From Pomphorhynchus laevis (lineage: Eukaryota > Acanthocephala > Palaeacanthocephala > Echinorhynchida > Pomphorhynchidae), in assembly GCA_012934845.2 (NCBI GenBank), contig WNNJ02000144.1:30094-94093 (forward strand): a stretch of DNA of 64,000 nucleotides, read 5' to 3'. Made by a program: the position numbers and the translations under genes. Of the stretch, positions 1 through 64,000 are shown piece after piece. The notes below the pieces were generated by a model, which was given only the letters and a program-made list of their open reading frames with translations, did not search any database and was not told where the DNA came from. How positions within the stretch are numbered: position 1 is the first letter of the stretch; each line of letters opens with the position of its first letter.

Positions 1-2989
1 ACTTGAACTGATGAAGATAAAGTAAAAATCAATCATGACATTTTAAAAACAAACATATTCTATTGCCCCGATTTTGCATCTATGATCGGTATCGATTGAC
101 AAATAGAAATGACATTCTGTTGATTTACGGAATTTGGCAGCAGACATATTTTAGACGACATTAAAAATAGTAAATTAATTCCTTTTATTAACTAATACGA
201 ACCATTATTTATTGGAAAAATATTAATTTTACAATTTAATATAATTTATTAAATTGTAATTTATAAAAATTACAAATAAAAATATAATTTTATTTTATTA
301 ATATAATTAATTCTAAAATTAATTAATTACAATTATTAATTATAATTAATAAATTTGCAATTACAATAAATTTTGTTGATACTCCCAAGATGTTTTACAG
401 TGAATGCACGATCTTTAAAATATGTTTATCTCAAAAAGTTAGAAATAAACTGACTTTACGCCTAATATAATATCATTCAATGACAATAGCTATTTTCCAG
501 AATAATGGGGTTACTTGATAACGTTTAAATCTGTGTCAAGTTTGTGTATAATTAAAATATCTGAAATTGTTTTTGAATCCTAATTGATATCTGATTATTA
601 AAGAAATAATCATCTAATAAAATCTGTGAACAATAAAATTGCTTTAAAATAAAATGTTCTACGAATAACAGCTAAAAAAAGTTATAAATTTTAAAAATAG
701 TTAAATAACTGCAAAAGTAGTTCATCTTGATTTTTTGCTAACAGACAAAATACAAAAGCTTAAAGGTTTCAAAACCTTCATATATTAAAATTAATAATTG
801 AAACAATAAAAACGATTTATGCTATTGGAAAGTGTAATGAATTTCTAACAATGAATTTCTAACGACCTTTTATGAACTGCATTTAAATATGATTACATTT
901 TATGTTGATAATGTTAATGAATATATGTTTAATCTCAAATGAAAGCATAATTCAGTCTTATGCCGAAAGTTATAATTTCTTTAACAATTATAAGAACAAT
1001 CTACAATTATTAATATTAATCTTATCTCCATAATATTTAATGTTCTTTAAATAAATTGTTTAAATTAAAAAAAAATTATTTTATTTATTTAAAAATATAA
1101 ATTTATTATAATTATCCTTATTATTTGTATATTATAGAGAGCTACGAAGAAAACATCTTACAAATTCTTCACTCTATCCGCTCCTTCTGCAATGAATTGG
1201 TTCGTTGTAAAATGATCGTGTTTAAATTGAACACGTTCAAATATTCTAGATATTAAACATCAATATGAAAATAGGGAAATATTGCAATTTAAATTCTAAA
1301 AAGTTATCTACTCATTATCGTGTTTGCTAATAAAGAATTTTTCTCTAATCTTCTATCGCTACTTTATCATCTTACAAATTCTGTATTATTTGCTTAAATT
1401 TTAGAATCGGAATTTCAGAACAATCAATCAAACGTCTAAATTATTGAACAAATCGACAAGTTCACTGAAAATCAAATAACTGAAAATTGCAATTAATATG
1501 GTGTGACAAAAAAGGAAGCCAACATTAATAAATAAATAAATTAATTAGCCAACATTAATTAATAAATTTAGTAACATGTGATTGATATATAATGCAAATT
1601 ACAAAAATATAAATATTTTTAAATAATCAGGGACTACAATTTATTTCGGACAGACTAATAGTTTTATTAGTCTGTCTAATAAAACTAAAAAAAATATTAT
1701 TTTTTTAATTATACAATTTATTTAGGACTCACTAATGATTTCTGATCGAACTACTATTTGTTCTTATCGTACAGAACGATAATGGCAATGCTGTTCGAAA
1801 AGCACTTTTCTCTTTGTATTAAATAATATTGTTGGAGTAATCTTTAACATAGTAATGCAAATGGTATCAAAGCCCAGTAATAATTAATAGTGAAAACGGT
1901 ATGTTATATGATATGTGGAGATTCTATATTTCCACATTCTATATGTATTATCTATTAAATGGGTAATGCAAGCCAATTTCAACGATATCATGAAATATTA
2001 AAAAATTTAAATCAAATGAAATTTTAGAAAAAAATTTAAAATTAAACCACTAAAAACTTACTGAAGATAGATCTTATTATGACTACATAGCATATCACTA
2101 ATACGTAAATGGAAATAGTGAAATTATCGCTGCAAGACAATTTGCCAATAAATAACATGAGTTCTAAGGAGAAGAGTGATTCACAAAAGTGAGCATAATG
2201 TAGATATTCATTAAAGAATAATGCCACGTAATATGTGATTTGCCAAGTAAATTTGTGGTATATAAGATAATTTGTGGTATACTAGTGATTAATAAAACAG
2301 AATGTAGTGTAATAATATTAAGTTCAAAAATATTCCACAATAAAATCTATTTATTATTGAAGTAGAAAATAATTAAATTGAATATAAAATAAATTCACAC
2401 GAGTATGAATAAGAGTTGCATAATAATCGAAGGATATTTTCACTTAATTGAATCTATTTTTTATAACTTCAAATTTTATTCGTTATTACATTAAAAACAA
2501 ATGTAAAATTGCTATTTTTTAATAACATTTTAAAACCGAAAGGCGAAGTTGCAAATGCGACATCCTTATTGTTGATTTCTTAATTACTATGTTAAAATTT
2601 ATCTTTTACATTGTAATTATATTGTAAATACAATTTATAGTTATTTATTGTAATGACTAAAAGCTTTTTGTGCTTTTAATATTTAGAATATTAAGTCATT
2701 ATTATTTTTAAATTGAGTTACTACTTAAACATAAAATATTTTTTTTGAAAAAGTAATCTAAAATCTTCTCAGATAAAATCTTCTCAACAAAATATAATGC
2801 AGCATGCATAATGGAGAGCATAAAAGGAGGAGGGTCGTCAATGCTGTTCCGTGATTAATAGTAGCGTGATGTTTCCGTATCTACCTATGCTAGGCTGGAG
2901 TTATCATATGTTACCATATGTCAGGCTTGATATATGGCAAATGTTGGAAATAAACATTTATTTTCGATATTAAACTAAAAATTTATGTT
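1..2989. other. AT-rich stretch without a recognisable gene
   Basis: The stretch is strongly A/T-rich with short homopolymers and stops in all frames. The only open frames are about 60 codons and have no recognisable domain. I see no gene, RNA gene or clear transposon, apart from the small perfect hairpin at 1649-1676. The last few dozen bases run into the PLE fragment that follows. Confidence 0.7.
1649..1676. repeat. Perfect 12-bp hairpin
   Basis: GACAGACTAATA is followed by the loop GTTT and its exact complement TATTAGTCTGTC. Just outside it, TACAATTTATTT recurs about 75 bp downstream as a short direct repeat. It could be the remnant of a small inverted-repeat element; the function is unknown. 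Confidence 0.6.
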
Positions 2990-3133
2990 ACAAAATATAA
3001 TTAAAAATAAATTAAAATTCTTAAGCGGGAAACTTTTAAGGATAATAAATAAAATACTTTGTATTAGAATAATATACTAGATAATTAAATTACATCAGAG
3101 GATGGAATAGAGGCAATTACATGATAAAATGAT
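2990..3133 (+). mobile_element. Penelope-like element fragment, 3' coding end and pLTR start
   Basis: This segment aligns by eye with 62460-62580. It has the same C-terminal residues (LSGK-type), a GGATAATAAATAA-type stop region, then ACTTTG(C/T)ATTAGAATAA and ATACTAGATA. It therefore represents the end of a PLE reading frame plus the start of a pseudo-LTR. The terminal-repeat sequence is cut near 3133 by retrotransposon A1 and resumes after 7190. The upstream RT is missing, so this is a truncated copy. Confidence 0.6.
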
Positions 3134-3239
3134 AACATAATAACTAGTTTAAATAATCGTGATAATTAACTACATACAATCAATCCAGTTCCAGATCAAT
3201 CCAGTTCCACTCGCTCCTCTTGCAGAATTTTTAGAGTGA

Positions 3240-4261
3240 ATGGGAGGACGCGAGAAAACAACTAAGACCGACACCAACTATAGACAACTGCAAGTACAGT
3301 GCTCGATACACGACTGCAGCGTCTGGACAACAATGGCCTGCGACAAGAATAAGTCTAAAGAAGACTTCGTATGTGGTTTTTGTGCCAATAAACTAATCCG
3401 CAACCTTTCCAATAAGCACATATCAACATCTAACATGTACAATCAAACTACCATGTCGTTTCTAATGTCCTTTCTCCACCCACTGACCCTGCCACCATAT
3501 ACACTTCCCAATCCATGTCATCTTCGCTCCCCGACACCTTACGTACCGTCCTTCCCGTCTCGTTTCTCAATAACTTGCATCCATCAATAAAAATACCTCC
3601 ACCAACCTCCACTATCCTTCCACTCATAACCTTTCCTCACATCGCTTACCACCCTCATTATTATCATTATCCTCTTAGTCTTCCGTCGTCAAACCAAATC
3701 CCTCCAACTCATCAACTACAAGCTCTTCTATAGTGATCTTACCCACTCACGTCAGTCGTCCTACTTTAGAAAGCGGTTTCCTTCTCGCGATCGTTGCGTC
3801 ATCGTCACTAATATCACTCCTTCCAACTCCTTGTCTCCACAAGCACGTCTCGACCACGATGTTTCCGCCTTCAGATTCATCCTCTCGTCTATTGTTCCTG
3901 CGGATAAACCATCCTTTTTCAAAAACATTTATTTTGTCGCATTCATCCGTCTAAACAAATCATCTCAATCCAATTCTACCCAGCACCCTCTCATAAAAAT
4001 TGTTTTCAAGCATTGCTCTCACGCGTCTACTGTCCTCTCTCAACGATTCAAACTCATGTCATCTTCAACCACTCGAATTTTCCCCGATCGCCCCCTTCTG
4101 AAATCGCTCAAATCTCTTATGCACGCATCGAAAAACGCCGTCGCAAGGAAAACGGCAAAACATCACTCTCCATCCGAAACATAGACGGAAATTTTCGAGA
4201 TGTCCACACCCGTCCCAAAATTCGATGGCGCTCCATCTCCACTATGTATCTTCTCCACTAG
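3240..4261 (+). pseudogene. Family A ORF1 remnant (PHD-like zinc finger protein)
   Basis: The ATG at 3240 opens a 116-codon frame. It begins MGGREKTTK and contains C-x5-C-x-VW and CGFC, the half-PHD zinc motif found at the start of every ORF1 in this window. After about codon 60 the frame is lost. Pieces in other frames (3515-3733, 3733-3954, 3831-4184, 4013-4261) match the middle and C-terminal parts of the intact A3 ORF1: ITPSNSLSPQARLDHDVSAF-like text, then the IRNIDGNF / RPKIRWRS end. In the intact family this is the RNA-binding partner of ORF2. Several indels make this copy non-functional. Confidence 0.75.
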
Positions 4262-7117
4262 CCCGTATCATCACTACAAACGGTTTCCGCCTCGGCCTCC
4301 TCAATACCAGATCTATTCTCAATAAATTCGATCTTATCCTCCACCTATTCACCAAGCAATCCATCGATCACTTATGCCTCTGCGAATCCTGGCACTCAGA
4401 TTCCGATGACCTTTCAATTCGCCGTCTGCTCTCTGTAGGTTGCTCCCTAGTCAAATCGCCCGCCCCCTAAACTCATGGACTTCTAAGTTCTCTAATCATG
4501 GTGACATCGTCGCATTCGCACGTCACAAAGCGTATCTTCGCAAAATCACTTCCCCTTCCAGCCCTTGCTCTTTTGAACTGCTCACTTGTCGTTCTAACCC
4601 GATCAATCTAGATCTCGCCATTGTATACCGTCCTGGTTCATTAGCTCCTACATCCTTATCTTTTTCCGAACTCGCTGACCTCCTTTCTCATTGTTCTTTG
4701 TCCTCAATCCCTTCACTCGTTCTAGGCGACTTTAACATCCGCCTCGACCGCCCCTCTTCCACCGAGTCCATCCAGTTCATCAACATTCTATCCAACTATA
4801 ATTACAAACGAATCTCCACTGCCCCCACACATATACTTCGTGGAGCACTCGACATCATCGCTGTCATCGATCAGTTTGCTGCCTACACTTCGATGTCCAT
4901 CTCTGATCCTAATCTATTCGTTCAATTTCTCGTCACCCTTGATATCACTCACAACCACACCCCTCATCACACACCTACAATCCTACGTCGCCCTTGGAGA
5001 AATCTTGACTTCTCCCTTCTCCACTCTGCCTTACCCAAATCGTCTATATCCTATACAACAATAACATATTCATCTCCTCACGATCTCGCCTTTCTTTTCG
5101 ACTCTGAACGCACATTCACTCTCGATCTTCTATTGCCCTTCAAGTCGCACCCACACCGTCGCTTGACCCGTGCCCCATGGTTTGACATCCAATGCCTACT
5201 CTCAAAGCGTCGACTCTGTCATTCTTTTCGAGTCTATCACCGCTCTCTCAGACGTGGTTTCCGCTTGATCACTCCGTTTTTCCGTGATACCTATCTTGCT
5301 CTTCGCCGGTCTAATCTCAACCTACTACGTACAAAATGCAACTCCCTCTGGCAGCATAAAATCATCACTTCATTCAACTCTAAGACTCTATGGCATACTT
5401 ATAACTCAATCCTTGATCGCTCCTCTTCGTCTTGCAACATCAATCCCCATTATTATTCGTCATTTCTCAAGATTAAAGTATCCACGTTGCTCTCTCACAC
5501 CCGGTCTCAATCCTATCCCACTCAGCCCCGCCTAGCCTCATTCTCCCAGAACTCTTTCATATTCTCTCTGTCTCACCTTTCGAAGTCTCATCTATTCTCA
5601 TCCCATTGCCCAACAAAACCTCCCCTGCCGATCCCCTGTCTACTCACATATTAAAATCCATATGCTTATCGATATCCCCATTTCTCACAACCTTGTTTAA
5701 CTCGTATATCCGCAGTCGTATCTTCCCTTCACACTGGAAATCCGCAATCGTTCGTCCCCTCTTTACAAAACAATCGCTCGACCGCTCCCTTCCTTCTAGC
5801 TATCGCCCCTTTTCACTACTCCCTACTCTTTCTAAGCTCTTAGAACGCCTCATCTTAATACAGATCAACGCTTATCTCTCCTCATCCAATCTGTAGCCTC
5901 CATTCCAATCCGCTTTGCGCTCTAATCACTCCAAGAAATTGCCTGCAGGAAAGTTTACAACGACTTACTCATTTCTCGAGACAAAGCTCAATAAAGTAAT
6001 CTCATCTCCCTTGACCTCTCCTCCGCATTCGACATTGTCGACCACACCGTCCTCCTTTCTCGCCTTCGTTATGATTACGGCTTTTCTTCTCCTCCGTAGA
6101 ATGGTTTGCCTCATATCTATCCGACCGTTCCTTTCGCGTATGTTCTAATTCATCATCTTCCCCTCCCATCCCTAATTTTTGCACGGTCCCACAAGGTTCA
6201 GTTCTAGGTCCCCTGCTTTCCTTTCTTCTGCTTGGCGATCTCTCTCCGTTTATCGAACTTTACTCCTTTAACGTCATGCAATACGCCGATGGCATCCTTA
6301 TCTATGCTCATGCACCCGCATATCGCATACACGATATCCGAATTTCTGACTCTAACTGTCTTTCTTCTATTTACAAACGTCTCTCCAATCTCCATCTCGT
6401 TCTAAACCCCGACAAGTCCAAAATAATGTGAATCCTCCCCCGTAAACTATACATATCTCCTTCCACTGTATATTTTGCCTCATCGATCATCCCCATAGTC
6501 TACAATCTCACTTTCTTAGGCTTCCATTTAAATGATCACCTTTCCCTTAAACCCTTCGTCCGTGAAAGGTTCGCTTGTCTAACTTAATTCTCCGTGACAT
6601 CCGCCGTATCCGCTCCCTTATCGACTTCCGTTCTTGTATGTCTATTATTTCATCGCTTCTTTTCCCTAAAATCGATTACTGTCTTAGCCTTTTCGCCAAT
6701 TCTCAAAAGTCTATAATCCTACCCCTACAACGAATAATGAACACCGCTGTTCGATTGCTCTTTCGTCTCCGTCGCTTCGACCACACATCCACATATTTTG
6801 CCCAACTCTCCCGGCCCACCATCCAAATCCGCATCAAACTCCGCTTTCTACTCGTAACTTTTCGTCTCATCGCTGTCGGCTCCCCATCGTTCATCAACGT
6901 TCATTTCTTAGACGACACTCGCCCTACCTCGCAATAGCTGCGTTCCCGTCATACCCTCTTACTCCACGTTCCCAATGACTCCAACAACTATGGTCTTCGA
7001 TCCTTCCTCGTCGCCGCCTCACTCGCCTGGAATCAACTCCCTCTTGACGTCCACTGCGCTCCCTCCTTTATCACATTCAAACATTTCCTTCGTTCACACC
7101 TTCTCGACACATGATTT
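4225..7117 (+). pseudogene. Family A ORF2 remnant (endonuclease-reverse transcriptase)
   Basis: Broken into frames at 4225-4470, 4440-5654, 5606-5896, 5915-6148, 6575-6937 and 6975-7190. Recognisable endonuclease pieces are LGLLNTRSILNK, CESWHSDSDD and VLGDFNIRLDRPS. RT pieces include the SSAFDIV region (as SAFDIVDHTVLL in nucleotide order near 6030), VPQGSVLGPLL (near 6190-6220) and MQYAD (near 6280). The catalytic YADD is altered, reading YADG. The C-terminal part (RRFDHTSTYFAQLS) matches A2 and A3. It is inactive. Confidence 0.75.
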
Positions 7118-7189
7118 ACATTTTGTTTTGTTGTGGTCATGTAAGCGTTCGCTTGCACGCATTTGCCACGTTAAAATAAATCTTTTTTG

Positions 7190-7565
7190 AATAGAAGTTT
7201 CTGCTGATGACTTCTAATCCTTATTCTAATAAATAGTAAATATTAGATAATCAAACTCCATCAGAGGATGGAATAGATGCACAAACATGATAGCATAGAA
7301 GTTTATGCTGATGAGTTCTAATCCTTATTCTGATACATCGTCTGATTTTAATTAGTCAATTGACAAATATTGATTTTTATTTAAAATTTCAAATCTTTAT
7401 TTTAATTTGATATAAATTAAATAAACACTCATATAACAATTATCAATTATTTATAATTATTTATTATTTATCATTTAATTATTTGAATTTTATTTAGCTT
7501 TTTTTAATTTATAAATAATATAAAATACGTAGACTCGGTAGCTTATTTTATTTAATAACAATTAT
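7190..7565 (+). repeat. PLE pseudo-LTR, two partial tandem units
   Basis: Two related units about 100 bp apart each carry GCTGATGA-x-TTCTAATCCTTATTCT, at 7200 and 7300. The second continues into ATACATCGTCTG, a TAGTCAATT-type tract and a TACGTAGACTCGGTAGCT end. The same order is seen in the pLTRs at 60528-60835 and 62583-62890 and, inverted, at 12124-12302. A1 lies in the first unit. Tandem pLTRs are typical of Penelope-like elements. Confidence 0.65.
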
Positions 7566-9860
7566 AAGATCACTAAGACTACATATTTTATTAAAACTTA
7601 AATAGATTACTTACAAAGTTGATAAATATCCGTAAGTATGAATAATCAGTTGACTATTTTGAATTCTGTGAATGTATCTAAAGATCGAGTTTTTTAAAAT
7701 TTGAGTAATGCATGTTTTTACATATGATTGTGAGTTGATTCACTGAATGCGTCATCATCAATTGAGGTAACATATGTGGCATCGATGTTTCTAGAACAAA
7801 TGATCTTCGATATCTTTGTATTATTAAGAAATTTTCTCATAACAATTTCCAATATTTATATGCCACACTCAAGTATTGAATGCATTCACTTATCAAAACT
7901 TGAGCATTTGAATATTTCCGTATTGCTATATAAGCAGCGTGCAATTATTTGTAATTTCTCTTTTATATACAATTTTGAATAAAGATCAAAAATTAACTAA
8001 GAAACCATCACTGGCCTTGTCTGCGTCCACATAATGATATTGTTGTTGACTGCATTGAAAGTAACTACTATTTTAGTAATATCCTGGCATTTCACACAAG
8101 AAAATATTTTATTTTTAGTTTTTATATTTGATAAGTAAATTATTATTTTACCAATCTTTTAAACCAGACGCGAAAGAACGACGATAACAGTATTTGATAC
8201 CGTTTTGTCATCATAATGATTCATCATTATCCTATTTGGTGAAGCCGTAGTGCTGGTTTAGCACTCTATGATGTTATTAGAGGTGTTTTAGTACCTCATA
8301 TACATTACTTGTTTATTACCGTATGCTAGTCCTTCTCTGCATTTAGCAGTGTGATGAATTTGGCACTGATGATTCATTGTGATGACGAAATGGTATCAAA
8401 TACTGTTATCGTCGTTCCTTTGCGTCTGGCATAAAAGATTGTTAACATAATTAACGCGGAATAGTATCACTCTCGTTTGAGAAATTATTATTTATTAAGT
8501 AAACTATTTCCAAGTCCATTTTCGGTATATACAATTTGATGTACATATTGTTGTTCCAACAGATGCCGAAACAAATAAAAATATAATAGTTTTGATAAAA
8601 TATTGTAACCAAGAGAAATGGGTAATTAAATAAAATAGATTATTAAACTGAGGCCTGTCTTTGCCGTAAAAAAATAATCATAACTGAGTTCAGTTTTGGT
8701 CGTAAGGATACAATAGTCAAATTTACATTTTGCTGCATCACAAAGATACTATTTTTTCAAATAAAAAATTGTATTTTTTCATTTCATATAAAACTAAATA
8801 CTAAATAATATCAAACATATCATATAAGTTTATTATATTTTAATTAATAAAATAATTTATAGAATTAATACACTGTATAAATACAACTTTAGGTTAGACA
8901 CTTATTTGGTAAGCTAATAATATTTATAAACTTATTTTATATCTTTATATCAAATTGAACAAATTAATTAAATGAAATTTGAATTAAAAATTATTGATGA
9001 TTAATTAATAATAAATAATTATCAACAAATAAAAAATAAAATTTTCAATATCTAACAGAAATTGATTTAAGATTTTTTATGAGATTTTTAGTTTTACGAT
9101 AATAAAAATTGATTTAATTTTTCCGAATTTATTACAATTGAAAGTAGATTGTGAAATAAAATCAGTTTTATAATATTATTATATCGTATTGTTTTTTGTT
9201 ATTGTTACAAATAATAAAATTGCGTGCATAACCAAATGACGCAAAATTATACCAGCATGTCATTTATTTATTAAATATTGCAATATTAAAAAATTTAATA
9301 AATTTAAACAAATAAAATTTTAATAATTTTAACTTTTACAGATATCTAAGAACATATTTATTCAGCATTATTTGTGCATTTTTATTTGTTTGAAGTTTGC
9401 ATTTTGATTAAAATTTTTGAATATATTCATTTGAATGCTGAAATTGCGAATTATATGCGGAATACAACGACACTATTAACCTCAAGAAAAGAGGATTAAA
9501 GATTAAACTAATTATCAATAATACACCATAATTATTATTCCTAATACAAAATGATTTGTATACTTACGTAATGCTTTCTTCTTTGCAATTCCTGAAAGCA
9601 TCGCAGTAATAAAGTATTCTGTAATATAATATTTGATATATAATATTTAAATGATAGATTCATTTCTAGAATGTTGGAACTATGCATAATTATTTCAAAA
9701 CGCATAGTATTTGAATCCCTCAAAGAAAAATTTTTGTAGTTAGCATAAAACTGAAATAATTATGAAGTTATGAATCAATTATTAGAATATTAATAATACG
9801 ACATTTTAAGAATAAAATTGTTCTTACGAAATGTGATATCAGTTTTTAGGAAGTATAATG
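7566..9860. other. AT-rich stretch, no gene seen
   Basis: Apart from the inverted-repeat element at 8164-8430 I see only A/T-rich sequence with short chance frames (7776-7982 and 9541-9723). Neither frame has a recognisable motif. Confidence 0.65.
8164..8430. repeat. Inverted-repeat element related to the 14.3-kb array
   Basis: The left arm, beginning CCAGACGCGAAAGAACGACG (8164-8226), is matched by the complement of the right arm, about 8368-8430, with few mismatches over about 63 bp. The interior and arms resemble, in inverse order, the 300-bp unit at 14278-14999. Shared text includes TTTCGTCATxAxxATGA, CTCATCAGTGCCA, GCAGAGAAGGAC and GGTGAAGC. The right arm has CTGATGA at about 8367 followed by GAAA at about 8387 (+), so it carries a hammerhead-like core. 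The stem II closing pair is poor here (TCAT/ATGA flanked by a T-C mismatch). It is probably a rearranged, inverted dimer of the array repeat. Confidence 0.7.
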
Positions 9861-10334
9861 CGCTACCACAGACGCCTAGCCCCAATGAGGCATTTGACCT
9901 TAGTCTACTCATCACTACAAGGTGGTAACCTTAGTGTGGCCAAGTAGCTACACAACGCCGACAATACTTAATCATCAGTAAACCTCAGAAAAGAATTCAC
10001 TAAGCGAACGCTCCTCCATCGGTGACCAGCCTTACATCAGGTATGGTTTGCGTAAGCAAAGGCTTGTTCAGCAATCTTCGTAAGCTGATAAAGAAAGGAA
10101 CTAAAGGAATGATAGAACACGTGTTGTCCAGTGAAGTCACTGCTTACGCAAAAATCATTTCAGATGTAAGGCTGGCAACCGGTGGAGGAGCATTGAATTA
10201 TTTCAGAGGTTTACTGATGATTAAGTACTGTCAAAGTTATGCAGCTACAGGGCCAAACTGATAACACCACCATGAAGTGATGAGTAGACTAAGGTCGAAA
10301 CGCTCTATAGTGGGCTAGGCGCCTGTGGAAGGCG
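9861..10334. repeat. Long imperfect palindrome (about 195-bp arms)
   Basis: The left arm, 9861-10058, runs from CGCTACCACAGACGCCTAG to TTTGCGTAAGCA. It is complementary to the right arm, 10141-10334, which runs from TGCTTACGCAAAAATC to GGCGCCTGTGGAAGGCG, leaving a loop of about 82 nt. Shared blocks in reverse order include GACCTTAGTCTACTCATCAC, TACTTAATCATCAGTAAACC and CCAGCCTTACATC. It is less AT-rich than its surroundings. An 80-codon frame inside it is an accident of the repeat. It could be a foldback transposon or MITE, or two head-to-head copies of one short repeat. I saw no clear target duplication. Confidence 0.85.
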
Positions 10335-12123
10335 TATTCCCCGTAGAGCTTTCCGACGAAGGTTGTAAAAAAGCATACAGGTTTATACTTTCCTGTTCGT
10401 GTTAATTAAAAAAGTTTTATTGAAATTCTTTCTTATTAATATAACGTCACCAGTGGTTTTCAATGCGTTATCCGTTAAATTGACTATTGTTTCATTCAAT
10501 TGCTTGTCCGAAATCTAATAAATCGTTATTTCTATTAGATAGTTATTCAAAGTCCATTTTATATCATCCTATCCTTGAACTTTTTTCGCCAATTTCAATT
10601 CACATCAAACTTAATACATTTCATATAATATATTCCATTTTTATTTAAATTTTATTTTCTAGGCTTATAAACTTAATGTTTTTATAGCTAATAGCATAAA
10701 TAGCATTACGTAAAATAGATGAATTTAGCAGAATTTGTATTTAATTAATTATATATCGAAATTATTCCTTTACAGAGAGTTGTCTACATATATAATCTAC
10801 GCGTGCATATTCTTATCATTTTAATAATAAATTAGAATATCGTAAAAATTTAGCCTTCAAGCAAAATGATTATATTTTTTAAACATGTACATTTATGAGT
10901 TTATATATAATTCGGTTGTAGAATAAATGCTAAAATTCTGTCGTGTCAGAATTGATGTCAATTACCTTATGATATTAACAGAAAAATACTAGGACTTTTA
11001 AATTTAAATTCAAAATTTTAAATCAAATAGCATAAGGCATATTCTTATGGTTACTAGATCAATATTTTCAAAGATGTTTATTCATTATCTTTGTGATTAC
11101 ATCAAGCGTATTACTCCATTTGATATTTTCTATTCCAGGACCAAACTCACATTTTACCAGCACTTGCAAGATAGCTTTATGTTTAGCCTTTGAAAAACAT
11201 CATCAGTTTCAGGACTGGAGGTCTTCACACCAAAGTGAAGTATAAATATAGATTGTTACAAAAAGGTAATGCAATAAAGCAGCTTGAGCTTTCAAGGTTA
11301 ATGCAGTGGAACACTAAACCGAACACTACATTTAAAAAGTGCGCTTGCAACTTATCGAGAAATAAGCAACTAAACGTAATACGTATTCCGGTAAAATATC
11401 AAAGTATAACATGTTTCTGGACCAGCCTACAATACTTTAAAAATAATAAATTTCGAAAGCTGTAATTGAGTATGTTTAAATTTTAAAAGTCAGTAATTTA
11501 GCGATAGAAATTAGTGATATTGAGAATTAAACGTTTGCTATGTAGCTTACCCTTCTACATATGCTCGAGTTAATATACCAGATGGACTGCAAATGCTGTC
11601 AGCTTTGCGTACTACCATTACAATAAGTATATTAAAAATAAGTATTCTCATCCTTATTTCTAAAAAAAAAGATATTTAAAAAAGATTTGATATCAAATAT
11701 TTTCATTTTTGATGTAATAATTAGTAAGGAGAAAATCGAAACGATTAAACGTCTGTTTACTCACAATAAATGATAGAGGAAAAATCAATGGAATTTAAAT
11801 TTAATAAATTAAGTGACGACTATTTAAAATTAGTTTAAAATTTGCATTGAAAACTTCGTAAATATGCGTGAGTTAAAGCACAGTGAGAACTAAATAAGAA
11901 ATTAAAACAAATTATAATTCCATTGTCTGTAATTATGTAAAAATGTAATAATATTTAGTAAACCTTATCTAGTCTACATAAGCCATTTTCATAATTTACA
12001 GCAATCATTTTTGAATTTAGTTAAGAGCACATTTTTTATTATTTTACTAAAGCTAATGCTTGATTTCACCATATTCCTAAACACTTTATATTTCATAAAT
12101 TTCAAGTATTTTCGATTAAATCG
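10335..12123. other. AT-rich stretch, no gene seen
   Basis: There is no supported gene. The 91-codon frame at 11190-11465 has no motif I recognise and its composition matches the background. Confidence 0.6.
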
Positions 12124-12302
12124 GACCAGCTTACTGAGTATACGTATTTTATACTATATATAAATTAAAATAAATAATAAATGTAATAAATAATTATAAA
12201 TAATAAATATTTATAGATTAGATAAATATTATGGTTCATCAGGAGGACTGTTTTGCTATCAGGAATCGACATTCTATTCCTCGACCTAACATAGCAGCGT
12301 CG
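12124..12302 (-). repeat. PLE pseudo-LTR, inverted and shortened
   Basis: Read on the minus strand, 12302-12236 gives CGCTGCTATGTTAGGT, CCTGATAGCA, CAG and TCCTCCTGATGA in the same order and spacing as the pLTR at 62583-62650. AATACGTATACTCAGT follows at its far end near 12130. Upstream on the minus strand (12350-12303) GAGGAAATACGTCATTA matches 62563-62580. It is about 120 bp shorter than the complete pLTRs. Confidence 0.7.
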
Positions 12303-12649
12303 AAAAATGCATGATAATGACGTATTTCCTCTTATGAAATAAAATTATCTAGTCTTATTTTAATTCAGAATATGAAAATACACTATCCATAAAGATTTTA
12401 CTCTCGGAGCTAAAATTATTTATTAATATTTTGTATATTTATATATTTTTAATGATTTAATGTTTGAATTGATAATTATAGTAAACTGGTTAAACTCGAT
12501 AACATTATTTTATATATCGGTTATCGATATAATAATTTAATTAATAATAATTTAACCATAATTTAATATAAATTAATTATTAATAATTTATATTAATAAA
12601 TAATTATATTGTTATCACTACACATTAATGCTATGTAACATTATTTTAA

Positions 12650-13510
12650 ATGTTACATAGTTTAAAGCCAATACCATTTTATATCATGACAATTCTTAAA
12701 ATTTCATTATTTAATGTATTATATTTAATATTATATTAGATTAAAAATTATATGGTATGCATAAATGCTCATGCAAAAATATGTTTATTGTAAATTTAAA
12801 TATGTCATTTTTACGATATAAATTAAAAGTAGTTTTAATTGATGTTAATTTAATGTTCATATCTAAATATATACCTTCTTTATCATTAATATTGGTTTTA
12901 TTAAGAATAAGTCTACTTGGATAAATTTGTTCGCTTATTGAATAAAACTATTAGAGTTAAATACACATATATCATCAATATATCGAAACATATTTCATAT
13001 CTTTATATAATTCAGATTTATTTTTTACACAGTTATGAACAAATACACATTTTATAAAGCTTAAAAACAAGTCAGCTATAATTGAGCTACTATTACCACC
13101 CATTGGAACGAACACCTTTTATTTGTCTAAATATAGATCCCCCTACCTTTAAATAATTTTGATTATCAAAATATTTGCGATTCTAATAAATTTAATTTTG
13201 AAGAAAACCAATATTGTTACAAATAGTTGCAATTCTTAAAATGTCATTATTTAATGTATTATATTTTATATTATATAGTATGAATGAATGCTCATGCAAA
13301 AACATGTTTCTTGTAAATTTAAATATGTCATCCTTACGATATAAATTAATAATATTTTTAATTGATGTTAATTTAATGTTCATATCTAAATATATACCTA
13401 CTTTATCATTAATATTGGTTTTATTAAGAATGAAGTAACCTGAATAAATATGTTCACTTATAGAACAAAAAGTATTAGAGTTAAATACACATATATCATC
13501 AATGTATTGA
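12650..13510 (-). pseudogene. PLE reverse transcriptase fragments, partly duplicated
   Basis: Two minus-strand RT fragments lie in tandem. The first, 13510-13190, encodes QYIDDICVFNS (catalytic YxDD), GIYLDMNIKLTSIK and then the thumb-like ATICNNIGF. The second, 13130-12650, begins earlier with VPMGGNSSSIIADL (RT motif B-like), then YIDDI after a one-base shift, then the same LDMNIKLTSIK segment. The motif order and the GxPMGGNxSS signature fit Penelope-like RTs, and the C-terminal part matches 62175-62345. Both are broken by stops and the N-terminal half is absent. With the inverted pLTR at 12124-12302 they form one decayed minus-strand PLE copy. Confidence 0.7.
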
Positions 13511-14277
13511 AAATTTTATGCTTAAAAAGTTATATCGGAAAACGTTTATTTTAAGCGCAGACTCTCTGCTTAAAACTTTAAATAACTTTAAAAATTAAAT
13601 TTAGTAATTTAGGAGAAATGTTTTATTAATTTAATCATTTTTACTTAATATTACAATAATTGATAGACTACTTACTTCAGCTTAAATTATAATTTTTTCA
13701 TAAGTCAAATCACACTTTTCGATTATTTTGTTTGCACTTTAACTAGCTAAGTTATGTAGCACGCAATAGTATAATTGCCATATTTTATCAAAAGAATTTT
13801 AATACCATGTCATCTTTACATTTGCAATCAACATATTATCTTGATTAGTCGAATAGAAAATTCAACAAATTCTGAAAAATTAAAGTGCGTGTCGATCAAA
13901 ACGCTAGATTATTGATATATCGTTGTGAAAATGAATTTTAAACAGACCTATTTGATTAATATAGAAAACGAGGATAAATTGTTACAGAATTATCAAGAAT
14001 CTATTTAGAAAAGATAGAATAATGATTAAGATAATTACTAATTTTGAAATAACAAACTTATTAAATTATTAATATTATTTAACTTTGTTGGATGAGCTGT
14101 TTGATTTTAGATAGCTTTGATATACAATTTAGGTTAAAACAGGTTTTAGTATGTTTGTTTCAATACATAAAAACACTCAGATTGGAAAATGAGTCTGATC
14201 AACTTTCATACTCTAGTATTACATCTGGCAGTATTACAATATTTAATATAAAATAATATGAATAACCACGAAAGAAT
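13511..14277. other. AT-rich stretch, no gene seen
   Basis: No open frame or repeat is supported between the PLE remnant and the 300-bp array. Confidence 0.6.
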
Positions 14278-14999
14278 GATGTGGCAGCCACGAAAGAATC
14301 GACAAAACGATACCAGGTACAGTTTCGTCATTATTTTGACTCATCAGTGCCAGATACATCCAAATACTGGATGCAGAAAAGGACCGACATACGGCACGAG
14401 TATGTCAAAAGGTACTTAGAGCTAGAAAATTTCTAGTAAACTAGGTACATGCTTCACCAAAAAGTCATTAGCGAAGAGCACTGCCTAATGCAAGCACATT
14501 CTCTCTAATTATCTGTCAACTTATTTGTATTTTACGAGAAAATAAGAGATTCCCGTTGGCATATTTTCTGTTTGTATGATGTGGCAGCCACGAAAGAATC
14601 GACAAAACGATACCAGGTACCGTTTCGTCATTATTTTAACTCATCAGTGCCAGATACCTCCAACTACTGGATGTAGAGAAGGACCAGCAGACAGCACGAG
14701 TATGTTAAAAGGTACTTAGAGCTAGAAAATCTCTAGCAAACTAGGTACATGCTTCACCAAAAGGATCATTAACGAAGAGCACTGGCTAATGCCAGCGCAT
14801 TCTCTCTATTTATCTGTCAACTTATTTGTATTTTACGAGAAAATGAGAGATTTCCGTGTGCATTTTTTCTGTTTGTATGATGTGGCAGCCACGAAAGAAT
14901 AGACAAAACGATACCAGGTACCGTATTGTCATTATTTTGACTCATCAGTGCCAGATACATCCTGCAACTAGATGAAGAGAAGGACCGGCAGACGGCACG
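14278..14999 (-). repeat. 300-bp tandem repeat with hammerhead ribozyme-like core
   Basis: There are about 2.4 units: 14278-14577 (300 bp), 14578-14878 (301 bp) and 14879-14999 (partial). Each begins GATGTGGCAGCCACGAAAG. On the minus strand, copies 1 and 2 contain CTGATGA (14341-14347 and 14641-14647), then GTCA or GTTA paired with TGAC around an AAATAA loop, then GAAA (14323-14326 and 14623-14626). A stem III follows (ACGGTA/TATCGT in copy 2), with GUU at the expected cleavage site. Upstream GGCA can pair with TGTC as a weak stem I with a bulge. Copy 3 has GAAA changed to AATA. This is the layout of a self-cleaving satellite or retrozyme; activity is not shown. Confidence 0.75.
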
Positions 15000-15354
15000 G
15001 TAAGTTGACTCAGATTGAGTCAAACCATCATCAGTCAAATCTATGTTTATTGAAGCGCTCATAGGGTCTTTTTGCTGATCAAACATGCAATTTGCTTATG
15101 TGTACAGATCCGTGCATCCTTGATTTATCAATATTTCGTGTAGTCGGAACCGAGGATGCGCTGTCAACTTTTTTGTAAAGTGAGGCACAGCAAAAACCAC
15201 ATAAACATTTCGAGCATTAATTGATGTAGACTAGGTTTCAGATAAGTTATAACATTGACATAATATATATTTGTTTAAAAAATCGCAAATATTAAAATAC
15301 TATTGCACTACCCGAGAAATACTTGCTTCAGTAGTTTGTATTGGTTGACGATTA

Positions 15355-15660
15355 TAAGTCTTGGTTCCGTAGTTGTTGGAGTAATTGGGAACGTGGAGTA
15401 AGAGGGAATTATGGGAAAAAAGCGATGGCGAGGTGGGGCGAGTGTCGTCTAAGAAAGGAAGGTTGATGAACGAAGAGGAGCCGGCAGCGATGAGACGAAA
15501 AGTTACGAGAATATGCTGATGTGGCTGATGGGCCAGGAGAGTTTGGCAAGATGTGTGGATGTGTGGTCAAAGCGACGAAGACGTAGGAGCACTCGAACGG
15601 CGGAGTTTATGATGCGTTGTAGGGGTAGGATGATAGATTTTGGAGAATTGGCGAAAAGAA
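15355..15660 (-). mobile_element. Family A retrotransposon fragment A4
   Basis: Minus-strand text ANSPKSIILPLQRIINSAVRVL and RRFDHTSTHLAKLSWP (15660-15500) matches the RT C-terminus of A2 and A3. It continues with frameshifts to the GLRS/VPNYSNN region near 15375. Only this middle part of the C-terminal region is present; neither the catalytic RT nor the 3' hairpin is included. Confidence 0.75.
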
Positions 15661-15865
15661 AATACTGTGAAGTACTAACATAAGATTTGATAGCATGCAC
15701 TAATTCAAACATTCTATTCACTCATGGTGTAAAATGCTATAAATCTTAGTAAATCCTGATCGCTCGCATATGAGCGATCAGAATAGAAATGATACTAAAA
15801 AAATTTATAAGTGTTCTAGCTAATTACAATACGAGAAATATTTTCGTACGAGTAACACAACAGGC

Positions 15866-16830
15866 ATGTCGGAGCTATCAAAAGTTTTTGATTGTTGCGA
15901 TTCTACTGCGAATTTTACTGCAATTTCAAATTATTCTCAAAGTAAAGTCAGTAATCCTTCTGGAAAAGTCTCTGGACTTATCAAGGTTAGTAATGTTTGT
16001 GTTTCAAAAAATGGATTGGAGGAGTACTTCCCGCACTTATGCGTAATCAAAGCATCCAAACCAATTCAAAAACACGCCCTTTTTGGCACGTTTCTTCGCG
16101 AATTTGCCCTTATGGTCAAGAACAGAGTTTGTTTTAACTCTGTTGAAGCCCTTGAGAACACTCTCAGGGTGTCCTTCGCCAATGGTGCCATTCTTGACGA
16201 TTACCGAAAATACTTTTCTATTAATCTTTATTCTCTTGGATCTATTTCCATTCTGCCGCTGAAATGCACTGTAAGTCTCAAATTATCCGTCCTTCAATTC
16301 CGACGAGGATGTTGAACAACTAAAGAAACAATTTTAATTATTTTTTATCAGGCAGGTGATGGGTAAAGGCGGTGACCCACTCCCAGTTGCCTTTGCCGAG
16401 ACTGATTTGGACAATGGGCACCTGCTTACCCCTTCAGCAGTTAACCCTTTTATAGGCTTTAATATGAAATTCATGATGATTAGTGAAGACACTCTCATTT
16501 ACCCCCATTGCTAGAAATGCCATGGCTGGGGGCATTGGTTGTCCTCCTGTTCTCGTTCTCAGATTTGTGGTGTGTGTGGCAAGGAGGATTGCCCGCACCT
16601 GGTTAATAACGATAAATGCTTAGCTACACCCTCTTGCGTTAACTGTGGTGGAGTGAACCCCGCATGGTCAAGACAGTGCACCATGTTCAAGGCTTACAAA
16701 CAGAAATTCTCTAGACCTATTTCAAAATCGTATTCTGCTGCCGCTGCTTATCCTGATCGAATGTCCAATAATGATATTATTCATCTACCAGCAAAACAGA
16801 AGAAGTCTATTATTAACGAACTTTAAGCAT
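15866..16830 (+). pseudogene. Element S ORF1, gag-like with zinc knuckles
   Basis: Codons from 15866 (149 aa) encode a basic gag-like segment, including CFNSVEALENTLRVSF. After a frame break, 16539-16826 encodes CGVCGKEDCPHL, CLATPSCVNCGG and then WSRQCTMFK. These are cysteine/histidine clusters like the CCHC knuckles at the end of jockey/I/R1 gag proteins. The expected role is RNA binding in the retrotransposition RNP. The exact clade is not settled. Confidence 0.65.
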
Positions 16831-17104
16831 TTTTGATGCCCTTAGTGTCCTCCCTTGTGAGCACGCCCACGGTGGCATCTGTTCCTGCCGAATTATTAAA
16901 TACCCCCGCTCTAAGAAGCGTGGCGGGTCAGCTCGATCTACTCCACCAATCAAGATCGGGAAGTTGCTGAGTTCGAATACCTCTGGGAAATGAAGATGCT
17001 GCCTTGGGGAGGGTCCGACCCAGGTCGGGGCTAGTGTCAAGAGGGGAACCCACTTGCACCTAACTCTGTCTAGGTTAGCATCCCCCTTCCAACTAATTTA
17101 ACAC

Positions 17105-19617
17105 ATGGTGAGTAAGCCCGAGCCTTTTTCACTGATTATTCTTCAGTGGAATTCGGGAGGTGCTTCTGCCCTTAGACTTTTAACTGGTTGAGACGCAGAT
17201 GTCATAGTCCTTCAGGAGACGTGGTCTATCTGTCTCCCCCAGGCATTACTCGATTTATCCCTAAGCACATATATTCCAACTTTACTCCGTAGATAACTCC
17301 GCCTCACTCATCTTCTTCTGAGGGACTCTTGACCTTAGTTAAGTGCTCTTTAAGATCTTCACTCTTGCTAAACTACTCTCGTCCAGCCCTGTCTTGTCTA
17401 CTAGTGTCACTCGTTAAGAATGGTAAACGCCTCAATCTTGCCAACGTTTACATTCGTCTAGGGGAGATTCACAAGAACCGTGACCTCCTGGATGGGATTA
17501 TTGACGGCGGCTATGAGATAGTACTAGGTGACTTCAACGACAGAACTGGTCGTTGGATTAATGCTGCATTCCGCAGAGCCAGGAATGGTTATCTTATTCA
17601 TAAACCACCGTTCACAACCTTTACTTGCATATCAACGAATTCACTTCTCGACTTACTATTGCTACACGAGAGCGGTTGTTTAAACCCCTCTGTACGGAGC
17701 AATCGCGTCAACATCTGTCCACCTCTCATGATGTAATTCGTTGGCGGATAGATGAGGATACGCTGCTTCCTAGGAGATTCCACTTTGATCCGATCAGAGT
17801 GGCTTTCTTCCATGCAGCCATCCAACGCTTTCCCCGAATTGGTAATGAGAGTTTAACCGAATTTAACTCCTATCTCTCTTCGCAAGCTACCGCGTTTCTT
17901 TCGACAACCTATAAAGGTCGCACTTTCGGCCCCACTCCGACAAAACTCAAGGTCCTAGCTAAACTACTTAATCTCCCTTCTCTCTTCTTCTACCAAACAG
18001 ACTCTCTCGAACGAATACTGGCGCACCAGATACTGGTTCCAGCTGAGTAGGGATAGGGCGAGTATCGCTCGTCTTAACCCTTCTCAGTCTTCCTTCTGGA
18101 AGATATTCAAGGAGAAGTTTGTTTGCTGGATGGATAGGGCTGTGGGGTGGATCGGTCGTATAGGCCTTGACAAAGTTTTGAAGGAGTCTCTAGCCCTACA
18201 AATTATGGAACCACTGAATCACCGCAACCAATCCCGCTCTGGGGACACTTCAGGAGTAGAGACTTATCTGTGCCAGATATTCTCAACGGCTGAGGGCCTC
18301 TACAGGGCACCTCCAAATCCGTTGCTCCACTCTCTTCTCGGGTATGTCAGCTTTTGACAACTGATCAAAGAAGGAAGGTGGCCGTCACAATGCTATTAGC
18401 CGCCCCATCCGATGTGGCCGGCATCAATGTTAGTAAAAGAATTTTTTACCTAAGAAATATCCGGTCTCTTGTCCTAAATACCTGCGGCCCATTACGATTC
18501 AAAATTCCCTCGTTTCGATCTACGAAAAAGCGCTTGCGCGTAGAATCCGCGATCATCTAAGTAAGCGAAATCTAATCCCACCTGGTTTCCATGGGTTCGT
18601 TAAAGGTCGCTTGGTCCATTCAGCAGTAGATGAGGTGCAACGGTTCTGTCGAGAGAATAGCCATCAACTCGTTGTGGCTGTTTTCCTTGATTTTTCCGCT
18701 TCATTTGACCGCATTTCCATACCTTTTGTTATCTCTTCTCTCAGGTCCCTCGAGTTGCCTGCGAGAATTGTTAACAGGGTGGATATACTGCTGTACACCA
18801 AGCGATTTTACTATGATGATGACCCTGATGCGCGTCAGTTCTACCCTATTACGGGTGTGCCTCAAGGTTCCCCTCTCTCCTATCTTATATCTTGCTGCCT
18901 CCATCAATCTGTTCAAAATATTCAAACGTGATCAACGTCTAGTGGTGTACGCTGATGACACCACATTCCTGTTCTCTGGACGCAGGTGTAAGGACGTAGT
19001 CTCTGACATCAGCCGATTCTTTTTAAGATTAAATGACCAGTTGCCCAGGTCCAATCTTGTTTTAAACTCCGCCAAATCGCAGGTGGTTGTCTTTCATGGC
19101 TCCCCTGCGACGAATCAAAAACTTAAGAGATTAGCACTCTCTGAGCTCTCCTCTATATTTGCCTTAGAACCACTTCATACCTTCACAAGTCGAGTAAAAT
19201 ACCTGGGGTTTACCGTTTTGGTGAACTAGTCCGCGAAAGCCGATCTGGATAGACTCAAACGTATCCTGAAGAGAGCTAGTTGGGCTCTGAAACAGCCCAG
19301 CATCTGTCGTTTAATGGGAAAACCCAGGTGCGCCTTTGGGGCACCTGGGCTATCTCGGGATTAGTCTTATTCGACATAGGACGTCCCCCAAAGCAAAGAC
19401 GAAGGTTTCTGAAGCTCTTTGTCTCGCGTTTACCCAGCATTGTCTGCACCGATTAGACTCTTCGGGAGGGGGTGAAAGACCCCGGATGGTTCAATCGGAA
19501 AGCGGCGTGTTGGTTTGGTTGGGGGGCTCAGATCCCCATGGATTTAAGGCCTACACAATGAGAAGAAGTGATTATGAAGAATATGAAGAATATGCAGTCT
19601 CGTTGTTGACTTAACTT
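17105..19617 (+). pseudogene. Element S ORF2, endonuclease-reverse transcriptase remnant
   Basis: Starting at the ATG at 17105, the frame gives QWNSGGASAL and IVLQETW (endonuclease N and E motifs). VLGDFNDRTG (17521-17550) supplies the D-x-N motif. RT pieces are FLDFSASFDRI (near 18690), GVPQGSPLS (near 18855) and VVYADDTTFL (18941-18970, catalytic YADD retained). LNSAKSQVVVFHG and KYLGF follow. At least five frame breaks are needed to read it through. A C-terminal zinc motif was not found. Confidence 0.75.
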
Positions 19618-19794
19618 TTTAACTTATTTACTTATTTATCCCTGTTATGTGTAGCATGTTATCTTTTATTAAGAAAATCTTTATTATTATTGAAATGATA
19701 CTACGCTATCGGCTGCATAATAAATACCGAAACTATGACAATTTTGATATCCTTCTCAATTTAATAATTTACAATCATTAAATATTTAAACTAT

Positions 19795-20096
19795 TATTAC
19801 AGGTCATAGCCATAAAGTCTGTTTTGACCACTCAAAATAAATAAATCAATACAATAAAAAATCATTCATTATATTATATATCAGGGCCGTGGGTACTGCA
19901 TTAATCACTCGTTCTCATTATGAATCCAGCTCTTTATATTGGATTTAAATTCATTGATTGTCTGCACCGCAACGACATCAGCTGGAAGACGATTCTAAGC
20001 ATTCACCGCTCGATGGGACAGTCGGAAATTACGAGGGTATTTTCCGTGTTCATGTACTACCAATACTTTTAAGTTCCCTCTACGTCCATCCCGTTC
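19795..20096 (-). pseudogene. Non-LTR retrotransposon RT C-terminus and 3' end (fragment U)
   Basis: Minus-strand text from 20085 gives LKVLVVHEHGKYPRNFRLSH, then RAVNA-stop-NRLPADVVAV and INEFKSNI. These are the conserved last residues of the B/C/D-type ORF2 (compare LSHRAVNLWNLLPNSIV in D1). The fragment ends in CTGTAATAATAG, a (TAA)n-like tail. It is severely 5' truncated and abuts fragment A5 in opposite orientation. Confidence 0.7.
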
Positions 20097-20097
20097 A

Positions 20098-20660
20098 TTG
20101 AGTTCAACTCTATTTCTCCTCCGTATTCGTCGTTTTGATCATATATCCCACCATCTTGTTTCTCTCGATTTGCCTACTATTTATTGTCGTGTTCAAATTC
20201 GTCTTCTTATCATTGCTTTTCGCCTTGTAACTTTTCGTACTCCTTCATTTCTCAACGTTTCTTTTCTAGACAATTCTGATCCTGTTTATTGTTCTTTGCG
20301 TTCATATAATTCCCTTATTTTACATGTCCCAAACTACTCAACCTCCTTTGGCTTCCGCTCCTTGGTTGTGGCTGCTCCTCTCTCGTTTAATCATCTACCC
20401 ATTCACATACGCCTAGCAACCTCAATGCCGTGTTTCAAACGCCAAATCCTATCTCATTTAAACAATTAAGAAATTTATCTATGACTATTGCTGCAATATA
20501 TTGCCAAAGCTTTCGCCGCGTTACAGCTTCGTCAGTGGCCGTAACGCTTAACTCTTTAACTCTTAGATTTTTTCTTAAACTTTTGCTGTGCTTTTTAGTT
20601 AGTAGACTTGTAAGCGTGCAGTTGGCACGCATTTGCCACTTTAAATACATTATTATTGTT
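20098..20660 (+). mobile_element. Family A' retrotransposon fragment A5 with 3' hairpin
   Basis: A 123-codon frame (20098-20469) contains LRIRRFDHISHHLVSLDLPT and VPNYSTSFGFRS, homologous to the family A C-terminus but of a distinct subfamily shared with A6. The 3' end keeps the hairpin GCGTGC-AGTTG-GCACGC (20614-20630), then GCATTTGCCAC, and ends in TTAAATACATTATTATTG. The T-run of family A proper is absent. Confidence 0.75.
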
Positions 20661-20689
20661 GTAATGATTGACTAGAAACTCGTGGGCAT

Positions 20690-21115
20690 ATGTGAAAACT
20701 AATAAAGCCAACAACAAGAATTCCTTACAACATTGATTTGCATCGTAGTATATCTAGCGATGCTATTAAGAAAGCTATCGAAGTCGAGAGAAGTAATTTG
20801 CGACTTTTTGATTGAATTATTTATTTGTTGATATTTTTTTCATGTTTTGTAAGCGACACTACTTTGTAGGTCATTTGCTGCTGTTGATTATAATAATACA
20901 TTGATTCGAAATTTCGGGATCATACATGCATAGATGACATCGCAGACCGTGTTGCAGGAAAATAAATATAAATTTTGATTTTAACCTCATTCCGGCATGG
21001 AATAGCTTACCGACTGCAGTAATGAAACAGTCAAACACGTTTTACCAGAATTGCTTTTCTTATAATCTGTAAAGGTGCGTTTTTAGTCACTCTCGCTTAC
21101 ATATTATTATAGATA
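20690..21115 (+). other. Two decayed retrotransposon 3' ends
   Basis: Around 20725-20815 a short frame reads YNIDLHRSISSDAIKKAIEV before a stop, with ATTATAATAATAC about 80 bp on. Around 20985-21060 a frame reads LIPAWNSLPTAVMKQSNTFY, the RT C-terminal 'xWNSLP' signature, followed by CGCTTACATATTATTATAG. Both look like the last 100-150 bp of 5' truncated non-LTR elements. Assignment is by motif only. Confidence 0.45.
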
Positions 21116-21492
21116 CATCAACCGGGTAAGCACATTGCTTGTGAAGTCGGAAACAAAAATTAACAAAGAGAAAAAAAGAAAAAGCAAAAAGGAAAAATGT
21201 GTCCTGAGTCGTTTTTTTATGTTTTATAGTTGTTGCGCAGACGACATGCAGGCAAGCTGTTACACGTTTTCGTGGATTATGCCACAGATCATAGTGCAAC
21301 TCGTCTTTGGATGTATTCTACGTTTCAAGGAAAGATGATGACCTCGAACAGATTAATTCCTTAGATTAAAGATATGTCGACAAGGTTACTTTGGATCAGA
21401 CAGAGACCGCCAAATAAGCACTAAATCAGCTTCTCTTAGCGAATATTCTAAAAAATTAGACACTAAAATTCTGAGTCTATCATGATATATAA

Positions 21493-21639
21493 CAGGGCTT
21501 CTTAAACTTTTTTATATAGCGACCCCCTTCAAGCTTAGGAAATTTTAAACGACCCCCTCCTCCATATAATGAAATATATATTAACCGTAGATGTAGATGT
21601 AATATCGCACTATTTTATCGCACAGTTTAAGAAGCCCTG
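21493..21639. mobile_element. hAT-type MITE with 8-bp target duplication
   Basis: A 147-bp element with perfect 16-bp terminal inverted repeats CAGGGCTTCTTAAACT. Just inside the left repeat is GCGACCCCC, typical of hAT ends. The flanks are identical 8-bp sequences ATATATAA, at 21485-21492 and 21640-21647, the target size made by hAT transposases. It has no coding capacity and would need a transposase in trans. The intact ends and perfect duplication suggest a fairly young insertion. Confidence 0.9.
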
Positions 21640-22210
21640 ATATATAACATTCCGTAACGAGTGTACAAGATGAGTGGCTTTCCTCAGATCTGGCTCATAT
21701 AGGTCCAATTCACCTCTCAGTTGGGGGAATGTCACTGAAGAGGCGTACAGTATGTGATTGTGTATACTGAAAATAAGGAAGAATTATTTAGCGTCAAGAA
21801 TACTGGGGATCTACGCAGCATACCTAGTAGGCGAAGACACTTGCTTGAAGTGTAACTAACGTGATCACGTGATTTGAGATATACAGGTGAAAATGAGTAT
21901 TTTATATAGAATTGACTATTTTAAATATGATTATCAAATGTAAGGCATCCACTATCTGTAAACAAATAGTAAATGAACATGTCGTAATATATATGAATTA
22001 GAAATTTAAAAATTATATTCAAATCTGCAGATAATAGGATGTTAAAACTGGCTGAAGCATTATTGATAATATTACATAAGGAAATCATCAACGTCAAACT
22101 AATAAGATATCAAATTTATAGATTGTGCAATTAATAAATTATCATTTTTATTACAGGGTATTAAAAAATTGACATAAAAATTGTCTTGTTGAATTCAAAG
22201 AATATATACA

Positions 22211-22308
22211 TTCCAGATGTCAGTTCCAGATTTCAGTTCCAGATTTCAGTTCCAGATTTCAGTTCCAGATTTCAGTTCCAGATTTCAGTTCCAGATTTCA
22301 GTTCCAGA
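22211..22308 (+). repeat. 13-bp tandem array, 7.5 units
   Basis: Unit TTCCAGATTTCAG, with one variant (ATGTCAG) at the first unit. The same unit forms the array at 27361-27510 in the 5' leader of element B1, and the approach sequence ATACATTCCAG is shared. This is therefore probably the 5' leader of a truncated B-type element. A 62-codon frame through it (VPDFSSRFQFQIS) is a translation of the repeat and not a gene. Confidence 0.85.
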
Positions 22309-22324
22309 GCATTATTAAGCAATA

Positions 22325-23329
22325 ATATTTCCTCAACCGAGAGATCTCTAAAAAATTTGTCGTCTTACCTTTAAAGCGATAGCCTCTAGCTAAAACTGCT
22401 CTTGTATTATCTGCAGAATCAAATACTACTTTAAGTAATCGTGGTTTATGTTGTACTTTTTTACCAAGACGAAATAAGCATTTGACATTAAGACTAAGCA
22501 CAATATCATCTTCACCCTGAACAAATATATCCGAAAAGACCTTACAAATAGAAAATCATCCACATGGGTCTGCACGTTGTCTGCAGAAGATTTATTGATG
22601 TTAGCAAAAATTACCCAATTACTTCTGTTTCTAGCACGATTCCGAGTATTGATAATTTCAACACATGTCTTATCTGTCATATCCTTGGATTTCATTTCAT
22701 TTTCATTTCCGACTGCCACATCATTGCGCACTCTAGCATCGTCTCTTATCTGCGTTCGACTTAAAGGCTGCTTCGATACATTTTTATGTCGAACAGGAGT
22801 AGAAATCAATATATTGTTGTTAGGACTGTGTTTCGCGAATATTCCAGATAAAAGTGAAGGCAATTTATTAGTAATACTCCCGAGTATCTTTATACTTGTT
22901 GTTTGCCATCACAGTGGCTGTCATTTATATTACTTCTTCGTTTATACACTGTCCGTGAATGTCTATGCCCTCGTGTCCAATTGCGAGTCGAGCTTGAAGC
23001 ATCTATTACGTCTGGTTCCTTTTTTGAATTACAGTGTAACGACACCGGCGTAGTGATTTTGCTATGGCATATGCTAAATTATTGTCAATAATTTGTTCTT
23101 GACACCTACATGTCTTTAAGTTAAAATGAGCATTGTCCTTTGCTGATATCAATGAGCTACAAAATACGATTGACACAGTACAAAAACCACATATGAATTT
23201 TCTTCTACTCAATGGATCAGCATCTTTATGTGGAACAGGTACTGTAGTCCAGACATTGCAGCCATCACCATCACATCCTATTTGTCTTAATATAAATTCA
23301 GAAATGTCATTTCCCTTATGTCTGCCCAT
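22325..23329 (-). pseudogene. Retrotransposon ORF1 remnant (element R)
   Basis: From the ATG at 23329 on the minus strand: MGRHKGNDISEF, C-x4-GCNVWTTV and ICGFC, the N-terminal PHD-like motif. The C-terminal block follows in another frame: WVIFANINKSSADNVQTHV, then CLFRLGKK, KPRLLKVVFDSA and GYRFKGKT. It stops short of the final IRNFRVV motif near 22325, so the ORF1 end and all of ORF2 are missing. Two or three frameshifts. It lies back to back with the 13-bp array. Confidence 0.75.
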
Positions 23330-23394
23330 AATTGTAATCAGTTAATATTACCGTATATTATATTGTAAGTATTTTTATTATAACCTCCCATTGT

Positions 23395-24122
23395 ATCTTT
23401 TGCCTCATCGATCATCCCTGTAGTCCACAATCTCACTTTCTTAGGCTTCCATTTCGATGATCACCTTTCCCTTAAACCCTTCGTCCGTGACAAGGTCCGC
23501 TCGTCTAACTTAATTCTTCGTGACATCCGCCGTATCCGCCCCCTTATCGACTTCCGTTCTTGTATGTCTCTTCTTTCATCGCTTCTTTTCCCTAAAATCG
23601 ATTACTGCCTTAGCCTTTTCGCCAATTCTCCAAAATCCATCATCCTACCCCTACAACGAATAATCAACACCGCCGTTCGAGTGCTCTTTCGCCTCCGTCG
23701 CTTCGACCACACATCCACATATTTTGCCCAACTCTCTTGGCCCACCATCCACATCCGCATCAAACTCCGCCTTCTTCTCATTACTTTTCGTCTCATCGCT
23801 GTCGGCTCCCCATCGTTCATCAACCTTCCTTTCTTAGACGATACTCGCCCCACCTCGCTATCGCTTCGTTCCTGTCATACCCTCTTACTCCACGTTCCTA
23901 ATTACTCCAACAACTACGGTCTCCGATCCTTCCTCGTCGCCGCCTCACTCGCCTGGAATCAACTCCCTCTCGACGTCCGCCGCGCTCCCTCTTTTATCAC
24001 ATTCAAACACCTCCTCCGTTCACACCTTCTCGACGCCTGATTCACAGTTTTGTTTTTGTTGTGGTCATGTAAGCGTGCGCTGGCACGCATTTGCCACATT
24101 AAAATAAATCTTTTTTTTTTTT
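23395..24122 (+). mobile_element. Family A retrotransposon fragment A2 (3' end, young)
   Basis: A 5' truncated copy. A 158-codon open frame (23564-24040) is identical by eye to the A3 C-terminus over the shared length, including RRFDHTSTYFAQLSWPTIHI and AASLAWNQLPLDV. It continues to the normal end RRAPSFITFKHLLRSHLLDA. The 3' end has the hairpin GCGTGC-GCTG-GCACGC (24073-24088), GCATTTGCCAC, AAATAAATC and a run of 12 T. This is the best reference for the family A 3' end. Confidence 0.85.
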
Positions 24123-24234
24123 AACCACGAATATTCAGTTAGAGGAATAATTGTATGATCACTCCATAATATTATAGAATTATAATATCTAGAATTAGAT
24201 TGATATCGATCTGGATTGATTGTAAGTAGTTAGT

Positions 24235-25024
24235 TATATTATATATTAATAATTTATTTAACGTGACAAATGCGTACCAACTGCATGTTTACAAGTCCAC
24301 TAACAAAAAAGAACACATCAAAAGTCATAGATTAATTAGTTAATTGTTGAAATGTAATCGGATTTGGGGTTTAAAACACGGCATTGAGGTTGATTGGCGT
24401 ATATGAATAGGTAGATGATTCCACGAGAGAAGATCAGCCACAACCAATGAGCGGAAGACAAAAGAGGTAGAGTAGTTTGGGACATAAAAAGAAGGGAATT
24501 ACTGAACGCAAGGAACAGTAAACGGGACGAGAATTGTCGATAAAATTAAGGTTGAGAAATGAAAGGATATGAGAAGTTATAAGGCGAAAAGCAATGATAA
24601 GAAGACGGATTTGAACACGACAATAAATAGTAGACAAATCGAGAGAAACAAGATTGTGAGATGTATGATCAAAACGACGAAGACGGATTAGAACTCGGAC
24701 GGATGCATTGATGATGCGATGTAAAGGAAGAAGAGTGGATTTAGGTGAGTTGGAAAATAGACTAAGACAGTAATCAAGTCTTGAGAAAATGAGAGAAGAT
24801 ATGAGAGTCATACATGAAGGGAAATCGATCAATCTACTAATTTGACGGAGGGTGCGGAGAATCAAGGTAGATGAGCGTCCTTTATCTCTAACAAAAGGTT
24901 TAAGTGAAAGTCTGCTGTCGAAATGGAAGCCTAGGAAAACGAGATTGTCAAAGATATGAAGAATTGTAGAATTTAATGATACGGAGAGAGATACTACGCC
25001 GAAGCGTCGAGGAAGGATCCACAT
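24235..25024 (-). mobile_element. Family A' retrotransposon fragment A6
   Basis: A 196-codon minus-strand frame (25024-24434) starts MWILPRRFG, the segment just after the YADD motif in family A. It continues through FVRDKGRSSTLILRTLRQIS and RRFDHTSHNLVSLDLST. The subfamily-typical YCRVQIRLLIIAFRL is shared with A5. The 3' end has ACATGC-AGTTG-GTACGC in place of the perfect hairpin, then TTAAATAAATTATTAATA. It is 5' truncated exactly where element Y begins. Confidence 0.75.
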
Positions 25025-25189
25025 TAAGAAAATTGTCTTGGTTAAAACATTGTCTTGGTTATTATAATTCTTACATAACTACTTACAATCATTTTTGGAT
25101 CTTGTGCATCGTGTTACAACGATTTCAACGATTAATACAATTTCAACAATTGCAATAATTTCGATTGTTTAAATACACGACCAATATGG

Positions 25190-26456
25190 GCTAAAAGAAG
25201 CGTGTGCAGTCATCAGTCAAAGTCTTGAACTACGAATCAAATCAAGAACAGTGTTCAAACCAGGATGTGATATTTGGACATCAGTAACCGGTACAACTAA
25301 TCAACTTATCGATTTCAAGATGAAAACATTCCTATGGGGCTACTGTGCGTCAGCTGAACTGGACTCACTACGTGCCTTGATTCAAAAAACTCTAAACAGC
25401 CAAGCCTGTACACAATTTTTTTCATAATTTTTCGTCAATACAACATAATAATGACGGTCATGATACTAGGCAGCAATCAACTCTATGCATTGATGACAAT
25501 GGTATTTTATTGTCTAACATTATTGAGTCGTCGTCGGTAATTAATCATTGTAAATTGAATGATATGGGAAATTGTGAAGAAGATAAAACCGACGAGGGAA
25601 ATTGTGTAGAAGAAATTCTACATAGGACACCTAAAGATAACCAGCTTTTACAATTTCCAGTGGATGTTTCAGCATCAGTTGTCAAGTCGGTATCGATAGG
25701 ACTCGAACCAGAGTCCAATGCTCAAAGTGGAAATGAAATCATATCTAGGTCATCCATAGAGGAGAGCAACGAGCGAAATTGTACAGATGATAGTAGTAAT
25801 AATCGATACACCTCCCTAGACAAACCCGTTAAAGTGAACTATCGTAATACAAATGTCCATTTAGATTGGTCCTGAAAGCGACAGTTGATTCCACGAGATA
25901 GAACTATAATAATGACCGATATTGCTGAGTCGTCAGCAATAAACAATCAACATAGCTTAAATGATGGCCTCGATAAAGTTAGGTCCATATTGGGACGTGT
26001 GTTATCTGATTGTGATTCTCAATTTATAACATCCTTGAAAGTAGTTTCCCTCTTTCGCATAGGTAAATCTGATGATACAATTGCGAAACCTCGCTTATTA
26101 AAAATAGTATTCAGTGACAAAGAGTACTTTAGTGTTTTGTTAAGAAAATCTTATAGACTTAGTGGTACTGGCATTCGATTACTTAGAGACTTAGACCCGT
26201 CATATAGAGAAAAGTTAAAGCTGGCTAAGATTGAGCTACAAAAAATACTCAAAATTGGGGAGCGAAATCTTAGGATTCAAAATTTTTAAGTAGTGCGACG
26301 CCGCCCTTGTGTGTTTTGGACAATGTTACCCTCACACGACAAAATTTCACATGCATTCGACCTCTCGAGCTGCGTCGTACCTATCAAAGAAATAACGAAA
26401 GTCCATATGTAACCAAAATAACAGATATTTATTGTGAAAAATTTATAAATGGTTAT
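25190..26456 (+). pseudogene. Element Y ORF1 and ORF2 start
   Basis: The 5' leader (25025-25190) has CTTGGTTATTATAATTCTTAC and ACAACGATTTCAACGATTA repeats like other leaders here. A broken PHD-like start reads CDIWTSVTGTTNQ near 25270. Frames 25510-25875 and 25885-26289 give the middle and the conserved C-terminal block: DIAESSAINNQ, SLFRIGKS, KPRLLKIVFSDK, SYRLSGTGIRLLRDLD and GERNLRIQNF, then a premature stop where relatives read VVRRRP. The ORF2 start overlaps here in a further frame and is open to the X insertion at 26456. Confidence 0.7.
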
Positions 26457-26529
26457 TATTAATGTTTCAACAGCACATAAAAGCATGGCTTAATTGGCTG
26501 GTTCACTGCAGAAAATTAATAAAATATAA

Positions 26530-26758
26530 TAAAAGTATCACAAATACGAAAAAGCAGCTTTCCCCATGGCATCATCCATCCGTAATTTCTTTTTGAATTC
26601 GTTAATATTGCTACTGCACACTGTTGACTCTCCAAGCATATTCCACTGAGATACAACTCGCCGATCAAATTGGACAGCTGGTGATTTTCTTATCCTTTCA
26701 CGTCGCAGGGTTAAACCATGGCCTCGGAGGATATTGGATGAGCGCAAATGAAGACAAT
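26530..26758 (-). pseudogene. Element X ORF2 C-terminus
   Basis: Minus-strand text RSSNILRGHGLTLRRERIRK, then VQFDRRVVSQWNMLGESTV and INEFKKKLRMDD, is the usual end of the RT protein in these families (compare RALRGHNFTLAHRRV in B1). It is the continuation of the RT at 51761-53468 after removal of N1. A 3' UTR follows to about 26457. Confidence 0.75.
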
Positions 26759-27312
26759 TATTATTATTATTAATTGACAACAAATTGAGCCGAGGCTCTT
26801 TACAAGTTGCTTCACAAAATAAAAAGAATAAAAAGAATAAGAGTCGTTTTGTCCCTCCCTCATCAGATAAACTACTGAAAATCCCACCGTTGTCTTGAGA
26901 AGGAAGGGTCATCATCCAGTAGGGCGCAAAAACTTGAAGCAGTAGACGACAAAACGGTCGCACTCTGAAGCGAATTCCAAGATCGTACGACTCGTTTGGC
27001 AAAGCAGGAAACTGCATGCATGTACCTTTGTGTTTTCAGCATCAGGGGGTGTCCGCGAAGAGAAGGTTGACCTCTCAGTTGCAGTAGATGTGACAGTGGA
27101 TGATCTTTAGTATGCAGAATTTTCCAAACAAGAGAGATCTCGCTTGTCACGGATATATCGCAGACAAGGCATATTTAATATCTGGAGGCGTTTCGCGTAG
27201 CCATAGATATGCAGCCCTGAAACTAATTTAGTTGTTGATCTAAACACTTTCTCCAATGCACGACGCTCATAAGTAGTTTCGGGATAACATGCTGGCGATG
27301 CGTATAAGATAT
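26759..27312 (-). pseudogene. N1 ORF2 C-terminus, 3' UTR and tail
   Basis: On the minus strand from 27312: ILYASPACYPETTYERRALE, VFRSTTKLVSGLHIYGYAKR and MPCLRYIRDKRDLS, then after frame breaks LRGQPSLRGHPLML and RVVRSWNSLQSATV. This is the piece missing from the RT at 31864-34221, displaced by B1. The 3' UTR has a TTTATTCTTTTTATTC pyrimidine tract, the hairpin GAGC-CTCG-GCTC (26787-26798, minus) and an (AAT)n tail at about 26759-26772. Confidence 0.75.
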
Positions 27313-27360
27313 TAAAAAAATTTAGGACCTTAAAAAAATTTTGGTTCTTATAAACATACA

Positions 27361-27510
27361 TTCCAGATTTCAGTTCCAGATTTCAGTTCCAGATTTCAGT
27401 TCCAGATTTCAGTTCCAGATTTCAGTTCCAGATTTCAGTTCCAGATTTCAGTTCCAGATTTCAGTTCCAGATTTCAGTTCCAGATTTCAGTTCCAGATTT
27501 CAGTTCCAGA
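27361..27510 (+). repeat. 13-bp tandem array, 11.5 units, in the B1 leader
   Basis: Unit TTCCAGATTTCAG repeated without visible variation until it ends in TTCCAGAAAATC. It is followed at 27555-27630 by a looser array of CGACAACC-type units. Both lie between the element start and ORF1. They may act as an internal promoter or repeat-based 5' UTR, as repeat monomers do in some LINEs; this is inference. Confidence 0.9.
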
Positions 27511-27686
27511 AAATCTTGTCCACCAAGATTGTAAAACAATCAAACTACAATCTTCGACGACAACCAACGACAACCTTCGACGACAACTAACGACAACCAT
27601 CCGCTTGACAATTATCGACAACCATCGACGACATCCGAAGTTAAACCATCACTGAAGTTAAACTGATAATATCAAATTGGATATAT

Positions 27687-28904
27687 ATGGTGGGGAAAAA
27701 GTGTAAGAAGCAAGTTAAAAGCCAATGTTTCGCAAGTCCTGTTAAGGACCAATATGTAGAGATAGAGGTGGCATGTTGCTCTGTGAATTGTAACATATGG
27801 TCTAAAATTAATGTTAAAGCGGATGATATTAAAGTAGTTCAATCCGGTAAATTTTGTTGTGGTGTGTGTGCGGCTCGTAATTGTGAATGGAACACTATTC
27901 TTGAGGAAAAATTACAAAATAATATTAAAATGGTGTCAGAGCTTAAGGAGATCGTAACTATGCTACAGAATAGTATTCTCTCTAGTGCATCTGAGGTAAA
28001 TTTACAACGAAAAATACAGCATAAGTTACCTGAGGTGGTGGGTGAGGTGAATTCTATAACTTCGAATAAATCCTTCAATAATGCAGATATCGATCCAAAT
28101 GCACATCGATACCCACATGCAGTTAGCAAGACTACATCGTCAGTTACGGGTTTCACTCCTGTTTGTATCTGGAAGAGAGGTCACTCAAAATCGTATACTG
28201 TTCGCCAAACAGAAAATGAACAAACGCTGACTGTCAACACTCACACAGGCAATGATGTTATACAGAACTCAGCTACTAGTAATGACAGTGTGGTTTTACA
28301 TAAAGAGTGCGTAAACGAGCACATTAAGGAAGCTCATTTCATATCATCTCAATCAATGAATGCCTCTAGAGCGAGTTCTCCGGTGCAGCAAATGTCTACT
28401 TTCTCACAACTGCGTAAACAGCATGATCCTTTGCGTTCTATTATTTTCGCCAATGTGTCGGAATCAAGCTCTGTCAATATCCAAAACCGACTAAATGAAG
28501 ATTTGTCTAGGGTACGTAATATTCTCACGATCGTTTTGGCACAATCCCCAGAAGAGATAGTATCTAGTATTAAAATAGTTGCTTTATTCCGCATAGGGAG
28601 AAAAATTAACGATCGTCCTAGACTGCTAAAAGCCATTCTGACAGATCCAAAAGCCGTTAAGACCATCTTTAGGAACTCTTATCGTCTCCAAGGTTCGTCT
28701 GCAAGATTGTTAAAAGATCTCGACGTGAATGAACGTAAGCTTCTACGTGAAGCTAAACAATGTTTGAAGTCTCGTATTGAAGCTGGTGAGTCAAACTTGA
28801 CAATTCGAAATTTTCAGGTTGTGCGGAGGAAGACTCAAATACATTGGATGCCTCTACAGGTAGATCATTCAATCCTTCCTCCGCCGCTCATAAGTCATTG
28901 GTAA
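27687..28904 (+). CDS. B1 ORF1 protein (PHD-like finger plus conserved C-terminal block)
   Basis: An intact 405-aa frame starting MVGKKCKKQVKSQ. Residues about 30-70 hold VACCSVNCNIWSKI and FCCGVCAA, a C-x4-C / C-x2-C pattern followed by aromatic W, as in PHD fingers of CR1/L2-type ORF1. A polar, probably disordered middle (90-240) follows. The C-terminal block (about 245-385) has IIFANVSESSSVNIQNR, LFRIGRK, DRPRLLKAIL, SYRLQGSSARLLKDL and GESNLTIRNFQVVRRK. The expected role is RNA binding and chaperoning of the element's transcript. The frame ends 61 nt after the ORF2 start. It is undamaged, so this is a young insertion. Confidence 0.8.
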   Translation: MVGKKCKKQVKSQCFASPVKDQYVEIEVACCSVNCNIWSKINVKADDIKVVQSGKFCCGVCAARNCEWNTILEEKLQNNIKMVSELKEIVTMLQNSILSSASEVNLQRKIQHKLPEVVGEVNSITSNKSFNNADIDPNAHRYPHAVSKTTSSVTGFTPVCIWKRGHSKSYTVRQTENEQTLTVNTHTGNDVIQNSATSNDSVVLHKECVNEHIKEAHFISSQSMNASRASSPVQQMSTFSQLRKQHDPLRSIIFANVSESSSVNIQNRLNEDLSRVRNILTIVLAQSPEEIVSSIKIVALFRIGRKINDRPRLLKAILTDPKAVKTIFRNSYRLQGSSARLLKDLDVNERKLLREAKQCLKSRIEAGESNLTIRNFQVVRRKTQIHWMPLQVDHSILPPPLISHW

Positions 28905-31757
28905 TTTCAAATATTTCATATGTGGATAATAAATGTTTAAGAAATATTGTCCATTACTCCTCCCCATTGTGGTCGGCTCTTGAGCGACGTAGCGAGGATT
29001 ATCAGTCATACATACCGATATCGATGGCTCAGCAGACTCTACCCTTAAGCTTAGAATGTTTGTTATTATATACGAACGCCCGTAGTCTTCTTCCAAAAAT
29101 TGACGAATTAAAACTCCGCATTGAGAATTCGCATCCGCTATTAGTTGCTATTACTGAAACATGGCTTCATGATAGAATTACTGATGCTGAGATCTGGATT
29201 GAAAATTATACATCTTATCGAGTTGACAGATCTATCTGCAAGGGTGGTGGAGTGATTATCTATGTGCATAATAGTTTAGTGTTTAAATTGCTAGATGTCT
29301 CGTCTCTTCCTACCCTTGGTTCAGTGACTTTAGGCTTAATCTATCGCAATCCCACTTCAGATGTCTGTTGCTTGATCGATTACATTCTAGAGTTTGGTTC
29401 CAAACCAAATCTTTTTATAGTTGGTGATTTCAACTTAGCGACAGTAGATTGGAACACCTACACATCTTCTGTGTGTAGTCCGTCCACGTCATTATTTCTT
29501 GATATGATTAACTCGCTAAACCTTACCCAACATGTTTCAAAATTTACCCGATTTTCCCAAGAAAATCAATCGCTACTTGATATTTGTCTAACATCGAATA
29601 AATACATTATACACAAAGTTACGTACTCCGATCCTTTGGGTAGGTCAGATCACTGTGTTCTCAATTTCTACTCAGATTTTACACGTCCTTCAGCTTGTAG
29701 ATTACAACAGAATTCTTTAAATTATTTTAAAACTAACTTCGAACTTGTGCGTCAGAATCTATTAAGTATTTCATGGCTCAGTCCGTTTTATGTTGGGGTT
29801 GATAAGGCATGCTATCAGTTAGAAGCCACCCTTATGGAATTACTCATACGATTTTCGCCCCGTAAAACCGTTGCAAATCGTATACACCATAAACCTTGGT
29901 TTGACAAAGAGTTAAGGAATGCTTTAAAATTAAAAAAAAATGAAATTCCAGTTGTTTTCTAATAATAGTATTGATTACTGTAGGTATAAAGAGGCCAGAA
30001 ATCGGTTCACATTTCTTAAACGCTTCAAACAATGTCAATTTGAAGAGAAAATTGCTCAAATGTCAATTCATAATCCTAAATCCGTATTCAATTATGCTAA
30101 TTTCAACAACAAAAATAAACACATTGGTTCACTTGTTGATACTGATGGTTGCACATTGATTAAATATGATGACATAGCGAATGCTTTCGCTCAACATTTT
30201 TGCATAGGAGTTCGTAAATCCTCCTCCGTCACCAATGCCTCGTACTGTCCATCGAATATAAACATTCTTCAGATGTTTTCTGTTAATGATGTAGTGCTAG
30301 AGCTCAAGCGGCTTAAATCGTCAGGTTCTATTTGTCCTGATCGTTTACCACCGGTATTTCTCAAGAATATCGCTGATGTTATCGGCATACCACTATATTG
30401 GATTTGTGTCGCCTCCTTGTACTTCGGTTGTGTCCCGATGAATTGGAAACTTTAGTTGATAAGGCCTATTTTGAAGAAAGGTGATCCATCTTCAGTTTAA
30501 AATTATCGCCCGATAAGTCTAACGTGTGTATTCTGTCGAGTTTTGGAAAGGATAATATACCGCATTCTAAGCGATTATCTAGAATCCAACAAATTATTGT
30601 GTAACAATCAACATGGATTTCGAAGGGATCGCTCAACAATCACTAATCTCTTGATTGCCCAGAATAGCTGGGGTTCGTTAGTTGATAAGGGCTTTGATGT
30701 TGATATATTATTTTTTGATTTTTCAAAAGCGTTTGATATGGTTCCACATGACATCTTGATTCAGAAAATGCGTGCTCTAAACATTGATCCACTTATTATT
30801 CGCTGGATAAAAGAATTTTTATCTAACAGATTCTATCAGGTTGTTGTAAATGGTTCTCTTTCTGATCCTTATCCGGTCAATGTTGGAGTTCCGCAGGGTT
30901 CGGTCCTCGGCCCATTGTTATTCTGTATTTTCATTAATGACCTTCCTTCCATTTTGAACTCACACTCTCTTTTATATGCAGACGACCTAAAAATTTGGCA
31001 GGCTATCCGGTCAGATTCGGACACGGTGCTAGTTCAATCGGATATCGACAGCATTTCCAACTGGGCTTATATGAATGGTCTGTCACTGAATATATCAAAG
31101 TGTGCATGTATGCGTTTACAATCACGCAGTCATAGTGTGTATCCAACTTATCATCTTGAGGATCAGAACATTAAAGTAGTAACTCGTCTTAGCGACCTTG
31201 GAATAGTAGTTGCGAATGATTTTTCGACTAGTTGGAATACTGAGTTGGCTTGCTCGAAAGCAAATCGAATGGTTGGGATGATTCGTAGAACTTTTAGTGT
31301 GTTGAGTCCAGTTTCATTTAGAGCACTCGCCAACGCATTTGTGATCAGTCATCTTACCTATGCATCACAATGTTCGTTCCCAAGAACAGTTTACGAGAAA
31401 AGTAGAATTGAAAATGTGCTGCGCCGGGCAACAAAGCTCGTAAATTCAGTTAAAGCCTTACCTTATAATGAAAGGCTAAAAAAACTTGGTATGGTTTCTA
31501 TAAGCGACCTTCGGTTTCGGCGAGATATGTGTTCAACATGGGAAGCTTTACACAAGGGAAATCACGTCTTAAGAGAATTGATGACTGTTCGGAAAAGTCG
31601 GGCTTTGCGTGGACACAATTTTACTTTAGCCCATCGCCGAGTTATACGCTCTAAAACTGTACAATTTGGACACCGAATCGTAGGTAAGTGGAACCGATTA
31701 AGTGAAGAAATTGTCAACTCAAGATCGGTTTCAGCATTCAAACATAAACTTTTGTGA
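28844..31757 (+). pseudogene. B1 ORF2 protein (endonuclease-reverse transcriptase), three lesions
   Basis: The frame starts MDASTGRSF at 28844, inside ORF1. Endonuclease motifs are YTNARSLLPK, ITETWLHD, IVGDFNLATVDW and GRSDHCVLNF. It shifts frame at a run of nine A (29932-29940), then continues from 29940. The in-frame stops are TAG at 30453 and TAA at 30498, just before NYRPISLT. RT motifs are FDFSKAFDMVPHD, VPQGSVLGPLLF and LLYADDLKIW, all with catalytic residues kept. It ends AFKHKLL at 31757. There is no RNase H domain. This copy cannot make full ORF2 protein, but the damage is slight. Confidence 0.85.
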
Positions 31758-31865
31758 CTTTTGTTTGTGAGTCTTTTTTTCTTTACTTTTCCTTTTCTTT
31801 TTTTAACAGTGCAACTGTGAGCTTTGCTCGTCTGTTTGTCGAAATAATAATAATAATAATAATAT

Positions 31866-34221
31866 GGCTCAAGAAAAACGCATTTGCTATGGTATGGTAA
31901 CATAACGGATCTATGCCTATCAGAGCTCGACGAGTATGTCCTATTAAGCGTTTTGTGATGCAACACACATAGTCTGAATGCTTTCGAGTGGATAAGTCAG
32001 CACAAACCCAAACTCCCAAATCTTTATATGAGTTGGTTCTTTCGATACTAATTGAACCAAACTGGTACTCACCTCCAAGATGATCACATGATCTTCGTGA
32101 TATACGCATACATGTACATTTAGCGGAATTGATCCTCAAGTGATTTATAGACCAATTAAATATAACGTCGACGTCGCTTTGTAAATGCTGTTTGTCAAGA
32201 TCGGAAATAATAGGTCGCCAAACTTTAAGATCATCTGCATATAATAAACTTAATGAACTGATATTTGGTATCAAATCGTTGATATAAAGACTGAATAAGA
32301 TGGGACCCAATACACTTCCCTGTGGAACACCTAACAACACTGGAAATGGACTCGACAGCGACTCATTTACTCGTACGACACTTTGTCGGTTGGAAAGGAA
32401 TACACGAATCCAGTTTATGATCCTCTTATCAAGATGAATGTGCTCCAACTTCTCAATAAGACGCGTGTGATTAACTGAGTCGAACGCTTTTGAGAAATCA
32501 AAGAAAATGACATCAACTGGTATGCCTTGATCATAATAGTGATACCAATTTTCACGTGCATGTACAAGATTAGTAGTCGTGGAATAACCTTTTCGGAAGC
32601 CATGCTGTGCTGGGTTCAAAATTTGAAATCTATTTAGAAATTCTATTATTCGTCGCTTAATCAATCTTTCTAGCACACGACAACACACGCAAGTGAGACT
32701 AATAGGCCTATAATTGTCAATGAACGAACTATCCCCTTTCTTATAAATAGGACAGATGATGGAATTCTGCCAATCAGAAGGAACAACGCCAAAAGCAACA
32801 GACGCAGAGAAAATATTGTAAAGCGGATGACATATTATGTCAGCGATGTTGCGCAGATATACTGGCGGTAAGCCATCTGGACCCGCACCTGCTTTGCATT
32901 TAAGTTTCCGAAGCTCTTGGAGAACATCATCACATCGGAAGAAGTCGCTGGTGTCATCTCCGGGCGATTCAAATGTACACGGATCACCCATTGTCACATC
33001 CTTATGGTCAAGATTCAAAGAATGGAAATGATTTCTAAACATATTTGATATCTGCAAAGAATCAGTTATGAATTTCCCATCGTCACGTTGAATACAATTT
33101 ATAGGTTTACAGCGCGTATGCTTAGCAGTCACATACCTAAAGAAAGAGCGGGGATCACGGTGACAGTTTATACTTAGCTGTTTTTCGAAAGATCGCCTAC
33201 CAGTTCGCTTCATGGACGTAACGAGGTTTCGCCATTTCTTATAAGTGCTGAAATTAGCTCTGTCTTTACGATAGTTATTAAAGGCCTTACGTCTCATCTT
33301 TAAAGCATGTTTTATGTCGCTATTAAACCAAGGCGGTAAGATCGATGTCAAACAGTGTTTACTCTGAAGAGGTGAGAAACGATTAAGGAGGTGGTACAGA
33401 GTATCCCTGAAAAACTGCCATGAATATTCGACGCCAACATCATAAGCATCCAACCACTTTACCCCAACGAGATATTTATTTACTAGAGCAAAGTCAGTTC
33501 TGAATGGGTTTACATACGACCTCGGATTTACGCCATGTGAGTAGACATCGCTAAGACCAATCGAAATGACCACATGATCTGAATGACATATTGGGTCCAG
33601 ATAGCTTAATCTATCAAGAATGTCATATGGTACAGTAAGGCATAAATCCAAAAGTGAATGTGAATCCTGTGAAAATCTTGTACTCTGACTGACATGTTGC
33701 TTAAGAGCCAAGCTGTTTATTAAGCCAAGTAGCTTCAAACTCTCGACATCCGAGTCATTGGAAGTGTAATTAACCCAATTGACAGATGGCATGTTGAAAT
33801 CACCGAGTACAACAAATCTATCACAATAACTACTTCTCTCCATTAAAGCAGCTATGCTATCTGTGTTTGATCTTGGAGAACGATACACAGTCAATACCGT
33901 TATTGGGTGTTGACAATATAGCCTAATACACAATGCTTCATTATGGTTAATAGCATCACTAAGAGTTTCAATTACTCGGAATTGAAGCCTATTAGAGATA
34001 TACGCGATAACACCTCCTCCAATCTTCCCTGTTCTATCACTTCTACTTATGCTGTATCCCTCAATGAATATATCTACGTCTGCTATTGACGAGCTAAGCC
34101 AAGATTCTGTGAAAATACCTACATCTGGTACGATATCTTGAAAGAGACATTTTATTTCATCTAACTTATTAAGTAGACTACGAATATTCGAGTAAATGAT
34201 TTTTAAACCACCATTATTTGT
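31866..34221 (-). pseudogene. N1 ORF2, endonuclease and RT core
   Basis: One uninterrupted minus-strand frame from the A3 junction at 34221 to the B1 junction. It gives GGLKIIYSNIRSLLNKLDE, FTESWLSSSIADV, GGGVIAYIS, VLGDFNMPSVNW and CHSDHVVISI (endonuclease). WFNSDIK and NYRPISLTCVCCRVLERLIK follow, then FDFSKAFDSVNHT, GVPQGSVLGPILF and LLYADDLKVWRP (RT). All catalytic residues are present. The frame is cut in AFFLSH, where B1 inserted, and its start lies at 38965, beyond A3. Length and motif order fit a CR1/L2-group ORF2. Despite being the host of several insertions, the coding sequence itself is well preserved. Confidence 0.85.
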
Positions 34222-34239
34222 AAAAAAAAAGATTTATGA

Positions 34240-37071
34240 CGTCGAGAGGGAGTTGATTCCAGGCGAGTGAGGCGGCGACGAGGAAGGATCGGAGACCGTA
34301 GTTGTTGGAGTAATTAGGAACGTGGAGTAAGAGGGTATGACAGGAACGAAGCGATAGCGAGGTGGGGCGAGTATCGTCTAAGAAAGGAAGGTTGATGAAC
34401 GATGGGGAGCCGACAGCGATGAGACGAAAAGTAATGAGAAGAAGGCGGAGTTTGATGCGGATGTGGATGGTGGGCCAGGAGAGTTGGGCAAAATATGTGG
34501 ATGTGTGGTCGAAGCGACGGAGGCGAAAGAGCACTCGAACGGCGGTGTTGATTATTCGTTGTAGGGGTAGGATGATGGATTTTGGAGAATTGGCGAAAAG
34601 GCTAAGGCAGTAATCGATTTTAGGGAAAAGAAGCGATGAAAGAAGAGACATACAAGAACGGAAGTCGATAAGGGGGCGGATACGGCGGATGTCACGAAGA
34701 ATTAAGTTAGACGAGCGGACCTTGTCACGGACGAAGGGTTTAAGGGAAAGGTGATCATCGAAATGGAAGTCTAAGGAAGTGAGATTGTGGACTACAGGGA
34801 TGATCGATGAGGCAAAAGATACAATGGGAGGAGATATGCTTGGTTTACGGGGAAGGATCCACATTATTTTGGACTTTTCGGCGTTTAGAACGAGATGGAG
34901 ATTGGAGAGACGCTTGTAGATAGAAGAGAGACAGTTGGAGGCAGAAATGGCGATATCGTGTATGCGATGTGCGGGTGCATGAGCATAGATTAGAATGTCA
35001 TCGGCGTATTGCATGACGTTAAAGGAGTAAGGTTTGATAAATGGAGAGAGATCGCCAAGCAAAAGAGAGAAAAGCAGGGGACCTAGGACTGAACCTTGTG
35101 GAACCCCGCAAAAAATAGGGATGGGAGGGGAGGATGATGAATTAGAACAGACGCGAAAGGAACGGTCGGATAGATATGAGGCGAACCAAGCTACGGAGGA
35201 GGAAGAAAAGCCGTAATCATAACGAAGGCGAGAAAGGAGGACGGAGTGGTCGACAATGTCGAATGCGGAGGAGAGGTCCAGGGAGATGAGAACACTATAT
35301 AGAGCCTTGTCTCGAGAAATGAGTAAGTCGTTGTACACTTTTATGCATGCGATTTCTGTCGAGTGATTAGAGCGGAAAGCGGATTGGAAAGGAGGGTACA
35401 GATTGGATGAGGAGAGATAAGCGTTGATTTGTATTAAGATGAGGCGTTCTAAGAGCTTAGAAAGAGTAGGGAGTAGTGAAATGGGGCGATAGCTAGAAGG
35501 AAGGGAGGGGTCGAGCGATTGTTTCTTAAGGAGGGGACGAACGATTGCGGATTTCCAGTGTGAAGGGAAGATACGACTGCGGATGGACGAGTTAAACAAG
35601 GTTGTGAGAAATGGGGATATCGATGAGCATATAGATTTTAATATGTGGGTAGGCAGGGGATCGGCAGGTGAGGTTTTGTTGGGCAAGGACATGAGGACAG
35701 ATGATACTTCTGTAGGTGATACAGGGAGAAGATGAAAGAGTTCGGGAAGGATGAGAGTAGACTGGGCAGAGTGGAATAGGATGGAGACCGGGGTGTGAGA
35801 GAGCAGCGTGGATACTTTAGTCTGGAGAAATGACGAATAATCATTAGCATTGATGTTGCAAGGCGTAGAGGAACGAGCCAGGATTGAGTTAAAAGTATGC
35901 CAGAGAGTCTTAGAGTTGAATGAAGTGATTATTTTATGCTGCCAGAAGGAGTTGCATTTGGTACGTAGTAGTTTGAGATGAGACCGGCGAAGAGCATGAT
36001 AGGAATCACGGAAAGACGGAGTGATCGAGCGGAAATCGCGTCTGAGAGAGCGGTGATAGACTCGAAAAGCATGACGGAGTCGACGCTTTGAGAGTAGGCA
36101 TTGAATGTCAAACCATGGGGCACGGTGCAAGCGACGGTGTGGGTGAGACTTGAAGGGCAAGAGAATATCGAGAGTGGATGTGAGTTCAGAGTCGAAAAGA
36201 AAGGCGAGATCGTGAGGAGATGAATATGTTATTGTGGGTAATGATAGAGACGATTTGAGTAAGGCAGAGCGGAGAAGGGAAAGGTCAAGATTTCTACAAG
36301 GGCGACGTAGGATTGTAGGTGTGTAAGGAGGGGTGTGGTTGCGAGCGAGATCAAGGGTGATAAGAAAGTGATCGGATAGACCAGGATCAGAGATGGACAG
36401 TGAGGTGTGGGCAGCAAAATGATCGGGGACAGCGATGATGTCGAGTGCCCCGCCAAGTATATGTGTGGGGCAGTGGAGATTAGTTTGTAATTGTAGTTGG
36501 ATAGAATGTTGATGAACCGGATGGAATCTGTGGAAGAGGGGCGGTCTAGGCGGATATTGAAGTCGCCTAGAACGAGTGAAGGGATTGAGGACAAAGAACA
36601 ATGAGAAAGGAGGTCAGCGAGTTCGGTAAAAAATAAGGCTGTAGGAGCTGATGAACCAGGACGGTATACAATGGCGAGATCTAGAGTGATCGGGTTAGAA
36701 TAACGACAAGTGAGCAATTCAAAAGAGCAAGGACTGAAAGGGGGATTGATTTTGCGAAGAGACGCTGGGTGACGCGCGAATGCGACGATGCCGCCATGAT
36801 TAGAGGATTTAGAAGGGCATGAGCTGAGGGGGCGGGCGGATTCGACTAGGGAGCAACCGGCAGAGAGCAGACGGCGAATGGAGAGGTCGTCGGAATCTGA
36901 GTGCCAGGATTCGGTGAGGCAGAAGAGATCGATGGATTGCTTGGTGAATAGATTGAGGATAAGATCGGATTTATTGAGAATAGATCTAGTGTTGAGGAGA
37001 CCGAGGCGGAAACCGTGTGCTGTGGCGAAAGAGACTAGTGGAGAAGACACATAGGAGAGATGGAGCGCCAT
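34240..37071 (-). pseudogene. A3 ORF2 protein (endonuclease-reverse transcriptase), one frameshift
   Basis: From 37071: LGLLNTRSILNKSDL, CLTESWHSDSDD, GGIVAFARHPAS and VLGDFNIRLDRPS (endonuclease). At 36467-36470 a C-run is one base shorter than in A1, which moves the frame. The second frame (36601-34214) continues THILGGALDIIAV, LSDHFLITLDL, then RT: SYRPISLLPTLSKLLERLI, LDLSSAFDIVDHS, GVPQGSVLGPLLF and MQYADDILIY. It ends in AWNQLPLDV and then runs into the deletion junction. All catalytic residues are present. One base and the missing C-terminal codons separate it from an intact protein. Confidence 0.85.
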
Positions 37072-38432
37072 CGAATTTTTGGACGGGTGTGGACAATTTG
37101 AAAATTTCCGTCTATGTTTCGGATGGCGAGTGAAGTTTCGCCGTTTTCCTCGCGACGACGTTTTTCGATGCGGGCTGAAGAGATTTGAGCGATTTCGGAA
37201 GGGGCGCGATCGGGGAAAATTCGAGTGGTTGAAGATGACATGAGTTTGAATCGTTGAGAGAGGACAGAAGACGCGTGAGAGCGATGCTTGAAAACAATTT
37301 TTAGGAGAGGGGGCTGGGAAGGATTAGATTGAGAAGATTTGTTTAGACGGATGAATGCGACTGGAGAAATGTCCTTGAAAAAGGATGGTTTATCCGCAGG
37401 AACAATAGACGATAGGATGGATCTGAAGGCGGAAACATCGTGGTCCAGACGTGCTTGTGGAGATAAGGAGTTAGAAGGCGTGATATTAGTAACAATGACG
37501 CAACGATCGCGAGAAGCAAAGCGCTTCCGTAAAGGAGGACGACTGACGTGAGTAGGTGAGATCACGATAGAAGAGCTGGCAGTTGATGATTTGGAGGGAT
37601 TTGGTTTGACGACGGGAGACATAGAGGATAATGATAATAAAGCGGGTGGCAAGCGATGTGAGGAAAGGTTATGAGTGGAAGGATAGTGGAGGCTGGTGGA
37701 GGTGATTTTGATTGATGGATGCAAGTTATTGAGAAACGAGACAGGAAGGACGGGACGTGGGGTGTCGGGGAGTGAACATACATTAGTTGTAACAATTTGC
37801 GGCTCCGTCACTGTATCGGTAGATTTATCATAAACTTGACAAAATCCATCTTGCTGCGATACAATTTGCGGCTCCTTCAGATTATCTGATAATGGATTAT
37901 CTGATGATGACGTAGAAACGCAAGGAGGGGTAGAAATGTAAGGTGATTTATCTGATACGACAAAAGAAATACTGGGTTGCAAATGGTCAATGACAGTAAC
38001 ATCAGAAGATTGAGCTGATTGATTGGGCAAAATTGAAGGATGTATAGTAATACCTGTAGAAGAGATGGGAGATTTGGCATTCTTAGAGGCAATCGAATGC
38101 GGGAGAATTGGGCATCGAGGTTGAGACTTATTACAATACGAAGAGGCATGTGTGGACATCGCTGCATTGCCAGATAGTTTCAATATATTTGTCTTGAGAC
38201 TCTCTATTTCACTCTTCATCGTATTTATCATCTTAGCCGAACAGTAGCCACAGTAGAATTCGTTGTCTGCAAGGCAAGATGCCTGGGATTCTGAAGTCCA
38301 AATACTTACCCACGTGTGACAATCATTGTTTGAGCAAAGGACTTGTTGTTCAGATCCATTGGAAACATCTCTAACATCGGTGTTGGACGCAACATGGTTG
38401 GGAACTTGAGACTTTTGTTTTTTCCGACCCAT
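37035..38432 (-). CDS. A3 ORF1 protein (PHD-like finger), intact
   Basis: A 465-aa frame starting MGRKKQKSQVPN. Residues 30-70 hold VLCSNNDCHTWVSIW and FYCGYCSAKM, the half-PHD motif. A long Ser/Thr/Pro-rich middle (70-270) follows, giving the gene a pyrimidine-rich sense strand. The C-terminal block (about 290-455) has ITPSNSLSPQARLDHD, FIRLNKSSQ, PPLLKIVFKHRS and RRREENGETSLAIRNI, ending RPKIRWRSI. The end overlaps the ORF2 start by 37 nt. The expected role is binding of the element RNA. It is undamaged, with composition quite unlike the AT-rich surroundings. Confidence 0.8.
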   Translation of the reverse strand: MGRKKQKSQVPNHVASNTDVRDVSNGSEQQVLCSNNDCHTWVSIWTSESQASCLADNEFYCGYCSAKMINTMKSEIESLKTNILKLSGNAAMSTHASSYCNKSQPRCPILPHSIASKNAKSPISSTGITIHPSILPNQSAQSSDVTVIDHLQPSISFVVSDKSPYISTPPCVSTSSSDNPLSDNLKEPQIVSQQDGFCQVYDKSTDTVTEPQIVTTNVCSLPDTPRPVLPVSFLNNLHPSIKITSTSLHYPSTHNLSSHRLPPALLSLSSMSPVVKPNPSKSSTASSSIVISPTHVSRPPLRKRFASRDRCVIVTNITPSNSLSPQARLDHDVSAFRSILSSIVPADKPSFFKDISPVAFIRLNKSSQSNPSQPPLLKIVFKHRSHASSVLSQRFKLMSSSTTRIFPDRAPSEIAQISSARIEKRRREENGETSLAIRNIDGNFQIVHTRPKIRWRSISPMCLLH

Positions 38433-38799
38433 TTGTATATAGTCGTTTGATTCGTGATTTTATTCTCCTCGTTGTATGTATATTAGATTAATATGTTCGT
38501 AAACACCAAAGCGGTCAGTTGTAATATTTATCCTCTGTGTATAAAGTGTTGAAGTAATCGTAACACCGAGTATTGTATGTTTATAAGAACCAAAGTTGTA
38601 AGTAGTTATAACAAAAGAATTCTTTATCCCACAATAATCTGGAATGTATGATATCTCTTTAAAACGTTGTAGTGATAGTTGTAAGATCGTCGTTTAGATC
38701 GTTGTATAGATCGCTGTAAGATCGTCGTTTAGATCGTTGTAGTCGATCTGAATCTGATCTGGAAATTGTATGTTTATAAGAACCAAAATTTTTTTAAGG

Positions 38800-39357
38800 T
38801 TGTGCTCAACTTGAAGGAAAAATCGCGAAGAGATTTTCGAAATTCACGAATACACCGATCGACATTGAGGCAAGGTGAAACAGTGAATATTTCACGTCTT
38901 AGGCGGAGGGCGCCAAAGTGGTAAGAAGGCTTGCAGGATTGATCACATCTGACAGTCCCTTCCAATGAATATGTAGACGCCTCAGCACAACTCGAAAATT
39001 TTGTATTGCCAAATTTTTTTCACCCAACTCAAATCGACATGCTAACTCTGATTTAGCCTCTTTCAAACGTAATCGATCAGCTATGCTCAGATCGCGTAGC
39101 AGATGTATACTCGACCCTTTCAAACGATATGCGCCGTTGAAGATTATGTGAATAATTTCAGCGGAGTTGAACACTACTTTGAGCAGTCTGGGTCTCAACT
39201 CATTACTTATCTTACCGAGACGAAAAGCGGCCTTTATCTTCATGCTCTTAACAACTTCGTCTTGACATTCATGCAATACCACCGAAAGAATGGATTGTAG
39301 ATGTCCCAAGTCGTCGTCTAATCGTGCCTGGCTATTTATAGCGACAGATTCCTTTAC
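38800..39357 (-). pseudogene. N1 ORF1 C-terminal block and ORF2 start
   Basis: The minus-strand frame from 39357 reads KESVAINSQARLDDDLGHLQ, then KAAFRLGKI, RPRLLKVVFNSA, AYRLKGSSIHLLRDLS and GEKNLAIQNFRVVLRR, ending at 38899. It continues LIIANV from 48479 in phase once D1 is taken out. The ORF2 frame overlaps from 38965 (MEGTVRCDQ) and is open through FSFKLSTT into the A3 junction at 38800, resuming at 34221. The overlap of ORF1 and ORF2 is 67 nt. Confidence 0.75.
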
Positions 39358-39379
39358 TATTATTATTTATTACAAGACT

Positions 39380-39646
39380 AATAAAACACAATACACCCTA
39401 CCACAAATGCATCACTAAACTTCGGAGCGACATATCATTCATCCTTGCAAAGTGTGTGTCCTTGGCGATTCGACGAGCATCAATCCGAAAACTCAATAGT
39501 CAAGCGAATATATTCAATGATTCGCCAAACTAGCATTAATGAAAATGTATAATAATAACAATTTTAATAAGGGCCCATTTGCGGGTAACCAAAATTGTAT
39601 GTTATGTTGAAATGTTAAAATAATAAATAATAAAAATAAAAAAAAA
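39380..39646 (+). mobile_element. 5' truncated C-like element with 13-bp target duplication
   Basis: A 267-bp insertion flanked by identical 13-bp repeats TTATTACAAGACT, at 39367-39379 and 39647-39659. Its 3' end has CCC-ATTTGC-GGG (39574-39585) and AAAATTGTATG, ending in a (TAA/AAAATAA)n tail. It resembles the C1 end, which reads AGCC-ATTTGC-GGCT then AAATTGTACAC. It is the cleanest target duplication of a non-LTR element in the window. Confidence 0.8.
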
Positions 39647-40092
39647 TTATTACAAGACTTTGACACATAAAGAGTCATTTTGTCTGATCACAATATTAAG
39701 AAAAGGAAAAAAAAGAAAGAAAAAAAAAAGAAAAAAAGAAAGAAAAAAGAAAGAAAAAAGTAGTTCAGCAATAATAAATTGTCCCATATAGTTATATATT
39801 TCTATATAACTATAATAATAATATACCCATATTAATATGGGTATAATACGATATAATCTACCCATTGCTTTGAAGGCGTGTATAGTCGTTATTGTGGATC
39901 AATATATTAAAGTCGTTATTATAAGTCGCAATATATAAGTCGTTATTGTGGATCAAGAAAATTTACAACTGTTCTTGCAAATTACAATCAAAGCACTGAG
40001 CAACACGAAACCTATACGGGATCAATCCAGGATTACTTAAACGGAACAATATAATAACATACAAGCGAATACCTCGTTGTCTCACGATTACA

Positions 40093-41310
40093 ATGACCAA
40101 AAAATATAAGAAGGGCAGAATCAATAACTCATTATCTGACGACTGTTACACTCAGTTAGAAGTAGGCTGCGATGCGCCAAACTGTGATGTGTGGAGCATT
40201 ATCAAGGTCAAGAGTAAAGATCAGGCGATATATCACTTGCGATCATTCATGTGCGGCTTTTGCAGTGCTGATATACGAAGGGCTACGAGGAGTGAGCAAA
40301 ACAAACCTACCGATGATAATGATAATAACCAATGTACCAATTCATGTACAGACACCACAAAACAAGCCGATCAACTAGAGATCTCCCCTCACGTCCAGAG
40401 TAAAACACAACATGATAATAGCCTTTCTGTGGCTTCAACGCCAACTCGAGTGTGGAAAAGGGGACATGAGAGGTCATATACGATTACTAAGATAGTTTCT
40501 GATGACGATTCGCACATCATTTCATCTACGCTAGAAAATTACTTGCCTCCTAAATCAGTAGTAAATGCCACAAGTTCCAACATTGAAGTTGAGCCTCAAT
40601 GCCGGATGGGCGACAGTGTTTTACGGACTTCATTGAATTCAAAGCATGCTCTTATAAATGTTGCACCATGTGATAAGCCAATTATCGACAACAATGACAC
40701 CAGTGTCCAAGCAAATTCGTCGTCCAGCTTGTGCACGTCTTCAGACAACAGATCCCCAACCCATATAGCATCGAACTTTTCCCCTACAGAAAATAGTGAA
40801 GTTCGACATGCGAAGTCGGTTGAGATAACTCGGCATCATTATGACAGGTCATATAGCGTGTTATTCAGCGAACTTACTGAGTCCAATTCCGCAAACTCAC
40901 AGGAACATATGGACCATGACGTGTCTATTTTGCGTAAGGTATTATCCCATCTATTGCATGAAGGTGATGAAGAGTTAGCATCGTCTATACACGTGAAGAA
41001 GCTATTTCGGCTTGGTAAAAGAACACAGGAGAAACCAAGACTGTTGAAGGTGATATTGTCCTCTAGTGATCATGTGCGCATGTTGTTATCACGTGGATAT
41101 CGTCTTAGGGGGTTGCCATTTCGTATCCTTCGTGACCTTTCGCCAGATGAGCGATTACAATTACGAAAAGCAAACATCGAATTGAGACACCGGCTTTCTC
41201 AAGGTGAGGCTAATATATGCATACGGGATTTTCGGGTTGTCAAGTGGCGTCCTGTCGTACGTTGGAAACAGTTGACTCCTTTAACTGTCGGGACCCCTGT
41301 TTCCATGTAA
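40093..41310 (+). CDS. C1 ORF1 protein (PHD-like finger), intact
   Basis: A 405-aa frame starting MTKKYKKGRINN. Residues 25-60: VGCDAPNCDVWSIIKV and FMCGFCSADI (PHD-like). The middle (60-255) is polar and low complexity, with VWKRGHERSYTI shared with B1. The C-terminal block (about 260-395) has VLFSELTESNSANSQEH, LFRLGKRT, KPRLLKVILSSS, GYRLRGLPFRILRDLS and GEANICIRDFRVVKWRP. The likely role is RNA binding in the retrotransposition particle. It overlaps the ORF2 frame by 94 nt. No lesion is visible. Confidence 0.8.
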   Translation: MTKKYKKGRINNSLSDDCYTQLEVGCDAPNCDVWSIIKVKSKDQAIYHLRSFMCGFCSADIRRATRSEQNKPTDDNDNNQCTNSCTDTTKQADQLEISPHVQSKTQHDNSLSVASTPTRVWKRGHERSYTITKIVSDDDSHIISSTLENYLPPKSVVNATSSNIEVEPQCRMGDSVLRTSLNSKHALINVAPCDKPIIDNNDTSVQANSSSSLCTSSDNRSPTHIASNFSPTENSEVRHAKSVEITRHHYDRSYSVLFSELTESNSANSQEHMDHDVSILRKVLSHLLHEGDEELASSIHVKKLFRLGKRTQEKPRLLKVILSSSDHVRMLLSRGYRLRGLPFRILRDLSPDERLQLRKANIELRHRLSQGEANICIRDFRVVKWRPVVRWKQLTPLTVGTPVSM

Positions 41311-44198
41311 ATTCAGAGAACACTGACCATTCCTTAGGGTATCTGATTGTATTTGATAGACCGTGCCTTAGTAAAACCAAAAAGGATTCCAATGCAACTC
41401 GTTGCTATTTATCGGTAGGTTATTCAAATTTACGAAGTCTTCCTGCACAACTTGTAGAGCTTCGATACCATGTTGAGGTTAATGCGTATGATATATTCTG
41501 TGTTAGTGAGTCATGGCTACATGAACACATCTTGGATGCCACTGTAAATATTCCAGGTTATCGTCTACTTCGAGGGGACAGGAGGTCCAGTATGCGAGGG
41601 GGCGGTGTTGCAGTGTACGTTCGAGACCATTTGCTAATTTCTGGCATCGATCAAGTTTGTGATCCGCAAGGCTCGTTCGAGAGTATTACCTTTCATATTG
41701 GGTATGATCGTGTTGGTATCAGTCTCTGCGTTGTATATCGCTCACCTTCTATGATCACTGATTGTAATCTTCTGAAGTCAGTATTGCGATCGATAAGTAT
41801 CAGTTCTCATTTCCTTCTTCTAGGAGACTTCAACCTACCTAGATCAGATTGGCGGCAAACAATATTTGATGATGGCACCGTCGTAGAAAGAGAAATCTCC
41901 CACTTCCTCGCTGATGAACTCTTACTAGTACAACACATTCAAGAGCCCACACGATTTTCTTCCCATAATAATGATACTATACTTGACTTGGTTTTTTCCA
42001 AACGTCTTGAAGACATAGCTCGAGTGGATTATCTTCCACCGATAGGTAACTCTGACCACTGCGTGCTATCACTACAGGTCACCCCAAACTTTAAATTCCG
42101 CCATTTTACGGCTCCCATCGTAAAACGGGTTTGGTCAAAAGTGCTTGATGAGCAAATTTTATCTTTCTGTCAACGTCGTCCACTATCTTTAACAAATACT
42201 AAAGAAGTCTCACTAAAAGTGATTGGGGATTACCTTTTAGGTATTTCTGACGTGTTTGCACCAAAGCGTATCATCTCGCCAAATACTAAATATCCTGTTT
42301 GGTTCGATAAGGACCTGAGATTGATGTTGCGAGTACGAAATCGTCTTTGGAAGTTATCTCGTTCGCTTCCGTATTACGCCAACATTTATAGGTATCTTAG
42401 GAACGTCTGTACTCGTATGAAAACGTTAAAACGTGATAAATTCGAATCTACAATCATCAAGGAAGTTAATCGCAACCCCAAGCTATTTTGGTCATATGCT
42501 CGGCAAAACGGAACGCTCAACTCTGCAATCAAGCATGTGCACTCTGAATGTGGCTTGGTTACAAATGAAACTGATATAGATGAGACCTTCGCATCCTCGT
42601 TCTCTTTATCCACTTTACCACATTGCGATTCTCATATGATATGGTACGGGTGCTCTATCCCTCCGCGTAATGAATCCGGCCAATTTGCGTTACTGAAATT
42701 CAAGATTATCTCAATAATATTCGTCCTTTTAGCGCAGCTGGCCCCGATGACATCTCCCCATACCTGCTCAAAGCTTTATCGAGTTACCTGGCACCATTCC
42801 TGACTATTATCTTTGATAAAATTCTGGCCACTGACAGTGTCCCAGAAGATTGAAAAACTGCAACCGTTGTTCCTATTCCCAAAAAAAATTTTTGCATCAT
42901 CCTGTGGTGATTATAGGCCAATAAGCTTAACCTATTCTCTGTGCAAAGTTCTCGAACGCGCCATCAGCACTAGAGTCTACGATCATCTTGTCTCCCTTGG
43001 TATACTATCGTCCGCTCAACATGGTTTTCGTCACTCCCGTTCTTGTTTGACGAACTTGCTTACCGCGCGCGAAACTTGGACCCAGTCGTTAAGTTTTGGT
43101 AGCTCACTCGATATAATCTTTATTGATTTTTCGAAAGCCTTCGATCGCGTCCCTCATGATGGGATGATTAGGTTGTTAGCACACTACGGAGTATCCTCCA
43201 TGTTATGCAATTGGATTCGTGATTTTTTGGACGGGAGATCATTTCAGGTGAGGGTTGGCAATAGCATGTCTTCTACTAGGTTAGTTAAATCCGGAGTTCC
43301 GCAAGGTACAGTCCTTGGTCCCTTGCTTTTTATTATATTTCTCAATGATCTTCTGTTACGCATAAACAGTCCCTGCCTGGCATTCGCAGACGATGTGAAA
43401 GTGTGGTGCGATAGCATCTCAGATCCTGATGGCCGGCATCTACAACATGATCTCCAGACAATCTACGACTGGAGCAGTGCTACCGGTATGACCATAAATG
43501 TAGATAAGTGCGTTCATATGAAACTCGGCAAATGTAAATCTGATCATGAATTCTATTTAGGATGTTATAAGCTTCACAACATTTCTGTTCATAGAGACCT
43601 AGGGATTATTTTGAATAACGACCTTAAAACACGACCGAATACCGATTATATCTACGGTAAAGCCATGAAGGCCTTGTATTGTATTAAGAACACATTTAGT
43701 AAGCTGCATCCAAAATTATTTAAGCATCTCTACTGTGCGTTAGTCCGTCCGCATGTGGAATACTGCATCGCATCAACTTTTCCATCCACCAAGGCTGAGA
43801 TGAAAAAGACCGAGTCGATTCTACGTAGAGGAACCAAACTTTGCATTACATCTCTTTATTCTTACAATGAGCGCCTAGCTTGCTTAAAAATGCCTTCAAC
43901 GGCATAGAGGCTACTATATTTAGATCTTGTAGCGATGTGGCATTTGGTTCGTGGAAAAGAGGGGTTCCCATCCAATTCGATAAAATTGAGAAATTCGCGT
44001 CGCAGAGGTCACTCCCTTACGTTATTTAAATTCCCCCATGGCAAAATAAGGAGTGTGAGTAGGCTTTCCCACCGCGCATTGAATGTTTGGAATTCGCTGC
44101 CTGAAGACGTCGTCAATGCTACTAGCAATAGACACTTCAAGATGCTGCTGAAGTGGATTGTGAACTCTAATTTGGATTCGTGGATGTATTTTAATTGA
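41217..44198 (+). pseudogene. C1 ORF2 protein (endonuclease-reverse transcriptase), few lesions
   Basis: Frame 41217-42803 carries VGYSNLRSLPAQLVEL, CVSESWLHEHI, MRGGGVAVYV, LLGDFNLPRSDW, GNSDHCVLSL and WFDKDLRLML (endonuclease and linker). Between about 42660 and 42910 there are frame changes and a TGA where relatives have W (SVPED-stop-KTATV). Frame 42813-43907 has YRPISLTYSLCKVLERAI, FIDFSKAFDRVPHD, GVPQGTVLGPLLF and LAFADDVKVW. A stop at 43905 is followed by the C-terminus in another frame (43935-44198: RGHSLTLFKFPHGK, LSHRALNVWNSLPED). Catalytic residues are intact. Confidence 0.85.
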
Positions 44199-44280
44199 TA
44201 TTTTAAAATGTAATTTGTGAACAGTTGAAACAGCCATTTGCGGCTAGTAAATTGTACACTATAATAATAATAATAATTTC

Positions 44281-47128
44281 CTGCAAAGAATCTTCTCTTT
44301 TTATCCACATGCTCAGCGCATTCTGGAAAGATTTGTACTGTGCCATAGACACGATCGAATTCGGCAATAGGTTCCATAGGTTTACCGCTCTGTGAGATAA
44401 TTGCAAGTATCTATGACATTTCCCGTGTGATTGCACAACAACTGATAAAGAGTGTCCTCTGTGGCTCGGGCGATCATTTAGAATAACGGATTCCGATGAA
44501 TAACCAGGAAAGACATGGATCATTCGCCATAACTGTAATAAATCATTGTACACATATCTCTTGTAAACTGAAGTAATATTTAGTTGGCTTAGTCTATCAC
44601 AGTAGGCGATGTTCCGAAGACCAGAACATAGCTTGGAAAATCGGCGAAGAATCTTTTCTAATTGGTTTATTTCACCACGCGTAGAAGGAAAAGTCGCCGG
44701 CGAAGCATAATCAATGATTGGTCTGATCAACGCCTTATATAATAGTGAGAACTGAGACGGTGGAAGCGAACTAAAGGTATTTTTGATCATGTAAATAATT
44801 TTTCTCGACATGTTGCATATATTTTCAGTATTGAGGTCGGTTTTAAACAAATTCTGAACAATTATCCCAAGATCTTTTGTGTACGAATTTGTGGGAATAA
44901 TCTCACCGCAAACAGAATAATCATTTGGTAAATCACTACGACCAAATCTGAGGTGGACACATTTAGTAATGTTAATCATGATTCCGGTAAGTTCGCTCCA
45001 CCTATTAACCATATTTATGTCATCTTGTAAGTGTTGCATATCGGCATGGCATGTTATGACATTCAATATTTTAAGATCATCCGCGAATGCTAATTTTTTA
45101 CATTTTAGAGAGCGTAGCAAAATATTCCGAAATATGACGAATAATAATGGATCCAACACCGATCCCTGAGGAACACCTATTGATAAATTTGACGGTCTAG
45201 ATAGACAATTTCCAACTTGAACTCTGAAAGAACGATCAGATAGGAAAGCGTGAATATATCGAATAATAGGAATTTCAATTCCGTAATCTGCAAGAGCCTC
45301 AATCAACATATTGTGGGAAACTCTATCAACGGCCCGACTGAAGTCGAAATACACGACATCAACTGCATTACCATGCGCAACTGCATCAACCCATGCTTCG
45401 CATGCACATAAAAGATTAGATGTGCAAGAACGACCAGGACGAAAACCATGTTGCGAATTATCTAACAAGTTCGATGATTCAAGATAGGATAGTAATCGCC
45501 GATACAATATGCGCTCTAACATCTTACATACGACACTTGTAAGGCTTATTGCTCTATAATTTTCAGGATTGTGACGATCTCCTTTTTTGTGGACTATCAC
45601 TACAGTGGCGATTTTCCAATCTAATGGTAGAATTGACTTAGCTAGTGATAGTTGAAACAAATAAGCTAACGGTGAAGCAATAAATGTAGATAATATCTTT
45701 AGTATCTGGGGATGTAATCCATCCGGACCAGGTGATGAATGTCGTAAAGAATTTAACTCACTATAAACCTCCTCGGTAGTAACATCAAAATAACTTCGTG
45801 AATGGCTTACACGAGATTGCTGGTTAATTTCTGTGTTATTAGTTACGAGTTGAAAAGTCGACGCAAACGTGTCGGCTACATCTTGAGGCGATGTGATAAA
45901 GTTATCATTAATACGAAGAGACGAAATCGCAGGAGGAATTGTCCTATTTCTACGTATGTGAGCCCAAAATCGTTTTGGTGCACTATGAAAGTCCGCGGCT
46001 ATTGTCATTTCGTAGTTAAATTTTTTGCGTTTTTTAAGCTTTTCGAAAACGTTACAACAATTGACGTATTCCTGTCGATAAGTATTGTCCTTGCAGCTTA
46101 ATTTAAACAGTCGGTTTCTTCGTCTTAGTTCTGATTTAAGTTCTTTATTAAACCACGGAGGATTCACTTTTTTATTTTTATGCACGATCTTGGTAGGAAC
46201 GTATTTTTCTATTATTTCACACATTGCTGAACGGAAAACCTTCCAACAATCTTCAACATCGTCGCTAGCGCCTACAAAGTTCATAGTCGATGCTGCTTGA
46301 AGATTTTAGTTTCGACTTTGTCAATAATATTATTTGAAATCCTTGAGAAGTGAAAAAGCAATACACAATGATCACTAACTCCTATGGGTGCTTCATGCAT
46401 AATGTCACGCACATCTGTTAATGATTTAGATAAAATTAAATCCAACAAAGAACTTTGATCATTCATAATCCTAGTTGGTGCTGATACATGCTGAACAAGA
46501 AGTAGGCTATCTAATAGAAAATTCCACAAGTCATGATCTAGTTTATTAGAAGATGTTATTCCTGAATGAGGATCATCCATATTGATGCTGGAAATATTGA
46601 AGTCTCCTAAACAGAGGAACCGGTCACCCATTGCTGCCTTTGTCAAAATATCTGAGAATTCCTTAGTGAGAACGAAGCTACATGGAGATCTATAACATAG
46701 TGCAATAGTAACTTTATTTCTTACATGGGATAGACTCGCCACCATCAGTTCACAAGTACCATATGTGTCAGTATAACATTCAAAATCGTCAACACCTATA
46801 CATTGATCGACATAAAGTGCAACACCGCCTCCTCGTCGTACTTTACGATCAACCCTGATGATATAATACCCATCCACAGCTACTATACATCAGCAATATC
46901 ATGATTCAGCCAAGTTTCGGTAATTGCAATTATTTGAGGTTTATATGTAAAGAATCTGTTCCGAAATTCGTCAATCTTCGATACTATACTACGAATATTT
47001 GTGTAAGCGACGTTAATAATTGGAGTTGAACATTTACTGATTCTTGAGTTTATAGATAGTTTAGTAGGAAATATATTTAAGGAGGATGTATCAATACCTA
47101 AGCAATTAACGGACCGATTGGATTCCAA
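44281..47128 (-). pseudogene. D1 ORF2 protein (endonuclease-reverse transcriptase)
   Basis: Frames 47128-46883 (VAYTNIRSIVSKIDEF, ITETWLNHD) and 46877-46281 (RRGGGVALYVDQ, CLGDFNISSINMDD, GVSDHCVLLF) give the endonuclease. Frame 46284-44203 gives the RT. Two RT core positions are changed: motif A reads DFSRAVDRVSHN (F to V beside the catalytic D) and motif B reads VPQGSVLDPLLF (G to D). LAFADDLKIL is kept. The C-terminus reads LSHRAVNLWNLLPNSIV and ends at SLQE against the C1 tail. It is close to C1 in sequence and belongs to the same broad family. Confidence 0.8.
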
Positions 47129-48243
47129 CGTACAAATGGCTTTCTTCGAACCACACGAAAATTTCTTATTGTCAAGTCCTTTTCACCAGAAGCATTCCTG
47201 GTCTTTAGCTCTTCCCAAGCTTGATGTCGCATCTTACGATCCTGAATGCTGAGATCCTTAAAGATTTTAGTAGTTTGACCTTTTAATTTATACCCTCTGC
47301 GTAAGATCTCGTTAACATTGTCGGACGATTTACATACCACTTTCAATAAGCGTGGACGTTCTTCATTTTTCTTACCTAACCTGAACAATGATTTCACTAG
47401 AAGAGATGAGGCTATAGATTCCTCACCTGAAGTAAATATTTTTGATAATACTTCCCGAACTCTACTCACGTCATGATCAATACGTAGCTGAGGCTCCGAA
47501 TAGTTAGATTCCGGTATATTAGCAAAGATTACGCACCGATCTCGGTTTTCGCCACGCATTCGCGCATTAATATCTAGCGGTTCAGTTAATGGTTCTTTAT
47601 TCTGGCCGTGTCTTGTTTTATGTACGGAAAATTCTCCGACATTTGCAACCATCACTTACGATTTAGACATTGAATTAATATCCCTAGAATGATCTTTACA
47701 GTTAAATCCACCAAGTTTGGAATCAAGTTGCAAATTTTGTTGATTAATACTTGATGAACTTTAAAAATGACGTCCATTGATATTCTTCCATACCCGTGTA
47801 GAGTGAGTTTGTGGGGTAATATTGGATATTTGATTGATATGATTATTGCTAGTGGAATTATGCAATATCTCATTCTCTGTTGTACACTGATCCATTATGC
47901 AATCGCTTACTTCGAGTCTCTTGTTGTGAACATTTACAATTGACCCACTAGAATGCACAGTTAAATTTGATAAAACAGGAGTGATGTTATTGAATGTATT
48001 TGTTAATGCATCCTTGGAATTCATGTTGCACTGGCAATGATTTATATTTTGAATTGCTTTTCTTAAAACACTTATTTCCTCTTCTAGTGATTGAATGCGC
48101 AGGGAAGCGCAAAATCCACACATAAATGACCCACTAGAATTATCATTTGAATCAGTAGCGATTGTAATAGTCGACCAGCGTCGACAATCATCAGAGTCAC
48201 ACTGTACTTGATAACTTGTAGATTTAACCTTCTTGTTCTTCAT
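47098..48243 (-). pseudogene. D1 ORF1 protein (PHD-like finger), one break
   Basis: The ATG at 48243 gives MKNKKVKSTSYQVQCDSDDC, RRWSTI and FMCGFCASLRIQ, then a coiled-coil-like SLEEEISVLRKAIQ. The frame is open to 47761. A second frame from 47655 supplies the C-terminal block: CVIFANIPESNYSEPQLRID, LFRLGKKN, RPRLLKVVCKSS, GYKLKGQTTKIFKDLS and GEKDLTIRNFRVVRRK. It ends at 47098, overlapping the ORF2 start by 31 nt. About 100 bp between the two frames are out of phase. Confidence 0.75.
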
Positions 48244-48478
48244 AATAGTACGAAAACAATCAAACTATGTATATTAATTGTATATATTAATTGTAAGAGT
48301 TTTAATAACCAAGACTTATTTTAACGTAATATAGATATACTTCCGTTAAAGTAATCGTTAAAGTAATCGTTGTAATCGATGTAATCGTTGTAATCGTTGT
48401 AAACGTTGAAATCGTAGTAATCGTAGTAATATAGTGTTGAAGTAATCGTATATGTATGTTTATTAAAAACCATATTTT

Positions 48479-48962
48479 TTTACGTTTGCGATAATTAAAC
48501 ACTTTTCACGGTTATGAAAATCTTCCCTTCTTCGAGGTACCTGACGAGAGTCATATGCAGATGCCATGCTATTAAGTGAAGGAGTGTCTTGAGAGTTAAT
48601 CACATTTGCTTTTAAAACACCTCTAAGAAGTACAGACCTGGTCATGCCTACATCATGTTGAATGTTACCTGGCGTCATTATTGAGGATTTTATAGATTCA
48701 TGTTGAGGTTGTGCGGTTATTACTGAAGATCGTCGTCGCGATATTTGCATTTGCGAGTTGTGAGCCATTTCTGAGGGGACAGCAGATACGTTCGGTTCGT
48801 CGTTATCCACTCGGTTGTTATTACTACCACACTGTGATTTGGGGATGTTAGCCAAGGTATCACGTTTGTGTAGGTTGCATTCAGCTGATACGCATTCGGT
48901 AGAAGCTGCGTTTACTGGGATGGATCCATTTGGAACTTGACCAAATTCGTCACTGCAATACC

Positions 48963-48966
<4 letters not shown>
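48479..48966 (-). pseudogene. N1 ORF1 middle part
   Basis: The minus-strand frame reads YCSDEFGQVPNGSIPVNAAS, then CVSAECNLHKRDTLANIPKS and NNRVDNDEPN, ending REKCLIIANV at the D1 junction. It matches element G1 at 57880-58110 nearly word for word. The boundary at 48966 is TTTT, repeated at 51231-51234 where the ORF1 start resumes. G1, uninterrupted at this point, reads TTGGAAAATGTATTGCAGTG, which fits joining the two N1 sides (TTGGAAAA plus GGTATTGCAGTG). Confidence 0.75.
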
Positions 48967-48996
<30 letters not shown>

Positions 48997-49021
48997 ATGT
49001 AGTACGACAGCGATCACATAC

Positions 49022-49393
49022 TTGGCAAAAATAAAGCCGCTTAGTGTCCGATTATGTAGTAGTCTTAGATGTGTTCAAACGTCTAGTTATCTCCAACATT
49101 TGGTAGCTCTTGAGACTAAATTCTTAAACGTGGATCATGATTTAGCCAATTCTCCTGTGTACCTGCAAAACAGTTGGAGATCACCGTTAAATGTGAAACG
49201 CCCATTGATATGGAGGTTATCTATTCATGGTTTTCATGATAACTACTGTCGCCGACTTCTCGCTTGTCATCGCCGTGATTCTTCTTGTATATGCCGCTTC
49301 TGTGCTTCTTCCTGTGATGCATTGCTCCATGCTCTAGCCTGCCCTCAACTCAGCCTTATGTCACTTCAAGAGATTAATGATCTTCGTCATTGA
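49022..49393 (+). pseudogene. Element H1, RT C-terminus with CCHC zinc motif
   Basis: A 123-codon frame. The part from LQNSWRSPLNVKRPLIWRLS to CRFCASSCDALLHALAC matches H2. The end has C-x2-C-x8-H-x3-C, like the C-terminal zinc motif of R1/I/jockey-type ORF2. The 3' UTR has a GCC-GAAA-GGC hairpin (about 49483-49492), then GAAATAAAACTC and an (ATT)n tail at about 49507-49530. The upstream RT is absent. Confidence 0.65.
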
Positions 49394-49548
49394 TCAAAAA
49401 AAACGACGCATTAAGAAGACAATATGTATACTTCAAATTTTGTTGATTCTGACTAATTTCCTATTTTGTAATTATTTGCCCAGCCGAAAGGCGGAACGGG
49501 AAATAAAACTCTGTATTATTATTATCATTATTAACCAATGATGACTCA

Positions 49549-50298
49549 TTGCAATATCGAAATAGCAATTTTGAATTTTGTTGTGAGTATTCCTACCTTG
49601 GTATTGTTTTAAATTCGAAATGGACATTCTCGAAACATATTTCCAACAAGTGTGTCAAGGCAACTGAAAGAATGTATTCCTTCAGAAACATAGGTAATTT
49701 GTCCTTCGACGGTGCCCTAAAATTCTTTAAGGTGATGATCCTTCCTATATTGACATATGGTATTCAGGCGATCTGGCTTGATCTTACTACTGCTAATTTC
49801 CGCAAATTTGATTCGCTTCAATGGAGGTATATTAAACGTATCACAGGGCTCTCACCCATGACCTCTTCGACATTAGTGTCAGCGTTATCTCAACTCTCAT
49901 CGTGTGCGTATACCTTTGCAAATTCGTTTAATCTGCCTATAACACCGGCACTCTCGATCCATCTCAGCAATACGCAGATTTCTGTTGCAAAACTTGATCC
50001 TGCTATTTATTGCACTCCGGTATTTCTTCAGAATAATTGGAAAATGCCATTTAATGCAAACCGACCGCTTGTTTGGAGAATATCTACTCATGGTTACCAT
50101 GACAAATTTTGTATGATCAGGTTGCCTTGTCATTCAAGAAATTCTGACTGTTACTGTCGTTTCTGTGGACTTTCATGTTGTGACCTTCTCCATCTGTTTT
50201 CATGTTCAGTTCTTTCTACATGGAGTTTGCGCAAAGTAGATTCGATATCGTCATTTCGTAACGTTCCCACAACTTCTGCACACTTTTCGTCCTCGTGA
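49549..50298 (+). pseudogene. Element H2, RT C-terminal domain with CCHC zinc motif
   Basis: A clean 249-codon frame: EYSYLGIVLNSKWTFSKHIS (post-YADD region), ILPILTYGIQAIWLDL, QWRYIKRITGLSP and then CRFCGLSCCDLLHLFSC. The last is C-x2-C-x8-H-x3-C. This is a different clade from the B/C/D/N elements, which lack this motif. The 3' UTR has the hairpin CGCTT-AC-AAGCG (about 50379-50390), AAAATAAAATTT and an (ATT)n tail running into the B2 tail. It is 5' truncated before the RT catalytic motif. Confidence 0.7.
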
Positions 50299-50522
50299 TG
50301 GATGACGACTAGCTCGATAAGTACAATAATAAGCTGACATTTTTGTATATAAATTGACTGTATTTTCTACCTCCATCGCTTACAAGCGGAAGTGAGGAAA
50401 ATAAAATTTCTCAGATTATTATTATTATTATTATTTCGACAAACAGACGAGCAAAGCTCACAGTTGCACTGTTAAAAAAAGAAAAGGAAAAGTAAAGAAA
50501 AAAAAAGACTCACAAACAAAAG

Positions 50523-51218
50523 TCACAAAAGTTTATGTTTGAATGCTGAAACCGATCTTGAGTTGACAATTTCTTCACTTAATCGGTTCCACTTACCTAC
50601 GATTCGGTGTCCAAATTGTACAGTTTTAGAGCGTATAACTCGGCGATGGGCTAAAGTAAAATTGTGTCCACGCAAAGCCCGACTTTTCCGAACAGTCATC
50701 AATTCTCTTAAGACGTGATTTCCCTTGTGTAAAGCTTCCCATGTTGAACACATATCTCGCCGAAACCGAAGGTCGCTTATAGAAACCATACCAAGTTTTT
50801 TTAGCCTTTCATTATAAGGTAAGGCTTTATCTGAATTTACGAGCTTTGTTGCCCGGCGCAGCACATTTTCAATTCTACTTTTCTCGTAAACTGTTCTTGG
50901 GAACGAACATTGTGATGCATAGGTAAGATGACTGATCACAAATGCGTTGGCGAGTGCTCTAAATGAAACTGGACTCAACACACTAAAAGTTCTACGAATC
51001 ATCCCAACCATTCGATTTGCTTTCGAGCAAGCCAACTCAGTATTCCAACTAGTCGAAAAATCATTCGCAACTACTATTCCAAGGTCGCTAAGACGAGTTA
51101 CTACTTTAATGTTCTGATCATCAAGATGATAAGTTGGATACACACTATGACTGCGTGATTGTAAACGCATACATGCACACTTTGATATATTCAGTGACAG
51201 ACCATTCATATAAGCCAA
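50523..51218 (-). pseudogene. B2 ORF2 C-terminal part, near-identical to B1
   Basis: A 231-codon frame starting AYMNGLSLNISKCACMRLQS and ending AFKHKLL. Compared residue by residue with B1, I find two differences (E to D in HLEDQN, V to D in NSVKAL). The 3' UTR matches as well. It lacks the endonuclease and RT catalytic motifs, so it is a dead 5' truncated copy, but of a recently active family. Confidence 0.85.
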
Positions 51219-51230
51219 TTGGTTTATAAT

Positions 51231-51760
51231 TTTTCCAATTGGTTTAAACGTTCAACCAACACATTGATTTGCTTCGCCGCACAAAATCCGCAATAGAATG
51301 GTGGCCCGTCACCGGTATCATCACCCAAATCACAAATATGTTACACCGATGTCCAAATTTGACAACCGCTAGTTGAACTTTCCACTTGTACACTCGAATT
51401 TCCTGTTGTTGTCGGTATCTCCTAAGTTTGCTTGCCTACCTCTTGATACTTTTTTCTTCTTGGCACACATTATCAGGATTCTCGATTCGTCTTTGATTGT
51501 TCAAATATTGAACAATTATTGTATGTATTTTATTGTAAGAATTTTAATAACCAAGACTTTTTAACTCCGTTGAAGTAATCGTTGTTATCGATGTAATCGT
51601 TGTAAACGTTGTAATCCGTTGTAATCCGTTGTAAACGTTGTAATATTGAGATTATAGTATTTGTTTTACAAAATCGTTTCTTCTGTGGTGTTCGTTTTGT
51701 TTAAATACACGTCGTTCTTTATGTTATTTATTGTAAGATGTTGTAATCAAGATGTTGTAA
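51231..51760 (-). pseudogene. N1 5' leader and ORF1 start
   Basis: The leader from 51760 has TTACAACATCTTGATTACAA, then TTACAACGGATTACAACGG repeats and CTTGGTTATTAAAATTCTTA. ORF1 starts at 51471 with MCAKKKKVSRGRQAN, followed by a frame-shifted PHD-like region (CQIWTSV, FYCGFCAAKQINVLVERLN). It is nearly identical to G1 at 57652-57890. It ends at 51231, where B2 is inserted. Confidence 0.75.
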
Positions 51761-53468
51761 ACAATCTCGAAGTGGATGATCCAAATCATTAAGAATTTGC
51801 CAGACCATACTCATATCGATGTACCGGCGAGTCCACGTGACAGTCTCAAGTCTAAGTGCTTTTAATCGATCAGGGTACGACAAAAATTTCAGTTGCGGTG
51901 CTAGCTTGGAAACTATGAAGTACCCTCTCTGAACTAATATGTTCTTTTGAATTTTGAGAATACACACACAGTGCAGCATATAGAAGACGGCTCAACACAT
52001 GAGCAAAGATTAGCGGACGTAGGGCAAATTGATTGAGTGCAATGAAAGTGCGTCGAAGTTGACCGATTATCCCCAACGCATTTGAACAAGCATGTTCAGT
52101 ATGTGTGACGGTACTCAAATCACTGTTTATCCACACTCCCAAGTCCTTATATTTGTTCACTCGTTCTATATCACTGCTTTGAAAGCTATAATTAGCTAAA
52201 GATTGAGCATTTCCGCCACAAACACGTAAATGTTTGCATTTTGATATATTCACAATCAACCTATTGAGCAGAGCCCAATTTTCGACTTCATCGATATCCA
52301 GTTGCACTTTAACTATATCATTGGGTGAACGAATTGCCCGTCAGATTTTCAAATCGTCTGCATATAAAAGCATCCGAGAATCAATAAATTCCGGGAGATC
52401 GTTTGTGTAGACACTAAATAACAATGGACCCAATACTGAACCTTGAGGCACCCCTATATTACATGGCCGCGAAGAAGAGTAAAAATTATCTACATGCACA
52501 CAATAACTACGATTGCTTAAAAACGATTCAATCCATCTAACAAGCAAAAATGGAATGTCACTTTTTTCTAGTTTATGTAGGAGGAATCTATGGTCTACTC
52601 TGTCAAATGCCTTAGAGAAATCGAAGAATATGATGTCAGTAGCAATGGATACGGCTTTATTAGCTGACCAATCAAGATGGGCTGCGAGTAGATTAGTAAC
52701 TGTCGAATAACCCTTACGGAAATCATGTTGCTCAGGAGCTATTACATTATTCTCACTATAAAACTTGACCATATAACCATGTATAATTCGCTCTAACATT
52801 CTACAACATAAGCAAGTAATACTTACTGGTCTGTAATTGTCTACTGAAGATCTATCACCCTTTTTGAAGATGGGGTGAATGATCGATTGTTTCCACTCTT
52901 TTGGAAGAGTCGTATCAATAATAGATTGTCGAAATATGTTACAAAGTGGTGTATATATTGAGTCTGCTATTCGACGAAAATATATCGAAGGTAACAAATC
53001 AGCACCTTTGGAGTTTGTCTCTTTAAGACGATGCATTTCAGCTAAAACTTTCTCAGAAGTTATCAAATTAGCTATGTCTAAACTAGGATATGAAACACTA
53101 GCACCTCTTATCGTCTCACTGTTCTGGATAGGTTCAGAATACTCGTTTGCAGTCTCTTTGTCCGAATAAAAATGCCTTGAGAACATCTCAGCAAGGTCGT
53201 CTTCAATAACGCTATCAAAATATTGGCCAATTGTTTTATTAGCGTTCCTACTACTATTCACATATAGAAAGAGAGCTATGGGATCATGTCTACAACTATG
53301 AGCTAAACCATTTTCAAATAAATAGCGCTTATGTCGTTTTAAAGAATTGAAGAAATATCTCGCCTGCTTATAAACACCATATTCACAAAACCCACCCTTA
53401 AAGCATTTGAAACTGAAGTCACGAGCCTTCATCGCAGTAGCCAGATCAGTATCAAACCAACGAGCGCT
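51761..53468 (-). pseudogene. Element X reverse transcriptase
   Basis: Frame 53432-52341 (363 aa) carries CEYGVYKQARYFFNSLKRHK, NYRPVSITCLCCRMLERIIH, FDFSKAFDRVDHR, GVPQGSVLGPLLF and LLYADDLKI. It continues in 52307-51870 (NISKCKHLRV, YKDLGVWINSDLST) and 51979-51761, to HPLRDC at the N1 junction. Two frameshifts. The endonuclease is missing because the copy starts at WFDTDL (53468). Catalytic residues are kept. Confidence 0.8.
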
Positions 53469-55380
53469 TTATGTTCTAATATTCTAATATTCTAATGTTA
53501 TGTTCTAATGTTCAAAGTATCCTCCCACAAATGGTAGAGGTTTCGCTACTTGCTGAAGAAAGTAATGCTAGTATCCTGGCATTCAGTGAATCTTGGTTGA
53601 ATTCTAACATTGATGACCCAGAAATTGCAATTCCCGGTTACAGCTCATACCGTTGTGATCGTGTTAATGGCAGAGGTGGCGGTGTAGTCATATACGCGCG
53701 AGATAGTATTACTACTAGTGTCCTATATCACGATAATGAGGAGATTAATTACCAATTCATATGGTGTCGTTCCGAAAGCCCTGATTCCTCTGTTGTCATT
53801 GGTTTTGTGTCCATAAGTCCTATGGCATCCACCAACGCCTCCGGAAAGATTTAGAACGGTTCGCATCTTACGAAAACTTAATCTTACTTGGGGACTTTAA
53901 TATGCCACGTATAGACTGGTCTACTTATTCCCGTTTGAGCGGCTGTGATTGGGAATCTTCTGAACTATTCGATTTATTAAACGAGCTGAATTACTTTCAG
54001 TACGTAAATCAAGACATTCGTTTCAGAGGCTCTTCTAGAAGTCTATTAGATTTATGTTTGTCTAACCATGATCTACCGATAAATATTGACTACATACAAG
54101 CTATAGGGAATAGTGACTATTGCAGTATGTTAATTCGCTTTCCGTTCGTTCTGCCTTTCATAAACACTTGTCACATCGAGCTTAAGGTTTTCAAAGACGA
54201 TTATAGCGCTATCGGTAAGCACCTTGATCGCGTTGCTTGGCTTGACCCATTTGTGGTCGGATTGGAATATGCATGGAGGTTTTTTCGAGATACTCTTGAT
54301 TCTCTTTAGACAGATATGCGCCTTTACGTGCTTCACGCTTCCGTAAATGCAATAATCCGTGGTTTGACGTAGAATTAGGAAATCTTCTTAAGGAGTGTAA
54401 GATCCTTTATCGTCGATATCGTCAATCTAAAGGATTATATCAATTATATTGAAACGCAAGAAATAGATTTACGGCACTTACAAGATCTAATAAACTCTAC
54501 TTTGAGAAATCACTCGTTCATTATATCATGAGATAAGTTTATTTTTCAAATATTGTGCATCCAAAAATCAATCGAGATGCAAATGTTTCCTGTTACGTGT
54601 GAAAAATAAAGTAGTTATCGACGATTATATGGTCGCTAATACATTTGTAGAGACATTATTTCCTAGAATAGATGAATCAGTTACTGTACACGGCACCCTT
54701 CATCAGAATAATAAATCATCTAACTTGACGTCACATATTTCTATCGCTCATGTATATGAGCAACTTCGACGATTAAAACGGTGTCATTCTGCTGGTCCTG
54801 ACAGATTGCCATCCATCCTACTTAGAGAATTAGCTTCCCGCATTTGCGGTCCAAAACATTGAATATTCATATTTTCCTTATGCAAATCAAAGATTTTACC
54901 TCGACTGGCTAAAATCGATAGTTTGCCCCGTATATAAATAAGGTGATAGGTCATGCGCCAGCAATTTTAGACCAGCTAGTCTGACATGTATATGCTGTAA
55001 GATACTAGAGCGTTTGATTTTGTTACACATCAACCGCCATATTTCGATAAATAACCTTTTACATCCTGCCCAACATGGATTCCGTTCGAGTAGATCAACA
55101 TGTTCAAATCTTCTAATTGCTAGAGATGATTGGTCCAGTGCTTTTGATGCAGGTGTCGACACCGACGTGGTATTCGTGGACTTCTCGCGTGCTTTCGATA
55201 CAATCAATCATAATATACTTATTGGCAAACTTATAGGACTTCACTTTGATTCTATAATTGTTAATTGGATTCATGCGTATTTATTAGATAGAACTGCAGC
55301 AGTCAGAGTAAGTGGGACTTTGTCAGATTGGACTTCTATATGTAGTGGTGTACCACAAGGATCGATTTTAGGACCAATTT

Positions 55381-55383
<3 letters not shown>

Positions 55384-55429
<46 letters not shown>
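55384..55429. repeat. (TA)n tract left of the SINE dimer
   Basis: About 22 TA units interrupting the RT frame of element Y after GPIL. A matching, longer tract lies right of the dimer at 56033-56106. Confidence 0.9.
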
Positions 55430-55430
<1 letters not shown>

Positions 55431-55433
<3 letters not shown>

Positions 55434-56028
55434 CGTATGAGATCATGAAGATCGATTGAAATCGGGACTGGTGATCCTTTGATGGATTCTTATTTATGTA
55501 ATGAATAGTTGCTAGGTCACACGAGGTGACTTTCGCATTGAAAACCAGCTACAGAATCCTTCCTTCATGATATCCAATTCCATACACCCTGACTACTAAC
55601 GGCCACATTGTCACAGCCGTTTTCGTTTCGCCCGCTTTTTGCCACATGTTGGTAGCCCCGGGCTCATCAGAAGGCTGACTACCAACTCTTCGCCTTTTGA
55701 AATTTGACTTATCCGAGATTCGAGCTGTCGCTCTCCGTACTTGGCTTGCGCTCTTGACTGCTAGGCTACGAATCCAGGATTACCAGATTTCACACAGTAT
55801 ATGAAACCTTCCATCATGATATTCAGAAACTGCATTGTCCGAGATGCTTCTCTGGCATGCTTATTATAGATTTTATCGTATGAGATCATGAAGATCGATT
55901 GAAATCGGGACTGGTGATCCTTTGATGGATTCTTATTTATGTAATGAATAGTTGCTAGGTCACACGAGGTGACTTTCGCATTGAAAACCAGCTACAGAAT
56001 CCTTCCTTCATGATATCCAATTCCATAC

Positions 56029-56033
<5 letters not shown>
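55431..56033 (-). mobile_element. tRNA-headed SINE/retrozyme dimer with hammerhead ribozyme
   Basis: Period 443 bp: 55431-55590 and 55874-56033 are identical by eye over 160 bp, giving 1.36 units. On the minus strand one monomer contains A-box TAGCCTAGCAG (55768-55758) and B-box GCTCGAATCTC (55725-55715) at tRNA spacing (43 nt). A type I hammerhead follows: stem I GCCTT/AGGGT; CTGATGA (55670-55664); stem II GCCCG/CGGGC (55663-55659 with 55634-55630); GAAA (55629-55626); stem III with AACGGC/GCCGTT; and GTC (55593-55591). Predicted cleavage lies between 55591 and 55590. The minus-strand 5' end of the insertion (56033, AGGGTG) is exactly a post-cleavage end. Schistosome Sm-alpha repeats have the same combination. 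No protein is encoded. Confidence 0.85.
55586..55675 (-). ncRNA. Hammerhead ribozyme, type I, GUC site
   Basis: All core elements are in canonical order on the minus strand with three helices. Stem I is GCCTT with AGGGT (two wobble pairs). Stem II is five perfect Watson-Crick pairs closed by G-C next to GAAA. Stem III is A-C with G-U next to the core, an internal loop, then AACGGC with GCCGTT. The cleavage triplet GTC directly precedes AGGGT. Functionally it would cut a tandem transcript into 443-nt units. Activity in cis is predicted, not shown. Confidence 0.8.

Positions 56034-56106
<73 letters not shown>
56033..56106. repeat. (TA)n tract right of the SINE dimer
   Basis: About 37 TA units directly joined to the dimer end ACACCCT. 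After it the RT frame of element Y resumes (NELPSLL). The two tracts suggest either insertion into a TA repeat or TA growth at both ends. Confidence 0.9.
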
Positions 56107-56107
<1 letters not shown>

Positions 56108-57110
56108 CGAACTCCCATCATTACTGCTGTCAAAAACGTTGTTGTACGCCGATGATCTTAAGGTCTATCGCTGTGTTGTTAATGACCTTGACCGACAAAT
56201 GTTACAGTCTGATCTCGATACATTGACGTATTGGTCTGCTGAGAACTGTTTAAGTATTAATGTGACAAAATGTGCATACATGCACATAGGGAATAAGTTT
56301 TCGACAACCAGCTACTCAATTAACTTACAACCAATTCCTATGGTTCGTCAATATAGAGACATGGGCGTCGTCGTTTCGGATGATCTAGGCACTAGGAAAA
56401 ATACGGAGCAAATATGTGCTAGAGCAACTCGAATTTCCGGTATGATTTCCAGATGTTTTAGTAAATTAGAAATTGAGTCATTTAAACTTTTATTCACTAC
56501 CCTCAGTTCAAGTGTTCTGAACTATTGTTCTCCAGCATCGTACCCAGTTAACAAATCGGAAGAACTTCGTATTGAACAGGTATTTCGACGTTCTTCTAAA
56601 CGGGTAGCGGGTCTTCATAACCTTACTTATAAGGAACGGTCAAGTCGCCTTAGTATGCCCTCATTATCTTCACTTCGAGCATTAAATGACATGGTTGTAG
56701 TGTGGCGGGCGATGAGCAATCCCGAGAATCCCGTTAGAAGTCTATTTCGTCCGCGAAATGACTCAAGATTACGTGGTCATCCACTTATGTTACAACGTAA
56801 ACACTGGTGTAAAAAATAAGCATTAATTTTGCCGTGCGTCATTTCAGCTTGGAACAGTTCACCGGCGGAAGTGGTGAAGCAAACAAGCAGACGTGGATTT
56901 GTATCTACTTTGAAGAAACTGACTAATTTTTAATTACTTTGTTGTTAGTTTCCTTTTTATATTTTAAATTGTGAAGGTGTCTATTGAGCTACGCTCGCTG
57001 ACATCGCTTACATCACTTTTACATCACTTTTTACATCGCTTTCATGCTAACCAAGCTTTCATTGTTTTTGTGTGATCGCTTACGGCGTTTAAATATGAAA
57101 CGCATGCCTC

Positions 57111-57374
57111 ATGAAAAATGAAAAATCTTATCACTTGGCGTCCTGTGAAAGATCCCACAAGTCCCATCATTTTTTGTTTCCCTTGCAGACTGCAATTAAC
57201 ACTAGGAGTCATGAATTTATTATTCAGAGAGTACACCGGAGGTTAAAAAAGCTTAATTGTTTGGCAGACCGAGTAATCAGGAATTGGAATTTACTTCCAA
57301 GAGAAACTATTATGGCTAAATCAAAGACCAATTTCAAAAAGAAACTCAACTGTTTATCAGCACTTATATTTTAG
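57111..57374 (+). pseudogene. Retrotransposon RT C-terminus (fragment V)
   Basis: An 87-codon frame with SHEFIIQRVHRRLKKLNCLA, DRVIRNWNLLPRETIMAKSK and TNFKKKLNCL. This is the 'RxxxxWNxLPxExxxAxS...FKxxL' end shared by the RT proteins here. It is 5' truncated. TTATGTTATGCAACCATATTG follows as a possible 3' UTR, but no clear tail was found. Confidence 0.6.
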
Positions 57375-57651
57375 TTTTTTCTTCTCTGTTTTTTATGTTA
57401 TGCAACCATATTGAGAAATATGGTAGCATTATTGAGAAATAATTAACATACAATCGTTCAGCTTTCAGATCTTCCAGCTTACAGATAAAACCACTGAGTA
57501 TTCTTCGATAAATGTTCTTAGAGAACGAAAAACACACAATACTTATTAAAATTTCTTATAACTATATATAAATATATACAAGAAATTTTCAATCTGACAA
57601 ATTACAAGACGAGAACTACGAAACATAAATATCAACATATTTCTCCTGACA

Positions 57652-58750
57652 ATGTGCGTCAAGAAGAAAAAAGTATCAAGAGGTAGGCAAGCAAACTCAG
57701 GGGATACCGATAACAACATGAAATTCGAGAGTGTACAAGTGGAATGTTCAACTTGAGGTTGTCAAATTTGGACATCGATAACACAAATTTGGGATTTGGG
57801 TGGTGATACTAGTGACAGGTCACTATTCTATTGCGGATTTTGTGCGGCGAAGCAAATTAATGTGTTGGTTGAACGCTTAAAGTTATTGGAAAATGTATTG
57901 CAGTGTGACGGATTTTCTCAAGTTCTAAATGGAACTATCCTGGTAATGCAGTTTCTACCGTATGCGTATCAGCTGAATGCAACCCACACAAACGTGATAC
58001 CTTAACTAACATCCCCAAATCACAGTCTGGTAATAATAAAAACCGGGTGGATAACGACGTGCCGATCGTATTTGCTGTCGGCTCAGGAATGGCTCACAAC
58101 TCGCAGCAGCACCACTCAGATTTGACCTACTTGATGTCAAACAGTACTGTTCCGATACAACATTCGATAACATAATATCAGACAGCTAACATGCATGCAC
58201 CTAACGCTCGGAAACCACTACTTCCTAGTAGGAAGTGTCGACAACTCCCAAGCATGTTCTTCTTTAGGCAACACATTAAGTAGAAAACAATCCATCTAAG
58301 ATAGGAAATATAATATAATTGTATCTTGAGTTTAAGAATCGGATAGCGATGATGCTCAAGCTAGGCTAGATGATGACGTTAGGATTTTCCGTACAATTCT
58401 GTCCAAAATAATTGATAATGAAAACCTCTTTTTGCTCAAAGCCGGGTTGTTAAGAAAGTTCTTCGTCTGGGTAAAATAATGACTGAGAAACCTAGGTTGT
58501 TGAAAGTTGTTCTCAATTCCAGGGAACATGTCGACTTTCTGCTTCATCATATGTCTCGGTTACTTAGCTCTTCCTTCCATATATTCCAAGATTTATCCCC
58601 AAGGAACAGGTAAGGAAAACGGATACCTTAATAGAATTGCGCAAATGACTGAGCAACGGCGAATCTAATCGTTGTGTAATAAATTTTCGTGTTGTACGGT
58701 GGCGCCCGACAGTTCGGTGGCAACCTTTGCTACGGACATAAACTGTTACC
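57652..58750 (+). pseudogene. Element G1 ORF1 remnant
   Basis: The ATG at 57652 gives MCVKKKKVSRGRQANSGDT, then an in-frame TGA, QIWTSIT, LFYCGFCAAKQINVLVERLK and VLQCDGFSQVLNGT. Further pieces are HKRDTLTNIPKS (about 57985-58020), AQARLDDDVRIFRTILSKI (58355-58410) and, in other frames, VVRWRPTVRW near 58690. It is a close relative of N1's ORF1 and serves as the unbroken reference for the N1/B2 junction. Many frameshifts. Confidence 0.7.
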
Positions 58751-58753
58751 TAG

Positions 58754-59746
58754 ATGGGTTTCGTTCAGTTGATCTTGCTAGCATTAGTGATATTCATTCT
58801 CTCTCAGATTTCCTATGATAGCAACATATATTTTGGTTACTCAAATGTTCGCAGTCTTGTCGCCCAATATACTGAGCTAAAATATGTTGCCTTTAAAAAT
58901 GAATATGGTGTTTTCTGTATTTTTAAATCTTGGCTGCATCCCAATATATTCGACGTTGTTAGGATTCCCAATTACTACTTGCTACGTTCGTATCGTCAAT
59001 ATGGTAGACGAGGAGTAGGTGTAGCAGCGTACTTTCACATTAGCATCGGTGTGTCTGACATACTTACTTTTTCGGATTCCATTAACTCTTCCTTTGCAAA
59101 CCTTTTGTTCTGCATTTTTGAGGTAGGGTCAAAATTCATGTATGCATATTGTATCGTTCCCCTTCAGCCTTCTAGGATGTGAACTTGCTAAGGCCATATA
59201 TATGCCGTCTATGCTCCTATACCCGATTTTTTACTAGTCGGTGATTTTAACCTTCCCACCAGTGATTGGGAAGGTCAAACTTTGCTGTCATGCTTTCGAC
59301 TTAATAAGGAACTCAGTAGTTTCCTTCTCTTCGACTTGATGCTGGTCCAACATGTTTGTTATCCTACGTACATCGGCTCCCGGTCTATTCTTGACTCAGT
59401 TTTTACAATAGTTATTGGTTATATTTCGAACATCTGCTGTCATTCACCAGTAGATAATAGTGATCACTGTATACTGTCATGGTATGTACATTGCCACGAC
59501 GATCTACCTTTACTCTTCACTCAGATCATGAAAAAAGCTTGGGCTAAAGTTGACATTAAGCAACTTCAAATAGCATTTTCTACCGAAATCAACACGTATA
59601 ATCTTATGTCCCTGAAAGTTATGATCACTTTTCGGCCCGCTTATTGCGAACGTCTAATGTTTTTGCTCTTTTGCAGCTACCTAAATTGGGTATCTCGCGC
59701 CTATCTTGGTTCGACTATCAGGTCCATTAAGCCCCGAAAGTTCTAA
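58754..59746 (+). pseudogene. Element G1 endonuclease remnant
   Basis: YFGYSNVRSLVAQYTELKYV, CIFKSWLHPNIFD (E of the usual SESW lost) and RRGVGVAAYFHIS (58754-59182), then LVGDFNLPTSDW at about 59238-59275. 59282-59746 follows with DNSDHCILSWYV. It resembles the C1 endonuclease. The copy ends near 59930 with NIARCIFHNPKRF, before any RT motif, so the RT is missing. The helicase gene starts 74 bp further on. Confidence 0.7.
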
Positions 59747-60003
59747 ACAGATTATTACATAGGTCTAAAGCATATCTGTCTTTTCGTATTGAGTGCATTG
59801 CTTCTCGGAATCTTTGTAACAGGCTAAAATCTAAAAAATACAATCATTCGAGAACAACATTGCGAGGTGTATTTTTCATAATCCGAAGAGATTCGTAGTT
59901 CCCGAAGCGTTCAAACGGGAATTAACTACATGACATTAACTAAAAGAAAACCAATTTTAGTCTCTCTCTAAGATAAGTATTTCTTTTAAGATAAGTATTT
60001 AGA

Positions 60004-60450
60004 ATGGATATGTACGATATATTAAAGAAGCTAACAAGAGGCTTAGACACATCGTTAGTTCCTGAAACGGGTTAGTAGAATTTTCGTTGTAATTGATTTA
60101 AATAATGTTTTATTTCAGATACAGCTGCGCAGACTAGCACCAGCGAGACCGTTTATACTAATGACTTTGTGAATATCGACTGCAGTAATTCTGTTTCACA
60201 ATCTGAGGAAGCGGTATTCTAAATAAATTAAACTGAAAAGGAAAATTAATATCTTGTTAAGATTTCAAAATTACGAAAGAGCAAACAGATACACGTAACA
60301 GGTTCAGATGTACCGCCACTAATTGTGACATTTCAAGATATTTTTAACAAATTTCCGAAAATACCAGCCAATCTCAAGCGCAATATTCTGCAATTTGGAT
60401 ATGAAAATCTAACGCCTATTCAAATGCAGTCGATTCCAATTCTTTCAATG
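60004..60450 (+). CDS. DDX52/Rok1-like DEAD-box RNA helicase, exons 1-3 (partial)
   Basis: The exons read as 60004-60070, 60119-60213 and 60262-60450, joined in phase by two introns of 48 nt each: GTTAGTAG...TTTCAG and GTATTC...TTAAG. Exon 1 encodes MDMYDILKKLTRGLDTSL, like the MD-x-x-D-(I/L)-F/L start of DDX52. Exon 3 encodes LRKSKQIHVTGSDVPPLIVT, then FQDIF and GYENLTPIQMQSIPIL. This is the Q-motif region of a DEAD-box helicase preceded by the IHVxGxDxP signature of DDX52/Rok1, a nucleolar helicase of 18S rRNA maturation. A donor GTAAAT follows at 60451. The ATPase and helicase motifs must lie beyond the window, because intron 3 contains a PLE and no further exon is seen. Intron 2 removes three in-frame stops. 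A truncated gene copy remains possible. Confidence 0.65.
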
Positions 60451-60527
60451 GTAAATCTACATTAATTTTAAATTTTATTCCTTTTACCTTTACATTGAAT
60501 TTCACACATTCATCCTGAAAAGTTTTC

Positions 60528-60665
60528 GTACTGCTATGTTGGGTAGAGGAGTTAGGGGCCGAAACCTGATAGCATAACAGTTCCTCCTGATGACCTCTAA
60601 TTCTTATTATGATACAACGTCTGTTATTTATTAGTCAATTCATAAAAATGACGTTTATTTTAAAT

Positions 60666-60696
<31 letters not shown>

Positions 60697-60835
60697 ACTT
60701 GATTAAAATTATAGAAAATCTAAAAACAATTATTAATTTTATTATTTAATTATTAAATTTTGATTTAGCATTATTATGTTTTGTTTATTTTATAATTATA
60801 TAACAATACGTAGACTCAGTTAGCTGATTTAATTT
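60528..60835 (+). repeat. Left PLE pseudo-LTR
   Basis: It begins TACTGCTATGTTGGGTAGAG, contains CCGAAACCTGATAGCATAAC and TTCCTCCTGATGACCTCTAA, and ends ACAATACGTAGACTCAGTTA. It is nearly identical to 62583-62890 apart from a few substitutions and length changes in T-runs. The similarity of the two copies suggests moderate age. Confidence 0.85.
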
Positions 60836-61039
60836 GTTCTACTGACATGTTATTATTGACCTGTGGACTTTGTTTTCCCGGTAATATGACCTCTGTCAGA
60901 AATACTGAAACTATGTATTATTGGTTACGACTTTACTATTATTTTTTCTTATTTTCAAACAAGCATGAATTATTAATTCTTAAAAAAGGGAGAAGTTTGC
61001 ATCCCAAGGTGTTTACACTTTAAAATGTAAACTGCTTCA

Positions 61040-61220
61040 CGTGATCACGTTTAAGAGACCAGGTAATGGCCAATAGCCAGGTCGCGTAGCGCGTGGAGTG
61101 AAGGTGGTAGATCTTTATAGATCTTGTTCCAGCCTGCAACCGCCTTAAGCAGGGCAGCCCCCTGTCAGATGCTGCTGGATGGCCCGTTGTAAGTTTAGTC
61201 TGAGTCAACTAAACTAGGTG
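61040..61220 (+). other. GC-richer structured block between pLTR and GIY-YIG
   Basis: About 180 bp with much higher G+C than its surroundings. It contains two perfect inverted repeats: AGATCT-TTAT-AGATCT (61109-61124) and AGTTTAGT-CTGAGTCA-ACTAAACT (61192-61215). No frame is supported. It may be the PLE 5' UTR or a separate small insertion. Confidence 0.45.
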
Positions 61221-61259
61221 GCGACACCGAAAAAGCAACGTTAAAAATTATGACTTAAA

Positions 61260-61760
61260 AGTTACCTGTACTCAACAATATTAGAAAAATACGTAAGTAC
61301 TAATGATTTTAATTTTAGATCTTTTAAATGTAACAGAAAAAATTGTATAGTTTGTGATGTTATAAATAATAATAATTGTATCGTAAGTAATACGACAAAC
61401 AAATGTTTTTCATTAAATATTAATAATAATTGTAACTGCAATACCGCAGGTGTAGTGTATCTAATACAATGCACATGTGGATTGCAATATATAGGAAAAA
61501 CATATCAAATGTTAAAAACTAGGTTTAGGCAACACATATATAATATACAGCATAATAGTCAAACTATATTTCATAAACATATGAGATTAATAGGACATGA
61601 TATTAAAAACTGTAAATTATTTATTTTAGAACATATTATCGAAGAAAGCAAATCAATATTAAATCAAAAACTATTAGAAAAATAAGATTTTTGGATTAAA
61701 ACGCTTAATTCCATGTGCCAATTAGGATTGAATGACGTGGTACAAGGAATTGGCAGAAGT
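61260..61760 (+). pseudogene. PLE GIY-YIG endonuclease domain
   Basis: The frame gives FKCNRKNCIVC, a long spacer, NNNCNCNTAGVVYLIQCTCG, then LQYIGKTYQMLKTRFRQH and FWIKTLNSMCQLGLND. The GIY and YIG halves read VVYLI and QYIGKT, followed by the R and H of the active site. Flanking cysteines and the RxxH match the CCHH pattern of PLE endonucleases. A stop near 61683 interrupts KLLEK/DFWIK. Downstream, RKPRSHGDKRNRKNR may be the linker to the RT. The domain would nick target DNA to prime reverse transcription. Confidence 0.75.
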
Positions 61761-62149
61761 AGTATAATACATAATAAACAACTATATTATAATAATCCGG
61801 TTTAACGCAAACCAAGAAGTCATGGTGATAAAAGGAATAGGAAAAATAGAGTTAAAAATATTAAAATGATAAGTATATTTATGAACAATTAGAAATATTA
61901 AAACAACTTTTAAGAGATAATAAGCTGAAAGATCTTTATGTAAATATCAGAAGTTTTTCTAAAGATATCATATGTTCAATAAATCAAAAATTAATTAACG
62001 AATATGATAGGCTAAGTTGTATAATAGACAGTTATTGTAATACAAAATACCATAATCGTACAATAAATGTAAATAATAACAATAGAAAATATACATTAAC
62101 CATAAACTTCATTAATAAATGTATACTTAACATAGCATTCATGCATACC

Positions 62150-62513
62150 ATATAAAAAAGGTATATATCTAGAGATATGAACATTAAATTAACATCAATT
62201 AAAACTACTGTTAATTTATATCGTAAAGATGACATATTTAAATTTACAAGAAACATATTTTTGCATGACCATTCATGCATACCATGTAAAATATAATACA
62301 TTAAATAATGAAATGTTAAGAATTGCAACAATATGTAATGATATTGGCTTTTTTAAAAATCATTTAAATAATTTAATAGATACATATTTTAAACTAGGTT
62401 ACTATAAAAATAACATCAAGCAGAAAATAGTAAAATATATAAATCAACACAATAATATAAAGAATAAATTTAAACTCTTAAGTGGCAAATTTTTATGGAT
62501 GGATAATAAATAA
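62150..62513 (+). pseudogene. PLE RT C-terminal (thumb-like) segment
   Basis: Text around 62160 reads KKGIYLEI, then MNIKLTSIKTTVNLYRKDDI and FKFTRNIFLHDHSC. After a frame change, 62229-62513 reads MLRIATICNDIGFFKNHLNN, then LIDTYFKLGYYKNNIKQKIV and LLSGKFLWMDNK-stop. The first part matches the segment following YIDD in the fragments at 12650-13510. The final part is the C-terminus of the element, 70 bp before the right pLTR. Confidence 0.65.
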
Positions 62514-62582
62514 TATACTTTGCATTAGAATAAGATACTAGATAGTTATTTCAGAGGAAATACATCATTAGCATGTATTTGG

Positions 62583-62890
62583 CCCCGCTGCTATGTTGGG
62601 TAGAGGAGTTAGAGGCCGAAACCTGATAGCATAGCAGTTCCTCCTGATGACCTCTAATTCTTATTCTGATACAACGTCTGTTATTTATTAGTCAATTCAT
62701 AAAAATGACGTTTATTTTAAATTTTATTTTTTATTTTTTTATTTTTATTTTTTAACTTGATTTAAATTATAGAAAATCTAAAAACAATTATTAATTTTAT
62801 CATTTAATTATTAAATTTTGATTTAGCATTATTATGTTTTGTTTATTTTATAATTATATAACAATACGTATACTCAGTTTGCTGATTTAA
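62583..62890 (+). repeat. Right PLE pseudo-LTR
   Basis: It starts CCGCTGCTATGTTGGGTAGA and has TTAGAGG (62609-62615 region) complementary to CCTCTAA further on, a hairpin of 7 bp. It ends AACAATACGTATACTCAGTT. The left copy and the inverted copy at 12124-12302 share order and most bases. Confidence 0.85.
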
Positions 62891-64000
62891 TTTAATTTCT
62901 GATTTGATAGAAATTGCATTTTTTCTAAATTTTTGCCAACTTAAGTAATTGATGTTAACAAAAACATTATTTATTCATAATTGACAAATTGAGCCATTTG
63001 TTAGCTATGCAATTGTTCTAAACACCTGGAGTACAAAACTATAAACTATAAACTCTATAAATCCTTTTAAAACGGCTCAATTTTTAAATTGATTAAAGAC
63101 CTTTATTATTTGGTATATTTTACTATATATATGATTAATTAAATTCAAATACTGGTATGATTAAATACAGCAAAACGCTGTTGCCATTCTAAGCCTATTT
63201 TAATTTTCACAACCTTAGTGGCATCTCATGGGACTTGATCAAATATTAATCTTTTGCTTTTGTCCAATTATCTAAATAATAAATATGAGCTATTAACTTA
63301 TTTTTATTTAGCAAGAATAGAAATATTGCCGAAGTACACTATTACAATGATCAAATTAAAACGAAATCATGAGGGCCAATATGAGTAAAAACTGAATATT
63401 TCATATTCAAGTATAAAATATACCCGAATATGAACTGTAGTTACTTTAATACTAGATTATATACTTGAGTACTATTATATACTCGTGTTTACTCAAGCAG
63501 TAGCCTAAATATGACGCTGCAAATATACTTTATTTAACAAAATGTTTTCAGAATCATACCACTTATTGTTTACAGATAAAATATTGTGTGTAAGGTTAAT
63601 TAATTAATTTTAATCTTGTTAAAATTAATTAATTATTAAATGTCTCACTTATTGATTCGACATTAAAGGTTTTAATTTAAATTAAAATATTATCTTATGA
63701 TTTTAACATCTTTAAAATAGTTATATTTATAATCTTTTACATTTATAATATAAAAATATTTACATTTATCTAATAAAATAAATTTAATTTTATTAATTAC
63801 ATCTAAATTAATTTTAGATATTTTCCTTTATCATACAAATTAATTAAAATATTACCTAATGATTTTAACATTTAAAAATGTTTATATTTGTAATCTTTTA
63901 CATTAAAAATATTTTACATTTTTAAATTATATTTTTTTTAATAAATGTAATTTTATAACTACAGTTTAATTATTTAAAATTAATTTAATATTTAAAATTA
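62891..64000. other. AT-rich sequence, presumed intron 3 of the helicase gene
   Basis: There is no exon-like frame, DEAD-box motif or known repeat up to the window end. Near the end, related tracts (TTTTAACATxTTxAAAAT, ATCTTTTACATTTATAATAT) recur at about 63700 and 63860, suggesting local duplication of AT-rich sequence. Confidence 0.55.

What the first reader, a model, noticed from the sequence alone, without database searches (positions are those of the whole stretch)
55431..56033. SINE/retrozyme dimer with pol III boxes and a complete hammerhead, inserted exactly at the ribozyme cleavage end
Seen: a 443-bp period, two identical 160-bp parts, A and B boxes 43 nt apart on the minus strand, and a full type I hammerhead (CTGATGA, GCCCG/CGGGC, GAAA, GTC). 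The minus-strand 5' end of the whole insertion (56033) begins AGGGTG, the same bases that follow the GTC site at 55590. The inserted RNA therefore looks like a self-cleaved, more-than-unit-length product. Known: schistosome Sm-alpha repeats combine pol III boxes with a hammerhead; metazoan retrozymes circulate as small circular RNAs. Inference: this is a mobile self-cleaving SINE family that moves as a cleaved or circular RNA.
Basis: partly seen in the sequence, partly recalled or inferred. Interest (0 to 1): 0.9.

Follow-up and report, generated by a model that had tools for sequence, protein, structure and literature searches.

The report
Self-cutting retrozyme with Penelope-type ends
A short element with a self-cutting RNA motif is present in many copies in this animal genome, and where its copies begin and end points to the enzyme of Penelope-type jumping genes as its likely carrier, which can be tested.

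Summary
The sequence observation holds: a 443-bp unit, two identical 160-bp parts, a type I hammerhead (one descriptor hit in the window, none in 60 simulated windows) and a 5' end exactly at the cleavage site. Rfam does not recognise the hammerhead, and the pol III boxes are near chance. The element is a metazoan non-LTR retrozyme with 957 exact unit starts in its 249-Mb genome. In 37 loci (chosen as best hits, a bias), 21 of 52 array 5' ends lie at position 1 +-1 and 44 of 53 array 3' ends fall in two narrow sites about 90 and 160 nt after the cut. Fifteen loci hold head-to-head copies with 3' ends outward; in the 6 pairs with both ends clear, one arm has the short and the other the long end. 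GIY-YIG Penelope-like elements (PLEs) of the same genome show the same two-ended rule (7 of 7 classifiable pairs), and one PLE family shares 14 of its terminal 17 nt with the retrozyme's short site. This supports, by anatomy, the published but unproven idea that PLEs mobilise retrozymes. Self-cleavage, circular RNA, the enzyme and the host species are not shown.

The parts
55591..56033 (-). full 443-nt retrozyme unit (unit position 1 = 56033, 443 = 55591)
   Evidence: 443 spacing; 158 matches in own genome, a lower bound; consensus of 116 units
55431..55590 (-). second, partial unit (positions 1-160), ending at the long RT-start site
   Evidence: identical to the first 160 nt of unit 1; 29 of 53 array 3' ends are of this class
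55574..55687 (-). type I hammerhead ribozyme; predicted cleavage between 55591 and 55590
   Evidence: single descriptor hit, 0 in 60 simulated windows; core conserved over 116 units except N7, which varies
55664..55670 (-). catalytic core CTGATGA
55626..55629 (-). catalytic core GAAA
55591..55593 (-). cleavage triplet GTC (116 of 116 units)
55679..55685 (-). UUGGUAG on the 5' side of stem I, complementary over 7 nt to loop II (possible loop-loop contact)
   Evidence: not tested by covariation
55649..55655 (-). CUACCAA in loop II, partner of the above
55938..55954 (-). short RT-start motif (unit positions 80-96) in the full unit; not used as an end in this copy
   Evidence: 14 of 17 nt identical to the terminal 17 nt of PLE family B; short ends of other arrays lie at 86-92 once TA is set aside
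55384..55430 (-). (TA)n at the 3' end of the insertion
   Evidence: TRF; 42 of 44 short/long 3' ends are followed by a TA run of 8 or more
56034..56106 (-). (TA)n before the 5' end of the insertion
   Evidence: TRF; only a short TA run in four uninterrupted LINE copies
55757..55768 (-). A-box-like sequence (11 of 12); significance doubtful
55716..55726 (-). B-box-like sequence (8 of 11); significance doubtful
55200..55383 (+). left flank: part of a LINE-like ORF interrupted by the insertion
   Evidence: LINE copies run through the site without the insert; reverse transcriptase nature read from the text, no family search of this piece
56107..56819 (+). right flank: continuation of the same LINE-like ORF
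   Evidence: ORF; 40 genomic matches, the window's own included; no Pfam hit for 56190-56819

Best explanation
It is a non-autonomous metazoan retrozyme whose RNA is inserted by Penelope-like (PLE) machinery. Inferred cycle: an array is transcribed; the hammerhead cuts after GTC, so RNAs begin at unit position 1, and multimers or circles also exist. A PLE protein binds the region just downstream of the cut, nicks AT-rich DNA (here a short TA run inside a LINE) and starts reverse transcription inside the RNA at one of two sites, about 90 or about 160 nt after the cut. Synthesis runs through one or more units and often stops at the cut end. When both DNA strands prime, the two cDNAs meet and give a head-to-head array, one arm from the short and one from the long site. 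Shown here: positions of ends, head-to-head structure, one-short-one-long pairs, matching PLE anatomy in the same genome, the empty site. Inferred: self-cleavage, the PLE protein as the enzyme, and a circular or multimeric template.
For: 5' ends: 21 of 52 array pieces >=90 nt start at unit position 443/1/2, binomial P 4e-32 against uniform (pieces of one locus are not independent). Genome-wide, 957 exact unit starts, 770 of them preceded by GTAGTC, leaving 187 that begin at position 1 after other sequence (an upper bound, since a mutated GTAGTC counts too). A k-mer method without BLAST, on the same loci, also piles 5' breaks at position 1 and 3' breaks at 155-169 and 86-92. 3' ends: 15 short + 29 long of 53; 135 exact short ends with (TA)n genome-wide, and 0 at one other TA-like site of the unit, so TA homology alone does not set the end. 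Head-to-head pairs L012, L019, L025, L029, L035, L043 each have one short and one long end, chance 0.008. PLE family A (GIY-YIG): two 3' ends about 42 nt apart, and 7 of 7 head-to-head pairs with both ends classifiable are one long, one short, chance 0.004; two of these pairs are flanked by direct duplications of 12 and 13 bp. PLE family B: the terminal 17 nt match the retrozyme best at positions 80-96 (14 of 17; next best 10), P 5.5e-4 anywhere in the unit. Published PLE biochemistry: RT starts internally at two adjacent sites, AT-rich DNA is cut, both strands are extended, and the start lies 85-92 nt after the hammerhead cut (my arithmetic from +26 and +111-118; PMC11167929). Hammerhead core nearly invariant in 116 units except N7, C in 33 of 116.
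Against: No RNA or biochemical data. Rfam does not call the hammerhead, and the unconstrained minimum-energy fold is not the hammerhead (-33.5 against -24.2 kcal/mol constrained; z-score -0.24 for the window copy). 31 of 52 5' ends are not at the cut and 9 of 53 3' ends are at neither site. The PLE pieces that I read are broken or partial, and no intact PLE ORF was found, so a source of enzyme is not shown; I did not search for one beyond. The likeness to PLE B is weaker in a gapped whole-tail test (P 0.04 anywhere, 0.002 near the start site) and was tested after I had noticed it. PLE A's short end fits the same place by only 11 of 17 (next best 10) and its best gapped alignment lies elsewhere. 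The long ends of PLE A and B do not resemble the retrozyme's long site above background. Hairpins before the start sites are no better than shuffles. The second, 296-bp family shows no significant tail match (P 0.64). The 36 fetched loci were best hits to the window's own 603-nt piece, which favours pieces that begin at position 1 and end near 160.
Confidence: 0.74

Rival explanations
1. An ordinary pol III SINE with an incidental hammerhead, mobilised by a LINE by target-primed reverse transcription with a (TA)n tail.
For: A/B-box-like sequences at tRNA-like spacing; 3' ends with (TA)n; window rich in LINE-like ORFs.
Against: Boxes near chance (11 pairs in the window, 2.55 expected) and TTTT at position 47-50. 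A LINE-SINE would be expected to have one 3' end, not two, and L1-type twin priming (recalled) would leave a random outer end on the inverted arm, whereas in 6 of 6 clear pairs both outer ends fall on the two sites (in six further pairs one outer end is elsewhere). No LINE sharing the tail was seen, but no search for one was made.
Confidence: 0.1
2. A satellite spread by DNA recombination or extrachromosomal circular DNA; the hammerhead is a relic.
For: Long tandem arrays (19 BLAST segments in L037); units within an array more alike than between arrays (median 4 against 11 differences; 23 of 204 against 83 of 6466 pairs identical), which homogenisation could also give.
Against: Array ends concentrate at the ribozyme cut and at two fixed sites; insertion into a LINE with known empty sites; core conserved with only N7 free.
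Confidence: 0.06
3. Template is a cleaved linear monomer; tandem arrays arise by end-to-end template jumping of a (PLE) reverse transcriptase.
For: Explains 5' ends at position 1 and unit junctions exactly at 443|1.
Against: Of 153 internal junctions that passed the filter, none has an insertion or deletion within 5 nt, six have base changes there, whereas jumping usually leaves extra nucleotides (recalled). Near-identity of units in many arrays, and of the two arms in L019, L025 and L032, fits one circular or multimeric template better; but arms of L015 and L029 differ by 11-26 positions and units of L022, L029(+), L034 and L037 differ by 15-34 on average.
Confidence: 0.2

Closest known systems
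Metazoan non-LTR retrozymes (Cervera and de la Pena 2020, PMC7229834; outline, results parts 1-2 of 3 and discussion read)
   Same: 150-450 bp tandem repeats with type I hammerhead, GC below 50% (44% here), dispersed, more than one family in a genome, PLEs in the same genome.
   Different: There PLE mobilisation was proposed from shared features and co-occurrence; here ends, inverted arrays and a start-site motif support it. Expression and circularity not shown here. Loop II of 24 nt and imperfect stem III.
Penelope-like elements: Poseidon of Anolis (Frangieh et al. 2024, PMC11167929; parts 1-2 of 4 read) and Penelope of Adineta (Arkhipova et al. 2013, PMC3846280; passages read)
   Different: The retrozyme has no ORF of its own. 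Its two sites are about 70 nt apart instead of 30-40 nt. Its insertions often begin at the hammerhead cut, while the Anolis study found hammerhead cleavage unnecessary in vitro and no reads beginning or ending at the cut.
Schistosome W-elements (PMC8490949, passages read) and Sm-alpha (recalled)
   Same: Repeats of which some carry type I hammerheads, partly dispersed.
   Different: No sequence comparison was made; pol III boxes here are not significant.
Second retrozyme family of the same genome (about 296 bp, L045-L052)
   Same: Tandem; head-to-head in 3 of the 7 places read; ends in TA-rich sequence, mostly about 105-120 nt after the cut.
   Different: Its hammerhead passes Rfam RF00163 (best 42.2 bits, cut-off 34); no significant tail likeness to PLE B.

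Membership tests
metazoan non-LTR retrozyme | type I hammerhead with CUGANGA, GAAA, NUH and three stems | tested here: met
   single descriptor hit, core conserved in 116 units; against: no Rfam gathering hit and imperfect stem III
metazoan non-LTR retrozyme | short (150-450 bp) tandem repeats, GC below 50% | tested here: met
   443 bp, GC 44%
metazoan non-LTR retrozyme | many dispersed copies | tested here: met
   957 exact unit starts on many contigs
metazoan non-LTR retrozyme | target site duplications longer than 4 bp, when present | tested here: inconclusive
   window insertion in a TA run with (TA)n on both sides, so a duplication cannot be delimited; not tested systematically at other loci
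metazoan non-LTR retrozyme | no LTR, primer binding site or polypurine tract | not tested
   -
metazoan non-LTR retrozyme | self-cleavage and circular RNA | not testable with these tools
   needs RNA
PLE-type insertion (works like) | internal RT start at two sites (with and without tail) | tested here: met
   44 of 53 3' ends in two sites
PLE-type insertion (works like) | head-to-head copies, tail on one of the two | tested here: met
   6 of 6 clear pairs; two ambiguous ones agree; six more have one end at neither site
PLE-type insertion (works like) | AT-rich target | tested here: met
   window: empty sites in four LINE copies; TA run after 42 of 44 short/long 3' ends
Penelope-like element (is a) | ORF with RT and GIY-YIG endonuclease | tested here: not met
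   no ORF of 150 aa or more lies within 55431-56033 (the ORF 56010-56819 only starts there)
pol III SINE | functional A and B boxes | tested here: inconclusive
   present but near chance, TTTT at 47-50
tRNA-derived SINE | tRNA-related head | tested here: not met
   ARAGORN none in window; no tRNA family among Rfam matches

The most novel reading that the evidence does not exclude
The retrozyme is to Penelope-like elements what SINEs are to LINEs, and one retrozyme RNA, probably a circle or multimer, serves both nicked DNA strands at once: one subunit of the PLE enzyme starts at the short site and its partner at the long site, so every two-sided insertion is one-short-one-long, and the hammerhead cut sets where the cDNA stops.
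Probability: 0.35. Interest if true: 0.85.

Novelty: new member of a known kind. Interest (0 to 1): 0.62.

Why it matters
How retrozymes move is open: PLEs are named as likely helpers because both carry type I hammerheads, occur in tandem and co-occur (PMC7229834; PMC7761336, passages). A family with fixed, countable ends beside PLEs with the same two-ended signature turns this into a testable pairing, and suggests that the two PLE start sites belong to the two DNA strands. Searches of the open library listed no title or abstract start on PLE-type tails in retrozymes; of the 11 papers of one search that hold both words I opened two, in parts, so this is not a proof of absence, and subscription papers are not covered.

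Tried and rejected
Pol III/SINE reading: boxes near chance. End-to-end template jumping: no indels within 5 nt at 153 junctions. TA homology alone choosing the 3' end: 0 genome-wide matches at one other TA-like site of the unit. BLAST of the unit against 13 GIY-YIG loci (L068 overlaps L064) gave nothing significant, best E 1.1; the likeness shows only when ends are compared. Loci L054, L057, L059 had no hammerhead motif that I could recognise. Species: COX1 fragments reach at most 70% identity among the 120 listed database proteins and the LINE ORF matched mostly unnamed metagenome proteins. A genome-wide count of long ends was asked ten times and never answered.

Full report
What is there. 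On the minus strand, 56033-55591 is one 443-nt unit and 55590-55431 repeats its first 160 nt without a difference. The unit carries one type I hammerhead. A strict descriptor finds it once in the window over both strands and never in 60 simulated windows. Rfam does not call it; on the isolated segment the only hammerhead listed is Hammerhead_3 at 15.1 bits, cut-off 48.5. Likely reasons, read from the sequence: a 24-nt loop II, and a stem III that runs C-G, G.A, A-U, A.G and a bulged A before AACGG/CCGUU. The free minimum-energy fold differs from the hammerhead. Against that, in 116 units from the selected loci C3, U4, G5, A6, G8, A9, GAAA and GUC are each unchanged in 112-116 of 116, while N7, which tolerates change (recalled), is T in 83 and C in 33. 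A 7-nt complementarity UUGGUAG/CUACCAA joins the 5' side of stem I with loop II; it may be a loop-loop contact but was not tested by covariation.

The host site. The insertion splits a LINE-like ORF. Four other copies of that LINE, L084-L087, run through the site with only a short TA run, e.g. L084 TTTAATATATATATTAACG. So the two long TA runs, 55384-55430 and 56034-56106, came with or after the insertion.

The family. The unit start AGGGTGTATGGAATTGGATATCATG occurs exactly 957 times in the 249-Mb genome; 770 are preceded by GTAGTC. BLAST pieces were chained into arrays. Counting pieces of 90 nt or more not cut by contig ends: 5' ends 21 of 52 at position 443/1/2; 3' ends 15 short (86-101 as aligned, 86-92 once TA is set aside), 29 long (156-170 as aligned), 9 elsewhere (3, 53, 54, 68, 142, 150, 193, 323, 338). 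TA runs of 8 or more follow 42 of 44 short or long ends but precede only 9 of 52 5' ends. A k-mer count on the same loci gives the same peaks, with a weaker 5' peak at 186-192. Genome-wide the exact short end plus (TA)n occurs 135 times; the same kind of pattern at one other TA-like site of the unit gives 0.

Head-to-head arrays. Loci with 5' sides facing and 3' ends outward: L009, L012, L015, L017, L019, L025, L028, L029, L032, L035, L036, L038, L041, L043, and L040, where one arm is cut by the contig end: 15 of 37 loci; the second arm is only 41-48 nt in L009 and L038. Six have both ends clearly classifiable and all six are one short, one long (L012, L019, L025, L029, L035, L043). L028 (one end at a contig end) and L036 (short end in rearranged sequence) agree. 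In six others one end is short (L009) or long (L015, L017, L032, L038, L041) and the other is at neither site. No pair has two like ends. Chance of six discordant pairs at the observed frequencies is 0.008.

Penelope-like elements. The genome has 75 listed GIY-YIG matches. Sorting of twelve loci by mutual BLAST gave three groups, here A (L056, L058, L061, L064), B (L060, L062, L063) and C (L054, L057, L059). Pfam confirms GIY-YIG for the two family A pieces given to it; the RT-like piece L068:2926-3276 had no Pfam or PDB sequence hit, so calling these PLEs rests on GIY-YIG, the hammerhead-like motifs after the endonuclease, the tail structure, and RT motifs recalled. Family A ends either at ...GTAATAACTATA or about 42 nt further; 14 of the 41 main hits stop at the short end. 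Head-to-head pairs with both ends classifiable: L056, L070, L072, L078, L082, C1114, C337, all seven one long and one short, chance 0.004. L080 and C2846 lean the same way but are not clear, L077 and L079 cannot be classified. C337 and C1114 carry direct duplications of 12 and 13 bp outside the two ends, so the inverted structure is one insertion event. Family B ends at ...CAACTAATGATTACATT or up to 13 nt earlier, or about 25 nt further: by eye 7 short and 7 long of 14 readable copies, L063 not alignable. Its terminal 17 nt match the retrozyme best at positions 80-96 (14 of 17; second best 10), the retrozyme's short start site; P 5.5e-4 for any place in 20,000 simulated units. A gapped comparison of whole tails finds the same place but is weaker, P 0.04 anywhere and 0.002 nearby. 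The 17 nt were taken because they are terminal, but after I had noticed the likeness. Family A's short end fits there by 11 of 17 (next best 10), its best gapped alignment is elsewhere, and the long ends of A and B show no clear counterpart.

Reading. In the Anolis PLE, RT starts inside the RNA at two adjacent sites, mostly 111-118 nt into the ORF with the hammerhead cut at 26, after cutting AT-rich DNA, and both strands are extended (PMC11167929). [quoted passage not shown] The retrozyme shows each of these in its genomic copies. The 5' ends at the cut suggest that cleaved RNA is used in vivo, which the Anolis study did not see.

Template. Of 153 internal unit junctions none has an indel within 5 nt. 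Units in one array are more alike than units of different arrays (median 4 against 11 differences). Arms of L019, L025 and L032 differ by 0-5, 1 and 1 positions, but those of L012 by 5-7, L015 by 11-19 and L029 by 14-26. In L010 several neighbouring units alternate (adjacent 2, lag-two 0 differences). This fits several laps on one circular or dimeric RNA, or later homogenisation; I cannot separate these. An RT starting at 160 on a linear monomer would give only 160 nt, so arrays need a circle, a multimer or template jumping.

Pol III. The A/B pair is not distinctive in this window and a T4 lies at position 47-50, so pol III transcription of the full template is unproven.

Second family. A retrozyme of about 296 bp with an Rfam-grade hammerhead (68 matches, 62 above the cut-off, from 73 scored candidates) is tandem, and head-to-head in 3 of the 7 places read (L045, L048/L049, L051), with 3' ends mostly 105-120 nt after the cut and others at 88, 128 and 166. 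Its tail likeness to family B is not significant.

Verdict. A new family of a known kind, the metazoan retrozyme, with anatomical evidence for PLE-type insertion. Self-cleavage, circles and the enzyme remain to be shown.

Noticed in passing
window 14276-15006: A 301-bp tandem repeat, 2.4 copies, 90% matches, not examined.
   Followed up: no
window 22211-22308 and 27361-27510: Two arrays of the same 13-bp unit TTCCAGATTTCAG, 5 kb apart.
   Followed up: no
L045-L052: Second retrozyme family of about 296 bp with RF00163-grade hammerheads, tandem and in part head-to-head.
   Followed up: partly
L101/L102 and L100/L103: Inverted PLE family A copies flanked by 12-13 bp direct duplications (TAAGATTGACCA; GAAAATATTTCAT).
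   Followed up: yes
L065-L067: COX1-like fragments with TGA and other stops, some on long contigs, perhaps nuclear copies of mitochondrial DNA.
   Followed up: partly
L010: Retrozyme array in which several neighbouring units alternate between two variants, as a dimeric template or higher-order amplification would give.
   Followed up: partly
unit positions 15-37 and 209-231 (window 56019-55997 and 55825-55803): A 23-nt direct repeat inside the unit (87% identical), suggesting that the unit arose partly by duplication.
   Followed up: no
window 4440-56819: Many LINE-like reverse transcriptase ORFs, several long; only 34214-36601 was confirmed by Pfam.
   Followed up: no
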